Shown: piece after piece, positions 1 through 64,000 of the stretch
How the letters are laid out: each line of letters starts with the position of its first letter
Position numbering within the stretch: position 1 is the first letter of the stretch
Assembly: GCF_022012335.1 (NCBI RefSeq)
Contig: NZ_JAKLTO010000004.1
Span: forward strand, 1-64,000
DNA length: 64,000 bases
Direction: 5' to 3'
Origin: Flavobacterium sp. SM15
Lineage (GTDB): Bacteria; Bacteroidota; Bacteroidia; Flavobacteriales; Flavobacteriaceae
Notes under the pieces: generated by a model
Told to the model about the DNA's origin: nothing
Database searches by the model: none
What the model saw: the letters and a program-made list of their open reading frames with translations, nothing else
Made by a program: the position numbers and the translations under genes

Positions 1-19
1 ATAGATTTTAATTAAGGGA

Positions 20-664
20 TCAGTTTTTTAAATTTCTGTAATCACAACAATTATTTATCGGACATACATCGCATTTTGGATTGGTAGGTCTGCATATTTC
101 TCTTCCTAAAAATGAAATTGACATACCAATTTCACCCCAAATATCTTTCGGTAAAACTTGCATTAATTGCTTTTCAACTTTGTTACCATCTTTAGATTCT
201 GAAATTAAACCAATTCTAGGAGCAACTCTAATAACGTGTAAATCAGCAATAATACCTTCGGCAGGTGCTTTCATTTCTCGCATAATTACATTGGCAGATT
301 TTCTTCCAATTCCTTTCAAAGCAACAAGGTTTTCCATTGTAAGCGGAATGTTTTTATCTTCTTTAAGTTCTTGAGCAATTTCAAGAAGCCAACTAGCTTT
401 GGTTCCGAAATTTCGAACTTTTGAAATATAAGGTATCAGCGCATCAACATTTGAAACCGCTAAACTTTCCAAATTTGGATAAACTTGAAAAAGGGCAGGT
501 GCAATTTTATTAATATTGGCATCAGAATCTTGAGCAGATAAAATAACCATCACCATTAACTGATAGAGATTTTCATAGTCCAGTGGATGCTTTTTTCCTT
601 TGTATTTCTTGAGAAGCGGGTCTAAATTGGTTGTCCAATCGGTCTGATTTTCAAATAAAGTCAT
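20..664 (-). CDS. nth: endonuclease III, base-excision repair glycosylase/AP lyase
   Basis: This 214-residue protein removes oxidised pyrimidines from DNA and nicks the abasic site. The helix-hairpin-helix reads LKGIGRKSA at residues 116-124, placing the catalytic lysine at K122. The general-acid aspartate is D141 in ADLHV. The C-terminus holds the [4Fe-4S] ligands C191, C198, C201 and C207 with C-x6-C-x2-C-x5-C spacing. Length and motif spacing match the E. coli enzyme closely. It is the last gene of a tight minus-strand operon, 3 nt after msrB, which groups repair of oxidised DNA with repair of oxidised protein. The assignment rests on visible motifs and is secure. Confidence 0.95.
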   Translation of the reverse strand: MTLFENQTDWTTNLDPLLKKYKGKKHPLDYENLYQLMVMVILSAQDSDANINKIAPALFQVYPNLESLAVSNVDALIPYISKVRNFGTKASWLLEIAQELKEDKNIPLTMENLVALKGIGRKSANVIMREMKAPAEGIIADLHVIRVAPRIGLISESKDGNKVEKQLMQVLPKDIWGEIGMSISFLGREICRPTNPKCDVCPINNCCDYRNLKN

Positions 665-667
665 GGT

Positions 668-1060
668 TTATTTTTTATTGAAATCTAAAGATAAGGAATT
701 TACACAATACCTTATACCTGTTTTTGTAGGTCCATCATTAAAAACATGGCCTAAATGACCTCCACATTTTGAACAAAGAATTTCAACTCTAAGCATTCCG
801 TGTGAAGTGTCTTTTACATACTCAACTTTTCCGGGTATTGATTCATCAAAAGAAGGCCAGCCACAATGTCCATCAAATTTTGAGCTGCTTTCAAATAAAG
901 GTTCACCACAAGCGCCACAGCAATATGTCCCATTTTCGAAATGCAGGTTGTATTCACCAGTATGGGGATATTCGGTTCCTTTTTGACGCAGAATTCGATA
1001 TTTATCATCGCCTAATTCTGCTTTCCATTGCTCTTCGGTTTTTTCTATTGGATAACTCAT
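668..1060 (-). CDS. msrB: peptide-methionine (R)-S-oxide reductase, cytosolic form
   Basis: This 130-residue enzyme reduces the R epimer of methionine sulfoxide in proteins. Two CxxC pairs, C48/C51 and C96/C99, form the structural zinc site. The catalytic cysteine is C119 in RYCVNS and the likely recycling cysteine is C66 in CGWPSF. There is no signal peptide, so it should act in the cytosol. Its ATG overlaps the TGA of the upstream exported MsrB by 4 nt (ATGA), which suggests translational coupling. The two neighbours share the same catalytic layout and look like a tandem duplication in which one copy gained or lost an export signal. Confidence 0.95.
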
Positions 1061-1542
1061 TTTTTAGCTGGAATAAATTTTATAGATACTGAATTGGTAC
1101 AAAAGCGTTTTCCGGTAGTTTGAACGGGTCCATCATCAAAAACATGTCCTAAATGACCACCACATTTGGCACAGGTAACTTCAGTACGATCCATTCCAAA
1201 ACTACTGTCATTGTGATAGTTAACAGAGCATTTTATAGCTTGATCAAAAGAAGGCCAGCCACATTCGGAATCAAATTTAGCATCAGAAGTAAATAAAGGA
1301 TTTCCACAAGCGGCACAAACGTACATGCCTTTTTGAAAATGTTTCCAATATTCACCGGTGAAGGGTCTTTCGGTGCCTTTCTCTCTTAAAACTTCGTATT
1401 GTTCCGGAGATAATTTAGACTTCCATTCCGCTTCTGTTTTAGGCATTACATTGGCAGATGAAGTTTGGGTAACTGTTTTTTTTTCCTGGGCATTACAGGA
1501 GATGAAAAAACTTAACGTCAAAAGCAAAACAATTTTTTTCAT
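1057..1542 (-). CDS. msrB: peptide-methionine (R)-S-oxide reductase, lipoprotein form
   Basis: This 161-residue MsrB has an N-terminal lipoprotein signal ending in FISC, with the lipidated cysteine at C16, so it should be anchored outside the cytoplasm. The zinc cysteines are C76/C79 and C124/C127. The catalytic cysteine is C148 in RFCTNS, and C94 in CGWPSF is the probable resolving residue. It sits 5 nt downstream of the hydrolase gene and overlaps the cytosolic msrB by 4 nt. A periplasmic electron donor would be needed for turnover, and none is encoded nearby. The enzyme family is certain. The exact membrane and leaflet are inferred. Confidence 0.93.
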
Positions 1543-1547
1543 GACTT

Positions 1548-2402
1548 TTACTGAATAAATTCTACAATCTTTTTGATGACTTTGTTGTCACCTAAAATTT
1601 TTCGATGTCCCAGCTCTTTGGTTATCATGATTTGCCCGTTTGATAAATGGTCATAAATGTGATGTGCAGCTGATACCGGAACATCGTCATCGTTTTCATC
1701 ATGAATTACAAGAACAGGAATCGAAACTTCCTTTGCAGCTATATACGCAGAATAACTGTTCATGGTTTCACCCAATTTGTTTTCAAAGTCGGATTTCATT
1801 CGCTCAGCGATGTTTGGTTTCAGTTTTAGTTTCAACACAAAATCGTTTAAAATGTCTTCTACTACATCACCACTACCAATAATTACGGCTTTTTTTACTT
1901 TTAATCCTCGTTTGATAGAATTTAAAACAGTCATGCCTCCCAAAGAATGTCCAACGGCATATTCAAATGGGCCAAACTGTTTTTCAATTTGAAGAGCTGC
2001 TGCAATAAATTCGGTCATGTTGCTTGTTTTTCCGGGTGCTTTTCCATGCCCTGGTGCATCAAAACTTATGGTGGAATATCCTAGTTTTAGAAACTCATCT
2101 GCAATTTTTACCAGTTGTGTTCCTCTTCCGGACCAACCATGAATCAATAATACTTTTTTTGGTGAGGTCCCATAACTGTAAACCATTACCTCTTTGTTAA
2201 TGCTGTTTATTTTAAGAAGTTGCTGTTTGGAATTTGCATCCATTTCAATTTCCCTTTTAGGAAGTTTATGGCGCATTGGTGTTGTAAAAAGTTTTATTGC
2301 AAATAAAGTAGTAAGTCTTGGAGATACTGTTTCCAGAGCTTTAGCTGTATAGAGTATGCCTTTAGGAATCTTAATGGTTTGTTGATGTTTGGGCTTTTTC
2401 AT
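1548..2402 (-). CDS. alpha/beta hydrolase
   Basis: This 284-residue alpha/beta-hydrolase-fold protein has a visible catalytic triad. The nucleophile is S153 in GHSLGG, the acid is probably D238 in the HDENDDDVP stretch, and the base is H266 in LGHR. The oxyanion region is HGWSGRG (residues 88-94) and a typical DAPGHG turn lies at 115-120. There is no signal peptide, though a basic N-terminus precedes the core. It is the first gene of the operon with two msrB genes and nth. Substrate cannot be deduced from sequence; an esterase or lysophospholipase-type activity is plausible. Confidence 0.85.
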
Positions 2403-2576
2403 CTTCTGTAAAAATATACTGCAAGTTACTTCATTCTTGAGATTTGAAGTGATAAATAATTCTTAAATCTCGTTTGGCATTTTATTTGTATCAGGAAATG
2501 ATGATAATATTTTGTACCTTTATTAACAATGATAATAGGACAATTATTTAATTTTGTTTACTAAAAATCTTGCGTT

Positions 2577-3395
2577 ATGAATTTAAAAACCAGTTTAGTA
2601 TTAGCCGGTTCGTTAGCACTTGTGATTTCCTGTGCTAAAAACCCTTTTACAGGAAAAAGTACGATGGCTTTGGTTTCTAACAGTGAAATATTTCCATCAT
2701 CCTTTCAACAGTACAATCAGTTTCTTGGAGAAAATAAAGTAATTAAAGGAACCAAAGACGCTCAGCGTGTGGAAACTGTTGGGATGAAAATTAAAGCCGC
2801 TTCTGAAAAATGGCTTAATGCAAACGGCTACCAAGGATATCTTAATGATTACAAATGGGAATACAATCTTGTAGACAGTAAAGAAGTGAATGCGTGGTGT
2901 ATGCCGGGAGGTAAAATTGTTTTTTACTCAGGAATCCTTCCAATTTGTAAAGACGATGCAGGTATGGCTACCGTTATGGGGCATGAAGTTGCTCACGCTC
3001 TGGCAAATCACGGTCAGCAGCGTATGAGTGCAGGAATGCTGCAACAATTAGGCGCTGTTGGAGTTGGAGTTGCCACTGGAAATAAAAGTCAGGAAACACA
3101 ACAAATCGCCATGACTGCTTATGGAGCGACTACTCAATTAGGAGGAATGTTGCCTTTTAGCCGTGCTCATGAAAGTGAAGCCGATATGATTGGATTGACA
3201 CTTATGGCAATTGCAGGTTACAATCCTGATACGGCTGTAGCTTTCTGGGAAAGAATGTCTGCCAATGCCGGAGGGCAAAAACCACCTGAGTTTATGAGTA
3301 CGCACCCTTCCGATCAAACTCGTATTGCCAAAATCAAAGAGTTGATTCCACAAGCAAAAGCGGAAGCTGCAAAATATGGCGTAACATTCAAGTAA
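2577..3395 (+). CDS. M48 family zinc metalloprotease, lipoprotein
   Basis: This 272-residue protein has a lipoprotein signal with lipobox VISC (C19) and the M48 zinc motif HEVAH at residues 136-140. The third zinc ligand is probably E199 in HESEAD, and a conserved STHPSD lies near the C-terminus. It resembles the LoiP/BepA group that degrades misassembled outer-membrane proteins, but lacks the TPR domain of BepA. It should act in the periplasm. A TACCTTTA sequence at 2515-2522 (7 of 8 matches to the -7 consensus) could be its promoter, but no -33 element sits at the usual spacing. It is monocistronic, bounded by a strong terminator. Confidence 0.9.
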   Translation: MNLKTSLVLAGSLALVISCAKNPFTGKSTMALVSNSEIFPSSFQQYNQFLGENKVIKGTKDAQRVETVGMKIKAASEKWLNANGYQGYLNDYKWEYNLVDSKEVNAWCMPGGKIVFYSGILPICKDDAGMATVMGHEVAHALANHGQQRMSAGMLQQLGAVGVGVATGNKSQETQQIAMTAYGATTQLGGMLPFSRAHESEADMIGLTLMAIAGYNPDTAVAFWERMSANAGGQKPPEFMSTHPSDQTRIAKIKELIPQAKAEAAKYGVTFK

Positions 3396-3415
3396 GAAAA
3401 TTTATGTATATTCGA

Positions 3416-3443
3416 GCCACACTTTTGGGTGTGGCTTTTTTTT
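3416..3443 (+). terminator. intrinsic terminator after M48 protease gene
   Basis: GCCACAC pairs with GTGTGGC around a 6-nt loop and is followed by eight T. It lies inside the longest open frame of the next gene, which argues that the next gene starts at 3455 and not at 3404. Confidence 0.9.
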
Positions 3444-3454
3444 ATTTATACAAT

Positions 3455-4765
3455 ATGAAACAACTTGAAAAAGGTAGTTCTAAGCTACTAAATGCCTGGG
3501 CTTTTTACGATTGGGCAAATTCTGTTTACAGTTTAGTCATTGCATCAGCGATTTTTCCAATTTATTACGGGCAGCTTTTTAAAGACAGAGGTAATTTGTA
3601 TATCGATGTTTTCGGAATTACTTTTAAGAATACTGCCCTGATAAGTTTTGTGACTGCTGCTGCTTTTTTGGTGGTTGCTTTTACTTCTCCATTACTTTCT
3701 GGAATTGCAGATTATGCCGGAAACAAAAAATCGTTTATGCGTTTTTATTGTTATTTGGGAGCAGTTTCCTGTATCGGATTGTGTTGGTTTGAATTAGAGA
3801 ATATTTACTTTAGCTTAGCATGTTACTTCTTTGGATTGATTGGCTTTTGGGGAAGTTTGGTTTTTTACAACTCCTATTTGCCAGATGTGGCTTTTCCGGA
3901 ACAACAAGACCGAATTAGCGCCAGAGGTTATTCTATGGGATATATAGGAAGTGTTATCTTATTGATTATTAATTTAGCGATGGTTATGAAGCCTGATTTA
4001 TTCGGAATTTCTGGGACCGATGGTGAAAAAGCGATGAAAGCAATGCGCTATTCGTTTATATCTGTAGGAGCATGGTGGATTTTATTCAGTCAGTATACCT
4101 TTTATTATTTGCCGAAAGGAAATAACGGAAATAAAGTTCACGGAGCAGTAATTTTTAATGGGTTTAAAGAACTTAAAAAAGTTTGGTTTTTATTAGAAGA
4201 AAACCTTCGCTTAAAACGTTATTTACTGAGTTTCTTTGTTTATAGTATGGCCGTGCAAACCGTGATGCTTGTGGCTACTTATTTTGGAGAACAGGAAATT
4301 GCCTGGAAAGACGATAATGAGAAAACAATGGGTTTAATTATCAGTATATTGGTTATTCAGTTGGTGGCGGTTTTAGGTGCTGTAATTACTTCAAGAGCTT
4401 CTGAAAAATTTGGAAACATCAAGGTGTTGATTGTGATTAACTGTATTTGGATCGTGATTTGTATTAGTGCATTTTTTGTTATGCTACCAGTTCATTTTTA
4501 TGCCACAGCCGGATTTGTTGGGTTGGTAATGGGAGGAATCCAAGCTTTGTCGCGTTCCACATATTCTAAATTTCTTCCGGAAACCAAAGACACTGCTTCC
4601 TTTTTCAGTTTTTATGATGTAGCAGAAAAAATTGGTATCGTAATAGGAATGTTGCTTTACGGTTTTATTGATCAACTAACCGGAAGTATGCGAAATTCAA
4701 TTGTGTTTTTAGCGCTCTTTTTTATTTCAGGAGTTTTGCTGCTGCTGCGTGTTCCAAAAAATTAA
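3455..4765 (+). CDS. MFS transporter, UMF1/Atg22 family
   Basis: This is a 436-residue polytopic membrane protein of the UMF1 (Atg22-related) branch of the major facilitator superfamily. The N-terminal NAWAFYDWANS signature is characteristic, and about twelve hydrophobic segments follow. I chose ATG 3455 because the upstream part of the open frame contains the preceding gene's terminator hairpin. Substrate is unknown. Yeast Atg22 exports amino acids from the vacuole, but that function cannot be carried over. It stands alone between two terminators. Confidence 0.85.
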   Translation: MKQLEKGSSKLLNAWAFYDWANSVYSLVIASAIFPIYYGQLFKDRGNLYIDVFGITFKNTALISFVTAAAFLVVAFTSPLLSGIADYAGNKKSFMRFYCYLGAVSCIGLCWFELENIYFSLACYFFGLIGFWGSLVFYNSYLPDVAFPEQQDRISARGYSMGYIGSVILLIINLAMVMKPDLFGISGTDGEKAMKAMRYSFISVGAWWILFSQYTFYYLPKGNNGNKVHGAVIFNGFKELKKVWFLLEENLRLKRYLLSFFVYSMAVQTVMLVATYFGEQEIAWKDDNEKTMGLIISILVIQLVAVLGAVITSRASEKFGNIKVLIVINCIWIVICISAFFVMLPVHFYATAGFVGLVMGGIQALSRSTYSKFLPETKDTASFFSFYDVAEKIGIVIGMLLYGFIDQLTGSMRNSIVFLALFFISGVLLLLRVPKN

Positions 4766-4788
4766 AGACGAATTCAAGTTATAATTTG

Positions 4789-4814
4789 AAAAGCTATCGC
4801 AAGGTAGCTTTTTT
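4789..4814 (+). terminator. intrinsic terminator with GCAA tetraloop
   Basis: AAAAGCTATC pairs with GGTAGCTTTT around a GCAA (GNRA-type) loop and ends in a T run. It follows the UMF1 transporter stop by about 20 nt. Confidence 0.88.
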
Positions 4815-4861
4815 ATTGGCACAAAGATTGACAATTACTATTAAAGAATTTCAATAAAACG

Positions 4862-4869
4862 TAACTTTG
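4862..4869 (+). promoter_or_regulatory. -7 promoter element of lon
   Basis: TAACTTTG matches TAnnTTTG exactly. No TTTG is visible at the usual 17-23 nt upstream. The leader of about 80 nt contains a short AGGA/TCCT stem followed by seven T. Confidence 0.55.
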
Positions 4870-4958
4870 TAATTGATATTCAATGAGATAGTTGTTTTTT
4901 TAATCAGGAACGACTGTCCTTTTTTTATTGTTTAATGACAAAAAGTCCTAAAAATACT

Positions 4959-7412
4959 ATGTCAAATCAAAAAATACTTACACTTGACAACTTGTCACTT
5001 CAGGAAATTGATACTGATGCTGAATTAATTCCGCTTTTAACTCCCGAAGATGAAGAGGAGATGAACAACGAAGAGCTTCCAAAGGATTTACCAATTCTTC
5101 CTTTGCGAAACACTGTGCTTTTTCCAGGAGTTGTTATTCCAATTACTGCGGGTCGTGACAAGTCCATCCGACTAATTAACGATGCCAATTCCGGTGATAA
5201 AATTATTGGAGTTGTTGCTCAGAAAGACGAAGAAGTTGAAGATCCTTCCTTCCACGATATAAATAAAGTAGGTACCGTAGCGAGAATTTTACGCGTGCTG
5301 AAATTACCCGATGGAAATACAACAGTAATCCTTCAAGGTAAAAAGCGCTTTGAAATCGATCAGCTTACAACCGATGAGCCTTATTTAAGAGCGACCGTAA
5401 AGGAAGTTTCCGAGGTTCGACCAAATGAAAAAGACAAAGAGTTTGTAGCGATAATCGATTCGATTAAAGAGCTTGCAATCCAGATAATTAAGGAAAGCCC
5501 GAACATCCCTACCGAGGCTACTTTTGCCATCCGCAATATTGAAAGTAATCCGTTTCTAATCAATTTTGTTTCTTCCAACATGAATTTGAATGTGAAAGAG
5601 AAGCAAGATTTGTTGTCGATCAATAATTTGAAAGACAGAGCTTTGGAAACATTGCGTTTCATGAATATTGAGCAACAAAAGCTGGAACTTAAAAACGACA
5701 TCCAATCTAAAGTTCGATTTGATTTAGATCAGCAGCAGCGTGAATATTTCCTGCAACAGCAAATGAAAACCATTCAGGAAGAGTTGGGTGGTGTTTCGCA
5801 CGACCAGGAAATTGAAGATATGCGCTTGAAATCCAAATCTAAAAAATGGAATGAAAAAGTGGCTCAGCATTTCGATAAGGAGATTTCCAAATTGCAACGC
5901 ATGAACCCGCAATCTCCTGATTTTGGTATTCAGCGCAACTATTTAGAGTTGTTTTTAGAACTGCCTTGGAATGATTTTTCAACGGATAAATTCGATCTGA
6001 AAAATGCTCAGAAAATATTAGACCGTGATCATTTTGGTTTGGAAGATGTGAAAAAACGTATCATAGAACATTTAGCGGTTTTAAAATTGCGTAATGATAT
6101 GAAGTCGCCAATTATCTGTTTGTATGGGCCTCCGGGAGTTGGTAAAACTTCCATTGGAAAATCCATAGCAGAAGCTCTTGGTAGACAATATGTCCGTATG
6201 TCGTTAGGTGGTTTACGTGATGAAGCGGAAATTCGCGGGCACCGTAAAACCTATATCGGAGCCCTTCCGGGAAGAATTTTACAGAATATTAAAAAGGCAG
6301 GAACTTCTAATCCGGTTTTTGTTTTGGATGAGATTGATAAACTTTCTTCAAGTCACAACGGTGATCCATCCTCAGCTTTATTGGAAGTATTGGATCCGGA
6401 ACAGAATTCGGAGTTTTACGATAATTTTCTTGAAATGGGTTATGATTTGTCTAAAGTGATGTTTATTGCAACTTCTAACAGCCTTTCCAGCATTCAACCT
6501 GCATTGCGTGACCGTATGGAGGTGATCAACGTGAGTGGGTATACTATCGAGGAAAAAATTGAAATAGCAAAACAGCATTTACTTCCAAAACAATTAAAAG
6601 AACATGGTTTGTCAGCTAAAGAGTTGCAAATCGGAAAAAAACAAATTGAAAAAATCGTGGTAGGTTATACCAGAGAGTCCGGAGTTCGTGGTTTGGAAAA
6701 ACAAATCGCGTCAATGGTTCGAAACGCTGCCAAATCGATTGCTTTAGAGGAAGAATACAACTTCAAAGTAACAGACGAAGACATCGTGAAAGTATTAGGC
6801 GTTCCTAGAATGGAACGTGACAAATACGAAAACAACGAAACGGCCGGAGTAGTTACCGGTTTAGCATGGACAAGCGTTGGAGGTGATATTTTATTTATCG
6901 AATCGATTATTTCCAAAGGAAAAGGCGGGATGACCATGACCGGAAATTTGGGTACGGTAATGAAAGAATCGGTTACTATTGCTTTGGAATACATTAAAGC
7001 CAATGCTGAAAAATTAGGAATCAATCCTGATGTTCTGACAAATTACAATGTACACATTCACGTACCGGAAGGAGCGACTCCAAAAGACGGTCCTAGTGCC
7101 GGTGTGGCAATGTTAACGTCTTTAGTTTCGAGTTTTACCCAGCGAAGAATCAAGAAAAGCTTAGCTATGACCGGGGAAATTACCTTACGAGGAAAAGTTT
7201 TACCGGTTGGCGGAATCAAAGAGAAAATCCTTGCTGCCAAAAGAGCGAATATCAAAGAAATCATTTTATGTCATGAAAACAAACGCGACATTGATGAAAT
7301 CAAAGCGGAGTATTTAGAAGGATTAACCTTTCATTATGTTGATAAAATGAGCGAAGTTTTGGAAATCGCCATCACTGATCAAAAGGTTAAAAATGCTAAA
7401 AAGCTAGTATAA
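4959..7412 (+). CDS. lon: Lon ATP-dependent protease
   Basis: This 817-residue cytosolic AAA+ protease degrades misfolded and regulatory proteins. The N-terminal LON substrate domain begins at LPILPLRNTVLFPG. The Walker A motif is GPPGVGKT, followed by a Walker B region VFVLDEIDK. The C-terminal protease domain has the catalytic dyad S713 (in KDGPSAG) and K756 (second Lys of GIKEK), 43 residues apart as in E. coli Lon. An upstream in-frame ATG at 4935 is possible, but ATG 4959 (MSNQKIL) gives the N-terminus usual for flavobacterial Lon. An acidic stretch EDEEEMNNEE precedes the LON domain. Confidence 0.96.
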   Translation: MSNQKILTLDNLSLQEIDTDAELIPLLTPEDEEEMNNEELPKDLPILPLRNTVLFPGVVIPITAGRDKSIRLINDANSGDKIIGVVAQKDEEVEDPSFHDINKVGTVARILRVLKLPDGNTTVILQGKKRFEIDQLTTDEPYLRATVKEVSEVRPNEKDKEFVAIIDSIKELAIQIIKESPNIPTEATFAIRNIESNPFLINFVSSNMNLNVKEKQDLLSINNLKDRALETLRFMNIEQQKLELKNDIQSKVRFDLDQQQREYFLQQQMKTIQEELGGVSHDQEIEDMRLKSKSKKWNEKVAQHFDKEISKLQRMNPQSPDFGIQRNYLELFLELPWNDFSTDKFDLKNAQKILDRDHFGLEDVKKRIIEHLAVLKLRNDMKSPIICLYGPPGVGKTSIGKSIAEALGRQYVRMSLGGLRDEAEIRGHRKTYIGALPGRILQNIKKAGTSNPVFVLDEIDKLSSSHNGDPSSALLEVLDPEQNSEFYDNFLEMGYDLSKVMFIATSNSLSSIQPALRDRMEVINVSGYTIEEKIEIAKQHLLPKQLKEHGLSAKELQIGKKQIEKIVVGYTRESGVRGLEKQIASMVRNAAKSIALEEEYNFKVTDEDIVKVLGVPRMERDKYENNETAGVVTGLAWTSVGGDILFIESIISKGKGGMTMTGNLGTVMKESVTIALEYIKANAEKLGINPDVLTNYNVHIHVPEGATPKDGPSAGVAMLTSLVSSFTQRRIKKSLAMTGEITLRGKVLPVGGIKEKILAAKRANIKEIILCHENKRDIDEIKAEYLEGLTFHYVDKMSEVLEIAITDQKVKNAKKLV

Positions 7413-7424
7413 CAAATTTATAAG

Positions 7425-7465
7425 AAAGAGATTCCAATTTAGAAATAAGTTGGAATCTCTTTTTT
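7425..7465 (+). terminator. intrinsic terminator after lon
   Basis: AAGAGATTCCAA pairs perfectly with TTGGAATCTCTT (7449-7460) around a 12-nt loop, then a T run. Confidence 0.9.
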
Positions 7466-7494
7466 TGTGTAATCCCGTTTATAATTTTATCTTC
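7463..7494 (+). promoter_or_regulatory. promoter of porQ operon
   Basis: TTTG (7463-7466), 20 nt, then TATCTTCG (7487-7494), which is 7 of 8 to TAnnTTTG. The -33 element overlaps the T run of the lon terminator. Confidence 0.55.
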
Positions 7495-7527
7495 GCAACT
7501 GCGTTATACATTCAGAAACGAAAAAAA

Positions 7528-8547
7528 ATGTCCAAAAAACTGTTGCTTACTTTTTTTCTGCTTATTTGTGCTTTTAGTTACAGCCAAATAGGTGGAAAAT
7601 ATACCTATCAGTTTCTGAATTTAGTAACTTCACCACGTCAGGCTGCCTTGGGAGGTAAAACGGTTACTATTTATGATCAGGACGTGAATCAGGGAATTTA
7701 TAATCCGGCGACCATTAATCCTGAAATGGACAATCATCTTTCTTTAAATTACGGAAGCTATTTCGGGGAAGTAACCTACGGAACCGGAGCTTACGCTTAC
7801 ACATGGGACAGACACGTTCAAACACTACACGCAGGAGTAAATTATGTAAACTACGGAAAGTTTGACGGATATGATGAAAACGGTCAGAAAACCGGAGAAT
7901 TTACCGGAAGCGAGATTGCTCTTTCTTTGGGTTATGCATACAATATTCCCTGGACTCCGGTTTATATTGGTGCAAATGCTAAATTTATTTCCTCTACACT
8001 GGAATCCTATAATTCTTTTGGAGTAGCGGCAGATTTAGGTGCTTTGTATATCGACGAAAAAAACGACATCAATATCGGTTTAACCGTTCGAAACATAGGA
8101 ACTCAGATAACTACTTATGCAGGACAGCAGGAACAGCTTCCTTTAGAAGTTATTGCCGGAATTTCTCAGGAAATGGAAAATGTTCCTTTGCGATGGCATT
8201 TAACTTTGGAGAATCTTCAGCAATGGAAAATTGCCTTTAGCAATCCTAATAGAACTGAGGCTACAATCGATGGACCGGCTAAAGAGGAAAAAGTAGGTTT
8301 TTTAAATAATGCTTTTCGTCACGTGATTATTGGAGCGGAATTATTTCCGAAGAAAAGTTTTAACATTCGTTTGAGTTATAACTTCCGAAGAGGCGAAGAA
8401 CTTAAAATACTGGATCAGCGCAATTTTTCTGGAATTTCGGCTGGATTTGGGCTTCGTTTCAATAAAATCAAATTTGATTATTCCTATTCACGCTATACTG
8501 TTGCTTCTAATATGAGTTTGTTCGGATTGACAATTAATCTTCAGTAA
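7528..8547 (+). CDS. porQ: type IX secretion system protein PorQ
   Basis: This 339-residue outer-membrane beta-barrel-like protein is a component of the T9SS, where PorQ takes part with PorU, PorV and PorZ in attaching cargo to the cell surface. The N-terminus has a signal peptide (KKLLLTFFLLICAFSYSQ) followed by the PorQ-type start YTYQFLNLVTSPRQAALGG and the NPATINPEM stretch. ATG 7528 is chosen because the longer open frame would put 26 residues of terminator and promoter sequence before the signal peptide. It is followed without any gap by a small exported protein and then cmk, forming an operon. Its cargo proteins are encoded within the same window. Confidence 0.9.
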   Translation: MSKKLLLTFFLLICAFSYSQIGGKYTYQFLNLVTSPRQAALGGKTVTIYDQDVNQGIYNPATINPEMDNHLSLNYGSYFGEVTYGTGAYAYTWDRHVQTLHAGVNYVNYGKFDGYDENGQKTGEFTGSEIALSLGYAYNIPWTPVYIGANAKFISSTLESYNSFGVAADLGALYIDEKNDINIGLTVRNIGTQITTYAGQQEQLPLEVIAGISQEMENVPLRWHLTLENLQQWKIAFSNPNRTEATIDGPAKEEKVGFLNNAFRHVIIGAELFPKKSFNIRLSYNFRRGEELKILDQRNFSGISAGFGLRFNKIKFDYSYSRYTVASNMSLFGLTINLQ

Positions 8548-9057
8548 ATGAAAGGAGTTTTTGCTGTATTAATTTGTTTTTTGAGCCAATTTGGTTTTTC
8601 TCAGAACAAACTGGAAAGCTGGAAAGATTTTCAGACTTTTGAAAAGCAATGGATTCGACTAGAACGTGACAATCAAGGGTATTTATTGTACCAGCCTTGT
8701 GAGGGTTCAATAAACAGAATTGATATTCAACAAAGAAGAATAGGAATATATTGGACACTCGAATCACCTGATTTTTTTGAAATCGAGAAGGCCTCCTTAA
8801 ATAAAGAAGGAAATTTGTTTACCTTTAGTTTTAGAGGATCCGGAAACAGTAAAGGAACCGCAGAGGCTAAAATTGTAGATAAAATCCAAGGATTGGTTTT
8901 GTGGAAGTTTAACTTCATATTCAACAATTCGGTTTCTTCTGAAATTATTTGGGTCATGACTCCGAAAATATATGCAAATGAATTCCGTTTTGTAGACAAT
9001 CCTTGTCCGGATGGAAAAATTAAAGAAAAAGAATTTTTACCAATTGAATTTAAATAA
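8548..9057 (+). CDS. exported protein of unknown function in the porQ operon
   Basis: I do not recognise a family. It is 169 residues with an N-terminal signal peptide (cleavage likely after GFSQ) and a beta-rich remainder. Its ATG follows the porQ stop codon directly with no spacer, and its 3' end lies next to, or overlaps, cmk, so the three genes are likely co-transcribed. Two cysteines, one in LLYQPCEG and one in DNPCPDG, could form a disulfide. The position suggests a periplasmic or surface accessory of PorQ, but nothing in the sequence proves this. Confidence 0.7.
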   Translation: MKGVFAVLICFLSQFGFSQNKLESWKDFQTFEKQWIRLERDNQGYLLYQPCEGSINRIDIQQRRIGIYWTLESPDFFEIEKASLNKEGNLFTFSFRGSGNSKGTAEAKIVDKIQGLVLWKFNFIFNNSVSSEIIWVMTPKIYANEFRFVDNPCPDGKIKEKEFLPIEFK

Positions 9058-9064
9058 ACCAAAA

Positions 9065-9751
9065 TTGAAAAAAATTACCATAGCCATTGATGGGTTTTCC
9101 TCTACCGGAAAAAGTACTTTAGCAAAGCAGCTTGCTAAAGAATTGGGGTATGTTTATGTAGATACAGGTGCGATGTACCGTGCCGTTACTTTGTTTGCGA
9201 TGCAAAATAACTTTGTTTCGGAAACTCATTTGGATAAACAGGGATTAATTGATAAACTTTCCAAAGTGCAGCTCGAATTTCAGTTTAATCCGGATTTGGG
9301 TTTTGCCGAGATGTACCTTAACGGGATTAATGTGGAAAACGAAATCCGAACTCTTGAAGTTTCTCGTTTGGTTAGCAAAATAGCTGAAATTTCTCAGGTT
9401 CGTTCAAAACTGGTTGAGCAACAGCAGCAAATGGGAAAAAACAAAGCGATTGTTATGGATGGACGTGATATCGGAACGGTGGTTTTTCCAGATGCTGAAC
9501 TTAAAATTTTCATGACCGCCAGTCCGGAAACCAGAGCCAAACGTCGTTACGATGAATTGCTGGAAAAAGGTCAGTCGGTAACATTTGCAGACGTTTTGCA
9601 AAATGTAAAAGAACGCGACCATATTGATACTAACCGTGAGGATTCTCCACTTGTTAAAGCTGATGATGCCATTGTGGTTGATAATTCTGCATTGAGTAGG
9701 GAAGAGCAGTTTGAATTGGTGCTGAATTTAATTAAGGCAAAATTGAGCTAA
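9065..9751 (+). CDS. cmk: (d)CMP kinase
   Basis: This 228-residue enzyme phosphorylates CMP and dCMP with ATP in the cytosol. The P-loop GFSSTGKS is at residues 10-17, followed by YVDTGAMYRAVT, the DGRDIGTVVFPDA motif and a KRR lid region. The start is ambiguous. TTG 9065 gives MKKITIAIDG, the natural family N-terminus, 7 nt after the upstream stop. ATG 9011 would add 18 residues of lysine-rich sequence and overlap the upstream gene by 47 nt. I prefer the TTG. A weak stem (AGATGTT/AACATCT, 9761-9787) follows but lacks a clear T run. Confidence 0.9.
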   Translation: MKKITIAIDGFSSTGKSTLAKQLAKELGYVYVDTGAMYRAVTLFAMQNNFVSETHLDKQGLIDKLSKVQLEFQFNPDLGFAEMYLNGINVENEIRTLEVSRLVSKIAEISQVRSKLVEQQQQMGKNKAIVMDGRDIGTVVFPDAELKIFMTASPETRAKRRYDELLEKGQSVTFADVLQNVKERDHIDTNREDSPLVKADDAIVVDNSALSREEQFELVLNLIKAKLS

Positions 9752-9832
9752 GTTCAAGCGAGATGTTATTTTAATAAAAAAACATCTTAAAATAAAGGTT
9801 TGAAAAACAGATTCTTGTTGAAAATCCTAATA

Positions 9833-9865
9833 TTTGATTAATACCTTAAATCCGAAGTAAGTTTG
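9833..9865 (+). promoter_or_regulatory. promoter of nucleoside permease gene
   Basis: TTTG (9833-9836), 21 nt, then TAAGTTTG (9858-9865), a full match to the Bacteroidota consensus. It predicts a leader of roughly 90 nt. Confidence 0.75.
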
Positions 9866-9960
9866 CACACAAAAGTGGAATTTATTTTGGATTTTTTGTT
9901 TTTAGTGTTAGATTTACCGGCTTTTTAAAAAATTAATAACCTACATACAACAAAGAAGAA

Positions 9961-11214
9961 ATGAATATAAAAAATCGCCTTGTTTTAATGAGTTTTCTCC
10001 AGTTTTTTGTTTGGGGAGCATGGTTGATTACTGTCGGGAATTACTGGTTTGGAACCAAACAATGGAGTGGTGCCGAGTTTGGAGCAATTTTTTCAACATT
10101 GGGATTATCTTCAATACTAATGCCAGCCCTCACAGGTATTATTGCCGACCGTTGGATGAATGCAGAGCGATTGTATGGTATTTTACATATTATTGGCGGA
10201 TTGGCTATTGCATATTTGCCACAAGTTGACAGCCCGTCAGCATTTTACTGGGTGATTTTTGCAGCAATGATGTGTTACATGCCAACTATTTCATTGTCAA
10301 ATTCAATCGGATATACAATCCTGAAGAGCAATAATTTTGATGTAGTAAAGGTGTTTCCGCCAATTCGGGTTTGGGGGACAGTAGGTTTTATTGTTGCCAT
10401 GTGGATTACGAATCTTACCGGAAACAAAGCTTCGGCGAATATGTTTTATATTTCTGCTTTTGCTGCTATTGTACTTGGGATTTATTCCTTCACGATGCCG
10501 GCTTGTGAACCACAGAACAAAACCTCGAAAGATGCTTCTTTAATTCAATCGTTAGGATTAAATGCTTTTAAGCTTTTTGCAGATTATAAAATGGCGTTGT
10601 TCTTTATTTTTTCTATGTTTTTGGGTGGTGCATTGCAATTAACCAATATGTATGGAGATACGTATTTATCTGAATTCGAGAAGATTCCACAATATGCAGA
10701 TTCATTTGTAGTGAAATATTCTACAATCATCATGTCAATTTCTCAAATCTCAGAGACGTTGTTCATTCTTGCAATTCCTTTTTTCTTAAAGCGTTTCGGA
10801 ATTAAGCAGGTAATGTTAATCAGTATGTTGGCTTGGGTATTGCGTTTTGGATTGTTTGCTTTCGGTAACCCTGAAGGAGGATTATGGATGATTATTCTTT
10901 CTTGTATTGTTTACGGAATGGCGTTCGATTTCTTTAATATTTCAGGTTCTCTTTTTGTGGAAACCACTACGGATTCTAAGATTCGTTCTTCCGCGCAAGG
11001 ATTGTTCATGATGATGTCTAACGGTTTTGGAGCGTTCTTTGGAGGATTAATCAGCGGTTATGTTATTGACACTTACTTTACAGATAACGGACAAAGAGAC
11101 TGGCATAACATCTGGTTGGCGTTTTCAGCCTATGCTTTGATTATTGCAATTGCTTTTGCGGTGTTGTTCAAACACAAACACAATCCGAAAGATGTGGAAA
11201 GTATAACACATTAA
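9961..11214 (+). CDS. nucleoside permease-like MFS transporter
   Basis: This 417-residue inner-membrane protein with about twelve transmembrane helices resembles the nucleoside:H+ symporter (NupG) family. The N-terminus LVLMSFLQFFVWGAWLITVG and the ADRW loop after helix 2 are typical of that group. It probably imports nucleosides by proton symport, but the substrate is inferred from family resemblance. It has its own promoter and a strong terminator, so it is monocistronic. The nearest nucleotide gene is cmk just upstream, which fits a salvage role without proving it. Confidence 0.8.
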   Translation: MNIKNRLVLMSFLQFFVWGAWLITVGNYWFGTKQWSGAEFGAIFSTLGLSSILMPALTGIIADRWMNAERLYGILHIIGGLAIAYLPQVDSPSAFYWVIFAAMMCYMPTISLSNSIGYTILKSNNFDVVKVFPPIRVWGTVGFIVAMWITNLTGNKASANMFYISAFAAIVLGIYSFTMPACEPQNKTSKDASLIQSLGLNAFKLFADYKMALFFIFSMFLGGALQLTNMYGDTYLSEFEKIPQYADSFVVKYSTIIMSISQISETLFILAIPFFLKRFGIKQVMLISMLAWVLRFGLFAFGNPEGGLWMIILSCIVYGMAFDFFNISGSLFVETTTDSKIRSSAQGLFMMMSNGFGAFFGGLISGYVIDTYFTDNGQRDWHNIWLAFSAYALIIAIAFAVLFKHKHNPKDVESITH

Positions 11215-11220
11215 TATAAG

Positions 11221-11249
11221 AAAACCCGATACGAAGTGTCGGGTTTTTT
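11221..11249 (+). terminator. intrinsic terminator after permease gene
   Basis: CCCGATAC pairs with GTGTCGGG around GAA (one T-G pair) and is flanked by A and T runs. Confidence 0.92.
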
Positions 11250-11280
11250 GTTGCCTGAAATTCAATGCAGTTTTCCAATA

Positions 11281-11322
11281 GCCCCGATAGAAGCAAGCTA
11301 CCGCGTAGCGCGGATAGCGGGA
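11281..11322. repeat. palindromic intergenic element of Flavobacterium type
   Basis: The element runs from GCCCCGATAGAAGC to GCGGATAGCGGGA, with a perfect inner hairpin GCTAC-CGC-GTAGC. From general knowledge, intergenic palindromes with the same ends (GCCCCGATAGAAGC and AGCGGATAGCGGG) are common in Flavobacterium genomes. Only one clear copy is in this window. Confidence 0.55.
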
Positions 11323-11422
11323 AAATGGTTTCCATAAAAGCCTAAACCTTTCGCTTCAAAATAAAATAAGTTATTTCTAGCAACTTATCCCTTATTACTT
11401 TTGATTTTTCCTTTAATAAATC

Positions 11423-11453
11423 TTTGGTAATTCAATAATTATCACTACTTTTG
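11423..11453 (+). promoter_or_regulatory. promoter of rpsA
   Basis: TTTG (11423-11426), 19 nt, then TACTTTTG (11446-11453), a full consensus match. Transcription would start near 11460, leaving a leader of about 110 nt. Confidence 0.8.
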
Positions 11454-11467
11454 CACACCTTTTGGCG

Positions 11468-11514
11468 AGAAGTGTTTCCTTTAGGTATCAACAATTTATA
11501 TGTAAAACGCTTCT
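11468..11514 (+). promoter_or_regulatory. hairpin in the rpsA leader
   Basis: AGAAGTGTTT (11468-11477) pairs over ten positions with AAACGCTTCT (11505-11514), with one G-U pair and a 27-nt loop. It begins within about 10 nt of the predicted transcript start and ends about 60 nt before the ATG. S1 autoregulates through its leader in enterobacteria, so this is a candidate control structure. That role is inference. Confidence 0.5.
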
Positions 11515-11572
11515 GTTTTTTCTACTGCATTATGAAACACGAGAGAAACAGAATACAAATTTTTTATCAGAC

Positions 11573-13342
11573 ATGTCTGAAATCAATAAAACACAAGAAG
11601 AGTTTTTGGCGAATTTTAACTGGCATAACTTCGAAGAAGGTATCGATGCAGTAGATCAAAAAAACTTACAGGAATTCGAAGAATTAGTAGCTAAAACATT
11701 CATCTCTACAGATGCTGAAGAAGTAGTGGAAGGTGTTGTTGTTAGAATCACTGAAAGAGATGCTATCGTTGACATCAACGCTAAATCTGAAGGTGTTATC
11801 TCTTTAAACGAGTTCCGTTACAATCCAAACTTAAAAGTTGGAGACAAAGTAGAGGTATTAATCGACGTTCGTGAGGACAAATCAGGTCAATTAGTATTAT
11901 CGCACAGAAAAGCACGTACAATCAAAGCTTGGGATAGAGTTATTTCTGCTAACGAAACTGGAGAAATCGTTAACGGTTTCGTAAAATGCAGAACTAAAGG
12001 TGGTATGATCGTTGACGTATTCGGAATCGAGGCGTTCTTGCCAGGTTCTCAAATCGACGTGAAACCTATCCGTGATTACGATCAATATGTAAACAAAACT
12101 ATGGAGTTCAAAGTTGTGAAAATCAACCATGAGTTCAAAAATGTTGTTGTTTCTCACAAAGCGCTTATCGAAGCGGATATTGAAGTACAGAAAAAAGAAA
12201 TCATCGGTCAATTAGAAAAAGGACAAGTATTAGAAGGTGTTGTTAAAAACATCACTTCTTACGGTGTGTTCATTGACTTAGGAGGTGTAGACGGATTAAT
12301 CCACATCACTGACTTATCTTGGTCAAGAATCAACCACCCATCTGAAGTTCTTGAATTAGACCAAAAACTTAACGTGGTAATCCTTGATTTCGATGATGAG
12401 AAAACAAGAATCCAATTAGGTTTAAAACAATTAAACGCTCACCCTTGGGATGCTTTAGATGCTAACTTAGCAGTTGGTGACAAAGTGAAAGGTAAAGTTG
12501 TAGTTCTTGCTGACTACGGTGCTTTCATCGAAGTTGCTGAAGGTGTTGAAGGTTTAATCCACGTTTCTGAAATGTCTTGGTCTACGCACTTGCGTTCAGC
12601 TCAGGATTTCGTAAAAGTTGGAGATGTTGTTGAGGCAGTTATCTTAACTTTAGACAGAGACGAAAGAAAAATGTCTTTAGGTATCAAACAATTAACGCAA
12701 GATCCTTGGACTGACATTACTTCTAAATACCCAGTAGGTTCTAAGCATACAGGTATCGTTAGAAACTTCACTAACTTCGGTATTTTCGTTGAGTTAGAAG
12801 AAGGAATCGACGGTTTAGTATACATCTCTGACCTTTCTTGGACTAAGAAAATCAAACACCCATCTGAATTCGTTAACGTAGGTGATAAATTAGATGTTGT
12901 TGTATTAGAGTTAGACGTAGAAGGACGTAAATTGTCTTTAGGTCACAAACAAACTACAGCTAACCCTTGGGATAAATACGAAGATGCTTTCGCTGTTGGA
13001 ACTATCCACAACGGAACTATCGCTGAAATCGTAGACAAAGGTGCAACTGTTGAGTTTGGTGATGATATCGTTGCTTTCATTCCTACTCGTCACTTAGAGA
13101 AAGAAGACGGTAAGAAATTGAAAAAAGGTGATACTGCAGACTTCAAAGTAATTGAGTTCAACAAAGAATTCAAAAGAGTAGTTGCTTCTCACACTGCTAT
13201 CTTCCGTGAAGAAGAAGAGAAAAACGTGAAAGCTGCTGAGTCTAACAATGTTGCTTCATCTTCAAACAATGCTGAGAAATCAACTTTAGGTGATATCGAC
13301 GCATTAGCTGAATTAAAAGCTAGAATGGATAAAGGAGAGTAA
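11573..13342 (+). CDS. rpsA: 30S ribosomal protein S1
   Basis: This 589-residue protein has six consecutive S1 RNA-binding repeats, the middle ones easily read as GxVxxITxYGVFIDL..GVDGLIHITDLSW and two close copies. It ends with the usual flavobacterial tail LGDIDALAELKARM. It binds mRNA on the 30S subunit and helps start translation, which matters in a lineage that hardly uses Shine-Dalgarno pairing. The open frame extends upstream to a TTG at 11462, but that lies at the predicted transcript start and runs through the leader hairpin. ATG 11573 (MSEINKTQEEF) is therefore chosen. Codon choice is visibly more biased (AAC, TCT, GGT) than in neighbours, as expected for high expression. Confidence 0.96.
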   Translation: MSEINKTQEEFLANFNWHNFEEGIDAVDQKNLQEFEELVAKTFISTDAEEVVEGVVVRITERDAIVDINAKSEGVISLNEFRYNPNLKVGDKVEVLIDVREDKSGQLVLSHRKARTIKAWDRVISANETGEIVNGFVKCRTKGGMIVDVFGIEAFLPGSQIDVKPIRDYDQYVNKTMEFKVVKINHEFKNVVVSHKALIEADIEVQKKEIIGQLEKGQVLEGVVKNITSYGVFIDLGGVDGLIHITDLSWSRINHPSEVLELDQKLNVVILDFDDEKTRIQLGLKQLNAHPWDALDANLAVGDKVKGKVVVLADYGAFIEVAEGVEGLIHVSEMSWSTHLRSAQDFVKVGDVVEAVILTLDRDERKMSLGIKQLTQDPWTDITSKYPVGSKHTGIVRNFTNFGIFVELEEGIDGLVYISDLSWTKKIKHPSEFVNVGDKLDVVVLELDVEGRKLSLGHKQTTANPWDKYEDAFAVGTIHNGTIAEIVDKGATVEFGDDIVAFIPTRHLEKEDGKKLKKGDTADFKVIEFNKEFKRVVASHTAIFREEEEKNVKAAESNNVASSSNNAEKSTLGDIDALAELKARMDKGE

Positions 13343-13368
13343 TCTTTGATATTCTTAAATATTGAAAA

Positions 13369-13393
13369 GCCCCGCATTTGCGGGGCTTTTTTT
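13369..13393 (+). terminator. intrinsic terminator of rpsA
   Basis: GCCCCGC-ATTT-GCGGGGC followed by seven T. This is one of the most GC-rich terminator stems in the window. Confidence 0.95.
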
Positions 13394-13416
13394 ATGCTTG
13401 TGTTTATGTATTTATC

Positions 13417-13440
13417 ATTGCAAGCCTGCTGCGAAGCAAT
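13417..13440. repeat. possible degenerate palindromic repeat
   Basis: ATTGC and GCAAT flank a 14-nt middle, followed by seven T. It resembles a decayed copy of the CATTGCGAG...GAAGCAAT palindromes found between genes in Bacteroidota, or it may act as a second rpsA terminator. Confidence 0.3.
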
Positions 13441-13590
13441 TTTTTTACAAAAAAGCTTATGGGATTGAAAAAATAACCGAAAGAATTTAAAAAATAACTA
13501 TAAAAATTAAGAACGTAACTGTATTTTTTAATGAATTGCTTTAATTTTTCATAAAGAGAATTGAAAAAATTACTGAACGAACTAGATCAA

Positions 13591-13669
13591 TTCGAAACAG
13601 AACTAATTACATTGAAGAGTAAACTTAAAAAATACAGTTATTTTATCAATTTACCACGTTAGGTAACGT
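13591..13669. promoter_or_regulatory. upstream region shared with LRR gene 3, with inverted repeat
   Basis: Positions 13591-13661 align without gaps to 19147-19217 (52 of 71 identical by my count, 26 of the last 31). It ends in a perfect inverted repeat ACGTTA-GG-TAACGT (13656-13669). The rest of the 445-nt gap between rpsA and LRR gene 1 is AT-rich and holds no gene that I can see. Confidence 0.5.
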
Positions 13670-13728
13670 ATTAAAACACGTCTCTAACGTCATTCACAAG
13701 GTGTGTATGTGGGTATTGATCGTTTTTA

Positions 13729-13768
13729 TAAGAAAATTCAATTTAAATTATTCATTTACATATCTTTA
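13729..13768 (+). promoter_or_regulatory. promoter region of LRR gene 1
   Basis: -7-like TATCTTTA (13761-13768) lies 19 nt before the ATG. A TAAGAAAATT box begins at 13729, 32 nt upstream of the -7 element. The same arrangement recurs before LRR genes 2, 3 and 4. Confidence 0.5.
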
Positions 13769-13787
13769 CACCGTTAAATTTAACCAA

Positions 13788-16196
13788 ATGAAGAAATTTT
13801 ACTTTTTAGTGGTGGCTTTGTGTCTTTTTATGGGTGTCAATGCCCAGATTGTTAACATCCCGGATGCGAATTTCAAGGCGAAATTGATTTCTTTAGGAGT
13901 TGATACAAATTCTGATGGAAATATTCAAGCATCAGAAGCTTTAGCAAAAACTAATTTAGATGTTTCTAATAGTTCTATTTCATCATTGACTGGGATAGGA
14001 AGTTTTACAAATTTAACAAACCTTTATTGTTCTTCTAATCAACTTCAATCATTGGACTTGTCAGGTTTAACACGTCTCTATGTTTTAGAATGCAATAATA
14101 ATTTGTTAACTGCTTTAGATCTTAGCAACTCAAATTATTATTTATCAGTAGATTGTTATAATAACCAACTGACATCGCTTACAATTGGGCAAACTGTGCA
14201 GACACTAGATTGCCACAATAACAATTTGACTAATATTAATTTCAGTAATTCACAAATAAACTATTTTGATTGTTCTGATAATCAATTAACTTCATTACAA
14301 TTAGGAAATTTTGGTTTAGGATTAGCCACATTAAACTGTTCAAATAATTTATTAACGTCATTAAATGTTTCTAATTTAGTTAGCCTTGTTAATTTATATT
14401 GTAGCGACAATAATATAACATCTCTTAATCTTAACGGATTAAATATGTTGAATAATTTGGGCTGCTCAAATAATCAATTAAATAATCTAAATATTAATGG
14501 ATTAACAAATCTCTCCTCTTTAAGATGTTCAAATAATCAATTAGCGTCTTTAAATTTAAATGGCTTAATTGATTTGAATTCACTGAATTGTGATTATAAT
14601 CAACTTACTACGATTGATTGTAGTTCATTGATAAATCTTTCTACTTTAATTTGTGGTAATAATCCATTAGTGAGTTTGTTTGTTAAAAATGGAAGATATG
14701 AAGATTTCAATCTTGATAATTTACCGAACCTTCAATATATATGTGCTGATGAAAATCAAATCACAGCTTTAGGAAATATGTTGAGCATTTTAAGTTATTC
14801 AAATTGTGTTGTTAATTCCTATTGTTCCTTTGTTCCGGGAGGAAATTTTTATACTATTCTGGGTAATGCTAAATTTGATTCCAATACTAATGGAAATTGT
14901 GATGTTTCAGATGTGAATCTTCCTAATTTGAAATATACTATCACAAACGGAGCAAATTCAGCTGTAATGATTACTAATACTTCGGGAAACTATTCAATTC
15001 CAGTTCAGTCTGGTACACATACGATAACACCGGTTTTAGAAAATCCTTCCTATTTTACACTGTCGCCATCATCGGTAAATGTAACTTTCCCAACGCAAAC
15101 CAGTCCGTTTACTCAAAATTTTTGTAGTACTGCAAATGGCATTCATCCCGATTTAGAAGTTGTTTTGTTGCCCACAAATCCAGCAAGGCCTGGTTTTAAT
15201 AGTAATTATGAGTTAACCTATATAAACAAAGGAAATCAGCTGCAATCCGGATCTGTTTCTTTAGATTTTGATGATTCAAAAATGGATTTGGTGGCAGCTT
15301 CATTAGTTCCGGCTAGTCAGTCAGTTAATAATTTGACTTGGAATTTTGCTGGTTTAAAGCCTTTTGAAAAAAGGTCGATTTACTTTACTATGAACATTAA
15401 TGCCTCTACAGATATACCGGCTGTAAATGCAGGAGATGTTTTAAATTGTACGGCAACGATACTATCGGCGGCAACAGATGAAACTCCTGCCGACAATACT
15501 TTTACATTAGATCAAACCGTTGTTAACTCTTTCGATCCAAACGATAAAACCTGTCTTGAAGGTTCAACAATTGCACCAAGCGAAGTAGGGAAGTACGTGC
15601 ATTACTTAATCCGTTTTGAGAATACCGGAACTTTTCCGGCAGAGAATATTGTTGTAAAAGACATTATTGATGCAGCAAAATTCGATGTAAATTCAATTGT
15701 TCCAATTAAAGGAAGCCATGATTATTTCACCAGAATCAATGGTAATAAAGTGGAATTCATCTTCGAGAACATCAATCTGCCATTTGATGATGCGAACAAT
15801 GATGGTTATGTAGCTTTCAAGATAAAAACAAAACCTACCTTGACAACGGGGAGTAGTTTTAGTAATTCAGCAAGCATTTATTTCGATTACAATTTCCCGA
15901 TTGTAACTAATACCGCCACAACAACAATTCAGGCGTTAAGTACTCAGGATTTCAATTTTGAGAAGTATTTCACAGTGTATCCAAATCCTGCAAACAATGT
16001 TTTGAATATCGAAACCAAGAAAACCATAGAAGTAAGTTCAATCAGCATTTACAATCAATTAGGACAATTGGTTTTAGTGGTTCCGAATGCTCAGAATGTG
16101 GCTAAAGTAGATGTTTCGAGTTTATCGGCTGGTAATTATTTTATCAAAATAAATTCGGATAAAGGAACAGCTAATACGAAGTTCATTAAGCAATAA
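13788..16196 (+). CDS. LRR surface protein with T9SS type A sorting domain (array gene 1)
   Basis: This 802-residue protein should be exported by Sec and then carried across the outer membrane by T9SS. Order: signal peptide (1-20, ending VNAQ); PDANFKAKL start; an EF-hand-like loop D39-T-N-S-D-G-N to E50; about a dozen 21-residue leucine-rich repeats of the form LxxLxCSNNQLTSLNLSGL; a segment beginning YCSFVPGG with a DSNTNGNCDVSD calcium-loop-like motif; immunoglobulin-like stretches with NSFDPNDKTC (DUF7619-like); and a C-terminal type A domain with YPNPANNVLNIE and LSAGNYFIKI. The ATG at 13788 follows the -7 element by 19 nt and starts the signal peptide; the open frame extends 29 codons further up. 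The ligand is unknown. A mid-gene tract is identical to gene 4. Confidence 0.88.
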   Translation: MKKFYFLVVALCLFMGVNAQIVNIPDANFKAKLISLGVDTNSDGNIQASEALAKTNLDVSNSSISSLTGIGSFTNLTNLYCSSNQLQSLDLSGLTRLYVLECNNNLLTALDLSNSNYYLSVDCYNNQLTSLTIGQTVQTLDCHNNNLTNINFSNSQINYFDCSDNQLTSLQLGNFGLGLATLNCSNNLLTSLNVSNLVSLVNLYCSDNNITSLNLNGLNMLNNLGCSNNQLNNLNINGLTNLSSLRCSNNQLASLNLNGLIDLNSLNCDYNQLTTIDCSSLINLSTLICGNNPLVSLFVKNGRYEDFNLDNLPNLQYICADENQITALGNMLSILSYSNCVVNSYCSFVPGGNFYTILGNAKFDSNTNGNCDVSDVNLPNLKYTITNGANSAVMITNTSGNYSIPVQSGTHTITPVLENPSYFTLSPSSVNVTFPTQTSPFTQNFCSTANGIHPDLEVVLLPTNPARPGFNSNYELTYINKGNQLQSGSVSLDFDDSKMDLVAASLVPASQSVNNLTWNFAGLKPFEKRSIYFTMNINASTDIPAVNAGDVLNCTATILSAATDETPADNTFTLDQTVVNSFDPNDKTCLEGSTIAPSEVGKYVHYLIRFENTGTFPAENIVVKDIIDAAKFDVNSIVPIKGSHDYFTRINGNKVEFIFENINLPFDDANNDGYVAFKIKTKPTLTTGSSFSNSASIYFDYNFPIVTNTATTTIQALSTQDFNFEKYFTVYPNPANNVLNIETKKTIEVSSISIYNQLGQLVLVVPNAQNVAKVDVSSLSAGNYFIKINSDKGTANTKFIKQ

Positions 16197-16216
16197 TAAC
16201 TTTTATGATAGTTTAC

Positions 16217-16248
16217 AAATCCCAATAGGAAACAGTTGGGATTTTTTT
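16217..16248 (+). terminator. terminator of LRR gene 1
   Basis: AAATCCCAA pairs with TTGGGATTT across a 10-nt loop, then a T run. The same stem recurs after genes 2 and 3. Confidence 0.9.
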
Positions 16249-16272
16249 GTTTTTGAATGGTTGTTTTTATTG

Positions 16273-16310
16273 TAAGAAAATTTATTTATAATCTGATTTT
16301 GATATCTTTG
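16273..16310 (+). promoter_or_regulatory. promoter region of LRR gene 2
   Basis: TATCTTTG (16303-16310) matches the -7 consensus fully and lies 18 nt before the ATG. TAAGAAAATT begins at 16273, within an ATTGTAAGAAAA block that also precedes gene 4 at the same distance. Confidence 0.6.
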
Positions 16311-16328
16311 TGTAACTAAATTTTCCAA

Positions 16329-18953
16329 ATGAAAAAACTTTACTTTTTATTGTTTGCATTGATGCTTTTTAAAGGAGTAAGTGCGCAAACAATCGTTTTT
16401 GCAGACCAAAAATTCAAGACAAAGCTCTTGCAGGCAAGTACCAGTAATACGATAGCTAAAAATTTGAGCGGTAACTATTTTAAGATAGATTCTAATAATA
16501 ATGGTCAAATCGAAGTCAATGAGGCATTGCAAGTTAGTCATCTTAATATCAACAATCTATACACGCCGGCAGTTGATCAGATCACTAATGTAGGTGAATT
16601 GTCTTATTTTACAAATCTGACTTTCCTGAATTGCGGTAACAATATGTTATACAATTTGAATGTTAGCGCATTAACCAATTTGGTAACTCTGGATTGTAGA
16701 TTTAATTTGCTAAGTAGTTTGGATTTAAGTGGTTTGGTAAATATTACCTCTTTAGAATGTCGAAATAACCGAATCGTTACCTTGAATTTAACGGGTTTGT
16801 CCAATGTTCAAAGTATAATTGCCCTTAACAACCAGATAACGTCGATTGATCTAACCGGTTTAAATAGTTTGACAACTTTAAATTTATTAAGTAATCAATT
16901 AACGCAATTAAATTGTCAGGGACTGCTTAATTTGACTACATTGTCCTGTGGAGGAAATCAGATAAATAACTTAAATGTTGCACCTGCACTTAACCTGCAA
17001 GATTTGTATTGTTCTGGTAACAGGCTAACCACCTTGAATATACAGAGTTTAGTAAATTTGGTAAATTTAGACTGTGCAAATAATTTATTGACAGCTATAG
17101 ATATTCAGGGCTTAAATCAACTCTATAATTTCAGCTGTAACAATAATCGTTTGACGACACTAGACGCTCATGGTTTGCCACTATTAAAATTCCTGTACTG
17201 TAGTTCGAATTTGTTAACCTCAATTAATATAAGTTCGCTGCCGAGTTTAGAGTACTTACATTGCGACAACAACCAACTTGTAGATTTGAATCTAACTTCT
17301 CAACCTTTTTTGAGTAACTTAATTTGTAGTAACAACCTGTTAACAACCTTGAGTTTTGAGTATTTACCTCGTCTATCATTGTTCCGATGTTTCTCTAATC
17401 GTTTGGAAAGTTTGATTGTTAAAAATGGCGTAACCAATGGATTTAGTCAAAATTTTTCTGATTTTCATGATAACCCCAATTTAGCATACATCTGTGCTGA
17501 TGAATTGGAAATGGAATCTGTTGAACGTTTATTGGTACAATTTAATTTTAGTGATGTTGAGGTTAATTATTACTGTAACAACGTTTCTTATGATAAGAAT
17601 ACACTAACAGGGGCAGTAAGGTTTTATTCCAATCCTTTCAATATAACAGGCCCCGGAGCAATTGTAAACAATCTTAGAGTGTATGAAACCATGAAAGCCT
17701 CATCAATTACTCCTAATACTGCGGGGAATTATTCATTTTATTTTGTTCCGGGTGTTAATAGTGGTTGGGCTTATCTTCGTTTTGAAAACCCGGACTTGTT
17801 TTACGGTCCTCAGGAAAGTTATAATTTTATTTATCAAAATGGAGGAGAAACCGTGGTCAAGAACTTTAATTTCTGGCCGGCGAGCAACAATTTAAATAAG
17901 GTAGATTTTGAGGTTGTATTGGTGCCACTAAACAATGCGCAGCCAGGTGAAAATGCCAAATACGACCTATTGATAAAAAATAAGGGGAATGCTGTGAGTG
18001 CAGGAACAGTAAACCTGACTTTTAATGATGATGTTTTAGATTTTGTAAGTGCTAGCCCTGTGCTTCAAAGTCAGGCGACTAATACTCTTTCGTGGAGTTT
18101 TACGGATCTGAAACCTTTTGAATCACGCGCATTAAATCTTACCTTGAGGGTTAACTCGGTAACAGATACTCCATCAGTTTCAGAAGGTTTTGCGTTGGAT
18201 TACACAGCAACAATAGCCCTGTCTTCGGGAACAGATTATTATCCGGCAGATAATTCTTTTGCTTATCGTCAAACCGTAGTTAATTCGTTTGATTCTAACG
18301 ATAAAACTTGTTTACAAGGAAACTCAATTGCCCCTAGTGAGGCAGGAAAGTACGTTCATTATCTGATTCGTTTTGAGAATAGAGGAACATCAAACGTTCA
18401 AAATGTTGTGGTAAAAGATATGATTGATACTTCAAAGTTTGACATTTATTCATTAACACCCATTAAAGGCAGTCATGATTATGTAATGAGTATTGTGGGA
18501 AATAGAGTTGAATTTCTTTTTGAAAATATTAACCTGCCTTTTGACGATGCCAATAATGATGGGTATATCGCCTTTAAAGTTAAAACGCTTTCATCTTTAA
18601 CTGCTAATGATAGTTTTACTAATAAAGCAAGTATTATTTTTGATTATGGTACTCCAATTGTAACCAATGTTGCAAGAACCTTTATGGGGGTGTTAAACAC
18701 TCAGGATTTCAATTTCGAAAATTATTTTGCCTTGTATCCAAATCCTGTAAATAATGAATTGAATATCGAAATCAAGCAAACCATCGAAGTAAGTTCAATC
18801 AGCATTTACAATCAATTAGGACAGTTAGTTTTAGTGGTGCCTAACGCTCAGGATGTGAATAAAGTAGATGTTTCGAGTTTATCGGCTGGTAATTATTTTA
18901 TCAAAATCAATTCTGATAAAGGAACTTCAAATACTAAGTTTATCAAGAAATAA
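16329..18953 (+). CDS. LRR surface protein with T9SS type A sorting domain (array gene 2)
   Basis: This 874-residue paralogue has a signal peptide ending VSAQ (1-20), an EF-hand-like loop D54-S-N-N-N-G-Q to E65, and about fifteen 21-residue repeats with the Cys-containing core LxCxxNxL. It then diverges from its sisters: the usual YCSFxPGG segment is replaced by YCNNVSYDKNTLTG and a different beta domain. The NSFDSNDKTC domain and a type A sorting tail (YPNPVNNELNIE, LSAGNYFIKI) follow. It should be secreted by T9SS and attached to the surface. The last codons and the 3' noncoding region are identical over 100 nt to gene 3. Ligand unknown. Confidence 0.88.
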   Translation: MKKLYFLLFALMLFKGVSAQTIVFADQKFKTKLLQASTSNTIAKNLSGNYFKIDSNNNGQIEVNEALQVSHLNINNLYTPAVDQITNVGELSYFTNLTFLNCGNNMLYNLNVSALTNLVTLDCRFNLLSSLDLSGLVNITSLECRNNRIVTLNLTGLSNVQSIIALNNQITSIDLTGLNSLTTLNLLSNQLTQLNCQGLLNLTTLSCGGNQINNLNVAPALNLQDLYCSGNRLTTLNIQSLVNLVNLDCANNLLTAIDIQGLNQLYNFSCNNNRLTTLDAHGLPLLKFLYCSSNLLTSINISSLPSLEYLHCDNNQLVDLNLTSQPFLSNLICSNNLLTTLSFEYLPRLSLFRCFSNRLESLIVKNGVTNGFSQNFSDFHDNPNLAYICADELEMESVERLLVQFNFSDVEVNYYCNNVSYDKNTLTGAVRFYSNPFNITGPGAIVNNLRVYETMKASSITPNTAGNYSFYFVPGVNSGWAYLRFENPDLFYGPQESYNFIYQNGGETVVKNFNFWPASNNLNKVDFEVVLVPLNNAQPGENAKYDLLIKNKGNAVSAGTVNLTFNDDVLDFVSASPVLQSQATNTLSWSFTDLKPFESRALNLTLRVNSVTDTPSVSEGFALDYTATIALSSGTDYYPADNSFAYRQTVVNSFDSNDKTCLQGNSIAPSEAGKYVHYLIRFENRGTSNVQNVVVKDMIDTSKFDIYSLTPIKGSHDYVMSIVGNRVEFLFENINLPFDDANNDGYIAFKVKTLSSLTANDSFTNKASIIFDYGTPIVTNVARTFMGVLNTQDFNFENYFALYPNPVNNELNIEIKQTIEVSSISIYNQLGQLVLVVPNAQDVNKVDVSSLSAGNYFIKINSDKGTSNTKFIKK

Positions 18954-18971
18954 TATTTATACTATGTTTAT

Positions 18972-19004
18972 AAATCCCAATCGGAAACGGTTGGGATTTT
19001 TTTT
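18972..19004 (+). terminator. terminator of LRR gene 2
   Basis: AAATCCCAATCG-GAAA-CGGTTGGGATTT forms a 12-bp stem (one T-G pair) with a GNRA loop, then eight T. Confidence 0.93.
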
Positions 19005-19146
19005 GGGGTTTACTGAAAAATAGCCTAGTTAGTTCCTTTTTTTATTTAATATTCTTAATAAATTAATGGACTAGACCAATAGATTAGTAAAATGACTCAA
19101 TTCTTTGAAAATAAAACCATAAGAATTGATAAAGTTTTTTAATGTA

Positions 19147-19234
19147 TTGAAAACAGAATTGAATGCATTGTAAAAAGTACTGTAAAAATTAAGTTATTGT
19201 ATCAATTTAATACGTTAACCAACCTATTTAGGTT
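19147..19234. promoter_or_regulatory. upstream region shared with LRR gene 1, with inverted repeat
   Basis: Positions 19147-19217 are the partner of 13591-13661. Just after it lies a perfect inverted repeat AACCTA-TT-TAGGTT (19221-19234). The rest of the 421-nt gap between genes 2 and 3 shows no coding potential that I can support. Confidence 0.5.
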
Positions 19235-19317
19235 CAAAGTAAAGTAGTATGTTTCGTTCCTTTGTCACATCATGTTGGTTAATCTTTGCATGTTATTAGC
19301 CTGACAATAAATATTTG

Positions 19318-19357
19318 TAGGAATTTTGCAGTGGCTTTGTTGGAATTAATATATTTG
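19318..19357 (+). promoter_or_regulatory. promoter of LRR gene 3
   Basis: TTTG (19325-19328), 21 nt, then TATATTTG (19350-19357), 17 nt before the ATG. A TAGGAATTTT variant of the shared box begins at 19318. Confidence 0.65.
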
Positions 19358-19374
19358 GCAAATAAATTTCTATT

Positions 19375-22044
19375 ATGAAAAAACTTTACTTTTTATTAAT
19401 GTCTCTTTGTCTTATTACAGGGGTTAATGCGCAAATTATCAACTTTCCCGACGCTAATTTTAAAGCGAAGTTGGTAGGGGCAAATCCTTCAAATATTGTA
19501 GCTTGGAATGCTTCCGGTTATGTTACTATCGATACTAACGGAGACGGGGAAATTAGTGTTAGTGAAGCTGCACTAATAAAGCTGCTTAATATTAACGGGG
19601 CTAATGTTGCATCAATGGAAGGGATCTCTGGTTTTGTGAATCTTGAAACTTTATACTGTAACAATAATTCTTTGCTTACGGGCTTAGATTTGAGAGCGCT
19701 CACCAATCTTGATGCATTGCATTGCAGTTCTAATGCACTCCAGACTTTAAATGTAAATGGATTGGCTAATTTAAGAGGAATTGAATGTGATAATAATGCA
19801 CTAACGTCTTTGGATTTGACCGGCTTGGCTAGTTTGGAATATATAGATTGTGTAAATAATCAGATAACGTCCTTGAATTTTTCAAATTCACCAAATATGA
19901 ATACGATTCGTTGTTCACACAATCAATTGAGTAGTTTGGTTACGATTAATTTTCCAACCCTATTTGAAGTGGACTTATCCTATAATAATTTATCAAGCCT
20001 TAGTTTAAATCATTTTTACAGAGCCAATAGTGTAGATTGTTCAAATAACATCCTCACCAGTATAACAGCTATTTCTTCGGCTGTTAATTGGATCCAATAT
20101 TTTTATTGTTCTAATAATCAACTCTCAACTTTAAATTGTGATACTTTTTCAGACCTATTAACTTTGAACTGTTCAGGTAATCAGCTTGCTTCATTGAATC
20201 TTTCCAATGTAAACGGGTTATCCTATTTAGATTGTTCATCTAATCAATTAGCTACGTTGAATTTACCGGATTATGGACTATATACCTTGTTATGCAACAA
20301 TAATTTACTGACGAATCTTACTATTGGCAGTATTGCTGGAGGTATTAATACGTTTGACTGCAGTAATAATTTATTAACGAGCTTGGATTTAACAGGTTTT
20401 ACCTTTTTAGAAAGTTTTAATTGTTCTAACAATCAGATTCAAATGCTTGATTTTATGAACAATATTTATATTGATGATGATTTAATTGCTGATTGTAGAA
20501 ACAATCAATTACAGATTTTAAAAGTTAAAAACGGTAAAACGGAGTTAATTGATTTTGGAAATAACCCAAACCTGCACTATATATGTACGGATGAAAATCA
20601 GAATGAGATTAATTATTTCCAATCCAAATTAACGGAGTATGGATTAACAAACTGTAACATCAACACCTATTGTTCCTTTACCCCAGGCGGTGATTATTAT
20701 GAAATTAAAGGGAATCAGAAATGGGATAGTAATAATAACGGTTGCGATGCCTCGGATCCAACATTTCCAAATTTAAGATTTACTATTACCAATGGAACCA
20801 ATAGCGGAAGTTTTATCTCAAATGATTTAGGGAATTATGCTATACCGGTTACTTTAGGAACCTACACAATTACACCATTTCTAGAAAATCCTGCCTATTT
20901 TGCAATTTCACCAACCAATGTGATAGCCAATTTTCCGAGTCAGGCAAGTCCTTTGATTAGAGATTTTTGTGTGATTCCAAATGGTGTTCATCCTGATTTG
21001 GAAGTTGTCTTATTGTCGACTCTCCCGGCTAGACCAGGTTTTGATGCTAATTATAAGTTGGTTTTTAAAAATAAAGGAAATCAGATACAATCCGGTTCGA
21101 TAAACCTAACGTTTGATGATGCTGTTTTAGACTTTGTTTCAGCTAATCCGACACTAACCAATCAAACAATAAACCAGCTTTCATGGGATTTTGTCAACTT
21201 GAAGCCCTTTGAAACCAGAGAAATCTCTTTAATTCTAAACGTGAATTCTCCTATGGAAACTCCGGCTGTAAATGGTGGCGATGTTTTGAATTATTCTGCC
21301 ACAATAACTTCTGTAAATATTGATGAAACACTTAATGACAATACATTTACTTTAGACCAAATCGTTGTAAACTCTTTCGATCCAAACGATAAAACGTGTT
21401 TGGAAGGTTCAACAATTGCTCCAAGTCAAGTAGGGAAGTATGTGCATTACATAATCCGTTTTGAGAATACCGGAACCTTTCCGGCAGAAAATATCGTGGT
21501 GAAAGACATGATCGACACCAATAAATTCGATATTAATTCATTGGTGCCAATTAAAGGAAGCCATTCGTTTGTGACCAATATTACTTCAGGAAACAAAGTC
21601 GAATTCATCTTTGAAAACATTAATTTGCCATTTGATGATGCAAACAATGACGGTTATGTTGCATTTAAGATTAAGACCAAGCCTACATTAACAAACGGAG
21701 ATACTTTTAGCAATTCAGCAAGTATTTATTTTGATTATAATTTCCCGATAGTGACTAATACCGCTATAACAACTATTCAAGCGTTAAGTGCTCAGGATTT
21801 TGAGTTCGGAAGTTATTTTGCAGTGTATCCAAATCCGGTAAATAATGTTTTGAATATTGAAACCAAACAGACTATCGAAGTGCGTTCAATCAATATTTAC
21901 AACACATTGGGACAGTTAGTTTTAGTGGTTCCTAATGCTCAGAATGTTTCAAATGTTGATGTTTCGAGTTTATTGGCTGGTAATTATTTTATCAAAATCA
22001 ATTCTGATAAAGGAACTTCAAATACTAAGTTTATCAAGAAATAA
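19375..22044 (+). CDS. LRR surface protein with T9SS type A sorting domain (array gene 3)
   Basis: This 889-residue protein is the longest of the array. It has a signal peptide (1-20, ending VNAQ), an EF-hand-like loop D53-T-N-G-D-G-E to E64, and about fourteen Cys-bearing 21-residue LRRs. A YCSFTPGG segment with SNNNGCDASD follows, then the NSFDPNDKTC domain and a type A sorting tail (YPNPVNNVLNIE). The late part of the gene is a mosaic: 21689-21857 is identical to gene 4 and the last codons are identical to gene 2. It should be a T9SS-secreted surface protein. Binding partner unknown. Confidence 0.88.
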   Translation: MKKLYFLLMSLCLITGVNAQIINFPDANFKAKLVGANPSNIVAWNASGYVTIDTNGDGEISVSEAALIKLLNINGANVASMEGISGFVNLETLYCNNNSLLTGLDLRALTNLDALHCSSNALQTLNVNGLANLRGIECDNNALTSLDLTGLASLEYIDCVNNQITSLNFSNSPNMNTIRCSHNQLSSLVTINFPTLFEVDLSYNNLSSLSLNHFYRANSVDCSNNILTSITAISSAVNWIQYFYCSNNQLSTLNCDTFSDLLTLNCSGNQLASLNLSNVNGLSYLDCSSNQLATLNLPDYGLYTLLCNNNLLTNLTIGSIAGGINTFDCSNNLLTSLDLTGFTFLESFNCSNNQIQMLDFMNNIYIDDDLIADCRNNQLQILKVKNGKTELIDFGNNPNLHYICTDENQNEINYFQSKLTEYGLTNCNINTYCSFTPGGDYYEIKGNQKWDSNNNGCDASDPTFPNLRFTITNGTNSGSFISNDLGNYAIPVTLGTYTITPFLENPAYFAISPTNVIANFPSQASPLIRDFCVIPNGVHPDLEVVLLSTLPARPGFDANYKLVFKNKGNQIQSGSINLTFDDAVLDFVSANPTLTNQTINQLSWDFVNLKPFETREISLILNVNSPMETPAVNGGDVLNYSATITSVNIDETLNDNTFTLDQIVVNSFDPNDKTCLEGSTIAPSQVGKYVHYIIRFENTGTFPAENIVVKDMIDTNKFDINSLVPIKGSHSFVTNITSGNKVEFIFENINLPFDDANNDGYVAFKIKTKPTLTNGDTFSNSASIYFDYNFPIVTNTAITTIQALSAQDFEFGSYFAVYPNPVNNVLNIETKQTIEVRSINIYNTLGQLVLVVPNAQNVSNVDVSSLLAGNYFIKINSDKGTSNTKFIKK

Positions 22045-22062
22045 TATTTATACTATGTTTAT

Positions 22063-22092
22063 AAATCCCAATCGCAAACAATTGGGATTTTG
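22063..22092 (+). terminator. terminator of LRR gene 3
   Basis: AAATCCCAA (22063-22071) pairs with TTGGGATTT (22082-22090). The T run is short, so it may be leaky into gene 4. Confidence 0.75.
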
Positions 22093-22138
22093 TTTAATAT
22101 TTAACAAATTCGTTTCTAATTCGGTTGTATACATATTG

Positions 22139-22176
22139 TAAGAAAAAGCTTTTTATTGTTTGATTTAATATATTTG
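22139..22176 (+). promoter_or_regulatory. promoter region of LRR gene 4
   Basis: TATATTTG (22169-22176) lies 17 nt before ATG 22194. TAAGAAAAAG begins at 22139, 30 nt upstream of the -7 element, exactly as before gene 2. Confidence 0.6.
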
Positions 22177-22193
22177 TTAATTAAATGTACCTA

Positions 22194-24368
22194 ATGAAGA
22201 AATTTTACTTTTTGCTAGTTGCTTTTGGCTGCTTTGTAGTTTCCAATGCCCAAAACATTAATTTTCCGGATGCTAATTTTAAGGCAAAGCTTATTTCTTT
22301 GGGAATTGATGCTAATTCAGATGGAGAAATCACTCAAACTGAAGCGCATGCTGTTTCTAATTTAGATGTAAGTTCATCAAATATTTCTGATTTAACGGGT
22401 TTGGAGTTTTTTGATAATATTACTTTTTTTACTTGTAATAATAATTTAATTACTAATCTGGCATTGACCAATCACAATGAATTGATTAGTTTGAGTTGTA
22501 GAAATAACACTCAATTAACAAGCCTGACTATTTCTAATTTACCTAGGTTGTTTGAATTGAATTGTCAGGACAATAATTTAGTAAGTCTTTCGATTGCTGA
22601 TTTTCCTATGCTTCAGTATATAAAGTGCTATAATAATCAATTGACGACTTTAACAGTACAAAATATACATCCATCTGCTATTGAATTGCTTTGTTATGAA
22701 AATCAAATAACAGCTCTTGATCTTTCCAATGCTAAATTTTTAAGATTAGCCTGTCAGTCCAATTTATTTACTTCAATCGACGTTTCACACATGAATAATT
22801 TAACACAATTATTCTGTTATGATAATCCAAACTTAAAACAGATATTCTATAAAATAGGGACAAGTGCGATTGCTAGTGGGATTTATTTTAATGATTGTCC
22901 TAATCTAGAATATATATGTGTTGATGAGAATAGAATTTCTAATGTTTTGAGTATTTGTGCTTCATTAGGCTATAATAATGTAGTTGTAAACTCTTATTGC
23001 TCCTTCACTCCGGGAGGTGTTTTTTACACAATTCAAGGTAATTCAAAATACGATATAGATAGTAATGGTTGTGATGCTTCAGATATTAACTTACCTAATT
23101 TGAAATACTCTATATCTAATGGAGCGGTAACAGGAGCTATGATAGCCAATTCTTCCGGAAATTATTCTATTCCGGTTCAGGCTGGGACACACAATATAAC
23201 ACCGATTTTGGAGAACTCGGATTATTTTAATATTTCTCCGGCTTCTTTTTCAGTTACATTTCCAACAGAGGTAAGTCCATACGTTCAAGATTTTTGTATA
23301 AGTCCAAATGGCGTTCATCCTGATTTAGAAATAGTTTTGTTACCCACAAATCCTGCAAGACCTGGTTTTAACAGTAATTATGAGTTAACCTATGTAAACA
23401 AAGGAAATCAGTTGCAATCCGGATCTGTTTCTTTAAATTTTGATGATTCAAAAATGGATTTGGTGGCAACTTCATTAGTTCCGGCTAGTCAGTCAGTTAA
23501 TAATTTGACTTGGAATTTTGCTGGTTTAAAGCCTTTTGAAAGAAGATCGATTTACTTTACTATGAAAATTAATGCATCAACAGATACACCGGTTGTAAAC
23601 ACTGGAGATGTTTTAGACTATACGGCAACAATTACTACATCTGCAACCGACGAAACTCCAAATGACAATACTTTTGTTCTTAATCAAACTGTTGTAAACT
23701 CATTCGATCCTAACGATAAGACGTGTTTGGAAGGTTCAACAATTGCTCCAAGTCAAGTAGGGAAGTATGTGCATTACATGATCCGTTTTGAGAATACCGG
23801 AACATTTCCCGCAGAAAACATAGTGGTGAAAGATATGATCGATGCCAATATGTTTGATATCAATTCATTAGTCCCGATGAAAGGAAGCCATAATTATTTT
23901 ACGAGAATCAGCGGAAATAAAGTCGAATTCATCTTTGAAAACATTAATTTGCCATTTGATGACGCAAATAATGATGGATATGTTGCGTTTAAGATTAAAA
24001 CTAAGCCTACACTAACAAACGGAGATACTTTTAGCAATTCAGCAAGTATTTATTTTGATTATAATTTCCCGATAGTGACTAATACCGCTATAACAACTAT
24101 TCAAGCGTTAAGTGCTCAGGATTTTGAGTTCGGAAGTTATTTTGCAGTGTATCCAAATCCGGTAAATAATGTTTTGAATATCGAAACCAAAAAAACAATT
24201 GAGATAAGTTCTATCAATATTTACAACACTTTAGGACAATTGGTTTTAGTGATTCCTAGTGCTCAGAATGTGAGGAAAATTGATGTTTCGAGTTTATCGG
24301 CTGGTAATTATTTTATCAAAATCAATTCTGATAAAGGAACAGCTAATACGAAGTTTATTAAACAATAA
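22194..24368 (+). CDS. LRR surface protein with T9SS type A sorting domain (array gene 4)
   Basis: This 724-residue paralogue has a signal peptide (ending SNAQ), an EF-hand-like loop D39-A-N-S-D-G-E to E50, and about eight LRRs, clearly fewer than genes 1-3. A YCSFTPGG segment, the NSFDPNDKTC domain and a type A sorting tail follow. An in-frame ATG at 22185 exists but would sit only 8 nt after the -7 element, at or before the transcript start. ATG 22194 matches the spacing of the sister genes. The middle matches gene 1 and the end matches gene 3 at DNA level, which makes this the clearest mosaic. Predicted secreted by T9SS; ligand unknown. Confidence 0.87.
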   Translation: MKKFYFLLVAFGCFVVSNAQNINFPDANFKAKLISLGIDANSDGEITQTEAHAVSNLDVSSSNISDLTGLEFFDNITFFTCNNNLITNLALTNHNELISLSCRNNTQLTSLTISNLPRLFELNCQDNNLVSLSIADFPMLQYIKCYNNQLTTLTVQNIHPSAIELLCYENQITALDLSNAKFLRLACQSNLFTSIDVSHMNNLTQLFCYDNPNLKQIFYKIGTSAIASGIYFNDCPNLEYICVDENRISNVLSICASLGYNNVVVNSYCSFTPGGVFYTIQGNSKYDIDSNGCDASDINLPNLKYSISNGAVTGAMIANSSGNYSIPVQAGTHNITPILENSDYFNISPASFSVTFPTEVSPYVQDFCISPNGVHPDLEIVLLPTNPARPGFNSNYELTYVNKGNQLQSGSVSLNFDDSKMDLVATSLVPASQSVNNLTWNFAGLKPFERRSIYFTMKINASTDTPVVNTGDVLDYTATITTSATDETPNDNTFVLNQTVVNSFDPNDKTCLEGSTIAPSQVGKYVHYMIRFENTGTFPAENIVVKDMIDANMFDINSLVPMKGSHNYFTRISGNKVEFIFENINLPFDDANNDGYVAFKIKTKPTLTNGDTFSNSASIYFDYNFPIVTNTAITTIQALSAQDFEFGSYFAVYPNPVNNVLNIETKKTIEISSINIYNTLGQLVLVIPSAQNVRKIDVSSLSAGNYFIKINSDKGTANTKFIKQ

Positions 24369-24385
24369 CTTTTGAAATAGTTTAC

Positions 24386-24416
24386 AAATTCCAACCAGTA
24401 CGGTTGTGATTTTTTT
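24386..24416 (+). terminator. terminator of LRR gene 4
   Basis: AAATTCCAACC pairs with GGTTGTGATTT with one mismatch, then a T run. Confidence 0.8.
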
Positions 24417-24472
24417 CTTACGACGCAACCAAATATAAATTTTGCATCTAATATTTGTAAAGATAGCCCTAT

Positions 24473-26617
24473 ATGAAAAAACTTTATTCTTTCCTGTTGG
24501 TGTGTTGTACGATAACAATTTCACAGGCTCAAGTTATTAATTTCCCTGATGCTAATTTTAAAGCGAAATTATTACAATCCGCACCTGGTAATACTATAGC
24601 CTACGGTAATAATACAAACATTGCAATTGATGCAAATGGCGATGGAGAGATTACCCAAGCTGAAGCATCGATTGTTACAGGATTAAAAATTAGCAATGCT
24701 AATATTTCAGATCTTTCGGGAATAAATTTTTTTACAGGTTTAATTACTTTAGATTGTGATCACAATCAATTATCAAGTATAGATGTATCAAGCCTTACGA
24801 ATCTTCAAACTCTAAATTGTAGCAATAACCAATTGTTGAGTTTAAACGGTTTAAGTCAAACTAATCTCGGCAGTTTAAAATGTCATTACAATCAGCTTAC
24901 AAGCCTTAATGTTGCTGGGGTGGAGAATTTGACGCTGTTACATTGTTATAATAATCGGTTAACGAATATTGATGTATCTGGTTTAGTATTAGGTTTTTTT
25001 AATTGTAGTAACAACTTGCTAACTTCGCTTGATTTTACGGGTACTTATTTTGATTTTTTTTCCTGTTCTAATAATAATCTAAATTCAATTAATTTAAAAA
25101 ATGGCATCAGGAATCAAGCTGTTTTTTTTGATATTCAAAATAACCCTAATCTTCAACATGTTTGTGTTGATGATATCGAGCAAGAAGCTTTTCAGATTAG
25201 AGTAATACAACAAGGTTATACTAATTGTAGTGTTAATTCGTATTGTTCTTTTGTTCCCGGTGGAACTACTTATAGAATTGAAGGTACTTCGAAATTTGAT
25301 TCTAACTATAATACAAGTTGTGAAGCATCAGATGCAATTTTTTCTAATTTAAAATATTCTGTTACAGATGGAACTACTTCGGGAGTTTATATCGGATATC
25401 CTTCCGGAAATTATTCGATACCGGTTTTGGCGGGTACACATACCATAACCCCTGTTTTAGAAAATCCTACTTATTTTAATGTTTCACCTGTATCAACATC
25501 CGTTACATTTCCAACACAAGCAAGTCCTTTTTCTCAGGATTTTTGTGTGAAAGCGAATGGTGTTCATCCAGATTTAGAGACTGTAATAGTACCATTGATG
25601 CCAGCAAGACCTGGTTTTAGCAGTGAGTATGCTTTGCTTTACCGAAATAAGGGAAATCAGGTGCAATCAGGTTCAATTGCATTAACTTTTGACGATTCAA
25701 AGATGGATGTTATTGATGCAGCTCCGATAGTCAATTCACAAGCTTTAAATACTTTAAGCTGGAATTACACTAATTTACTGCCTTATGAAAAAAGAGTAAT
25801 TAGAGTTAAAATGCGTATCAATGCTCCAACAGATACACCGGCGGTTAATGCTGGAGATCAATTGGGTTTTACTGTTGCACTTAGCCCAATAGTTGCAGAT
25901 GAAACACCACAGGATAATACTTTTGTATTTAATCAAATAGTAGTAAATTCTTTTGATCCAAACGATAAAACTTGTTTGCAAGGAAATGCTTTGGCGTTAA
26001 ACGAAGTAGGGAAGTATGTGCATTACATGATTCGTTTTGAAAATACAGGAACTTATCCAGCAGAAAACATCGTGGTAAAAGACATGATCGACACTAATAA
26101 GTTTGATGTTAATTCAATTGTTCCAATTAAAGGTAGTCACAATTATTTTACAAGAATCAAGGATGATAAAGTAGAATTTATTTTCGAAAACATTAATCTT
26201 CCTTTTGATGATGCAAATAATGACGGTTATGTTGTGTTTAAAATTAAGACCAAACCTACTTTGGTAGAAGGAGATACTTTCAGTAATTCAGCAAGCATTT
26301 ATTTTGATTACAACTTACCGATTATAACAAATACAGCTGTAACTACAATTCAAGCATTAAGTAATCAGGATTTTGATTATGGATATTATTTCGCGGTATA
26401 TCCAAACCCAATAAACGATGTATTGAATATTGAAACCAAACAAACTATTAAAATAAGTTCGATAAATATTTACAACGCTTTAGGTCAGTTGGTTCTGGTT
26501 ATTCCGAATGCACAGAATGTAAATAAAGTAGATGTTTCAAGTTTATCGGCTGGAAACTATTTTATTAAAATTAATTCTAATAAAGGAACAGCTAATACGA
26601 AGTTTATTAAAAATTAA
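24473..26617 (+). CDS. LRR surface protein with T9SS type A sorting domain (array gene 5)
   Basis: This 714-residue protein is the last and shortest of the array. It has a signal peptide (ending SQAQ), an EF-hand-like loop D53-A-N-G-D-G-E to E64, and about seven LRRs. A YCSFVPGG segment with NYNTSCEASD, the NSFDPNDKTC domain and a type A sorting tail (YPNPINDVLNIE) follow. Its DNA is the most diverged of the five at the 3' end, so it has taken least part in recent exchange. The -7 element is poor: AATATTTG at 24450-24457. Predicted T9SS-secreted surface protein of unknown ligand. Confidence 0.87.
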   Translation: MKKLYSFLLVCCTITISQAQVINFPDANFKAKLLQSAPGNTIAYGNNTNIAIDANGDGEITQAEASIVTGLKISNANISDLSGINFFTGLITLDCDHNQLSSIDVSSLTNLQTLNCSNNQLLSLNGLSQTNLGSLKCHYNQLTSLNVAGVENLTLLHCYNNRLTNIDVSGLVLGFFNCSNNLLTSLDFTGTYFDFFSCSNNNLNSINLKNGIRNQAVFFDIQNNPNLQHVCVDDIEQEAFQIRVIQQGYTNCSVNSYCSFVPGGTTYRIEGTSKFDSNYNTSCEASDAIFSNLKYSVTDGTTSGVYIGYPSGNYSIPVLAGTHTITPVLENPTYFNVSPVSTSVTFPTQASPFSQDFCVKANGVHPDLETVIVPLMPARPGFSSEYALLYRNKGNQVQSGSIALTFDDSKMDVIDAAPIVNSQALNTLSWNYTNLLPYEKRVIRVKMRINAPTDTPAVNAGDQLGFTVALSPIVADETPQDNTFVFNQIVVNSFDPNDKTCLQGNALALNEVGKYVHYMIRFENTGTYPAENIVVKDMIDTNKFDVNSIVPIKGSHNYFTRIKDDKVEFIFENINLPFDDANNDGYVVFKIKTKPTLVEGDTFSNSASIYFDYNLPIITNTAVTTIQALSNQDFDYGYYFAVYPNPINDVLNIETKQTIKISSINIYNALGQLVLVIPNAQNVNKVDVSSLSAGNYFIKINSNKGTANTKFIKN

Positions 26618-26641
26618 CTTTAGTTAATTTCATACTTCCTG

Positions 26642-26673
26642 TCCCGATTGCAAATTGTAGTCGGGATTTTTTT
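26642..26673 (+). terminator. terminator of LRR gene 5
   Basis: TCCCGA (26642-26647) pairs with TCGGGA (26661-26666), then seven T. It separates the array from the convergent gene. Confidence 0.85.
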
Positions 26674-26681
26674 GCTTTAAG

Positions 26682-27404
26682 TTATCCTCCAAAATTACTA
26701 TTCCAGATATTGATGTTGAAGTTTTTGCCATGCGATACTCCATAATACAAACCTACAGCACACCAATATTTAAAAATGAACAGGAATGAAACAAATTTCA
26801 TGGTACCATTCATTTCAATGCCGTAAAATTTATCAGGAAGTAATGCACTGCAAATAAAGCTGACTACCATAAAGAACAATAAAAGATTTGGCAAGTTTCT
26901 AAAAGGTAACACAAGCCACTTTCTTAGAGGGTGTAAATCGTTACCCCATTTATGTATCAGATAATAATAATCATTTCCAATAGGAGCAAAGAGAATCGGA
27001 TCATCGTATCGTTTTAACTGAAATACTTTGGAAGGTGCCATTAGTTTAAACCCTTCCAATTGAATTTGATGTTGTTTTTCCAGATATTTGATTTGTGTGA
27101 TTACTTCTTCTGGAAAAGGCACTTTGTATAAATGGCTGTCTAAAAAACGCAAACGGTATTCGATGCAGGTTTCTTTTATTTGTTTTATGTGAAAGATTCT
27201 TTCAGTTTTCAGCAAATCGAATTCGAAGGCATTGAAGTTTTTTTCAGATTTAGAATACAGTTTCTTTCTAATGACAATTCGTTTGTCTTCCTCTTTAGCC
27301 AGTAAAAGCCTTACGGTTTCTAATTGATCCGATATTGTTCCTGAATTACTGCGTTTAGTAATCAGTTTTTCATGAATATTTGTCTTTTTTAGAAGCATCA
27401 TCAT
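26682..27404 (-). CDS. uncharacterised two-TM protein
   Basis: I do not recognise a family for this 240-residue protein. The first 170 residues are hydrophilic and charged, with no signal peptide. Two hydrophobic segments follow near LPNLLLFFMVVSFICSALL (about 170-188) and MKFVSFLFIFKYWCAVGLYYG (about 202-222), so the N-terminal domain probably faces the cytoplasm. It lies downstream of pheT on the same strand but beyond a good terminator, so it is likely transcribed separately. The first three codons are all Met, and the exact start is uncertain. Confidence 0.65.
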   Translation of the reverse strand: MMMLLKKTNIHEKLITKRSNSGTISDQLETVRLLLAKEEDKRIVIRKKLYSKSEKNFNAFEFDLLKTERIFHIKQIKETCIEYRLRFLDSHLYKVPFPEEVITQIKYLEKQHQIQLEGFKLMAPSKVFQLKRYDDPILFAPIGNDYYYLIHKWGNDLHPLRKWLVLPFRNLPNLLLFFMVVSFICSALLPDKFYGIEMNGTMKFVSFLFIFKYWCAVGLYYGVSHGKNFNINIWNSNFGG

Positions 27405-27471
27405 GAATATTATGATTACTCTAATTTAGTTATTTGTTTGCTGAAAATCAAGTAAATATGTGAGTATTTAT

Positions 27472-27508
27472 AAAATAAAATCCTGCAAAGTACTTGACTT
27501 GCAGGATT
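27472..27508 (-). terminator. intrinsic terminator of pheT
   Basis: On the minus strand AATCCTGCAA pairs with TTGCAGGATT around a 10-nt loop, then a T-rich tract. Confidence 0.88.
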
Positions 27509-27534
27509 CTTAAATATGCTTTTTTTAAAAGATA

Positions 27535-29961
27535 TTATCTTAAGGTTGCCCCAATCTCTTTTTCAAAATTTTGCTGTAATTTGCTCATGATTTTGTCAAT
27601 TTGAGCATCAGTAAGCGTTTTGGAATTGTCTTGAAGCATAAAACTTACAGCATACGATTTTTTTCCTTCCGGTAGGTTTGTGCCTTCATAAACATCAAAC
27701 AAATTGATATCCTTCAGAAGCGATTTTTCAGTTTGTTTAGCAATAGAATAAACCTGTTCAAATTGAATTGAAGAATCTACCAGCAAAGCCAAATCACGTC
27801 TAACTTCCGGATATTTTGGTATTTCAACAAATTTAATTTTAGTCGAAATTAATTTCAGGATTTCCCCCCAGTTAAAATCTGCAAATAAAACTTCCTGTTT
27901 AATATCGAAATGTTTCAGTATTGATTTTTTTACGGTACCGAATTCTACAAGAATTTCTTTTCCTGTCGAATAAGCAATACCTTCAGCAAAAACATCATTA
28001 TCAAGAGGTTGACTGGTCGTTTTTTCTAATCCTAATCGTGATAAAATAGCATTAACATATCCTTTGAACAAGAAGAAATCCGAAGGTTTTTCAGAGGAAT
28101 TCCAATTCTCCATTTGCCTGTTTCCGGTTACTAATAGAGTCAAATGCTTATTTTCTTCATAACCTGAAGGCATTTTGTGGTAACTTTTTCCGAATTCAAA
28201 TAATTTTAAATCTGACTTTTTTCGGTTGATGTTATACGAAACTGCTTCCAATCCACTGAAAAGCAACGATTGACGCATAGCAGATAAATCGTTACTTAAC
28301 GGATTAAGCATCAGTACATTGAATTCTTCTTTTAATTTGTCCGACAACTTGATATAGTCTGGAGAGGTTAAAGAATTCGCCATCATTTCATTAAAACCCT
28401 GTGAAACCAATTGATTAGCAATAAGGTTTTGAATTTTATAATCTTCTGTTCTTGATGAGTTTGAAATGGAAGCATTTAGTTTTGTGGTAAAACCAATGTT
28501 GTTGTATCCGTAAACTCTCAAAATTTCTTCAATTACATCGATTTCACGCTGAACATCCACACGGTACGCAGGAATAACCAAACCTAATCCGGCATCAGAA
28601 ACACTGTTTACTTTTATGTCTAACGACACCAATATTTTTTTGATTGTTTCTTTAGGGATTTCCTGTCCGATGATTTTATTTACGTTGTTGAAGTTCAATA
28701 AAACTGAGAAATCTTCAATTTTTTTAGGGTAAATATCGATAGGATCTGAAGTGATTTCTCCTCCGGCAACTTCCTGAATTAATAGGGCAGCACGTTTTAG
28801 AGCATATTCAGTAATAGTTGGGTCGATTCCTCTTTCAAAACGAAAAGAAGCATCTGTACTTAAGGTATGACGTTTTGCAGTCTTACGAATGGAAACCGGG
28901 TTGAAATAGGCACTTTCAAGGAAAATAGCGTTTGTGTTTTCAGTAACTCCCGAGTTTTTACCTCCGAAAACACCAGCAATACACATTGGGCCACTTTCGT
29001 CGCAAATCATTAAATCTTCTTCGTGTAGAATTCGTTCGACCTCATCAAGGGTAACGAATTTGGTTCCCGCCGGCATTGTCTTAACAACAACTTTACTTCC
29101 TTTTATTTTCGCTGCATCAAAAGCGTGTAACGGCTGTCCTAATTCGTGTAAAACATAATTAGTAACGTCTACAATATTGTTTTTTGGAGTTAAACCGATT
29201 GCTTTCAAACGGTTCTGTAACCAGCTTGGTGATGGTTTTACAGTGATTCCTGAAATGGTAACCCCGCAGTATCTCGGTGCTAATTTTGAATCTTCAACTT
29301 TAACGTCTACTTTCAGGGTACGTTTTTCAACTTTGAATTTACTTACCGAAGGCGTCATCAATTCGGTGTGATTCACTCCTTTTTGAATTAAACCTGCTCG
29401 TAGATCACGGGCAACACCCCAATGGCTCATTGCATCGGCGCGGTTTGGAGTCAATCCGATTTCGAAAACTTCATCGGTTTCAATGTTGAATACTTTGGAA
29501 GCCGGAGTTCCCGGAACCAGTTTTTCATCTAAAACCATGATTCCGTCATGACCTTCACCTAGACCCAATTCGTCTTCGGCACAAATCATTCCATGACTTT
29601 CTTCCCCTCGGATTTTTCCTTTTTTAATCTCGAAAGCGTTTCCTTCTTTGTCATACAATTTGGTTCCGATGGTAGCCACAGGTACTTTCTGACCAACAGC
29701 TACATTTGGAGCCCCACAAACAATTTGCACTGGTGCTTCCGCTCCAATATCTACAGTGGTTACTCTTAATTTATCGGCATTGGAATGTTGAACGCAGGTA
29801 AGAACATGTCCTACCACAACACCTTCAAGTCCTCCTTTAAGGCTTTCGTATTTATCAACGCCTTCTACTTCAAGACCTAAATCGGTCAATAATGCAGAGG
29901 TTTCTTCCGAATTCCAATCTAATTTTATGAATTGTTTTAACCAATTGTAGGATATGCGCAT
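27535..29961 (-). CDS. pheT: phenylalanine-tRNA ligase beta subunit
   Basis: This 808-residue protein pairs with PheS to charge tRNA-Phe. Order: N-terminal MRISYNWLKQFI; tRNA-binding (EMAP-like) domain around VVVGHVLTCVQHSNADKLRV; B3/B4 editing domain; B5 domain around residues 400-480; and the C-terminal ferredoxin-fold anticodon-binding domain beginning near YPEVRRDLALLVD. It is full length. pheS is not in the window, so the two subunits are encoded apart here. A consensus promoter lies about 25 nt upstream and a terminator follows, so it is monocistronic. Confidence 0.97.
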   Translation of the reverse strand: MRISYNWLKQFIKLDWNSEETSALLTDLGLEVEGVDKYESLKGGLEGVVVGHVLTCVQHSNADKLRVTTVDIGAEAPVQIVCGAPNVAVGQKVPVATIGTKLYDKEGNAFEIKKGKIRGEESHGMICAEDELGLGEGHDGIMVLDEKLVPGTPASKVFNIETDEVFEIGLTPNRADAMSHWGVARDLRAGLIQKGVNHTELMTPSVSKFKVEKRTLKVDVKVEDSKLAPRYCGVTISGITVKPSPSWLQNRLKAIGLTPKNNIVDVTNYVLHELGQPLHAFDAAKIKGSKVVVKTMPAGTKFVTLDEVERILHEEDLMICDESGPMCIAGVFGGKNSGVTENTNAIFLESAYFNPVSIRKTAKRHTLSTDASFRFERGIDPTITEYALKRAALLIQEVAGGEITSDPIDIYPKKIEDFSVLLNFNNVNKIIGQEIPKETIKKILVSLDIKVNSVSDAGLGLVIPAYRVDVQREIDVIEEILRVYGYNNIGFTTKLNASISNSSRTEDYKIQNLIANQLVSQGFNEMMANSLTSPDYIKLSDKLKEEFNVLMLNPLSNDLSAMRQSLLFSGLEAVSYNINRKKSDLKLFEFGKSYHKMPSGYEENKHLTLLVTGNRQMENWNSSEKPSDFFLFKGYVNAILSRLGLEKTTSQPLDNDVFAEGIAYSTGKEILVEFGTVKKSILKHFDIKQEVLFADFNWGEILKLISTKIKFVEIPKYPEVRRDLALLVDSSIQFEQVYSIAKQTEKSLLKDINLFDVYEGTNLPEGKKSYAVSFMLQDNSKTLTDAQIDKIMSKLQQNFEKEIGATLR

Positions 29962-29985
29962 TTCTGTATCGTTTTAATAAGTGTG

Positions 29986-30016
29986 CAAAGATAAGTATAA
30001 TTCGATAATGAATCAA
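29986..30016 (-). promoter_or_regulatory. promoter of pheT
   Basis: On the minus strand TTG (30014-30016), 20 nt, then TATCTTTG (29986-29993), a full consensus match. Confidence 0.75.
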
Positions 30017-30040
30017 TTTGATTTTTAATTGAAAGCACTT

Positions 30041-30976
30041 CTAATAAATGTGGCACGAGCACTTTTCGCTATTATTGTTTTCGAGGGTGTAACTTAAAAA
30101 GAAAGTATGAATGCCGTTATTGTAATTACTGAAATTATTGATCGAGTAATCGTAAGCATAACCGGCCTTTAAATTTTCTAAAACTTTAACGCCAAAAAAA
30201 GCACCTATGCTTGAGTTGTATTCAAAATTGATTCCGCCCAGGTATTTTTCTCTCCAATTCAAATTTAATGAAGACATCACGCTAATCGGTGCGCCTTCTG
30301 TGACTCTTGTAAGAATTGCAGGTGTTAATGTAAACTCGTGATCGAGTGTTAGTTTATAGCCGGTAGTTAGATAATAATATCCTTTTCTTTTTGCATAAAC
30401 ATAGGCAAACGAGGGATTGTAATATTTTGTTGTAAGCAGATTAGGAGTTGAGACACCGATGTAAAACTTCTCGTTATATAGATTAAATCCAACTCCAAGA
30501 ACCGGTGTTAGATTTTGTGTTTTGTCGTAACCGTAAATGTCTTCTTCAGGATGCTGTCTTTTTAACAAGTTGATATCAAGTATGTTGGAATGTAATCCAG
30601 CTTTTAGCCCTAATGCAAGTTTATAATTATTGTTTAAATCTAAATAATGGGCATAATTTCCATCGATGTTATATTCTCTTACAGGTCCAGCCGTATCGTT
30701 ATAGAAGCTTACACCTAAACCTGTTTTGCTTTCAGGTAATTTTGTATGAGCTGATAAGTATTGTGTATTTGGTGCTCCTTCAAAACCATACCATTGTGTA
30801 GAATGAATTCCTATAATATAAAACCCGTCTGCAGAACCGGCAAAAGCTGGATTGTATTGTAAAGGATTGTAATTAAAAATGGAAAGTTTCGGGTCGTTTT
30901 GGGACCAAACGGAATTGCTTAATAGGGTAATGGAAACAATTACCAAATGAAGGATGTTCTTGAAAAAGTTATTCAT
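30041..30976 (-). CDS. PorP/SprF family type IX secretion system membrane protein
   Basis: This 311-residue outer-membrane protein has a signal peptide (ending VWSQ) and the family hallmark NPLQYNPAFAGSADGFYI directly after it, followed by an alternating beta-barrel pattern to the C-terminus. In Flavobacterium, SprF-type proteins are encoded beside a large cargo protein and help that particular partner through T9SS. That matches this arrangement: its ATG overlaps the 3' end of the type B cargo gene by 8 nt. Start 30976 is preferred because the longer frame would run 12 codons back into the partner gene before the signal peptide. Confidence 0.88.
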   Translation of the reverse strand: MNNFFKNILHLVIVSITLLSNSVWSQNDPKLSIFNYNPLQYNPAFAGSADGFYIIGIHSTQWYGFEGAPNTQYLSAHTKLPESKTGLGVSFYNDTAGPVREYNIDGNYAHYLDLNNNYKLALGLKAGLHSNILDINLLKRQHPEEDIYGYDKTQNLTPVLGVGFNLYNEKFYIGVSTPNLLTTKYYNPSFAYVYAKRKGYYYLTTGYKLTLDHEFTLTPAILTRVTEGAPISVMSSLNLNWREKYLGGINFEYNSSIGAFFGVKVLENLKAGYAYDYSINNFSNYNNGIHTFFLSYTLENNNSEKCSCHIY

Positions 30977-33158
30977 TATTGGTAATATATAGGAATCCTT
31001 TTTTGGTGTCATTAATAAGCGAATTATTACCAGTGTAAGTAATAATGTAGTAATAGGTTCCGGTTGGTAACTTTTCGCCCTTTTTGTATATAGTTCCTGC
31101 GTTGGCTATTCCATAGAAAAGATTACCATCAATACCATAACGTTGAGTTTCATATACCAGTTGTCCGTAACGATTATAAATTTCAAGGGAGTTTTCTGGA
31201 AAGGACTCAATGTTTTTTATGGCTAAATAATCATTTAAATAATTATTGTCGATTGAAACCATATTGTAAATTTCAACCTGACAGGGTTTGAATTGCACTG
31301 TTATTACAAATCGATCACTGCTTTCACAACCAGTTATAGGATCAATCATAGATACATAGAAAGTACTGTCATCATTTACAATTTGATTTTCAGAAAGCGG
31401 CGTTGTTGAAGAAATGCTCTCATAAAACAGTAACCTTTTTTGAGTTATATTCAAATCTCTTATGGCAGGGCTGCTATCGTTGCATAATTTTAAATCATAA
31501 TCATCTGGAAGATCTGAGGTAAAGTCATCTACAATTACAGAAACGGCAAGCCTATTACTTTCACAGCCTTCAGAACTAGATTGTGAGGCAAAATAAGTGT
31601 TAGTTGTTAAAGGTGTTGTGGTTGCTAAAGGTGTTGTTGCGGTAGATGAGGAATACCATTTAATGGAATTTCCGGTTGCAATTAAATCAGAAATAGTAGG
31701 AACCTCTATTTTACAGAATTTTTGCAAAGTATTCCCTTGAGGCAATGGAACTGTTAAAACTTCTATGTTTACTGCTTTTCTTGGGCCTGGGCATCCGTTT
31801 GTTATGAGTGTGGAATAATAAGTTGTGTTTGTAAGTGGCTGATTAAAAGGTAAAGGTGTAAGCGAAGTCGGAGAGTTGTACCAAAGTAAATTTTGTCCGT
31901 TTGCATTAATGCTGGCTAACGTTAATGAATAGCTAAAGCAAAAAGTATAGTTTGCATCAAGAATTGGTTCAGGCAAACTGTTGACTCCAATTACAACATT
32001 TTTAGAAATGCTTGAGCTACAACCGCTTTCGGAAGTTACTGTGAGTTTAACCGTATAAGTTCCGGGAGTTGTAAAGATGTGGGAAGGATGCTGTTCGGTA
32101 GACTCTGTATCATCTCCAAAATCCCAATGATATCCTGTCACTACACCATTTACAATTGTTGATTGGTTATTAAAATTTATTGGGATCAGATTGGTATTGT
32201 TATTGTTGTTGCATGGAGCGGTCTCGTTAAAATTTGGAGTTATAATTGTTCGGTCGGTTAGTACTGCCTGGGTAGTTACTGGACAAGTATTGCCATTACT
32301 ATAAGCAATCATGTTACATTGGAATACGGATCCTACAGCATAATCGGCAAGAGGTAGTGTTATACTTTGTGATGGAGTTCCTATAGGTTGTCCTTGATAA
32401 AACCAATTATAGGATGCAAAACCATTTGGACCTGTTAAAGTAAAAGAATCGCCTTCGCTGCAAAGTCTTACGTTTGCTCTTAATGGAACACATTTTGCCG
32501 TTATATAAGCATATCCAAAATGTTCCTGATAAGCACAATCGCGTGTAATGAATTCTATGGATAAATTTTGTCCAATGTAAGGGGTTAAATCCAAACCTAC
32601 TGTTTTCCAGGGAAGCCAAGTAACGCCAGTTAGTTCACAAATTCTGAAATCTTGATTCGGTTGCCCTGCATATACATTGTAAACACCACAGGCTGGATTA
32701 ATAACATGGTTGTTAGAATCTAATACCCGCATGCTGAATCTTGGCTGTGCAGACATTGGATGTCCCGGATCCTCCAATACAACTGCATATTTATAGATAA
32801 AAAGAGCAGTGTCTTCAGTTACCGAAACATTGAAAACCAATTTTTCTGCTTCACCACCCCCCATTGAGTTTCCAAGTTTTGCTGAAAAATTTTCTCCGGG
32901 TGGAACGGAAGTAAGTTGGTTACAGGTATTATAATCCTGAAAAGGAGTAAGTATTATACCGTGCCTATCGTTTTCTAAAATTCCTTCATTCTGACCGGGT
33001 ATTTGATAGGTTCCATAATAGCCTGTCCAGCCAGTAAAATCACCTGCTGAAAAATCGGAATTATAACATTTTGATTGACTGCGCACAAAACTACATGTTG
33101 TTAGTATCAACAAGATGTAAGCTTTACAGAGTAATTTATTGTACCAATTCGATTTCAT
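30969..33158 (-). CDS. T9SS type B cargo protein with PKD domain (gliding motility-associated C-terminal domain)
   Basis: This 729-residue exported protein begins with a signal peptide (ending VRSQ). A beta-rich N-terminal domain with several cysteines follows, then an Ig/PKD domain around GYHWDFGDDTESTEQHPSHI, and several WYxS-type Ig-like repeats. The C-terminal type B sorting domain reads LEIYNRYGQLVYE and LPTGTYYYIITY. Type B cargo needs T9SS plus a PorP/SprF partner, and the partner gene overlaps its stop codon. A run of Asn (NNNNNTN) separates two domains. Likely an adhesin-like surface protein; it is much shorter than SprB and has no sign of SprB repeats. Confidence 0.85.
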   Translation of the reverse strand: MKSNWYNKLLCKAYILLILTTCSFVRSQSKCYNSDFSAGDFTGWTGYYGTYQIPGQNEGILENDRHGIILTPFQDYNTCNQLTSVPPGENFSAKLGNSMGGGEAEKLVFNVSVTEDTALFIYKYAVVLEDPGHPMSAQPRFSMRVLDSNNHVINPACGVYNVYAGQPNQDFRICELTGVTWLPWKTVGLDLTPYIGQNLSIEFITRDCAYQEHFGYAYITAKCVPLRANVRLCSEGDSFTLTGPNGFASYNWFYQGQPIGTPSQSITLPLADYAVGSVFQCNMIAYSNGNTCPVTTQAVLTDRTIITPNFNETAPCNNNNNTNLIPINFNNQSTIVNGVVTGYHWDFGDDTESTEQHPSHIFTTPGTYTVKLTVTSESGCSSSISKNVVIGVNSLPEPILDANYTFCFSYSLTLASINANGQNLLWYNSPTSLTPLPFNQPLTNTTYYSTLITNGCPGPRKAVNIEVLTVPLPQGNTLQKFCKIEVPTISDLIATGNSIKWYSSSTATTPLATTTPLTTNTYFASQSSSEGCESNRLAVSVIVDDFTSDLPDDYDLKLCNDSSPAIRDLNITQKRLLFYESISSTTPLSENQIVNDDSTFYVSMIDPITGCESSDRFVITVQFKPCQVEIYNMVSIDNNYLNDYLAIKNIESFPENSLEIYNRYGQLVYETQRYGIDGNLFYGIANAGTIYKKGEKLPTGTYYYIITYTGNNSLINDTKKGFLYITNNE

Positions 33159-33185
33159 AGGTTTATTCTTATACCACAAAAGACA

Positions 33186-33193
33186 CAAATATA
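33186..33193 (-). promoter_or_regulatory. -7 element of the type B cargo/PorP operon
   Basis: TATATTTG on the minus strand is a full -7 match about 30 nt upstream of the ATG. No -33 element is evident. Confidence 0.55.
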
Positions 33194-33254
33194 AGCTTTG
33201 TAACCTATTTAAGAAGTTAAAATATTTATAAATAAATCTGAAAAATTGAAGTTT

Positions 33255-34280
33255 TTATTTTTTAAGAAACGAAATCAGACCGTTAAAATAATTGTTCTGA
33301 TCATCATAAAAACACATATGGCTTCCGTTGGGACAGAACAAATAACGTCCTTTTGGAACTTGTCTTGACATGGCTTCCATGTGTTTTGGATCCATGGTGT
33401 CATATTTTGCACCGATAACCAGCGTTGGAATTGAAATGGTTTTTAATTTTTCAAAACAGCTCCATTTCTCCAGTTTCCCTGAAATACCAAATTCGCTTGG
33501 TCCCTGCATGGTCACGTATAGCGATTGATTCATTTTGGAGAAGGAGCGGTTCATAGGCTCCGGCCATTCTTTTATTGGTATTCTACAGATATGTTTATTG
33601 TAAAAATGCGGCATAAGCAACTCCATGTATTTTGGATTGGAAAAATCTTTTTTCGCTTCGATTTCCCTAATTTGTTTTAAAACTTCCGGATCCATTTGTT
33701 TGGCTAAAACTTCATCAGCATATTTTCCGTAGGCTGGAGCATCAGACATCATGTTGGAAATGATCAGGCCTTTCATGTTGTTTTGGTATTTCAACGCATA
33801 TTCCATCGCCAAAATACCTCCCCAGGAATGGCCAAGCAGATAAAAATTATCTTTTGTAAGATTCAATGCTTTACGAACCTGTTCAACTTCTTCCACATAG
33901 CGTGGTAAATCCCACATGGAAACATCATTCGGATTGTTTGAATTGCCACACCCTAACTGATCGTAATAAATAAATTCAATGCTTTCTGCGGGCAAGAAAC
34001 TTTCAAAACATTCGAAATACTCATGGGTACAACCGGGACCTCCATTTAATAATAAGAGTTTTATTTTCGGGTTATTGCCGATACGTTTTGTCCATACGTT
34101 GAATTTGCCTTTAGAGGTTTCAATCGGGATTACTTTTATACCTCCGGTTTGAATGGAATCATTGCTTTTTTGAAAGTAATTGTGTTTTTCGGCAATTTCT
34201 TTGGCTGCACTCTCTTTGCAATTACTCATGAATAATGATATCAGTAATGCAATCAACAAAATTGATGGTTTTCGTAGCAT
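33255..34280 (-). CDS. proline iminopeptidase-family hydrolase (S33), lipoprotein
   Basis: This 341-residue alpha/beta hydrolase belongs to the S33 prolyl aminopeptidase group. The oxyanion motif is NGGPGCTH (from residue 79), the nucleophile is S152 in GHSWGG, and the acid and base are in GAKYDTMDP and NGSHMCF. The N-terminus is a lipoprotein signal ending MSNC (C21), so it should act outside the cytoplasm on short peptides with N-terminal proline. I start at ATG 34280 because it places the signal correctly; the frame extends 15 codons upstream to 34325. It diverges from the aldehyde dehydrogenase gene. Confidence 0.85.
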   Translation of the reverse strand: MLRKPSILLIALLISLFMSNCKESAAKEIAEKHNYFQKSNDSIQTGGIKVIPIETSKGKFNVWTKRIGNNPKIKLLLLNGGPGCTHEYFECFESFLPAESIEFIYYDQLGCGNSNNPNDVSMWDLPRYVEEVEQVRKALNLTKDNFYLLGHSWGGILAMEYALKYQNNMKGLIISNMMSDAPAYGKYADEVLAKQMDPEVLKQIREIEAKKDFSNPKYMELLMPHFYNKHICRIPIKEWPEPMNRSFSKMNQSLYVTMQGPSEFGISGKLEKWSCFEKLKTISIPTLVIGAKYDTMDPKHMEAMSRQVPKGRYLFCPNGSHMCFYDDQNNYFNGLISFLKK

Positions 34281-34423
34281 CGTTTTTTCTTTAAAGTTAA
34301 AAAATTTCTTTAACATAGATTTCATAATTCTGAAACATACTTTCTGAAAACAAGCGGTTTATCTTGCATAAAATGTGCTGTTAATTGGAAATATCGTGCT
34401 ATTTTTTAACAATGCTTTGAAAC

Positions 34424-34431
34424 TAAATTTG
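34424..34431 (+). promoter_or_regulatory. -7 element of the aldehyde dehydrogenase gene
   Basis: TAAATTTG is a full -7 match about 30 nt before the ATG. The lack of a clear -33 element fits a promoter needing an activator, such as the nearby AraC protein. Confidence 0.55.
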
Positions 34432-34462
34432 GAAGTAAACAAACAAATAACAAATTGAAATT

Positions 34463-35968
34463 ATGAGCAATTTAATTCAAAGACCCGAGTTTAAGTCTAA
34501 GTATGATAACTATATTGGAGGAAAATTTGTAGCCCCGATATACGGTCAGTATTTTGATGTAGTTTCCCCAATCGACGGTAAAGTTTTTACCCAAGCCGCC
34601 CGATCTACTAAAGAAGATATCAATCTAGCGGTGGATAAAGCTGCCGAAGCCTTTAAAAGCTGGAGTAAAGTCTCAGCAACTAACAGAAGTAATTTATTAT
34701 TTAAAATTGCACAAGTAATCGAGGACAATCTTGAATTGATTGCTGCAGCCGAAACGGTCGATAACGGAAAAGCGATTCGTGAAACCATGGCAGCCGACAT
34801 TCCTTTAGCAATTGACCATTTTCGTTATTTTGCCAGTGTAATCCGGGCGGAAGAAGGTTCTGTAAACGAATTGGATGAGCACACGGTTTCTTTGATTGTT
34901 CACGAGCCAATAGGAGTAGTGGCGCAAATCATTCCGTGGAATTTTCCGATTTTAATGGCAGTTTGGAAGTTAGCGCCTGCATTAGCTGCAGGAAATTGTG
35001 TAGTATTGAAACCTGCAGAAAATACTCCGGTATCGATTATGGTTCTTATGGAAATCATAGGTGATTTGCTTCCGGCGGGCGTTGTAAATATCGTAAACGG
35101 TTTTGGTGCAGAATTGGGAAGACATTTGGTGACCAATCCAAAAGTTTCCAAAGCTGCCTTTACCGGCTCAACTGCTACGGGAAGAATGGTGATGCAGTAC
35201 GCTACGGAAAATATTGTTCCAGTAACTTTGGAATTAGGAGGAAAGTCGCCAAACATTTTTTTCCCATCAGTAATGGATCACGACGATGAATTTTTAGACA
35301 AAGCTTTAGAAGGAGCAGCTTTATATTGTTTGAATCAAGGAGAAATCTGTACTTGTCCCTCAAGATTACTGATCCATGAATCCATCTACGACAAGTTTAT
35401 GGAACTACTTATTGCGCGTGTAAAAAGCGTAAAAACGGGAAATCCTTTAGATCCTAATGTGATGATGGGAGCACAGGCTTCCAAAATACAGAAGGATAAA
35501 ATAATGACTTACATCAATTTAGGAAAAGAAGAAGGGGCAGAACTTTTGTTAGGTGGCGAAGTAAATGCTTTTGGAAACGATTTGGACGATGGCTTTTACA
35601 TCCAACCGACAATTTTTAAAGGAAACAATAAAATGCGCATTTTCCAGGAAGAAATTTTCGGGCCAGTTTTAGCGGTTACTACATTCAAAACCACTGAAGA
35701 AGCCATTGCAATTGCCAATGATTCCATTTATGGTTTAGGAGCGGGAGTTTGGACAAGGGATGCACATGAGTTGTATTTGGTTCCAAGAGCAATTCAAGCG
35801 GGCCGTGTTTGGGTGAACCAGTATCATGCCTATCCGGCTGGTGCTCCGTTTGGGGGATATAAACAATCGGGAATCGGTCGTGAAAACCATAAACAGATGC
35901 TGGATCATTACCGACAAACCAAAAACATGCTGATTTCTTACAACAAAAATAAGTTAGGATTTTTTTAA
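34463..35968 (+). CDS. aldehyde dehydrogenase family protein
   Basis: This 501-residue NAD(P)-dependent enzyme oxidises aldehydes to acids. Visible residues are N160 (PWN), K183 (VLKPAENTP), the general base E257 in LELGGKSPN, and the catalytic C296 in NQGEICTCPSR. The extra Cys at 298 and the overall type match the ExaC/AldB/AcoD group that handles acetaldehyde and related short aldehydes. It is followed by a DUF779 gene and a convergent AraC regulator, a combination often seen with this ALDH group. A hairpin terminator separates it from DUF779. Confidence 0.93.
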   Translation: MSNLIQRPEFKSKYDNYIGGKFVAPIYGQYFDVVSPIDGKVFTQAARSTKEDINLAVDKAAEAFKSWSKVSATNRSNLLFKIAQVIEDNLELIAAAETVDNGKAIRETMAADIPLAIDHFRYFASVIRAEEGSVNELDEHTVSLIVHEPIGVVAQIIPWNFPILMAVWKLAPALAAGNCVVLKPAENTPVSIMVLMEIIGDLLPAGVVNIVNGFGAELGRHLVTNPKVSKAAFTGSTATGRMVMQYATENIVPVTLELGGKSPNIFFPSVMDHDDEFLDKALEGAALYCLNQGEICTCPSRLLIHESIYDKFMELLIARVKSVKTGNPLDPNVMMGAQASKIQKDKIMTYINLGKEEGAELLLGGEVNAFGNDLDDGFYIQPTIFKGNNKMRIFQEEIFGPVLAVTTFKTTEEAIAIANDSIYGLGAGVWTRDAHELYLVPRAIQAGRVWVNQYHAYPAGAPFGGYKQSGIGRENHKQMLDHYRQTKNMLISYNKNKLGFF

Positions 35969-35996
35969 TAGTTGAAGTTTCTGGTTGTTTGTTAAG

Positions 35997-36021
35997 AGTG
36001 CTCTTTCGGGAGCACTTTTTT
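35997..36021 (+). terminator. terminator or attenuator between ALDH and DUF779 genes
   Basis: AGTGCTC-TTTCGG-GAGCACT followed by a T run. It lies within the longer open frame of the next gene, which supports the start at 36043. Partial read-through would set the ratio of the two products. Confidence 0.85.
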
Positions 36022-36042
36022 ACTAATTGCAAAATTGGAAGT

Positions 36043-36420
36043 ATGTTGAAAAGAATTGAAATAACCGACAAAGCAAAAGAAATGGTTGTTTTGCTTAAAA
36101 AATCGTTCAGGGATTTATTATTTTATCAGGCGGGCGGTTGTTGTGAGGGAACGCAACCACAATGTCTGGAGAAAAATGCTGTTTTTTTGCGAACTGCAGA
36201 TGTTTGTATCGGTCAGGTAGAAGGAATTGATTTCTGGCTCGATAAAGATTTGTTTGAGTACTGGAAACACGCCCATTTTACCTTAGATATTGCTGAAGGT
36301 TTTGGTGTTGGCGGATTTTCTTTAGAAGCTCCTTACGGCAAAACGTTTGTGATCCGTTATCGTTTGTTTACTGAAGAGGAATTGAAAAATCTGGAACCGG
36401 TTCGTTACTATACCTACTAA
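36043..36420 (+). CDS. DUF779 domain-containing protein
   Basis: This 125-residue protein carries the DUF779 signature QAGGCCEGTQPQC. Conserved cysteines in this motif and in ADVCIG could bind metal. Function is unknown; the family is repeatedly encoded beside ExaC-type aldehyde dehydrogenases, as here. ATG 36043 is chosen over an upstream GTG/TTG-type start because the terminator hairpin occupies the intervening sequence. Its stop codon overlaps by 4 nt the stop codon of the convergent AraC gene. Confidence 0.88.
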   Translation: MLKRIEITDKAKEMVVLLKKSFRDLLFYQAGGCCEGTQPQCLEKNAVFLRTADVCIGQVEGIDFWLDKDLFEYWKHAHFTLDIAEGFGVGGFSLEAPYGKTFVIRYRLFTEEELKNLEPVRYYTY

Positions 36421-37343
36421 TTTACAAAGTTCATTAACTGATATTGTTTTGGGGTAACGCCCTCATATTTTTTAAAGATCCGGATGAAATAATTCGAGTC
36501 TTCAAACCCTGAAGCATAGCTTACTTCGTTAATCTGAATGTTTGGATCTTTCAGAAGTTGTTTAGCTTGCTTTATCTTCTCATTGAGAATAAATTCGATT
36601 GGACTCATACCTAATTCTCTTTTGAAATAGCGGTAAAACGAAGTTGGGCTCATGCAAGCTTTATTGCTGAGGTCTTTCAGGTTTATGTTTTCACGGATAT
36701 TGGTTCGGATGTATTCCAAAACCGGAACCATTGGGTTGTTTTTATCGTTTAGTTTGTTGGTATTAATGGCTTTTGCCGTTTGGGTTTGAATAATACGCAC
36801 CAATAATTCCTGAAGGGTCAAATCCGCTAAAGCATCTTTGGTAATGGAATTGCTCATACATTCTTTAATCAGCTTGTTAATGGTCGAAGCCAATTCTACA
36901 TTGTTGTAGAAGAAATAATTATCATAATCCAGTTTCCAGAAATTGTTTTGTCCTTCTTTGGGATAACGTTCGTTTAAGAATTGCAGGGTTTCGTTAATCT
37001 TAAAATGATCGATTGCCAGCGCCAAACATTGTGTAGGGTTGTGTTTTGAAGCCTCAGGAAAATCAATTTTCATTTCTACATTGGATGGAATGATTACCGT
37101 TTCGCCCGGGAGATACTCAAACTCAGGATCATCAAAAAGATGCATTACTTTTTTGCCTCGTAACATACTGGTTACTACCAAGTCGTTAAATTTTAAAGGA
37201 ACGAGTTGTGATTCCTGATAGGTTTCAAACAGATTCAATTCGCAATTGTTCAGCGAATACACCGTGCGGTTCTCTACTAAGGTTTTTAATGATTTTTCAT
37301 TGGATAGAACCGGAGTTTGGAGCAATGTTCTTATGTTATTCAT
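36417..37343 (-). CDS. AraC family transcriptional regulator
   Basis: This 308-residue protein has an N-terminal sensing domain of the AraC N-type (about 1-200) and a C-terminal pair of helix-turn-helix motifs, with LKDLSNKACMSPTSFYRYFKRE as the first and EVSYASGFEDSNYFIRIFKK as the second. It ends in YEGVTPKQYQ, standard for the family. It is convergent with the ALDH-DUF779 genes and is the obvious candidate for their activator in response to an alcohol- or aldehyde-related signal. That link is inferred from position only. Confidence 0.9.
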   Translation of the reverse strand: MNNIRTLLQTPVLSNEKSLKTLVENRTVYSLNNCELNLFETYQESQLVPLKFNDLVVTSMLRGKKVMHLFDDPEFEYLPGETVIIPSNVEMKIDFPEASKHNPTQCLALAIDHFKINETLQFLNERYPKEGQNNFWKLDYDNYFFYNNVELASTINKLIKECMSNSITKDALADLTLQELLVRIIQTQTAKAINTNKLNDKNNPMVPVLEYIRTNIRENINLKDLSNKACMSPTSFYRYFKRELGMSPIEFILNEKIKQAKQLLKDPNIQINEVSYASGFEDSNYFIRIFKKYEGVTPKQYQLMNFVN

Positions 37344-37431
37344 TTAGGCAAAAGAAATAAGCAGTTCGTTTGTTTTCAGATAAATAAATATACTTAAAAT
37401 AAATTTCGTTTGCTTTAAATTTCTAATAATA

Positions 37432-38295
37432 TCACAAAATTTCCTCTACATGACGTTTGATGTTTTCCGATATTTTTTTGGTTGGCAAATCATTCTCATC
37501 GTTCCCGAAAGGGTCTTCTATTTCTTCTGCAATCAACTCCAAACTCGCCAAAACATAAAAGATGAATACAACAACCGGAACTACATAATAACCAAGAGAA
37601 AAAGCATATCCGAAAGGTAAGGTCATCACATAAAAGAAAATGAATTTCTTAAGGAATGCACTGTAAGAGTAGGGAATAGGCGTATTTTTAATCCGTTCAC
37701 ATGCGCCGCAAATATCTGTAAACGATTGTATTTCATTGTTAAGAATAATCAGCTGATCGCCGGTTATTTTTCCTGAAGTATACAAATCGTTTATCTTCTC
37801 AAACATCATTTTTGCCACTTGATTCGGACGGTGCTTTTCATGATCGATTTTTAAATCCAGTCCTTCAAAGAGCATTAATCCGGTTTCTTCGTTTTTAAGG
37901 TGTTTGTTTAAAATTGAAGCATAACTCGGAATCGTTTTTTTAAAAAAAGCCCTGTCATGGTCGTTTTTTAAAATCGCAGAAAGTTTTATAGCAAAATTTC
38001 GACTGTTGTTTACCAAACTTCCCCACATTTTTCGGCCTTCCCACCAACGATCGTAAGCAGTATTGGTTCTGAAAACCAATAATAAAGAAATTACAAAGCC
38101 AAGCATTCCGTGCATAGTGCCAAGGTTTCTTACATAGCTTTTTTCGGGAAGATTTAGATACTCCACTTCCAACCAGCCAACAATTCCGGAATAAAGTCCA
38201 ATAAAAAACATAATAGGCAATAACTGACGAAAAGTATCCGACTTATGAAAACGAAAAATAAAAGTAATCCAGTCCTTAGTATTGTATTGTACCAT
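37432..38295 (-). CDS. bestrophin family membrane protein (RFP-TM/YneE type)
   Basis: This 287-residue protein resembles bacterial bestrophin homologues, which form pentameric ion channels in the inner membrane. Diagnostic stretches are LVFRTNTAYDRWWEGRK after the second hydrophobic segment, CERIKNTPIPYSYS in the middle, and EEIEDPFGNDENDLP near the C-terminus. There are about four hydrophobic segments. Ion selectivity cannot be read from sequence; the studied bacterial homologue conducts cations. The 5' region between recG and this gene contains a heptamer tandem repeat that could influence its expression. Confidence 0.88.
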   Translation of the reverse strand: MVQYNTKDWITFIFRFHKSDTFRQLLPIMFFIGLYSGIVGWLEVEYLNLPEKSYVRNLGTMHGMLGFVISLLLVFRTNTAYDRWWEGRKMWGSLVNNSRNFAIKLSAILKNDHDRAFFKKTIPSYASILNKHLKNEETGLMLFEGLDLKIDHEKHRPNQVAKMMFEKINDLYTSGKITGDQLIILNNEIQSFTDICGACERIKNTPIPYSYSAFLKKFIFFYVMTLPFGYAFSLGYYVVPVVVFIFYVLASLELIAEEIEDPFGNDENDLPTKKISENIKRHVEEIL

Positions 38296-38329
38296 TTTTT
38301 AATTGAAAGATTTAAAAATTAAATGATTT

Positions 38330-38364
38330 CATAATTCATAATTCATAATTCATAATTCATAATT
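38330..38364. repeat. heptamer tandem repeat (CATAATT)5
   Basis: Five perfect copies of CATAATT abut the recG stop codon and lie 34 nt upstream of the bestrophin-family start codon. On the transcribed strand the unit reads AATTATG, so each copy supplies an ATG in a rotating frame. Confidence 0.9.
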
Positions 38365-40469
38365 TAACTGATATAATTCCAAATATTCTGTTTTTTTCCA
38401 AGTTCGATAAAAACCCTTCGTAAAGTCTGATGTTCCGGTTTTTCCATCGAAGCATCATCTTTTAAAAGTTTAATGGCACAATGACGTGCCAATTGCAGAA
38501 TTTCACGGTCCTTGACTAAATCGGCAATCTGTAAATTCAAGACGCCGCTTTGTTGGGTTCCCATAATATCGCCCGGTCCTCGTAGTTTTAAATCGACTTC
38601 CGCTATTTCGAAACCGTCATTAGTGGAACACATGGTTTCGATTCGTGTTTTGGTATCGTTGCTTAATTTATGACCGGTCATCAAAATACAGTAACTCTGT
38701 TCGGCACCACGACCAACACGACCGCGTAACTGATGCAATTGCGATAAACCAAAACGTTCGGCGCTTTCAATGATCATTACGCTGGCATTAGGAACATTTA
38801 CACCAACTTCGATAACGGTTGTGGCCACCATAATATTGGTTTTACCTTCAGAAAAACGTTTCATTTCAGCATCTTTTTCCGCTGGTTTCATTTGTCCGTG
38901 AACGATGGAAACCGAATATTGTGGTAAAGGGAAATCGCGTGTAATTCCATTAAAACCATCCATTAAATCTTTATAATCCATTTTTTCAGATTCCTGAATG
39001 AGCGGATACACGATGTAAATCTGTCTTCCTTTCGCAATTTCATCGCGAATGAATTTCCAAACTTTCAAACGATTGTTGTCGTAGCGATGCACTGTTGTTA
39101 TCGGTTTTCGTCCCGGTGGTAATTCATCGATTACGGAAACATCCAAATCACCATATAAACTCATGGCAAGAGTTCGGGGAATTGGCGTTGCGGTCATCAC
39201 TAAAACATGTGGTGGCACTTCGTTCTTCTTCCATAATTTACTTCGTTGTTCTACACCAAAACGATGTTGTTCGTCTATTATTGCTAAACCTAAATTTTTG
39301 AACTTCACTTTATCTTCAAGCAAAGCATGGGTTCCGATGATAATGTGTAAACTGCCATTTTCAAGTTCTTCGTGAATGATTTTCCTGTCGGCAGTTTTAG
39401 TAGAACCGGTTAATAGTTTTATGTTGAGGTTCAAGTCTTTGGCTAATTCCGTGATTCCGTTGAAATGTTGAGAGGCAAGAATTTCTGTCGGAGCCATCAA
39501 ACATGCTTGAAATCCATTATCCAAAGCCAAAAGCATACTCATTAATCCTACGATGGTTTTTCCGGAACCCACATCACCTTGTAAGAGACGATTCATTTGT
39601 GCGTTGCTTCCTAAATCATTTCGAATTTCCTTAAGTACTTTTTTCTGAGCATTGGTCAAATCAAACGGAAGATGATTGTTGTAAAAATTGGTAAAATAAT
39701 CGCCAACGTTTTCAAAGGGATGTCCTTTTATTTTGTGTTTTCGGATGAGGTTTTTGGTAATGAGTTGTAATTGAATAAAGAACAATTCTTCAAACTTCAA
39801 TCGAAATTGCGCCTTAGCTAAAAAATCCTGATTTTTAGGAAAATGGATGTTGAATAAGGCAGCGTTTTTCGGAATCAGCTTCAACTCTTCCAGTAAATAA
39901 CCTGGTAAAGTTTCTGTAAATAAAGCTTGGGTTTCCATGAACAATTGCTGCATTATTTTGTTGATGACTTTGTTGGAAATCCCTTTATTGCTCAGTTTTT
40001 CCGTACTTGGATAAACCGGCTGCATGGCGCTTCTTAAACTTGCTTTATGTTCCTCAAGCAGTTCCATTTCCGGATGCGCCATATTAAAAACACCGTTAAA
40101 CGAAGTGGTTTTGCCAAAAATCACATACACAACATTGATTTTCAGACTTTCGCGTATCCATTTATGACCTTGAAACCAAACGAGTTCCATTTGTCCGGTA
40201 TCGTCAACAAAAGTGGCAACTAAGCGTTTTCCTTTTTTTTGTTCAACGGTTTTTATATTGATGATTTTCCCGACAACTTGAACTTCCGAATTGCTGTTTT
40301 GCAACTCATTGATTTTGTAGTATCGGGTTCGGTCAATATAACGATTTGGATATAAATTGATTAAATCGCCGTAACGATGAATATTAAGTTCCTTGCGCAA
40401 CAAATCCCCGCGCTGTGGGCCAACGCCTTTTAAATATTCTATGGGAGTTTCAAGCAGGTTTTGTTGCAT
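38364..40469 (-). CDS. recG: ATP-dependent DNA helicase RecG
   Basis: This 701-residue superfamily 2 helicase remodels stalled forks and Holliday junctions. It has an N-terminal wedge/OB domain (from KGVGPQRGDLLRKELNI), Walker A GDVGSGKT, the DEQH box in IIDEQHRFGV, motif III VMTATPIPRT, and motif VI QLRGRVGRG. Start 40469 (MQQNLLETPIEYLKG) fits homologues; the open frame continues 13 codons upstream to 40508 without support. It lies downstream of the three-gene operon at 40.5-42.4 kb on the same strand, 48 nt after its last stop. Confidence 0.96.
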   Translation of the reverse strand: MQQNLLETPIEYLKGVGPQRGDLLRKELNIHRYGDLINLYPNRYIDRTRYYKINELQNSNSEVQVVGKIINIKTVEQKKGKRLVATFVDDTGQMELVWFQGHKWIRESLKINVVYVIFGKTTSFNGVFNMAHPEMELLEEHKASLRSAMQPVYPSTEKLSNKGISNKVINKIMQQLFMETQALFTETLPGYLLEELKLIPKNAALFNIHFPKNQDFLAKAQFRLKFEELFFIQLQLITKNLIRKHKIKGHPFENVGDYFTNFYNNHLPFDLTNAQKKVLKEIRNDLGSNAQMNRLLQGDVGSGKTIVGLMSMLLALDNGFQACLMAPTEILASQHFNGITELAKDLNLNIKLLTGSTKTADRKIIHEELENGSLHIIIGTHALLEDKVKFKNLGLAIIDEQHRFGVEQRSKLWKKNEVPPHVLVMTATPIPRTLAMSLYGDLDVSVIDELPPGRKPITTVHRYDNNRLKVWKFIRDEIAKGRQIYIVYPLIQESEKMDYKDLMDGFNGITRDFPLPQYSVSIVHGQMKPAEKDAEMKRFSEGKTNIMVATTVIEVGVNVPNASVMIIESAERFGLSQLHQLRGRVGRGAEQSYCILMTGHKLSNDTKTRIETMCSTNDGFEIAEVDLKLRGPGDIMGTQQSGVLNLQIADLVKDREILQLARHCAIKLLKDDASMEKPEHQTLRRVFIELGKKQNIWNYIS

Positions 40470-40517
40470 ACCGCTAAGATAGTTTTTAATCGGAAAAGAA
40501 AAACACAACCAAATTAT

Positions 40518-41207
40518 TTACCTCAAATTTTGGATAATTTTAGTGGCAGTAGCTGTGTTTTGTCGTTTCAATTCTTCTATGATTCGTTCTTTATCTGTTT
40601 CTTTTAATTCAGGAACTGGTTTGATGAAATTGGTTTGGTCAGCTTCTTTAAAAAATAAAGCATCAGTCCATTTATTTCGGATTCCGTCAATTACCAGATG
40701 AATTCGATCTTCATTTCCTTTATTGGTAACGGAATGGGTAAAGTTAGCATCGATATACCAGCATTCCCCTTCGTTCATTATTATTCGTTCATTGTTTAGA
40801 ATAAATTCAACTTCCGGGTTTGTTATGATTGGAATATGAATACGAAAGCATCCGTCTTCATAACCTAAACAATAATCCTTATGAGGTTTTATTTCCGCAC
40901 CAACAGCTAATCGTAATAAACGTACCGATGTTTTCTCGAATAATAGTTCATCAAGGATTTTTTTAAAGTAGTTGCAGGAATTAAGTGCTTCGGTGTAAAT
41001 AAGGCTTTTGTTCCCTAAATTCATTGCGCTAATGTTTTCCGATTTCCCATCTTCCGACATCAATGCAATGGAAGACCAATTCCCAACATAATCATTTTTA
41101 TTGAAATGATCCACCCAGTTTATTGGCACTACTTTTTCCACATCGATTTTCAATTTTTCCACATCGAAAACCATAGGGAATTTTATGTGTCTTATTAAGT
41201 TGTCCAT
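40518..41207 (-). CDS. aspartyl/asparaginyl beta-hydroxylase family 2OG-Fe(II) oxygenase
   Basis: This 229-residue protein has the double-stranded beta-helix signature of 2-oxoglutarate/Fe(II) oxygenases. The facial triad is H109-x-D111 (PHKDYCLGYEDG) and H158 (NFTHSVTNKG), and R168 in DRIHLVIDG should hold 2-oxoglutarate. It has no signal peptide, so it acts in the cytosol. Members hydroxylate peptides, free amino acids or other small molecules; the substrate is unknown. Its ATG lies 1 nt after the stop of the HEAGH gene, so the two are probably translationally coupled. It is the third gene of the operon. Confidence 0.88.
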   Translation of the reverse strand: MDNLIRHIKFPMVFDVEKLKIDVEKVVPINWVDHFNKNDYVGNWSSIALMSEDGKSENISAMNLGNKSLIYTEALNSCNYFKKILDELLFEKTSVRLLRLAVGAEIKPHKDYCLGYEDGCFRIHIPIITNPEVEFILNNERIIMNEGECWYIDANFTHSVTNKGNEDRIHLVIDGIRNKWTDALFFKEADQTNFIKPVPELKETDKERIIEELKRQNTATATKIIQNLR

Positions 41208-41208
41208 A

Positions 41209-41703
41209 TTAATCGCGTAACCATTTTTGCATTACCGGAAAAGCTTTGCGGTTATTTTTTTCAGCCCGCTCAGCACTTAGGGCAAGTCCGGCCCATTCCA
41301 AAAAAGGTAATCCTATAAAATTCTTCTGCGAATAATTTTCAATGAGCCAATCAGAATTTCCCTTGTAGCCATTTTTATGAAAAACGACTTCAAGAGGCAA
41401 TTCTAAATGATTAGCTGCAGCATATGACCATAACATGGCACCGATTTCATCGCCCTGAGACGGCCATTCTTTAGCCATAGCATCGGTACCGATAAGTTTT
41501 CTTTCACTTGCAGAAGTTACGGCAAGATGTCCGGCTTCGTGAAGTATATCACCCGGATATTGCAATTTGGAATAATCAATGTAAAGACAATCCGGACCTA
41601 ACTCAAGTCCTGGCAGAAAAGTATCGTCGTTTAATTCTTTTTCGATGGTTTTGAGTTCAATTTCTTCTAAAAAGGCAATTATTTTATGTAATTCTGCAGT
41701 CAT
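41209..41703 (-). CDS. HEAGH-motif protein of unknown function, possible zinc metallopeptidase
   Basis: This 164-residue soluble protein carries HEAGH at residues 55-59 within DILHEAGHLAVTS, a classic HExxH zinc-binding pattern. The segment QGDEIGAMLWSYAAA (from about 83) follows at a distance where a third ligand such as E86 could lie. There is no signal peptide or membrane segment. I do not recognise a named family. It sits 10 nt after the PP-loop ATPase gene and 1 nt before the oxygenase gene. Either a small metallopeptidase or a metal-binding protein that has lost catalysis is possible. Confidence 0.75.
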   Translation of the reverse strand: MTAELHKIIAFLEEIELKTIEKELNDDTFLPGLELGPDCLYIDYSKLQYPGDILHEAGHLAVTSASERKLIGTDAMAKEWPSQGDEIGAMLWSYAAANHLELPLEVVFHKNGYKGNSDWLIENYSQKNFIGLPFLEWAGLALSAERAEKNNRKAFPVMQKWLRD

Positions 41704-41713
41704 AGCTGATGTT

Positions 41714-42448
41714 TTATTTCGGAATTAGATCACAATACCAGAAACCATAATCAAAAGCTTCAGTATCATTCGTGTCACAAGCTGTGTTTGAAGTGTCAGT
41801 TTTCGGTTTTTCATATTTTCGGTAAACGATTTCGCCTAGTTCAAAATCTATCGGTTTAGAGAAAATTGGGCCGTCAAAAGTAAAGGTGTGAAATTCTCCG
41901 TTTTCTCCACAAACATCTACATCATCAGGTAAATCAGCAATAAATTGTTCGTCGATGATTCGGCCTACAAAACTTTTATCAAGATTGCGTTCGTTTACGC
42001 AAGTAACAATTGTCTTGAATCCTAAAGATAAAAACTCTTTAATTAAATCTTTAGTGTCAATTTTCCACAGTGGAAAGATTCCTTCGAGTTGCATTTCAGC
42101 TAGTTTGCTTTCACGGTATTTTCGTAAATCTTCTAAAAAAATATCGCCAAAAATTGAATGCGTTACGCCATTATTGGTGTATTGTTTTAAGGTTTCACGC
42201 ATTACGTCTTCATAAACTTCCATAGTTGGCATTTCGGGAATTTCCATTTTATGGAGTGGTAAACCGATACTTGCAGCTTGTTGTTCTAAAAGTTCAGCGC
42301 GAACCCCGTGCATGGAAATACGATTGTATTGCTTGTTCACACTTGTTAGAAGCGAAACAATTTCGATTTCAGGATTTTGAAGAGTTTTATATAAAGCCAG
42401 AGCAGAATCTTTGCCACTGCTCCAGTTAAAAATTGCTTTTGTTTTCAC
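41714..42448 (-). CDS. diphthine-ammonia ligase family (DUF71) PP-loop ATPase
   Basis: This 244-residue protein has the PP-loop SSGKDSAL at residues 10-17, which binds ATP and activates substrates by adenylation. It also has the family motif GENGEFHTF near residue 200 and the GDIFLEDLRKYRE stretch. In archaea and eukaryotes this family makes diphthamide, but bacteria lack diphthamide, so the bacterial members must act on something else. It is the first gene of an operon with a HEAGH protein and a 2OG oxygenase. A short C-terminal extension rich in Thr, Asp and Cys is unusual. Confidence 0.85.
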   Translation of the reverse strand: MKTKAIFNWSSGKDSALALYKTLQNPEIEIVSLLTSVNKQYNRISMHGVRAELLEQQAASIGLPLHKMEIPEMPTMEVYEDVMRETLKQYTNNGVTHSIFGDIFLEDLRKYRESKLAEMQLEGIFPLWKIDTKDLIKEFLSLGFKTIVTCVNERNLDKSFVGRIIDEQFIADLPDDVDVCGENGEFHTFTFDGPIFSKPIDFELGEIVYRKYEKPKTDTSNTACDTNDTEAFDYGFWYCDLIPK

Positions 42449-42496
42449 GGAAATTAATTTGAGTGTAAACTTACTAAAAAGTCCGAAATTCCTTTG

Positions 42497-42504
42497 TATT
42501 TTTG
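42497..42504 (+). promoter_or_regulatory. -7 element of the M1 peptidase gene
   Basis: TATTTTTG is a full -7 match 19 nt before the ATG. No well-spaced -33 element is visible. Confidence 0.5.
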
Positions 42505-42523
42505 AACTTCTTATAACTGAAAA

Positions 42524-44566
42524 ATGAAGTATTTATTCCTTCTGATAAGCTCCATAGCACTTGCTCAACAAACTAAGAAAGTTGATTTTATTTCGATGCA
42601 GGCATATCTTACTCCTAATGCGATAGAGAAATCCATTGGCGGAAAAGTGGTTTATGATTTTGTGGTTAAATCGAAAATCGATACTATTAAAATCGATGCG
42701 GTTAAGATGGAGTTTTCCGAAGTCAAGATTAATGGCAAGCAAGTAAATTTTAAGAATTCCGGTAAATCATTAAACTTGTTTAAAGGTTATAAGAAAGGGA
42801 AAAATAAACTTGAATTTACCTATTCCGCAAAACCAAAACAAACCATGTATTTTGTTGACGATCAGATTTGGACCCAAGGGCAGGGGAAATACACCAGCCA
42901 TTGGCTCCCGAGTTTTGATGATGTGAACGAGAAAGTGATTTTTGCTGTTTCTGTTTGTTATGATGAAAATTTTACGGTACTCACAAATGGTAAATTTGTA
43001 AAAGGTGCGCTTTTAGATTCTTGCCAAGTTTGGTATTATGAAATGCAAAAACCGATGAGTTCTTATTTGGTTATGCTTGCCATCGGGAAATTCACAAAAC
43101 AAACCGAAATTACAAAATCAGGAACACCTTTAGAATTCTATCTGAAAAAGGAAGACAAAGACAAATTCGCCACAACCTACAAATATTCCAAAGAGATTTT
43201 CGACTTTTTTGAACAGGAAATAGGCGTGAAGTATCCTTGGGAAATCTACCGCCAAGTTCCGGTGATGGATTTTTTGTATGCCGGAATGGAAAACACGACG
43301 TCAACCATTTTTGCTCAGGATTTTGTGGTAGATGAAATCGGATTTAATGACAGAACCTATACTAATGTAAACGCTCACGAATTAGCGCATCAGTGGTTTG
43401 GAGATTTGGTAACGGCGCAATCTTCCAAACACCATTGGTTGCAGGAAGGCTTTGCTACTTATTATGCTTTATTGGCGGAAAAGGAATTGTTTGGGGAAGA
43501 TCATTTCAATTACGAATTATATCAAACGGCAGAAACATTGCAACGAGCTTCAAAAACAGACACGATTCCCTTGATGAATGAAAAGGCGAGTTCGCTTACC
43601 TTTTATCAGAAAGGCGCTTGGGCTTTGCATTATTTACGCGAAAATATTGGAGCCGATAATTTCAGGAAAGCAGTTAAAAATTATTTGATTAAGTATAGTT
43701 TCCAAAACGTCAATACCGATAATTTCCTTGATGAGGTTAAAAAGGTTTCCAATTTCGATACGGAAGCTTTTAAGAAAAACTGGCTGGAGCAAAAAGGTTT
43801 TGAGGTTCAGCAAGCATTGACAATTCTTGAAAAGAACAAATTTATCAAAGAGTATTTAGCACTCACAGAACTTTATGACAAACCCTTAGCTGAAAAAAAG
43901 AATCAGTTTGAAGCGATTTTAAAATCGGATGGTTTTTATCCTTTAAAAGAAGAAGTCGTTTATCAATTGCAGCAAGTTCCTTTTAAACAAAAAAAAGAAA
44001 TGCTTTTACTGGCTTTGCAAACCAATAATTTAAAAGTAAGACAAGCTGTTGCCAAAAGTTTAAAAGAAATTCCCGTTGAATTCAAATCGGAGTATGAAAC
44101 ACTATTAAATGATGCTTCTTATGAAACCAAAGAAACGTCTTTAAAATATTTATGGGCTCATTTTCCAGACGATAGAATTAATCTTCTGAACAAAACTAAT
44201 GGTTGGGTTGGTTTCTCCGACAGAAGCACTAGAATCGTATGGTTAACTTTAGCTTTAGCAACAAAAGAGTATAAAACCGATGAAAAACTTGCTTATTACG
44301 ATGAGCTATTAGGTTATTCGACACCAAAATTTGAAGCAAATACCAGACAAAATGCAATTATCAATTTATTGTTTCTAAACAAAATGGATAAAAACGTTTT
44401 GCCCAATCTTATCAATGGATTGGTGCATCATAAATGGCAGTTTGTGAAATTCTGTAGAGAAAAAATCAGGGAACTGATTAAACAGGAAGTATTTAAAAAG
44501 TATTTTGAAGAAGTTTTGCCTACACTACCTGAGAATGAAAAATCACAATTAAAGAAATTATTGTAA
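42524..44566 (+). CDS. M1 family zinc aminopeptidase, exported
   Basis: This 680-residue metallopeptidase has a short signal peptide (KYLFLLISSIALAQ). The zinc site is HELAH at residues 285-289 with the third ligand E308 in EGFATYY, the exact HExxH-x18-E spacing. The exopeptidase motif is GMEN in YAGMENTTST. A C-terminal helical region follows. It should trim N-terminal residues from peptides in the periplasm or at the surface. It is divergent from the DUF71 operon and precedes a broken lipoprotein gene. Confidence 0.93.
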   Translation: MKYLFLLISSIALAQQTKKVDFISMQAYLTPNAIEKSIGGKVVYDFVVKSKIDTIKIDAVKMEFSEVKINGKQVNFKNSGKSLNLFKGYKKGKNKLEFTYSAKPKQTMYFVDDQIWTQGQGKYTSHWLPSFDDVNEKVIFAVSVCYDENFTVLTNGKFVKGALLDSCQVWYYEMQKPMSSYLVMLAIGKFTKQTEITKSGTPLEFYLKKEDKDKFATTYKYSKEIFDFFEQEIGVKYPWEIYRQVPVMDFLYAGMENTTSTIFAQDFVVDEIGFNDRTYTNVNAHELAHQWFGDLVTAQSSKHHWLQEGFATYYALLAEKELFGEDHFNYELYQTAETLQRASKTDTIPLMNEKASSLTFYQKGAWALHYLRENIGADNFRKAVKNYLIKYSFQNVNTDNFLDEVKKVSNFDTEAFKKNWLEQKGFEVQQALTILEKNKFIKEYLALTELYDKPLAEKKNQFEAILKSDGFYPLKEEVVYQLQQVPFKQKKEMLLLALQTNNLKVRQAVAKSLKEIPVEFKSEYETLLNDASYETKETSLKYLWAHFPDDRINLLNKTNGWVGFSDRSTRIVWLTLALATKEYKTDEKLAYYDELLGYSTPKFEANTRQNAIINLLFLNKMDKNVLPNLINGLVHHKWQFVKFCREKIRELIKQEVFKKYFEEVLPTLPENEKSQLKKLL

Positions 44567-44604
44567 GATATTTTTTGCTAGTGTAATAGAGTTTGTTTTT
44601 TTAA

Positions 44605-44612
44605 TATTTTTG
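44605..44612 (+). promoter_or_regulatory. -7 element of the broken lipoprotein gene
   Basis: TATTTTTG is a full -7 match 19 nt before the decayed ATG, so the promoter seems intact although the gene is not. Confidence 0.5.
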
Positions 44613-44631
44613 AGATAATTAAACTCCTTAT

Positions 44632-46402
44632 ATGAAAAAATCTCTTTTATAATTAGTGCTTTTTTTATTGTTCCTAATTACTTTGAGCTGTAATTCGAAT
44701 GATGATAATTCTGAGAATAATAATTTGAATGAAGATTTTAAGGAAAATTTTGGAAATTAGATTTCACGCGATTTTATTGGAGAGGTTGTAGATGAAGCTA
44801 ATCACCCAATTCAAGGAGTGTCAGTTAAAATTGGTACTAATACAGTACAAACTGATGCGAATGGTGTTTTCATTATCAATGGAGCTGATGTTTATGAAAA
44901 TTTTGCATACATAATCACGAAAAAATCAGGATATATTGATGGTTCAAGAGCATTGATTCCAACTGATGGAAAGAACAAGGTAAAAATCATGATGATTACC
45001 AATGTGCCTGTGCAAACAGTTCAATCCGGAACAACCAGCGAAGTAACTTTACCAAACGGAACCAAAGTAAATTTTGATGGAGCATTTCAAGATGAAAACG
45101 GGAACGCTTATTCGGGAACAGTTCAGGTTTTTATGTATCACTTGGAGTCATCCAATGGAAATTTAAGTAGTTTGATGCCGGGAATGCTTTATGCTCAAGA
45201 TAAAGACGGAAATGAAAAAATACTGGAAACTTATGGTATGATGAATGTGGAATTAAAAGGAGCATCAGGGCAGAAACTTCAAATAGCAAATGGTCATACA
45301 GCTCAAATCACTATGGATATTGACGATGCACAACTATCCAACGCACCTACTACTATTCCATTATGGCATTTTGATGAGGTAAATGGCTATTGGAAAGAAG
45401 AAGGAAGTGCTCAAAAAGTTGGAAGTAATTATGTTGGAAGAGTTTCCCATTTTTTCATGGTGGAATTGTGATGCTCAATTTCCAACAGTTTCATTAACCG
45501 TAAATGTTTTTGATGCCAGTCGTAACCAGTTGCCTTATGTAAGCGTTCAATTAATTCGAAATAATTCTACTAATCCGGTTATTTCACAAGCGGATGATCA
45601 TGGTCAAGTATCTGGATTAATACCTTCAAATGAAGTATTGACAATGAAAATAATTGATTTGTGTTCAAATGTGGTTTACACATCTACAATTGGACCTTTT
45701 TCATCAGATACTACCATCAATATTGTACTAGATAATGTCATGCCAACTAATGTTGTTGGAAATTTGGTTAAATGTGATAAATCTAAAGTTACTAATGGAT
45801 ATGTGAAGCTCGTTAACGGAAATCAGTCATTGATTTGTAATGTTACAGATGGGAATTTTAATTTTAGAACATTAGTTTGTAATGCAAACAATAATTTTAG
45901 TTTGATCGGATTTGATATAGAAGGCATGCAGACTACCGGAGATTTAAATTATTCTTTCTCATCTGCTGTCACTAATCTAGGTGATATCCCAGCTTGTAAT
46001 TCTGTAACAGAATTTATTTCATACAAAGTTAATAATGACCCGGTTTGTTATATTTTTAATAATATCGATTCTCACGTGGGAAGTTACAATCCCTTATATA
46101 TTCAGGGCAATTCTGGATTATTCAATCAGCCAGGTGTTTCAATTTATGGTAATTCAACAAATGTTGGTACTTACTCACTCCCAAATACTGCAATAGGTAT
46201 TGGCTTTAGACGTGTTCAAGGTAATATTGTAAACGGATATAGTATAAGTTCATCTACCGGAGCCCAAACCTGTATTATTAAAATAAATAAATACGGGGCT
46301 GTTGGTGATTATATTGATATTGCATTTTCTGGATCATCAACGCTTGGTGGTGGTGAACCCCTAGTTATTTCTGGAGTTGCACATATTATTAGAGACAATT
46401 AG
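44632..46402 (+). pseudogene. broken lipoprotein gene with carboxypeptidase-regulatory-like domain
   Basis: One ancestral gene can be followed through three lesions. ATG 44632 starts MKKSLL and is cut by TAA at 44650-44652. The same frame continues as a lipoprotein signal (LFLLFLITLSC) to TAG at 44758-44760, then as a carboxypeptidase-regulatory-like domain (GEVVDEANHPIQGVSVKIG). At a run of six T (45450-45455) the frame shifts: removing one T turns VSHFFMVEL-stop into VSHFSWWNCDA, which joins the second open frame to its stop at 46402. Restored, it would be a surface lipoprotein of roughly 590 residues. The remaining frame is long and clean, so decay is recent, or the lesions are sequencing errors. 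Confidence 0.8.
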
Positions 46403-46410
46403 TACTAAAA

Positions 46411-46437
46411 AAGCCCTGAAATTCAGGGCTTTTTTTT
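46411..46437. terminator. bidirectional terminator
   Basis: AAGCCCTGA-AAT-TCAGGGCTT with A and T runs on the two sides. It serves the broken lipoprotein gene and the convergent 172-residue gene. Confidence 0.92.
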
Positions 46438-46954
46438 ATCCGATAATTTCGGTTATTTCGTTTTTGATAAAAGACAAGGCTAAAACAGTAGGAGATTGTG
46501 CTTCCATTAAATCGGTTAAGATCATTTCTCGAAGTTTATCTGCGTTTTCTGCTTTCAATGTTGTTTTTCTGATGGTTTGAATGATCGTGTTTTTTGCAGT
46601 CAGGATAACATTCCAGCATTCGTCAGTTAAGTAAACCTGTTGCGTTAAATTGTGCTCGAATTCCTGTTCGATATGACGGATTAACAGCGCTTCATAATCA
46701 TTTTTATCAGTAGAAAGCGGTGCGATCCTAACCAACAATTTACCCGGATTAATGCGTTCCAAAAATAAAGCCATGCGCTCATAAGCCTGTAAACGCAAGG
46801 GAAGCGCATTTTTCTGAGCGTCTTTGTGAAGCAGAAAACGTCTTCTTCCATCTTCATTTTTCAAATAGGCGTTAAAAAAGTAATAGGCAACTCCACCCGT
46901 GATTAAAGAAGGTAAAGTATAAGCCGCTATATCAATAAGTTTTGAGTAATCCAT
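46436..46954 (-). CDS. membrane-anchored protein of unknown function (possibly DUF7935)
   Basis: This 172-residue protein has one N-terminal hydrophobic segment (YTLPSLITGGVAYYFF, about residues 12-27) and a mostly helical cytosolic remainder with LPLRLQAYERMALFLERINPGKLLVR. From memory it matches a protein conserved across Flavobacteriaceae that is classed as DUF7935; the name is not certain. It stands alone, converging on the broken lipoprotein gene with a shared terminator. Confidence 0.7.
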   Translation of the reverse strand: MDYSKLIDIAAYTLPSLITGGVAYYFFNAYLKNEDGRRRFLLHKDAQKNALPLRLQAYERMALFLERINPGKLLVRIAPLSTDKNDYEALLIRHIEQEFEHNLTQQVYLTDECWNVILTAKNTIIQTIRKTTLKAENADKLREMILTDLMEAQSPTVLALSFIKNEITEIIG

Positions 46955-46994
46955 AATAATTTAATTTTTACAAAAATAAAAATATAATGTTCAG

Positions 46995-47027
46995 TTGAAA
47001 ATACTGTAAGCTTTTTATTTATTTTTG
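46995..47027 (+). promoter_or_regulatory. promoter of the carboxypeptidase-regulatory-like gene
   Basis: TTG (46995-46997), 22 nt, then TATTTTTG (47020-47027), 21 nt before the chosen ATG. The leader would be only about 15 nt. Confidence 0.7.
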
Positions 47028-47048
47028 TTTTGCTCTAAATACGATTTT

Positions 47049-48224
47049 ATGAAGAAACTTCTATTTTTCTTACTGTTACTTATTCCGATCAGTGTGTTTT
47101 CTCAAAACACGGAAATCGTAGTTAAATTGTTGGATAAGGAAAATAATACACCGGTAGAAGGAGCTTCCATAACGGTTTTACCATCAAAGCAGGGTTTGGT
47201 AAGTAACTCGGAAGGTGTTTTTAAGCTTTTCACCAAAAAACCTGTCCGTCTTCAAATTTCACACGCTTCCTTTGAAACACTTATTGTTAATACTTCAAGC
47301 CTAACGGAGAAAGAAAACATCATTTATCTTGATCGCACCAATAAATTTCTGGAAGAGGTTATTGTTACTAAAAACCATCCGCAGGAAATTTTGAAAAAAG
47401 TAGTGAAAACATCCATTGAAAATTTAACCGTTCCTGTAAATTTGAAAGTGTACACCCGAGAGTTTTTTAAGAAGAACGATAAGTATACTTCGTTTAACGA
47501 TGGGCTTCTTAATTTTTGCATACAAGGCAATCCTAAGAACGTTAAGACCGATATCCTTGTGGAGCAAAACCGTTTTTACGGCTTATTAAATGAAGACTTT
47601 CAAAAGAAAATGCCTTTAGGTTATAATCTGAACGATTTGATTAATAATTACTACGAATTCAGGTATTTGAACCGCGTTATAGAATCTTCTGCCCGTAAGA
47701 AATACGATTATGAAATCAAGACTTTTCCGGGAAACCGTGACTGGTATATGATGAAAATTTATCCGCTGAAAGATGTTGAGGAATATCTTGCGGATTTTAC
47801 AATCGTGTATGACTATCAGAAAAACATCATTATTGAAATTCATTCTGCCATTTCAGAAGAACGTTACGATTATGCCAATACAACAGATTTTAACGTTGTA
47901 AAAGGAAAAATTTACCATTCGATTTTTAATGCCGTTTATAAGTACGACGGGAAAGATTATTATTTGTCAAGTTCCAACGAAGAAATTGGTTTTTCAAGAA
48001 ACACCAAGAAAAAAGAAACAGAGCGTATCGAAGTAAAGAATTATTTTGTGACCACCCAATTCGATAAAAAAATGGTTCCTTATGATAAAGACGATGTGTA
48101 TAAAGACCAATCCCTTAACAACAAGCGAAATAGCATCATAACCAATTATTGGGAAATGGATTCCGGCTTAACTTTAACAGACGATGAACGAAAGATAATT
48201 GAAGATTTGGCCACGAAACTTTAA
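47049..48224 (+). CDS. exported protein with N-terminal carboxypeptidase-regulatory-like domain
   Basis: This 391-residue protein has a signal peptide (KKLLFFLLLLIPISVFSQ), then a CarboxypepD_reg-like beta-sandwich (about 24-100, VVKLLDKENNTPVEGASITVLPS) ending in the LEEVIVT motif often seen before TonB-dependent barrels. There is no barrel here; the remaining 280 residues form a soluble-looking beta-rich domain with many aromatic residues. ATG 47049 is preferred because the longer frame begins at the -7 element. It may bind at the outer membrane surface or periplasm. Function unknown. A similar protein is encoded at 57.1-58.6 kb. Confidence 0.78.
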   Translation: MKKLLFFLLLLIPISVFSQNTEIVVKLLDKENNTPVEGASITVLPSKQGLVSNSEGVFKLFTKKPVRLQISHASFETLIVNTSSLTEKENIIYLDRTNKFLEEVIVTKNHPQEILKKVVKTSIENLTVPVNLKVYTREFFKKNDKYTSFNDGLLNFCIQGNPKNVKTDILVEQNRFYGLLNEDFQKKMPLGYNLNDLINNYYEFRYLNRVIESSARKKYDYEIKTFPGNRDWYMMKIYPLKDVEEYLADFTIVYDYQKNIIIEIHSAISEERYDYANTTDFNVVKGKIYHSIFNAVYKYDGKDYYLSSSNEEIGFSRNTKKKETERIEVKNYFVTTQFDKKMVPYDKDDVYKDQSLNNKRNSIITNYWEMDSGLTLTDDERKIIEDLATKL

Positions 48225-48239
48225 TTAAAACGATAATAA

Positions 48240-48268
48240 GGCATTCAGGATTTGAATGTCTTTTTTTT
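48240..48268 (+). terminator. intrinsic terminator
   Basis: GGCATTCA-GGATT-TGAATGTC then eight T. Confidence 0.87.
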
Positions 48269-48281
48269 ATGGCTATTTTTG
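48251..48281 (+). promoter_or_regulatory. promoter of uvrD
   Basis: TTTG (48251-48254), 19 nt, then TATTTTTG (48274-48281). The -33 element lies inside the preceding terminator hairpin, so terminator and promoter overlap. Confidence 0.65.
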
Positions 48282-48342
48282 TTGCTTTGAATTCAGAATT
48301 ATACCTTAATAAGATATTTTACGAGTGGCTACAAAAGATCAA

Positions 48343-50673
48343 ATGCAGCAGATAATCAACCAGCTTAACGAGGCACAACGCGCTCCGGTTTTACAGAAAG
48401 ACGGTCCAATGATAGTAATCGCGGGAGCCGGTTCCGGAAAAACGCGTGTACTTACCGTTCGTATTGCCAATTTAATTCATCAGAATGTAGATGCGTTCAA
48501 TATTCTTGCGTTAACCTTTACCAATAAAGCAGCACGTGAGATGAAAAAACGTATTACCGACATTGTTGGTGCCGAAGCCAAAAATCTTTGGATGGGGACC
48601 TTTCACTCGGTATTTGCGAAAATTTTACGAATTGAAGCTGATAAATTGGGGTATCCGAGCAATTTTACCATTTATGATGCTCAGGATTCCGTTCGTTTGA
48701 TTGGTCAGATAATCAAGGAGATGCAGTTGGATAAGGATATTTACAAGCCGAAGCAGGTTTTCGGACGTATTTCCTCGTATAAAAATAGTTTGATTACGGT
48801 AAAAGCCTATTTCAACAATCCCGAATTAATTGAAGCCGATGCGATGAGCAAAAAGCCGCGTATGGGTGAAATCTACCAAAATTATGTGGAACGTTGTTTC
48901 AAATCCGGAGCAATGGATTTTGATGATTTGCTGCTGAAAACCAATGAGTTATTAAATCGTTTTCCGGATGTTTTGGCCAAGTACCAGGACCGATTCCGTT
49001 ATATTTTGGTGGATGAGTATCAGGATACGAACCATTCGCAATATTTAATTGTTCGCGCACTTTCCGACCGTTTTCAGAATATTTGTGTAGTTGGAGATGA
49101 TGCGCAGAGTATTTATGCTTTCCGTGGGGCAAACATCAACAATATTCTGAATTTCCAAAAGGATTACGATAATGTGCAAACTTATCGTCTGGAACAAAAT
49201 TACCGTTCCACTAAAAATATTGTGGAAGCAGCCAATACCATTATTGATAAGAATAAAGTAAAGCTTGATAAAGTAGTTTGGACTGCCAACGATTTCGGCC
49301 CGAAAATCAAAATCCATCGCAGTATAACCGATGGTGAAGAAGGACGTTTCATCGCCTCAACCATTTTCGAAGAGAAGATGCAGCAGCAAATGCACAACGG
49401 TCAGTTTGCGGTTTTATACAGAACCAACGCACAATCGCGTGCTATTGAAGATGCACTTCGTAAACGCGATATTCCATATCGTATTTATGGAGGGTTATCG
49501 TTCTATCAACGTAAGGAAATCAAAGACGTTTTGTGTTACCTTCGTTTGGTTATCAATCCTAAAGACGAAGAAGCACTGGTTCGTGTCATTAATTATCCCG
49601 CAAGAGGAATTGGAGATACGACCGTTGAAAAGCTTACAGTAGCAGCGAATCACTACAAACGTTCCATTTTCGAAGTAATGGAACATATTGATAAAATCGA
49701 TTTAAAACTGAATTCCGGTACTAAGAATAAGTTACAGGATTTCGTGACCATGATTAAGAGTTTTCAAATCATAAATGAAAATCAGGATGCTTTTTACCTA
49801 ACGGATCATGTTACCAAGAAAACGGGTTTGATTCAGGAGCTTAAAAAAGACGGGACACCGGAAGGAATTGCCCGTATCGAAAACATCGAAGAGCTTTTAA
49901 ACGGTATCAAAGACTTTACAGAAGGTCAGAAAGAAGTAGACGGAGCACGCGGTGCGTTATCAGAATTCCTTGAAGATGTTGCTTTGGCCACAGATTTGGA
50001 TAATGATACCGGTGACGACGATAGAGTGGCGTTAATGACCATTCACTTGGCTAAAGGACTGGAATTCCCGACCGTATTTATTGTTGGTATGGAGGAAGAT
50101 TTGTTTCCGAGCGCGATGAGTATGAATACGCGAAGCGAACTCGAAGAAGAACGTCGTTTGTTTTACGTGGCATTAACCCGTGCCGAGCATCAGGCGTATT
50201 TAACTTATGCGCAGTCGCGTTACCGCTGGGGGAAATTGGTAGACAGTGAGCCTTCCCGTTTTATTGAAGAAATCGATCCGCAGTATTTGGAATACTTAAC
50301 ACCAGTGGAAACCAATTACCGTTATAAACCAATTATTAACACTGATATTTTTGGCGATGTGGATAAATCAAAATTGCGTTTATCAAAACCGGTAGCTGGG
50401 ACACCACCAAAATACATTACGGATAATGAGCCGAGTCCAAGTATGAATATCCGCAGGTTGAAGCCGGTTTCGGGTACATCATCAAATAATAAAACAAATT
50501 TGTTCGATTCGAATTTAGCCGTTGGAAATATCGTTATGCACGAGCGTTTTGGAAAAGGTGAGATTCTGAATCTTGAAGGAGCAGGAGCAGACAAGAAAGC
50601 GGAAATTAAGTTTGATGTTGGTGGAATTAAGAAACTGTTGCTTCGTTTTGCTAAGTTGGATGTGATTGGGTAA
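48343..50673 (+). CDS. uvrD: UvrD/PcrA-type ATP-dependent DNA helicase
   Basis: This 776-residue superfamily 1 helicase acts in nucleotide excision and mismatch repair. Visible motifs are Q-motif LNEAQRAPV, Walker A AGAGSGKT, FTNKAAREM, Walker B VDEYQDTN, GDDAQSIYAFRGA, YRST, and the late YVALTRAEHQ. The C-terminal Tudor-like tail reads VMHERFGKGEI, as in PcrA. ATG 48343 (MQQIINQLNEAQRAPV) gives the usual flavobacterial start; a GTG at 48325 would add six residues. The gene following it overlaps slightly if its first possible start is used. Confidence 0.95.
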   Translation: MQQIINQLNEAQRAPVLQKDGPMIVIAGAGSGKTRVLTVRIANLIHQNVDAFNILALTFTNKAAREMKKRITDIVGAEAKNLWMGTFHSVFAKILRIEADKLGYPSNFTIYDAQDSVRLIGQIIKEMQLDKDIYKPKQVFGRISSYKNSLITVKAYFNNPELIEADAMSKKPRMGEIYQNYVERCFKSGAMDFDDLLLKTNELLNRFPDVLAKYQDRFRYILVDEYQDTNHSQYLIVRALSDRFQNICVVGDDAQSIYAFRGANINNILNFQKDYDNVQTYRLEQNYRSTKNIVEAANTIIDKNKVKLDKVVWTANDFGPKIKIHRSITDGEEGRFIASTIFEEKMQQQMHNGQFAVLYRTNAQSRAIEDALRKRDIPYRIYGGLSFYQRKEIKDVLCYLRLVINPKDEEALVRVINYPARGIGDTTVEKLTVAANHYKRSIFEVMEHIDKIDLKLNSGTKNKLQDFVTMIKSFQIINENQDAFYLTDHVTKKTGLIQELKKDGTPEGIARIENIEELLNGIKDFTEGQKEVDGARGALSEFLEDVALATDLDNDTGDDDRVALMTIHLAKGLEFPTVFIVGMEEDLFPSAMSMNTRSELEEERRLFYVALTRAEHQAYLTYAQSRYRWGKLVDSEPSRFIEEIDPQYLEYLTPVETNYRYKPIINTDIFGDVDKSKLRLSKPVAGTPPKYITDNEPSPSMNIRRLKPVSGTSSNNKTNLFDSNLAVGNIVMHERFGKGEILNLEGAGADKKAEIKFDVGGIKKLLLRFAKLDVIG

Positions 50674-50677
50674 GAAT

Positions 50678-51253
50678 ATGAAATTTAATGAGATATCTTT
50701 TTTGCTATTTCTTGTTTTTTTAGTTTCATGCAATAACAGCAATACTTCAAAGCGAACCAATGTATTAATTAAAAACGAGAATAATCAAGATGTAAAAGTT
50801 CCCTTAAGGAATGATTTTGAAAATCAATTATTTATTACCGCCACAAGCTTGGATGATAATGGTGATTTGGAATTAGGCTGTGACTGCTGTTCAAGTAATT
50901 TTTATTTCATTGATAAAAGTAAATTTATCGAGGTTGCTTATTGTTTGCACGAAGATTCTTATTTAAAAGGAAATTATGAGATTGTAAAAGATGGGGTAAT
51001 GCTACGCTATGATCAGGAGTATTTAAACATCGAAACGAATTTAGAAATAAATCCTGATTCGACAGAAACGTGGAAAAATAAGTATATTTATAGAAAAAGT
51101 GACGGCGAAGGAAAGGTGTCTTGGAAAAAAAATAAATCAAATTCTATTTTTAAAACGTCGTTTGGTGAATATGCACGAATTGATAATTCTAAAACTGAAT
51201 TTTTGAAAAGAATTTCAGCTGACAGTAAGGTTAAAACTTTTTTGAGAATGTAA
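50678..51253 (+). CDS. lipoprotein of unknown function
   Basis: I do not recognise a family for this 191-residue protein. It has a clear lipoprotein signal with lipobox LVSC (C18), followed by an Asn/Ser/Thr-rich linker. A CDCC motif near residue 70 is unusual and could bind metal or form disulfides. It starts 4 nt after the uvrD stop, so it is probably co-transcribed with uvrD. The higher AT content and plainer codon use suggest a poorly conserved accessory gene. Confidence 0.7.
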   Translation: MKFNEISFLLFLVFLVSCNNSNTSKRTNVLIKNENNQDVKVPLRNDFENQLFITATSLDDNGDLELGCDCCSSNFYFIDKSKFIEVAYCLHEDSYLKGNYEIVKDGVMLRYDQEYLNIETNLEINPDSTETWKNKYIYRKSDGEGKVSWKKNKSNSIFKTSFGEYARIDNSKTEFLKRISADSKVKTFLRM

Positions 51254-51277
51254 TTATTAACTTTAGAGATAGTACAA

Positions 51278-51898
51278 ATGGCACAATTCATAAAAATATA
51301 TCCGGAAAACCCCAACGAAAAAGAAATTGCCAAAGTAGTAAAAACACTTCGTGATGGAGGTTTAATCATTTATCCGACCGATACGGTTTACGGGTTAGGT
51401 TGTGATATTACCAATACCAAAGCTTTAGAACGCATTGCTAAAATTAAAGGCGTGAAGTTAGAAAAAGCGAATTTCTCTTTCGTTTGCCATGATTTGAGCA
51501 ATCTTTCGGATTATGTGAAACAGATTGATACTTCAACGTTTAAAATCCTGAAACGAGCCTTGCCGGGGCCATATACTTTCATTCTTCCAGGGAACAATAA
51601 TCTTCCTAAAGAATTTAAGAAGAAAACCACAGTTGGTATTCGTGTGCCTGATAATAATATTGTATTGGAGATTGTTCGTCAGCTAGGAAATCCGATTGTT
51701 ACGACTTCTATACATGACGATGATGAGATTTTAGAATATTCCACAGATCCGGAACTGATTTTCGAAAAGTGGCAAAACCTTGTAGATTTGGTTATTGATG
51801 GAGGTTATGGAGATAACGAAGCTTCCACCATAATTGATTTGTCTGAAGGGGAACCAGTTGTTGTTCGTGAAGGTAAAGGGAGTTTGGATATTCTTTAA
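51278..51898 (+). CDS. Sua5/YciO/YrdC/YwlC family protein, YciO-type
   Basis: This 206-residue protein has the YrdC fold (YPTDTVYGLGCDITN near residue 33) and would usually be named L-threonylcarbamoyladenylate synthase, which makes the precursor of t6A in tRNA. However, the region NFSFVCHDLSNLSDYVKQ and the loop TTSIHDDDE look like the YciO branch: the SxN motif of true TsaC/Sua5 (SAN) is SIH here. YciO proteins have been reported as weak or non-TsaC enzymes. The role in t6A synthesis is therefore less certain than the family name implies. It follows the lipoprotein gene by 24 nt. Confidence 0.85.
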   Translation: MAQFIKIYPENPNEKEIAKVVKTLRDGGLIIYPTDTVYGLGCDITNTKALERIAKIKGVKLEKANFSFVCHDLSNLSDYVKQIDTSTFKILKRALPGPYTFILPGNNNLPKEFKKKTTVGIRVPDNNIVLEIVRQLGNPIVTTSIHDDDEILEYSTDPELIFEKWQNLVDLVIDGGYGDNEASTIIDLSEGEPVVVREGKGSLDIL

Positions 51899-51919
51899 TT
51901 GCAATCACATAATAAATCT

Positions 51920-52305
51920 ATGCTCACATTCAACAAAAAGTATTTTGGCTTAGCAATTTTCATTTTTTTTGTTGAGGTTTTTATAGCACTTTTTATTGAT
52001 GACAACTTCGTAAGGCCTTATCTGGGTGATGTTTTGGTAGTGATTTTGATTTATTGTTTTTTGAAATCCTTTCTTAAATTATCAGTTCTACCTGCGGCTT
52101 TAATGGTATTGATGTTTTCTTTCACAATTGAATTTCTTCAGTTTTTAAATGTTGTAGAAAGGCTTCATTTAGAAAAATCAAAATTGGCCAGAATTGTTAT
52201 CGGTACTTCTTTTTCCTGGGGGATTTGTTGATGTACACAGCAGGAATTGTAATTGTTGTTGTCATTGAAAAACTAATGCTCAAAAGAGAATTAAAGATGA
52301 TATAA
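51920..52305 (+). pseudogene. DUF2809-like membrane protein gene with frameshift
   Basis: The first frame starts MLTFNKKYFGLAIF and encodes three hydrophobic segments, then stops at TSFSWGIC. One extra G in the five-G run at 52218-52222 would give TSFSWGDLLMYTAGIVIVVVIEK and run to TAA at 52303-52305, the expected DUF2809 ending. The gene therefore carries a one-base deletion, real or from sequencing. It starts 22 nt after the YciO-type gene. Intact, it would encode about 128 residues with four membrane segments. Confidence 0.75.
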
Positions 52306-52310
52306 AAAAC

Positions 52311-52340
52311 AGCGCCTCGATTTTTCAAGGCGCTTTTTTT
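52311..52340 (+). terminator. intrinsic terminator
   Basis: AGCGCCT pairs with AGGCGCT around a 10-nt loop, then a T run. Confidence 0.9.
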
Positions 52341-52353
52341 ATTTATTATGAAA

Positions 52354-52422
52354 CTACTTGCTTAAATTCTTCATTTCCTTTTCAATCATATCATAAAACT
52401 GATCAATTTTCGGCATGATAAT
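52354..52422 (-). pseudogene. remnant of the C-terminus of an OmpA-family gene
   Basis: On the minus strand these 69 nt read IIMPKIDQFYDMIEKEMKNL-SK-stop, nearly identical to the last residues of the intact OmpA lipoprotein at 52878-53711. The similarity ends abruptly at 52422. It is the leftover of a duplicated or displaced ompA-like gene, with the 91-residue Cys-rich gene now lying between the two copies. Confidence 0.85.
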
Positions 52423-52459
52423 CCATAGTTTAAAAATGTATTAAAACGTTGATATTTAG

Positions 52460-52467
52460 TAACTTTG
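52460..52467 (+). promoter_or_regulatory. -7 element of the Cys-rich small protein gene
   Basis: TAACTTTG is a full -7 match about 43 nt before the ATG. Confidence 0.5.
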
Positions 52468-52510
52468 TATAAAATATGAGCTGATTTGTTAATTTGAAAA
52501 AAGAAAAATC

Positions 52511-52786
52511 ATGGAAGCAAATGAAAAATACAAAAAGGTAAAAAGGACTTTGATATTGATTGTTTCTTGCTTCGTTGTCTTGTTATTTTCAATGTCATCA
52601 TTTTCAAAAAATATCACAGTGCATACAAATAATTGTAATTGTCCTGTTAGCACTAAAGAGCATCCGGTAAAAGTTGAAACTAAAGCCCAATCCAAAGAAT
52701 CAGCATCTACCTCATGCAGTTGTGGTGGTCGTTGTACAGGTTTTAAGATAAAAGGAAAGTGTTACTGCATTTGTTGGGGTTTTTAG
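52511..52786 (+). CDS. small Cys-rich membrane-anchored or exported protein
   Basis: No recognised family. The 91-residue protein has a hydrophobic segment (LILIVSCFVVLLFSMSSFS, about 14-32) that is either a signal peptide or an anchor. The rest holds paired cysteines: NCNCP, a TSCSCGGRC cluster, and KCYCICWGF at the end, with nine cysteines after the membrane segment. This could form a disulfide-locked or metal-binding miniprotein outside the cytoplasm. It has its own -7 element and a shared bidirectional terminator. It lies between the OmpA remnant and the intact OmpA gene, as if inserted there. Confidence 0.65.
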   Translation: MEANEKYKKVKRTLILIVSCFVVLLFSMSSFSKNITVHTNNCNCPVSTKEHPVKVETKAQSKESASTSCSCGGRCTGFKIKGKCYCICWGF

Positions 52787-52835
52787 ACTAAATCACTTTA
52801 TAGAAAAATAGTTTTTTTGAAGTTAAACATAAAGA

Positions 52836-52865
52836 AAAACGCTTCGGAATTCCGAAGCGTTTTTT
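52836..52865. terminator. bidirectional terminator, perfect palindrome
   Basis: AACGCTTCGGAATTCCGAAGCGTT flanked by A and T runs. It serves the Cys-rich gene and the convergent OmpA gene. Confidence 0.93.
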
Positions 52866-52877
52866 GTTAACTATAAA

Positions 52878-53711
52878 TTACTTGCTCAAATTTTTCATCT
52901 CTTTTTCTAGCATATCGTAGAACTGATCGATTTTCGGCATGATAATAATTCTTGTTCTTCTGTTTTTTGCTCTGTTTGCCGGAGAATCGTTATCCGCTAA
53001 AGGAATATAGTAACTTCTTCCGGCCGGAATCAATTGCTTCGGATTCACTCCTAAATCTTTATGTAACACACGTACAATAGAAGTAGCTCTTTTAACCGAT
53101 AAATCCCAGTTGTCTAAAAGGACTGCGTTTTTGATAGGCACATTATCGGTGTGACCTTCCACCATACATTCGAAATCCGGCTTGCTGTTAACTACTTTGG
53201 CAACTTTGCTTAAAACACCTTTAGCGCGGTCGCTTACCTCGTAACTTCCAGATTTGAATAAAAGATTGTCTGCAATGGAGATCATTACCACACCTTTTTC
53301 AACGTTGATGTTGATGTCCGGATCGTCAATTCCAACCTCACGTTTTAAACTGGTTACCAATGCTAAAGTAACGCTGTCTTTTTTGGTTAAAGCATCTTGT
53401 AAGCGAGAAATTTTTAGGTCTTTTTCCTTTAAACTTTCTAATGATTTTTCAAGATTTTCAGCTCCTTTTGTTGTTAAAACAGTCATTTCTTTGGAGCTGT
53501 TTATAAGGTCTGAGTTGTTCTTTTTCAGGTATTCGTTTTGGCTGTTTAAGGCATCTTTTTCTGTAAGACAGGTGTTAAGTTTTACAGTACAGGTGTTAAG
53601 CAAATCCTGAATTTCTTTGTTTTTGGCTTCTAATTCGGCAATTTTTTTCTTAGATCCGCACGATGTAAGGGTAATTGCTGCTACGGAAAGGATAATAAAT
53701 ACTCTTCTCAT
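52878..53711 (-). CDS. OmpA/MotB domain lipoprotein with coiled coil
   Basis: This 277-residue protein has a lipoprotein signal with lipobox LTSC (C18) and a long coiled coil (about 22-110, KKKIAELEAKNKEIQDLL onward). A C-terminal OmpA peptidoglycan-binding domain reads VEGHTDNVPI, SVKRATSIVRVL, LIPAGRSYY and NRAKNRRTRIIIMP. It should tether the outer membrane to peptidoglycan. A full -7 element lies about 26 nt upstream and a palindromic terminator follows. A near-identical C-terminal fragment lies 456 nt away. Confidence 0.92.
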   Translation of the reverse strand: MRRVFIILSVAAITLTSCGSKKKIAELEAKNKEIQDLLNTCTVKLNTCLTEKDALNSQNEYLKKNNSDLINSSKEMTVLTTKGAENLEKSLESLKEKDLKISRLQDALTKKDSVTLALVTSLKREVGIDDPDININVEKGVVMISIADNLLFKSGSYEVSDRAKGVLSKVAKVVNSKPDFECMVEGHTDNVPIKNAVLLDNWDLSVKRATSIVRVLHKDLGVNPKQLIPAGRSYYIPLADNDSPANRAKNRRTRIIIMPKIDQFYDMLEKEMKNLSK

Positions 53712-53736
53712 GATTAATGATTTTAATAATGAATTA

Positions 53737-53744
53737 CAAAGTTA
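53737..53744 (-). promoter_or_regulatory. -7 element of the OmpA lipoprotein gene
   Basis: TAACTTTG on the minus strand, full -7 match. Confidence 0.55.
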
Positions 53745-53788
53745 GTAAGTTCTGTAAGGCTTGAATAGTTTAAAACGATAAACTAATG

Positions 53789-54784
53789 TTAAAAATTAAC
53801 ATCAAAAATCTTACCGCTTTTTACGAAGTAACGATAAACTATAGATTTTATTTTAAAGTAATTTGCGTGCTGCTGACTGTCTCTTTTGTCTAAAAACCTG
53901 AAAATCTGAGAGTAAAATGCAAAATGTGAACTCAAAATTGCCCATAAATGTTTTGGTTTTCCTTGTAATAAAAACCGAATTCCGGCTATTCCATCCAAAG
54001 CAAGTCGAATAAAAAGAATAGGAATCAACTTGTTTTTCGGAAGATTCTTCAGCAGCATCCAAAGAGAATTTCTAAAATTCAGGTAGGTTTTTTTAGGATT
54101 TCCTGCTTCCAGAGTTGCTCCGCCAACATGATACACTGTTGAGGTTCCGCAGTATTTGGCATTGTATCCTTTGTTGAAGGCTCTCCAACATAAATCGATT
54201 TCCTCCTGATGGGCAAAAAAATCCGGATCAAAACCTTGTAACTCACGAAAGACTTCTTTTCTAATAAACAAACACGCTCCTGAAGCCCAGAAAATAGGTG
54301 TGATGTCGTTGTATTGCCCGTGGTCTTGTTCTATGGTTTCAAAAATACGTCCTCTGCAAAACGGAAAACCATATTGATCAATAAAACCACCGCCCGCACC
54401 GGCATATTCAAAATATTCCTTGTTTTTGAAGTCTAGAATTTTTGGCTGAATGATGGCTGTTTGGGGTTCACTTTCAAATAAATCAAGTAGGGGTTCTAAC
54501 CAGTTTTCGGTAACTTCAATATCCGAATTTACCAGTGCATAAATGTCTTCTTCTACAAATTGCAGGGCTTTGTTATATCCTTTTGCATAACCATAATTTC
54601 CTTTGTTTTCAATAATTTTTACAGAGGGAAAGTTTGCTTTTACATAGTCTAAAGAGGCGTCGGTTGAAGCATTGTCGGCCACATAAACAGTCGCCTGTTG
54701 AGAATAGCCAACAACCGAAGGTAAAAATTGTTCCAATAGTTTAACACCATTCCAGTTTAATATGACTACGGCTATTTTGTTCAA
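53789..54784 (-). CDS. glycosyltransferase family 2
   Basis: This 331-residue enzyme has the GT2 fold: VVILNWNGVKLLEQFLPS at the N-terminus, ADNASTDAS, NYGYAKGYNKA, and the metal-binding region VNSDIEV. WASGACLFIRKEVF and HQEEIDLCWRAFNKGY follow, typical of the rhamnosyltransferase-like branch. The C-terminal part is hydrophobic and may associate with the inner membrane. It likely adds a sugar to a surface polysaccharide or lipid carrier. It lies 20 nt after the HsdR_N-like gene and is probably co-transcribed with it. Confidence 0.88.
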   Translation of the reverse strand: MNKIAVVILNWNGVKLLEQFLPSVVGYSQQATVYVADNASTDASLDYVKANFPSVKIIENKGNYGYAKGYNKALQFVEEDIYALVNSDIEVTENWLEPLLDLFESEPQTAIIQPKILDFKNKEYFEYAGAGGGFIDQYGFPFCRGRIFETIEQDHGQYNDITPIFWASGACLFIRKEVFRELQGFDPDFFAHQEEIDLCWRAFNKGYNAKYCGTSTVYHVGGATLEAGNPKKTYLNFRNSLWMLLKNLPKNKLIPILFIRLALDGIAGIRFLLQGKPKHLWAILSSHFAFYSQIFRFLDKRDSQQHANYFKIKSIVYRYFVKSGKIFDVNF

Positions 54785-54804
54785 TGTATTTGCAGATTTG
54801 TTTT

Positions 54805-55254
54805 TTAATTGGAAATAAAATCAGGAAGTTCTCTTAAAAACCGGTACTGCTCCTTCTCAAAATCCATTTGACAAAAGTAATGATTTAGCCCATTGGTAAC
54901 CATTAAATATTCAGATTCCAAAATCATATTGTAGCGCGCAATCTGATTGAAGGTTTCCTGAGAAATTGAAACCTCGGGCGCTTTGCATTCTATCAGTAAA
55001 AATATTTTTCCATTCGGCTGAAAAACAACAACATCATAACGCTTGGTTAATCCATTAATTTTTATGGATTTCTCAACATTGATATACGATTTTGAATATT
55101 TTTTTTCCTGCAGAAGAAACTGAACCACATGTTGGCGCACCCATTCTTCCGGAGTGAGCACCACAAACTTTTTACGGATTTCATCAAAGATCAAGACTTT
55201 ATTTTCGCTATTTTTGAACCGAAACGAATAAGTCGGGAAATTCAGTTTTTGCAT
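54805..55254 (-). CDS. stand-alone PD-(D/E)xK protein, HsdR N-terminal-like
   Basis: This 149-residue protein is related to the N-terminal nuclease domain of type I restriction subunit HsdR. The catalytic set is D74 in RYDVVVF and E89-x-K91 in LIECKAP, so the active site looks intact. No helicase, specificity or methylase gene lies nearby, so it is not part of a restriction system. It is divergent from holA, an arrangement I recall as common in Bacteroidota, which hints at a DNA-repair or replication role. The -7 element lies only about 5 nt from the ATG, so the mRNA may be nearly leaderless. Confidence 0.82.
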   Translation of the reverse strand: MQKLNFPTYSFRFKNSENKVLIFDEIRKKFVVLTPEEWVRQHVVQFLLQEKKYSKSYINVEKSIKINGLTKRYDVVVFQPNGKIFLLIECKAPEVSISQETFNQIARYNMILESEYLMVTNGLNHYFCQMDFEKEQYRFLRELPDFISN

Positions 55255-55258
55255 GAAA

Positions 55259-55288
55259 CAAAAATAGGTATTTCATTTAAACTGCCAA
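55259..55288 (-). promoter_or_regulatory. promoter of the HsdR_N-like gene
   Basis: On the minus strand TTG (55286-55288), 19 nt, then TATTTTTG (55259-55266). The ATG ends at 55254, leaving little or no leader. Confidence 0.65.
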
Positions 55289-55312
55289 CCGCGCTATACA
55301 CGTAAAACCGAA

Positions 55313-56317
55313 ATGGACGAAGTACTAAAAATCATAAAAGACATACAAGCCGGATCGATCAAACCAATTTATTTTTTAATGGGGGAAGAGCCTTATTACA
55401 TCGATAAATTGGCGGATTATATCGAAGACAACATACTTCAGGAACACGAGCGCGATTTTAACCAAACGGTTTTATACGGGAGGGACGTTTCCATTGAAGA
55501 CGTGATTGGTAATGCAAAACGTTTTCCAATGATGGCAGACCGACAAGTGGTTATCGTTAAAGAAGCTCAAGAGTTATCCCGAACCATTGATAAGCTGGAA
55601 ACGTATGCAGAAAATCCGCAGCCCACGACGGTTTTGGTTTTCTGTTACAAATACAAAACACTCGATAAACGTAAAAAAGTAACTAAGGTCTTAGAGAAAG
55701 CCGGAGTGGTTTTCGAGAGTAAAAAACTATATGAAAATCAAGTAGGGACGTGGCTTACTAGGGTATTGCAAGGAAAAAAACTAAGTATTGAACCCAAAGC
55801 GGCAGCAATGTTTGTAGATTTCCTTGGTACCGATTTAAGCAGAATTGCTAATGAAATCGACAAGTTGGCTATCATCTTAAAACCAGGAGATACGATAACC
55901 CCTGCAATTATTGAGGAAAACATCGGTTTCAGTAAAGATTTCAATCCTTTCGAATTGCGAAAAGCCATCGGGGAGAAAAATCAGCTAAAAGCCTACCAAA
56001 TTGCAGATTACTTTGCCCAAAATCCAAAAGACAACCCGATTGTACTTACTATTGGCTTGGTGTTTGGCTTCTTTTCCCAATTGTTGCAATATCATGGTTT
56101 GAAAGATAAATCGAAAGCTAATGTGGCTAAAGTGCTTAAAATCAATCCTTATTTTGTTGGAGATTATGAAGTTGCAGTGCGTAATTATCCAATGAAGAAG
56201 GTAAGCGCTATTATAAGTGCTTTAAGAGACATTGATGTGAAAAGCAAAGGTGTAGGAGCTAACAATTTAGCAATGGAAGATTTGCTTAAAGAGATGTTGG
56301 TAAAGATTTTTAATTAA
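55313..56317 (+). CDS. holA: DNA polymerase III subunit delta
   Basis: This 334-residue clamp-loader subunit opens the sliding clamp. The N-terminus IKPIYFLMGEEPYYIDKLADYIE, VLYGRDVSIEDVIGNAKRFPMMADRQVVIVKEAQ and the central LSRIANEIDKLAI are standard for HolA. It is full length and belongs to the replisome in the cytosol. It is divergent from the HsdR_N-like gene with 58 nt between the two start codons. No clear plus-strand promoter could be read in that gap. Confidence 0.93.
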   Translation: MDEVLKIIKDIQAGSIKPIYFLMGEEPYYIDKLADYIEDNILQEHERDFNQTVLYGRDVSIEDVIGNAKRFPMMADRQVVIVKEAQELSRTIDKLETYAENPQPTTVLVFCYKYKTLDKRKKVTKVLEKAGVVFESKKLYENQVGTWLTRVLQGKKLSIEPKAAAMFVDFLGTDLSRIANEIDKLAIILKPGDTITPAIIEENIGFSKDFNPFELRKAIGEKNQLKAYQIADYFAQNPKDNPIVLTIGLVFGFFSQLLQYHGLKDKSKANVAKVLKINPYFVGDYEVAVRNYPMKKVSAIISALRDIDVKSKGVGANNLAMEDLLKEMLVKIFN

Positions 56318-56347
56318 ATTAGTCATACAAACCAAAAACAAAATACC

Positions 56348-56770
56348 ATGAATCCAATAGTAAGAAATGTACTGGCGGTAATTGCCGGAGCTGTAATTGG
56401 AAGTCTTGTAAACGGCTTCCTGATTTCAATAAGCGGAAAAGTGATCCCACCACCAAACGGAACCGATGTTACTACCTTGGAAGGTTTAAAAGCGTCAATA
56501 CATTTGTTTGAACCTAAGCATTTTTTATTTCCTTTTCTTGCTCATGCTTTAGGGACACTTGTAGGAGCTTTTGTAGCCGCTAAACTTGCAGCAACTAATA
56601 AAATGAGAATTGCCATTGGTATTGGAGTGCTTTTTCTTTTAGGTGGAATTTCAAACTGTTTTATGTTGCCAGCACCCGTATGGTTTATGGCTGTTGATTT
56701 AATTTTAGCGTATATTCCAATGGGGTATTTAGCTGGGAAAATGGCTTCTAAAGTGGTAAAAGCGTCATAA
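56348..56770 (+). CDS. four-TM membrane protein of unknown function
   Basis: This 140-residue protein has hydrophobic segments at about 6-28, 58-80, 85-106 and 110-132, and a hydrophilic loop (IPPPNGTDVTTLEG) after the first. Glycines cluster in the helices (VIAGAVIGSLVNGF). No family is named with confidence; similar small membrane proteins are frequent in Flavobacteria. It starts 30 nt after holA and may be co-transcribed with it. Confidence 0.7.
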   Translation: MNPIVRNVLAVIAGAVIGSLVNGFLISISGKVIPPPNGTDVTTLEGLKASIHLFEPKHFLFPFLAHALGTLVGAFVAAKLAATNKMRIAIGIGVLFLLGGISNCFMLPAPVWFMAVDLILAYIPMGYLAGKMASKVVKAS

Positions 56771-56846
56771 CCTTAATAAGGTATATTTTTCAAAGTCAAT
56801 TAAAATCACGAAATTTGCATCCTCAAAATATAAAACATAAGTCAAG

Positions 56847-57026
56847 ATGATGAATAAAAACACAGTGCTAGGTTGGGCTACTTTAATTATGATGATAATG
56901 GGATTATTGTTGATCGGTCTGGGCATTTACCGATATGCAGATGTTGCCGGATGGGGATTTTCTGCAGTAGGAGTAGGCTTTTTGGCTAATGCATGGGTTT
57001 TTAATGCTTTGAAAGGAAGAGTTTAA
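56847..57026 (+). CDS. CAL67264-type small membrane protein
   Basis: This 59-residue protein reads MMNKNTVLGWATLIMMIMG at the start and ends FNALKGRV, with two transmembrane helices separated by GIYRYADVAGWG. It matches from memory a small protein conserved in Flavobacteriaceae and named CAL67264 family membrane protein. Function unknown. It sits 76 nt after the four-TM gene and is closed by a strong bidirectional terminator. Confidence 0.8.
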   Translation: MMNKNTVLGWATLIMMIMGLLLIGLGIYRYADVAGWGFSAVGVGFLANAWVFNALKGRV

Positions 57027-57044
57027 AAGATATAATTGAAATAC

Positions 57045-57077
57045 AAAAAACCCGAATCTGATGATTCGGGTTTTTTT
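57045..57077. terminator. bidirectional terminator
   Basis: CCCGAATC-TGAT-GATTCGGG with A and T runs on the two sides, between convergent genes. Confidence 0.93.
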
Positions 57078-57085
57078 ATTAGATT

Positions 57086-58612
57086 TTATTCTGTTACATG
57101 ATATTGCTTCATTTCCTCCAAAGGTTCTAACGAAACATGGTTTTGCCAGATTTTAGGATCATATCGTTTTAGTTGAATAAAATTGAAATCAGCTTCTTTA
57201 TAGTTATCAAATTCATTTTCGGTTATTTCAGAACTGGAAATATTCAATAATTCGGTTTTGTTTATCGAGTTACCTTCTATTTTTATATCCAGAGCCACAA
57301 CATCTTTTTCCTGGTTAGTAAGTTCGATAAATTTTAGAGGTCTGTTTATATAAAAGTAGTTTCCTGTTTCTTCATAGGCATACTGTAAATAATAACTTTT
57401 GCTTTCTGGATCTTTTTTGAAAATAAGCGTACCTGAACCGGCATTTTCTGCAGCTTTAACGCCCAATATCAATTTTAAGTTGAAACCGCTAACTTTTTTG
57501 CCTTCCTCTAAATTATAGTTGCATTTTACAACAGCATAGTCTGATTCTTTTACATAAAGAGTTCCGTTATATAACGCCCTGTTTTTTTTAGGTGAAAATT
57601 TAATAATGTAAATGATTTCATCTTCTGCTTCATTGTAAATTTTACCGGCAAATTGATAGTTATATGCCTCGGAATCTGATATGAACTCCATTTTCTTATT
57701 GTCTAAACGCTGTTGCTGCAAGAAAGATTGGATGTGGTTTTTACTGTTTTGGAGTTTAGACAGTTCTTTTTTCTTTTTGTTTTTTTTGTCATTATAGGTT
57801 TTGCTCAAAGAAATAGTATCTCGGGAACCAAAAAGACCGCTTTTAACCCGATAAAATTTTGTGGTATCAAGATGTTTTAAGATGATTGAAGTTCCTATAT
57901 CCTCCATATCTTCCAAAGAACTTGCACTTTCATTTCCGCTTATGTTTGTTGCTTTGATAACTTCGAGTTTTGGAACGAAAAAGGTTTTATTTTCTTTACT
58001 TGTTTTTTTTCCGTAATAATAATTGCAAAGAATGTCTTTATATCCTTGAGGCGGATATTTAATAAGTTTACCTGTGAATTTTTCCAGATCTGCATTAACA
58101 TCTTTTAATTGCTTTTTGCTAAAACCAGTAGATTTATCGAGTTCAATATTTAATATAGAAGGCTTAAATGTTGATGATTCCCTGAAAAATAATTTACGTT
58201 GAGTAGAAACCTGTTTTGATTTGTAGTTCTCTTTAAGACGGTTTTTTACTTCTGCAATAACTTTATACGGATCTGGTTTTACATTACTTATTGTCATGTT
58301 TTGAAGTTCGAAACTTACAGGAGAAAGCTTAATAATTAAATTTTGTTTTTTTAAGTCTTCAATTGAAAGTTGTAAACTAGTATAACCAATGTACGATACG
58401 TTAATAGTTGCAGATTCGCCTAACTGGTTTTCGTTAAAATTAAAAAAGCCTTCATTATTGGTAACTAAATCTGTTACGCCGTTAACTTTAACATTGGCAT
58501 AAGCAAGCGGTTCACTGCTATGGGAATCAATAACTTTTGCAGTAAGGTTTTGTGCAGTGGCTGTCTTTAAGCCTAGAATTAAAATAAAAAGGGTAATTAA
58601 GTTCTTTATCAT
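57086..58612 (-). CDS. exported protein with N-terminal carboxypeptidase-regulatory-like domain
   Basis: This 508-residue protein has a signal peptide (ending ATAQ), then a CarboxypepD_reg-like domain (about 22-100, AKVIDSHSSEPLAYANVKVNG) and a link LQNMTISN. The rest is a large beta-rich domain of unknown function with a very Lys-rich stretch (DKKNKKKKELSK) in the middle. It resembles in plan the protein at 47.0-48.2 kb, though the sequences are only distantly alike. Likely located in the periplasm or at the inner face of the outer membrane. Monocistronic. Confidence 0.78.
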   Translation of the reverse strand: MIKNLITLFILILGLKTATAQNLTAKVIDSHSSEPLAYANVKVNGVTDLVTNNEGFFNFNENQLGESATINVSYIGYTSLQLSIEDLKKQNLIIKLSPVSFELQNMTISNVKPDPYKVIAEVKNRLKENYKSKQVSTQRKLFFRESSTFKPSILNIELDKSTGFSKKQLKDVNADLEKFTGKLIKYPPQGYKDILCNYYYGKKTSKENKTFFVPKLEVIKATNISGNESASSLEDMEDIGTSIILKHLDTTKFYRVKSGLFGSRDTISLSKTYNDKKNKKKKELSKLQNSKNHIQSFLQQQRLDNKKMEFISDSEAYNYQFAGKIYNEAEDEIIYIIKFSPKKNRALYNGTLYVKESDYAVVKCNYNLEEGKKVSGFNLKLILGVKAAENAGSGTLIFKKDPESKSYYLQYAYEETGNYFYINRPLKFIELTNQEKDVVALDIKIEGNSINKTELLNISSSEITENEFDNYKEADFNFIQLKRYDPKIWQNHVSLEPLEEMKQYHVTE

Positions 58613-58664
58613 CTTGATTTTATTTATCGTTTCGGTTTTACAGTTTATAAAACGATTTTAAATT

Positions 58665-58672
58665 CAAATGTA
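58665..58672 (-). promoter_or_regulatory. -7 element of the 508-residue gene
   Basis: TACATTTG on the minus strand, full -7 match about 50 nt before the ATG. Confidence 0.5.
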
Positions 58673-58749
58673 TAAAAAATAACTTACATTTATTAATGGT
58701 TATGAAGGTTGTTTTAAATTTAACTTTTTTTAACGTGACCTGTTGTTTA

Positions 58750-59034
58750 TTAAGAACCCGCAATAGGGGAGCCGAAGATGCCTACAGCAAGTTCAATCCA
58801 AAGTATAATGAGTGCAATTACTAAGATTGTACAAATTACTATACGGTATTTAGTGTTTTTTATTTTTCTAATAACCAATTCACATAATAACCCTGTTGCA
58901 AGTAATAAAGTTCCGGCAATAACAAAGTCAGTTAAGCTCCAGTTAACTTCGTTTGTGAACTGCATTGCAATAAATAGAATCAGTAACAAAATTACCACCG
59001 TCAAAATAATCCCAATAATTCTTTTGTTTTTCAT
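58750..59034 (-). CDS. three-TM small membrane protein
   Basis: This 94-residue protein has three hydrophobic helices (about 7-26, 36-54 and 64-90), the middle one followed by VIRKIKNTKYR. It contains FIAMQFTNEVNW, a stretch I recall from small membrane proteins widespread in Flavobacteriaceae. Function unknown. Its promoter faces that of the MpaB-like gene. Confidence 0.7.
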   Translation of the reverse strand: MKNKRIIGIILTVVILLLILFIAMQFTNEVNWSLTDFVIAGTLLLATGLLCELVIRKIKNTKYRIVICTILVIALIILWIELAVGIFGSPIAGS

Positions 59035-59072
59035 AATGATGATTTTTAATAAAAATGTTAGTAATAATTAAG

Positions 59073-59100
59073 CAAATATAATTAACTTTGAAATACAAAG
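59073..59100. promoter_or_regulatory. divergent promoter pair
   Basis: TATATTTG on the minus strand (59073-59080) and TAACTTTG on the plus strand (59093-59100) lie 12 nt apart and serve the three-TM gene and the MpaB-like gene. Confidence 0.6.
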
Positions 59101-59142
59101 TACTTTTTATATGTTTTTTTTGACCCTAAATAAATTGTTGTT

Positions 59143-59901
59143 ATGGAATTATTTGTAAAAAAGAATTCGATTGTTAGAAAGATATGGGGGAAGGGTGATA
59201 CCATACTTTTTATTTTTGCAGGTGCTTCTGCAGAGTTTGCACTAAACAAAGCTGTCGATTGGCTCTATTTTACAGGAAAGCTGCCATCGGATCCTTTGGG
59301 ACGATTGTTTTCCACAGTTGGTTATGCAAGAAAAATAGTTTTTGCCTCAACGGAAGATGCAAACAAAGCAATTGATCTTATGAGTCAAATTCATTCTTCA
59401 GTAGAGAAAAGTCGTGGAACTTCCATTCCGGACTGGGCGTATAGAGATGTGCTCTTTATGTTGATACATTATTCGATAGCAGCCTATGAATTACTTGAGC
59501 AGAAATTGACAGAAGAAGAAAAGGAAGAGGTCTACAATGTATTTTATAGAGTAGGAAAAAGGATGGGACTAAAACAATTGCCTGAAACGTATGTAGCTTG
59601 GCTGTCAATAAGAGAACAGCATTTAAGAGATAATTTGGTAAAGAGTTATTATACTGAAGATTTGTTCAAACAGTATAGAAAACATTTAGGAGCAGTGCGT
59701 TATAAGGTTTTGCTTGAAGCACAGAAATTGGTTGTTCCACTGCGAGTAAAAGAATTACTTGAATTCAATACTATTGCTTTGTTAACTCAAATTGTACCAA
59801 TGTATAAAATGAGCCGAAAATTAAAACTTGATAAGCTTGTAAAAAGTGTTTTACTTCCTTCGCAGTACAAAAATCAAATAAAAGAATTGGATGTTTTTTA
59901 A
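59143..59901 (+). CDS. oxygenase MpaB family protein (DUF2236)
   Basis: This 252-residue protein matches the DUF2236/MpaB (latex-clearing-protein-like) family in the stretches LFSTVGYARKIVFASTEDAN, MSQIHSSVEKS and DWAYRDVLFMLIHYS. Family members bind a heme and some cleave long-chain isoprenoids or fatty chains. The histidines in IHSSVE and MLIHYS are candidates for the heme site. It has no signal peptide; most studied members act in the cytosol or at membranes. Substrate unknown. Confidence 0.75.
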   Translation: MELFVKKNSIVRKIWGKGDTILFIFAGASAEFALNKAVDWLYFTGKLPSDPLGRLFSTVGYARKIVFASTEDANKAIDLMSQIHSSVEKSRGTSIPDWAYRDVLFMLIHYSIAAYELLEQKLTEEEKEEVYNVFYRVGKRMGLKQLPETYVAWLSIREQHLRDNLVKSYYTEDLFKQYRKHLGAVRYKVLLEAQKLVVPLRVKELLEFNTIALLTQIVPMYKMSRKLKLDKLVKSVLLPSQYKNQIKELDVF

Positions 59902-59995
59902 AGCAACCAAAAAGATAAAATCAAAGGTCAGTGATCTAATTATTGGCTAAATTTTTTAAACAACAATTTTATTGCAATACGAGGACTTAGAGCTA

Positions 59996-61243
59996 TTATT
60001 CAATAATAATTTTTTTAACTCTATTGACTCCTTGGGCCTCGATGAAAATATAGTAGTTTCCTTTTGCCAAACCACCAAGATTTATTGTATTGTTGTTGGA
60101 AACATTATCAAAATAAGCCGAATGAACCAACCTACCCAAAGGATCATAAACTGTGACTTGTTGCAACATTATGTTGTCAATATGTAGTTCCTCTTTGATA
60201 GGATTAGGGTAAATTGACATTTTTTCTAAAACCATCGTTTCTGTGTCCATAGTCGAGCAATCCGTTTCATAACTTGCAGTTTCATCTTTTAATAAAGACC
60301 ATCTTGCATCAAAATAGGCTTTGTCATCTACCTGAATACATTGTAAATTATAATTTCCTCTAAAAAAAACATCAGTAAGTCTAGTGTTATTTCCGTTTTT
60401 GACATTCAAATTTGAAAGTTGGTTAACATTGCAATAAAACACAGTCAAAGCAGTCAATCCGCTTACATCTAAACTTGTCAATTGGTTTAATCTGCAATCC
60501 AAGATGGTAATAGCATTTAATCCGCTCAAATCTATGCTTGACAGTCTGTTATAGCCACATTGTAAGATGGTAAGAGCATTCAATCCGCTGATATTTAAGT
60601 TTGTCATTTGGTTGGAGGCACAATTCAAAAATGTAAGAGTATTCAATCCGCTGGCATTAAAATTTGTTAATTCGTTATATTCACAATTTAAATGAGTTAA
60701 AGCAGGTAATCCGTTCAGATTTAAACTTGTCAATCTGTTTCCATCGCATCGAAGGGTAGTTAAAGAAATACATCCACTGACATTTAAACTTGTAATTCTA
60801 TTCAAATAACATTTTAAAGTTTGTAAAGAAGTACATCCGCTGACATTCAAAGTTGTAAGAGATCTATAGTAGGTAGTATCAAACTGAGATGTGGAGTAGT
60901 GTCCATAATAATTTAAATTTATCAAATTAGGGTTATTACTGCAATCCAGGGTTTGTAAAGAATAAAAATTTTCTATTCCGCTTAAATCAGCTATGTTTCT
61001 ATTGCTAATATTTAAACTTGTTACTCCGCTAATTGCAGATGTTAGTACCTTATGATCTCCATTCATCGTATCTATTCCTAAATCGACTAGGGCTTGTTCA
61101 AAGTTTGCATCTGGTATTGTTGTGTACTGTGCATTTGAACTATGTATGCCTGTAAAACAAGTGACAATAAATAGGGATGCTATTTTCCATAGCATACTTT
61201 TAGGATCTTTAAATGTCATTTTGTTTGTATGCTTAATTTTCAT
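59996..61243 (-). CDS. LRR surface protein with T9SS type A sorting domain (sixth, unlinked copy)
   Basis: This 415-residue protein shares the plan of the array but is far shorter. It has a signal peptide ending SNAQ, a PDANFEQALVDLGIDT start, and about ten 21-residue LRRs (LNVSGCTSLQTLKCYLNRITS). A Cys-containing cap and a type A sorting domain (IYPNPIKEELHIDN, LAKGNYYIFIE) follow. It lacks the NSFDPNDKTC domain entirely. Cys appears in two positions in some repeats. In-frame starts at 61243, 61219 and 61195 are possible; the last would leave the most compact signal peptide. T9SS-secreted; ligand unknown. Confidence 0.86.
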   Translation of the reverse strand: MKIKHTNKMTFKDPKSMLWKIASLFIVTCFTGIHSSNAQYTTIPDANFEQALVDLGIDTMNGDHKVLTSAISGVTSLNISNRNIADLSGIENFYSLQTLDCSNNPNLINLNYYGHYSTSQFDTTYYRSLTTLNVSGCTSLQTLKCYLNRITSLNVSGCISLTTLRCDGNRLTSLNLNGLPALTHLNCEYNELTNFNASGLNTLTFLNCASNQMTNLNISGLNALTILQCGYNRLSSIDLSGLNAITILDCRLNQLTSLDVSGLTALTVFYCNVNQLSNLNVKNGNNTRLTDVFFRGNYNLQCIQVDDKAYFDARWSLLKDETASYETDCSTMDTETMVLEKMSIYPNPIKEELHIDNIMLQQVTVYDPLGRLVHSAYFDNVSNNNTINLGGLAKGNYYIFIEAQGVNRVKKIIIE

Positions 61244-61288
61244 AGGTTAGTTTTGGTATTGCTAATTTGGGTTAGTCTGCTTTCATGT

Positions 61289-61334
61289 CCTAAAATATGT
61301 TCACCATTTTAGGTTTTTAATTTGTTCAAATATA
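61289..61334 (-). promoter_or_regulatory. promoter and leader hairpin of the sixth LRR gene
   Basis: -7 element TATATTTG on the minus strand (61327-61334). Downstream in the leader, CCTAAAAT pairs perfectly with ATTTTAGG (61289-61313) around a 9-nt loop, about 45 nt before the ATG. Confidence 0.55.
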
Positions 61335-61420
61335 CTTAAATAAATAGGAATATTGATGTTTTTTTTAAGCAAATACTTATATTTTTTAGAAATCACCAAC
61401 ATCGTAAAAACTTCGAAAGT

Positions 61421-61894
61421 CTAATTATCGTTTAAAATTTTTTTAATCAAAACGATTTGCCCTAAATGATAGTAACTATGTTCAATTATTCCATCAATAT
61501 TACGTTGGTACGTTCCATATTTTTCATCAACAAAAACTTCTTTGAGCTTTTCTTGAGGCATTTGCTCAATTAAAAAGGCAAATTCTTCTGCATCTTTCCA
61601 AAAAAGATCTAAAAAAGCAGTCCATTGCTCTTGAGAAGTTATAGCGGCGAAATCAAAGCTGTACTTGTCTTTAATATCAAGTGTTCCACCTTTAAAAACG
61701 GTATTGATGCCATTTATGTAATAATGAATATGTTGAGCTAAAACAGCTATTGTATTTAACGATTGGAATTCAGTTGTTGCTGTTTTCCAATCTAAATTTG
61801 AGAGCTGGTCTTTGTAGTTGGTATTGGCTATCCAAGTTCCATTTAAAATAACTTCTTTAAATCGGTTTGCTATTTGTTGAATGTCGTCTTGCAT
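61421..61894 (-). CDS. DinB-like (DUF1572-type) protein
   Basis: This 157-residue four-helix-bundle protein has the metal-ligand pattern of the DinB/YfiT group: a first His in AQHIHYYINGI and two more in EHSYYHLGQIVLIKK. Such proteins bind a divalent metal and some transfer thiols such as bacillithiol; the role here is unknown. It is cytosolic, with no signal peptide. It stands alone on the minus strand. Confidence 0.82.
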   Translation of the reverse strand: MQDDIQQIANRFKEVILNGTWIANTNYKDQLSNLDWKTATTEFQSLNTIAVLAQHIHYYINGINTVFKGGTLDIKDKYSFDFAAITSQEQWTAFLDLFWKDAEEFAFLIEQMPQEKLKEVFVDEKYGTYQRNIDGIIEHSYYHLGQIVLIKKILNDN

Positions 61895-62002
61895 GTTATT
61901 AAATTGCTTATGTTTTGCTTTATGTTAATATAAAACATTTTTGTTAAGCTTTAAATAGTATTCTATAAATCTGAAATTTTCAGACAGTTCCAAATATTTA
62001 TT

Positions 62003-62755
62003 TTAGTAATCAAAATGATATTCGTTTATCTGGTCAATTTGGTATGGAATATCACTTGTAAAGCCATTGGTTTCAATTCCGTTTTTTCGTTTAGTCCAAA
62101 ATATTTTGGTGTCAGTTGCGTTTTCAGGTACATTGTAGTAGACAATAGAATTAACGTTTACTCCTCTCCAAGCTGTTTCATCGTGTCCTTCAAAGCTTCC
62201 TCCTCCAGGAAGGTCATCTTGCGGATAAAAAATATTTGCTATCCCAAAATTTTCAATCTTTGTTCTAACGCTTTGATTGTTTCCGGAGAAAAAAGATATA
62301 TATATGTAATCGTTTGCATCAAAAGGAGAGGTGTTGTTTACAAAAATTTTAAACTTCATAAATTTATTTACCTTTAAAACAATATCATTAGCAGGGTTGA
62401 AATTAGTCAATTCAATTCCTGTATAATCATCGTCATTTTGTTTAGAAACCGAAACAGATATGTTGCTGTCACTATTCATAGCTACGTTAAAATTTCCGTT
62501 GGAGTCTGTGATAACTTCTTTTGAATCTATTTCAGTGGTATATGACCAATAGCCAGTTCCATTAATCTTCTTCATTCTCAAGGTAAGCTTTTGATTAGGA
62601 ACTCCTTCACCGTTTGCTTCTCTTATAACTTTCCCTTTTACAGTGATATAGTTTGTGTCATCGTTTGAACAACCGGCCAAGATCAAAAAAAGCGCTGAGA
62701 TTAAGACTGATATTTTTATATATACTTTAATATTGTGTAATGTTTTTAAAAACAA
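62003..62755 (-). CDS. lipoprotein of unknown function, non-ATG start
   Basis: This lipoprotein of about 250 residues has lipobox LAGC after a clear hydrophobic stretch (VLISALFLILAGC), then a transthyretin-like or CarboxypepD-regulatory-like domain (VKGKVIREANGEGVPNQKLTLR). A beta-rich domain of unknown function follows. No in-frame ATG lies before the lipobox. TTG 62753-62755 gives MFLKTLHNIK and a proper signal. TTG 62789-62791 is also open but falls near or before the transcript start expected from TAACTTTA at 62794-62801. ATT codons are further options. Confidence 0.7.
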   Translation of the reverse strand: MFLKTLHNIKVYIKISVLISALFLILAGCSNDDTNYITVKGKVIREANGEGVPNQKLTLRMKKINGTGYWSYTTEIDSKEVITDSNGNFNVAMNSDSNISVSVSKQNDDDYTGIELTNFNPANDIVLKVNKFMKFKIFVNNTSPFDANDYIYISFFSGNNQSVRTKIENFGIANIFYPQDDLPGGGSFEGHDETAWRGVNVNSIVYYNVPENATDTKIFWTKRKNGIETNGFTSDIPYQIDQINEYHFDY

Positions 62756-62892
62756 TTTGACAGTTAGTATTGCCTTATTAAAACGCAGCAATCTAAAGTT
62801 AATTGCGTAAAATTAAGAATTTTCTTTAGTTTGTTTTTAAAACATGCATTTTTAAATTATAAAGTAACAATCCTCAAATCTTCTATATTATG

Positions 62893-62900
62893 TATATTTG
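62893..62900 (+). promoter_or_regulatory. -7 element of ettA
   Basis: TATATTTG is a full -7 match about 46 nt before the ATG. Confidence 0.55.
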
Positions 62901-62946
62901 TACACTTTTGTAAAAAACGTAGTCATAAAACAAAAAACGATATAGT

Positions 62947-64000
62947 ATGTCTGATGATAAGAAAGTGATATTTTCCATGTCACGCGTGAGTAAAACCTAC
63001 TCATCTACAAACAAACAGGTTCTAAAAGACATTTACCTAAGTTTCTTCTATGGTGCCAAAATTGGTATTTTAGGTTTAAACGGTTCAGGTAAATCTTCAT
63101 TATTAAAAATCATTGCTGGGGTTGATAAGAATTACCAAGGTGATGTTGTGTTTGCTCCGGGTTATACTGTTGGGTATTTAGAGCAGGAACCACAATTGGA
63201 CGAAAACAAAACGGTTATTGAAATTGTTCGTGAAGGAGTTGCCGAAACTATGGCGATTCTGGACGAGTTCAATAAAATTAACGATATGTTCGGGCTTCCT
63301 GAGGTTTATGAAGATGCTGATAAGATGCAGAAACTAATGGATCGTCAGGCGGATTTACAGGATAAAATTGACGCAGCCGGTGCATGGGAAATCGATACCA
63401 AATTAGAAATTGCAATGGACGCTTTACGTTGTCCGGATGCTGATACTCCTATTAAAGTATTATCAGGAGGAGAGCGTCGTCGTGTGGCTTTATGCCGTTT
63501 GTTATTGCAACAGCCGGACGTATTGTTATTGGACGAGCCTACCAACCACTTGGATGCGGAGTCAGTACACTGGTTAGAGCAACATTTACAGCAATACCAA
63601 GGAACGATCATCGCGGTAACGCACGACCGTTATTTCTTGGATAATGTAGCTGGTTGGATTCTTGAGTTAGATCGAGGTGAAGGTATTCCATGGAAAGGAA
63701 ATTACTCGTCTTGGTTAGATCAGAAATCTAAACGTATGGAGCAGGAAGAGAAAGTTGCTTCAAAGCGTCGTAAAACGTTAGAGCGCGAGTTGGAGTGGGT
63801 AAGACAAGGAGCAAAAGGACGTCAGACCAAACAAAAAGCACGTTTGCAAAACTACGACCGTTTATTAAATGAAGATCAGAAAGAACTGGACGAAAAATTA
63901 GAATTGTACATCCCTAACGGACCGCGTTTGGGGACTAATGTAATTGATGCTAAAAGTGTTGCTAAATCTTATGGAGATAAAATTTTATATGATAATTTAA
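62947..64000 (+). CDS. ettA: energy-dependent translational throttle EttA, ABC-F ATPase (3' end beyond window)
   Basis: The first 351 residues are present; the frame runs off the window without a stop. The first ABC domain has Walker A GLNGSGKSS at residues 43-51, signature LSGGERRRVAL, Walker B LLLDEPTNHLD and switch VTHDRYFLD. The inter-domain linker with a basic coiled coil (RRKTLERELEWVRQGAKGRQ) follows, then the second ABC domain begins. The short N-terminus MSDDKKVIFSMSRVSKTY and the linker length match EttA, which binds the ribosomal E site and gates elongation by ADP/ATP ratio. Confidence 0.93.
   Translation, partial: MSDDKKVIFSMSRVSKTYSSTNKQVLKDIYLSFFYGAKIGILGLNGSGKSSLLKIIAGVDKNYQGDVVFAPGYTVGYLEQEPQLDENKTVIEIVREGVAETMAILDEFNKINDMFGLPEVYEDADKMQKLMDRQADLQDKIDAAGAWEIDTKLEIAMDALRCPDADTPIKVLSGGERRRVALCRLLLQQPDVLLLDEPTNHLDAESVHWLEQHLQQYQGTIIAVTHDRYFLDNVAGWILELDRGEGIPWKGNYSSWLDQKSKRMEQEEKVASKRRKTLERELEWVRQGAKGRQTKQKARLQNYDRLLNEDQKELDEKLELYIPNGPRLGTNVIDAKSVAKSYGDKILYDNL

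Follow-up and report, generated by a model that had tools for sequence, protein, structure and literature searches.

The window analyzed here, 64,000 nucleotides of DNA from Flavobacterium sp. SM15, carries on its minus strand three ORFs that encode a DUF71 ATPase, a protein containing the motif HEAGH (the HEAGH protein), and an AspH-type Fe(II)/2-oxoglutarate (2OG) oxygenase (AspH). They are separated by gaps of 10 nt and then 1 nt, and their positions are those given in an earlier note on this DNA, which had described them as three packed enzyme genes. The DUF71 gene (41714–42448, minus strand; 244 aa, GTG start) matched PF01902 with an E-value of 9.9e-40. The HEAGH gene (41209–41703, minus strand) encodes 164 aa and the AspH gene (40518–41207, minus strand) 229 aa. 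The cluster is flanked by an M1 peptidase gene, divergent and upstream of the DUF71 gene, and by recG, which lies downstream of the oxygenase gene on the same strand.

The oxygenase scored 71.8 bits against PF05118 (E-value 7.5e-20), well above the gathering cut-off of 22.6. Residues H109 and D111 (codons of H109-x-D111, 40875–40883), H158 (40734–40736), and R168 (40704–40706, all on the minus strand) were invariant in 27 of 27 relatives. We take the first three to be the iron-binding HxD...H motif and R168 to be the 2OG-binding Arg. The nearest solved relative was L-proline cis-4-hydroxylase (4p7w; 1.9e-17 by sequence, 5.2e-14 by structure), whose PHRD...H...R aligned with this motif, and proline 3-hydroxylase was also among the closest solved proteins. 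The window oxygenase shares the PF05118-type fold with 4p7w, but the identity is only about 21%, and 4p7w acts on a free amino acid, whereas the target proposed below is a protein C-terminus. Human AspH (6yyu and others), which acts inside EGF-like domains, is a structural match from the same superfamily, with Asn/Asp as the target, as proposed here; unlike it, the window oxygenase has no TPR part and has a complete HxD.

The HEAGH protein could not be assigned to a known family. It had no match in Pfam (E up to 10), NCBIfam (E up to 1), or PHROGs (E up to 0.1), a search of PDB sequences with its profile gave no match at E up to 10, and a Pfam scan of all 54 relatives gave scattered chance matches only. 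The HEAGH residues, on whose conservation the earlier note had relied, proved to be conserved: H55, E56, and H59, like E86 and H109, were invariant in 54 of 54 relatives and in 19 of 19 sequences of a more divergent set. The HEAGH motif (residues 55–59, codons at 41527–41541, minus strand), of which both His and the first Glu belong to these residues, is therefore not a chance occurrence. HEXXH is followed by a downstream Glu, in gluzincin-like order, and this invariant Glu86 (codon at 41446–41448, minus strand) is a candidate third metal ligand. An AlphaFold2 model (pLDDT 96.6) gave no Foldseek match at E 0.001 among PDB and viral structures. The matches listed by VIA, where the absence of a family proves nothing, were zincin-like and all weak (Z <6). 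They comprised ArdC (6sna, Z 5.5), a zinc peptidase (3c37, Z 5.1), the EF-P hydroxylase YfcM (3wtr, Z 4.9, rmsd 4.3 over 106 residues), the oxygenase domain of ChlB (8s5f, Z 2.8), IrrE, and selecase. The alignments and the structural matches point to a small zincin-like metalloenzyme, which could be a peptidase or an oxygenase; the fold does not decide between the two because the weak matches include both kinds.

A metallopeptidase that processes a protein of the collar system described below is a reading to which we give slightly less than an even chance. It agrees with the gluzincin-like order of HEXXH and Glu86 and with the matches to 3c37, 6sna, IrrE, and selecase, but these are the same weak matches that also include YfcM and ChlB. 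The "putative zinc peptidase" of the earlier note agrees with the zincin-like fold, but YfcM/EpmC and ChlB are hydroxylases with such a fold.

It is rather unlikely, though conceivable, that the HEAGH protein works as a second hydroxylase beside AspH and belongs with YfcM or the alphaKG-HExxH enzymes among the non-haem iron oxygenases. The structural matches to YfcM and to the ChlB domain, and the fusion with a 2OG oxygenase reported below, would fit this reading. E. coli EpmC/YfcM resembles the HEAGH protein in its small zincin-like fold, in its two His and one Glu, which bind iron in YfcM according to PMC4231759, and in its HExxH, likewise followed by an Arg nine residues later. Its substrate is different, and there was no significant sequence link. 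None of 9 HEAGH proteins matched PF04315 at E up to 10, while E. coli EpmC, the positive control, scored 271.9 bits. Single EpmC sequences scored 20.3–24.2, but other HExxH proteins scored as high: a panel of 41 distinct HExxH proteins, which includes the EpmC sequences, reached 24.2, and the top two were unrelated peptidase-like proteins. An hhalign comparison of HEAGH with EpmC gave 26.2, compared with a mean of 13.5 and a maximum of 22.4 for shuffled columns (n = 200), which looked promising, but the comparison with other HExxH proteins did not bear it out. Membership of the EpmC family was dropped, as EpmC scores did not exceed those of other HExxH proteins. The alphaKG-HExxH oxygenases (IPR026337) of RiPP pathways (ChlB, PflC, PosC) hydroxylate or cleave peptides and were once taken for peptidases, as described in PMC12636437; the HExxH, the peptide hydroxylation, and the C-terminal peptide chemistry are points of likeness. 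In contrast, Z to 8s5f was only 2.8, the HEAGH protein had no NCBIfam match at E up to 1, and there is no short precursor gene. The EpmC profile matched two ArdC-like proteins (L297, L298) with scores under its cut-off (E 2e-4 and 7e-4), which is a hint that the zincin-like domains of EpmC and ArdC are related.

Among 60 related genomes, HEAGH and AspH were found in the same 8 (Fisher, 4e-10). A genome-wide scan for HEAGH matched 592 stretches, of which 489 encode relatives, and the best 80 loci were kept. AspH lay directly downstream of HEAGH in 32 of these best 80 loci, mostly 3 nt apart, and somewhere in the fetched locus in 37 of the best 80; in half of the loci, the two genes were apart. 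Among 40 HEAGH genomes selected because no AspH follows HEAGH immediately, 31 have a strong AspH elsewhere, 4 have only a weak partial one, and 5 have none. In two distant genomes (L125, L134), both domains are part of one fused ORF, with the AspH domain first. As judged from gene distribution and fusion, HEAGH and AspH are a real pair, and the earlier note was right to group the HEAGH protein with the 2OG oxygenase.

The pair was accompanied by tail collar proteins (PF07484). Collars were encoded in 8 of 8 related genomes with HEAGH and in 6 of the 52 others, two of these six being weak; among 395 genomes of the class, they were present in 18 of 18 HEAGH genomes versus 77 of 377 others (2e-12). 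Of 40 named HEAGH genomes, 35 had collars, and the five that lacked them were all MAGs. In F. cucumis DSM 18830 (locus L061), HEAGH, AspH, and the collars are encoded at one locus. The genome of the window has them on another contig (C3, locus L184), where the gene order is collar, collar, SBP, formyltransferase-like protein, and SprB-repeat protein, the operon being cut by the contig end. Both of these collars end in FPSRN. The remark that no precursor peptide is encoded next to the three genes holds for the window, but the likely substrate, these two collar proteins, is encoded elsewhere in the genome. The collar proteins are 170–240 aa long and have no evident signal peptide. The SBP, a Peripla_BP_6-type binding-protein-like subunit, has no signal peptide either (by eye); its gene was nearby in 26 of 34 HEAGH-positive collar loci, compared with 7 of 36 HEAGH-negative ones.

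Besides collars and the SBP, distant HEAGH loci encode formyltransferase-like, sulfotransferase-like, and methyltransferase-like proteins, additional 2OG oxygenases, a carbamoyltransferase, and a giant protein that carries SprB repeats as well as a T9SS sorting domain. Betaproteobacteria-like HEAGH genomes (Undibacterium, Burkholderiales) had collars in 6 of 7 examined, and in their collar loci AspH, a sulfotransferase, an APS kinase, and GNAT, DUF6916, and DUF4347 proteins replace the T9SS partner. These collars resemble those of phage tails and the bacterial "microcystin-dependent" proteins (MdpB-like) in having a PF07484 domain and PHROGs tail matches, but their genes lie in clusters on the chromosome, next to those for group-transfer enzymes and a giant secreted protein and not next to phage genes. 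The HEAGH-AspH pair may be an accessory modification module of this bacterial tail-collar system, a view which we hold, jointly with the mechanism proposed below, with about even confidence. We found no publication on the collar/SBP/formyltransferase/AspH cluster in a literature search that was mostly outside subscription journals, and the part of PMC9950754 available to us, on colony-spreading genes of F. collinsii, showed no link to the collar system. Some collar clusters (L127, L131, L134, L130) encode further 2OG oxygenases, of the PKHD and PhyH types. In Undibacterium (L230, L231, L234), triple collar genes are accompanied by GNAT, DUF6916, and giant DUF4347 proteins; this is a second, AspH-unlinked collar arrangement.

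AspH was also associated with O-transferases. A full-length carbamoyltransferase was found among the 60 related genomes only in G023, G029, G031, and G032 (in addition to a 37% partial match in G058), and a sulfotransferase only in G004, G006, and G008. One or the other, never both, was present in 7 of the 8 AspH genomes, and the 52 others had none save the partial match in G058; neither a carbamoyltransferase nor a sulfotransferase was found in the genome of the window. The mutual exclusion is weak on its own, because the chance of no overlap (4 and 3 of 8) is 0.07, while the distribution argues strongly for a restriction of the O-transferases to AspH genomes (7 of 8 versus 0 or 1 of 52). Within four genes, a carbamoyltransferase was present in 18 and a sulfotransferase in 10 of the 65 fetched loci with AspH, both in no locus, and a carbamoyltransferase in one (L093) of the 106 loci without AspH (171 in total). 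The carbamoyltransferase consists of PF02543 and PF16861, as do O-carbamoyltransferases of the NodU/CmcH type, but it reached only 144 bits against the NodU equivalog cut-off of 1000. An APS-kinase-like gene stands beside the sulfotransferase in L341 and L342 (by eye), and an APS kinase was confirmed by Pfam at this place in Undibacterium (L233). In G004 and G008, the sulfotransferase and the APS-kinase-like gene beside it are distant from AspH. Carbamoyl- and sulfotransferases act on a hydroxyl, a group that 2OG oxygenases are able to introduce, and this provides a chemical logic linking AspH to both.

When collars were compared by HEAGH state, they differed most at the last residue, which was Asn in 65 of 82 HEAGH-positive and in 17 of 71 HEAGH-negative collars. 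In HEAGH genomes that have no AspH (G706, G715, G718), the collars ended in SRS or PRQ; conversely, three collars of a locus with AspH but with no HEAGH in view (L254) ended in N. Because of these exceptions, the 192 distinct collars were regrouped by AspH state, leaving out L213 and L218 (no AspH state assigned), identical copies, incomplete ORFs, and one sequence with unreadable bases; the collars of two further AspH-free HEAGH genomes (G744, G746) are outside the comparison. The last residue was Asn in 96 of 109 collars from AspH genomes versus 15 of 75 from those in which no AspH was found, 58 of the latter coming from genomes seen only for about 10 kb on each side. Asn was last in 13 of these 58, and in 2 of the 17 that came from fully searched genomes with a weak AspH or none. 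In the group of unassigned AspH state (L123, L276, L279, L281, kept apart), 5 of 8 collars ended in N. Terminal Asn ranked first among 1494 column-residue tests and led the next by ten orders of magnitude (6.5e-20 versus 1.2e-10). By genome, a collar ending in Asn was present in 48 of 50 AspH genomes versus 2 of 10 that were wholly searched and had no or a weak AspH (p 7e-7). A collar tree that ignored the last eight residues gave independent pairs of 7:0 under a strict (p 0.016) and 17:2 under a loose definition (p 0.0007); only these pairs correct for descent, the other p-values ignoring kinship.

Collars of AspH genomes mostly end in ...FPSRN, and their heptapeptide GIFPSRN is more uniform at nearly every position. 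Such uniformity would fit a recognition site or a subfamily. Two predictions made beforehand held: in Pseudoalteromonas (L334), whose AspH is 35% identical, the three collars beside AspH all end in N, and the AspH-linked collars of Undibacterium G699 and G700 end in FPSRN. The exceptions were two AspH genomes that have no collar ending in Asn, G724 (FPSRP) and G526 (SRD, SRS), and two genomes with no or a weak AspH that have one, G052 (PRN) and G707 (SRN). Unlinked collars in AspH genomes (Undibacterium, G006), a weak control, ended in RN in 0 of 12 cases and in N in 6 of 12. G706, G715, and G718 keep their collars in the absence of AspH, and the HEAGH protein would therefore do something that is independent of the terminal Asn.

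From the pairing and fusion, the co-occurrence with collars, the alternative O-transferases, and the covariation of AspH with a C-terminal Asn, we infer a reaction and its site, an order of steps, a role for HEAGH, and a purpose. AspH would recognise the C-terminal collar peptide G-I/V-F/Y-P-S-R-N-COOH and hydroxylate its terminal Asn. The hydroxyl so formed would then, in many genomes, be capped, either by the NodU/CmcH-type carbamoyltransferase or by the sulfotransferase, supplied by the APS kinase. The HEAGH protein would be a partner metalloenzyme, either a peptidase or a second oxygenase, that joins the same complex or acts on the same protein. This is our best explanation, and we think it about as likely to be correct as not. 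The purpose is probably related to the cell surface or to adhesion, because the neighbouring protein has SprB repeats and is secreted by the T9SS. With less confidence, we propose more broadly that a dedicated enzyme hydroxylates the C-terminal Asn of tail collars in a phage-derived bacterial fibre of Bacteroidota and Pseudomonadota, the cap being swapped between lineages (O-sulfate, O-carbamoyl, or none) and a new HExxH metalloenzyme being the partner. If correct, this would connect an AspH-type oxygenase, so far unassigned, and a family-less HEXXH protein with a single checkable substrate and a seven-residue recognition motif, GIFPSRN-COOH, and would give a first handle on the non-phage tail collar proteins that stand beside T9SS adhesin-like genes. 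It would also add a new type of modification at protein C-termini; we know of no precedent for the hydroxylation and capping of a protein's last residue.

The nearest solved relatives of AspH, L-proline cis-4-hydroxylase and proline 3-hydroxylase, use free amino acids, which may explain the recognition of a free C-terminal carboxylate or may mean that the substrate is a small molecule. In the latter case, AspH would hydroxylate a free amino acid or small molecule, which would then be formylated, carbamoylated, or sulfated and bound by a cytosolic SBP, the collar displaying the product or being linked by lineage. The frequent SBP gene in HEAGH-positive collar loci agrees with such a scheme, which we find improbable, as it gives no reason to expect that the collar's last residue, over all other columns, should follow AspH. 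We consider it similarly doubtful that AspH modifies an internal collar residue or another protein of the cluster (the giant SprB-repeat or DUF4347 protein), and that a terminal Asn is just the mark of the collar subfamily that partners with it. In AspH genomes, collar positions -2, -3, -5, and -6 vary less as well, which a subfamily effect would also produce, and AspH lies beside SprB-repeat proteins in some loci (L346). The tree pairs argue against this, however, and Pseudoalteromonas, from another phylum, fits the terminal N as well.

The DUF71 gene is probably a neighbour, outside the HEAGH-AspH system. It was present in 30 of the 60 related genomes, that is, in 7 of 8 HEAGH genomes and also in 23 of 52 HEAGH-less ones (p 0.05). 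Of the three genes proposed to occur together, only HEAGH and AspH kept to the same 8 genomes. In 12 of the 23 HEAGH-less genomes, DUF71 adjoins the same divergent M1 gene, with neither HEAGH nor AspH between them, and the pair thus looks inserted behind an older DUF71-M1 arrangement. Within the best 80 HEAGH loci, DUF71 lay at most 1.2 kb upstream of HEAGH in 45, and DUF71 and AspH were both adjacent in 18; it was missing from this interval in 12 of the 32 loci in which HEAGH and AspH adjoin, one of these 12, L072, having too little upstream sequence to judge. It was not among the genes recognised in distant HEAGH loci. On its distribution and synteny, the three-gene operon was rejected as a functional unit. 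The pathway of the earlier note, in which DUF71, as an amidating ligase, would act before a cutting and a hydroxylating enzyme, is very improbable despite the tight packing and the presence of DUF71 in 7 of 8 HEAGH genomes, given the DUF71-M1 arrangement without HEAGH and the distant loci; of its peptide or small-molecule substrate, a peptide or protein remains plausible.

The earlier note argued that this DUF71 member needs another substrate, as bacteria do not make diphthamide; bacteria do lack the Dph6 substrate, and the protein is not a Dph6. It scored 95.6 bits against the NCBIfam equivalog for the diphthine-ammonia ligase Dph6 (cut-off, 197.3) and has GENGEFHT where the Dph6 motif, as printed in PMC3541065, is GEGGEF/YE-T/S with Glu188. 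The same paper suggests that other bacterial DUF71 proteins take part in B12 salvage. A DUF71-B12 subgroup is marked by clustering with B12 transport or cbiB genes; in the window, the genes on either side are those of the M1 peptidase and recG.

AspH relatives are also encoded on plasmids and viral contigs. We found 27 plasmid records with an AspH relative; of H1, H12, H6, and H3, only H1 (Pseudoalteromonas) has collars. On a Diaphorobacter plasmid (L335, 9980-11872), AspH and a sulfotransferase are fused into one protein, encoded next to an IPTL-CTERM protein, and an Asticcacaulis plasmid (L336, 6817-11767) encodes AspH-type proteins and several sulfotransferases. The pairing of AspH with a sulfotransferase thus extends beyond collars. 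AspH relatives are encoded by 32 viral contigs (L302-L333) as well.
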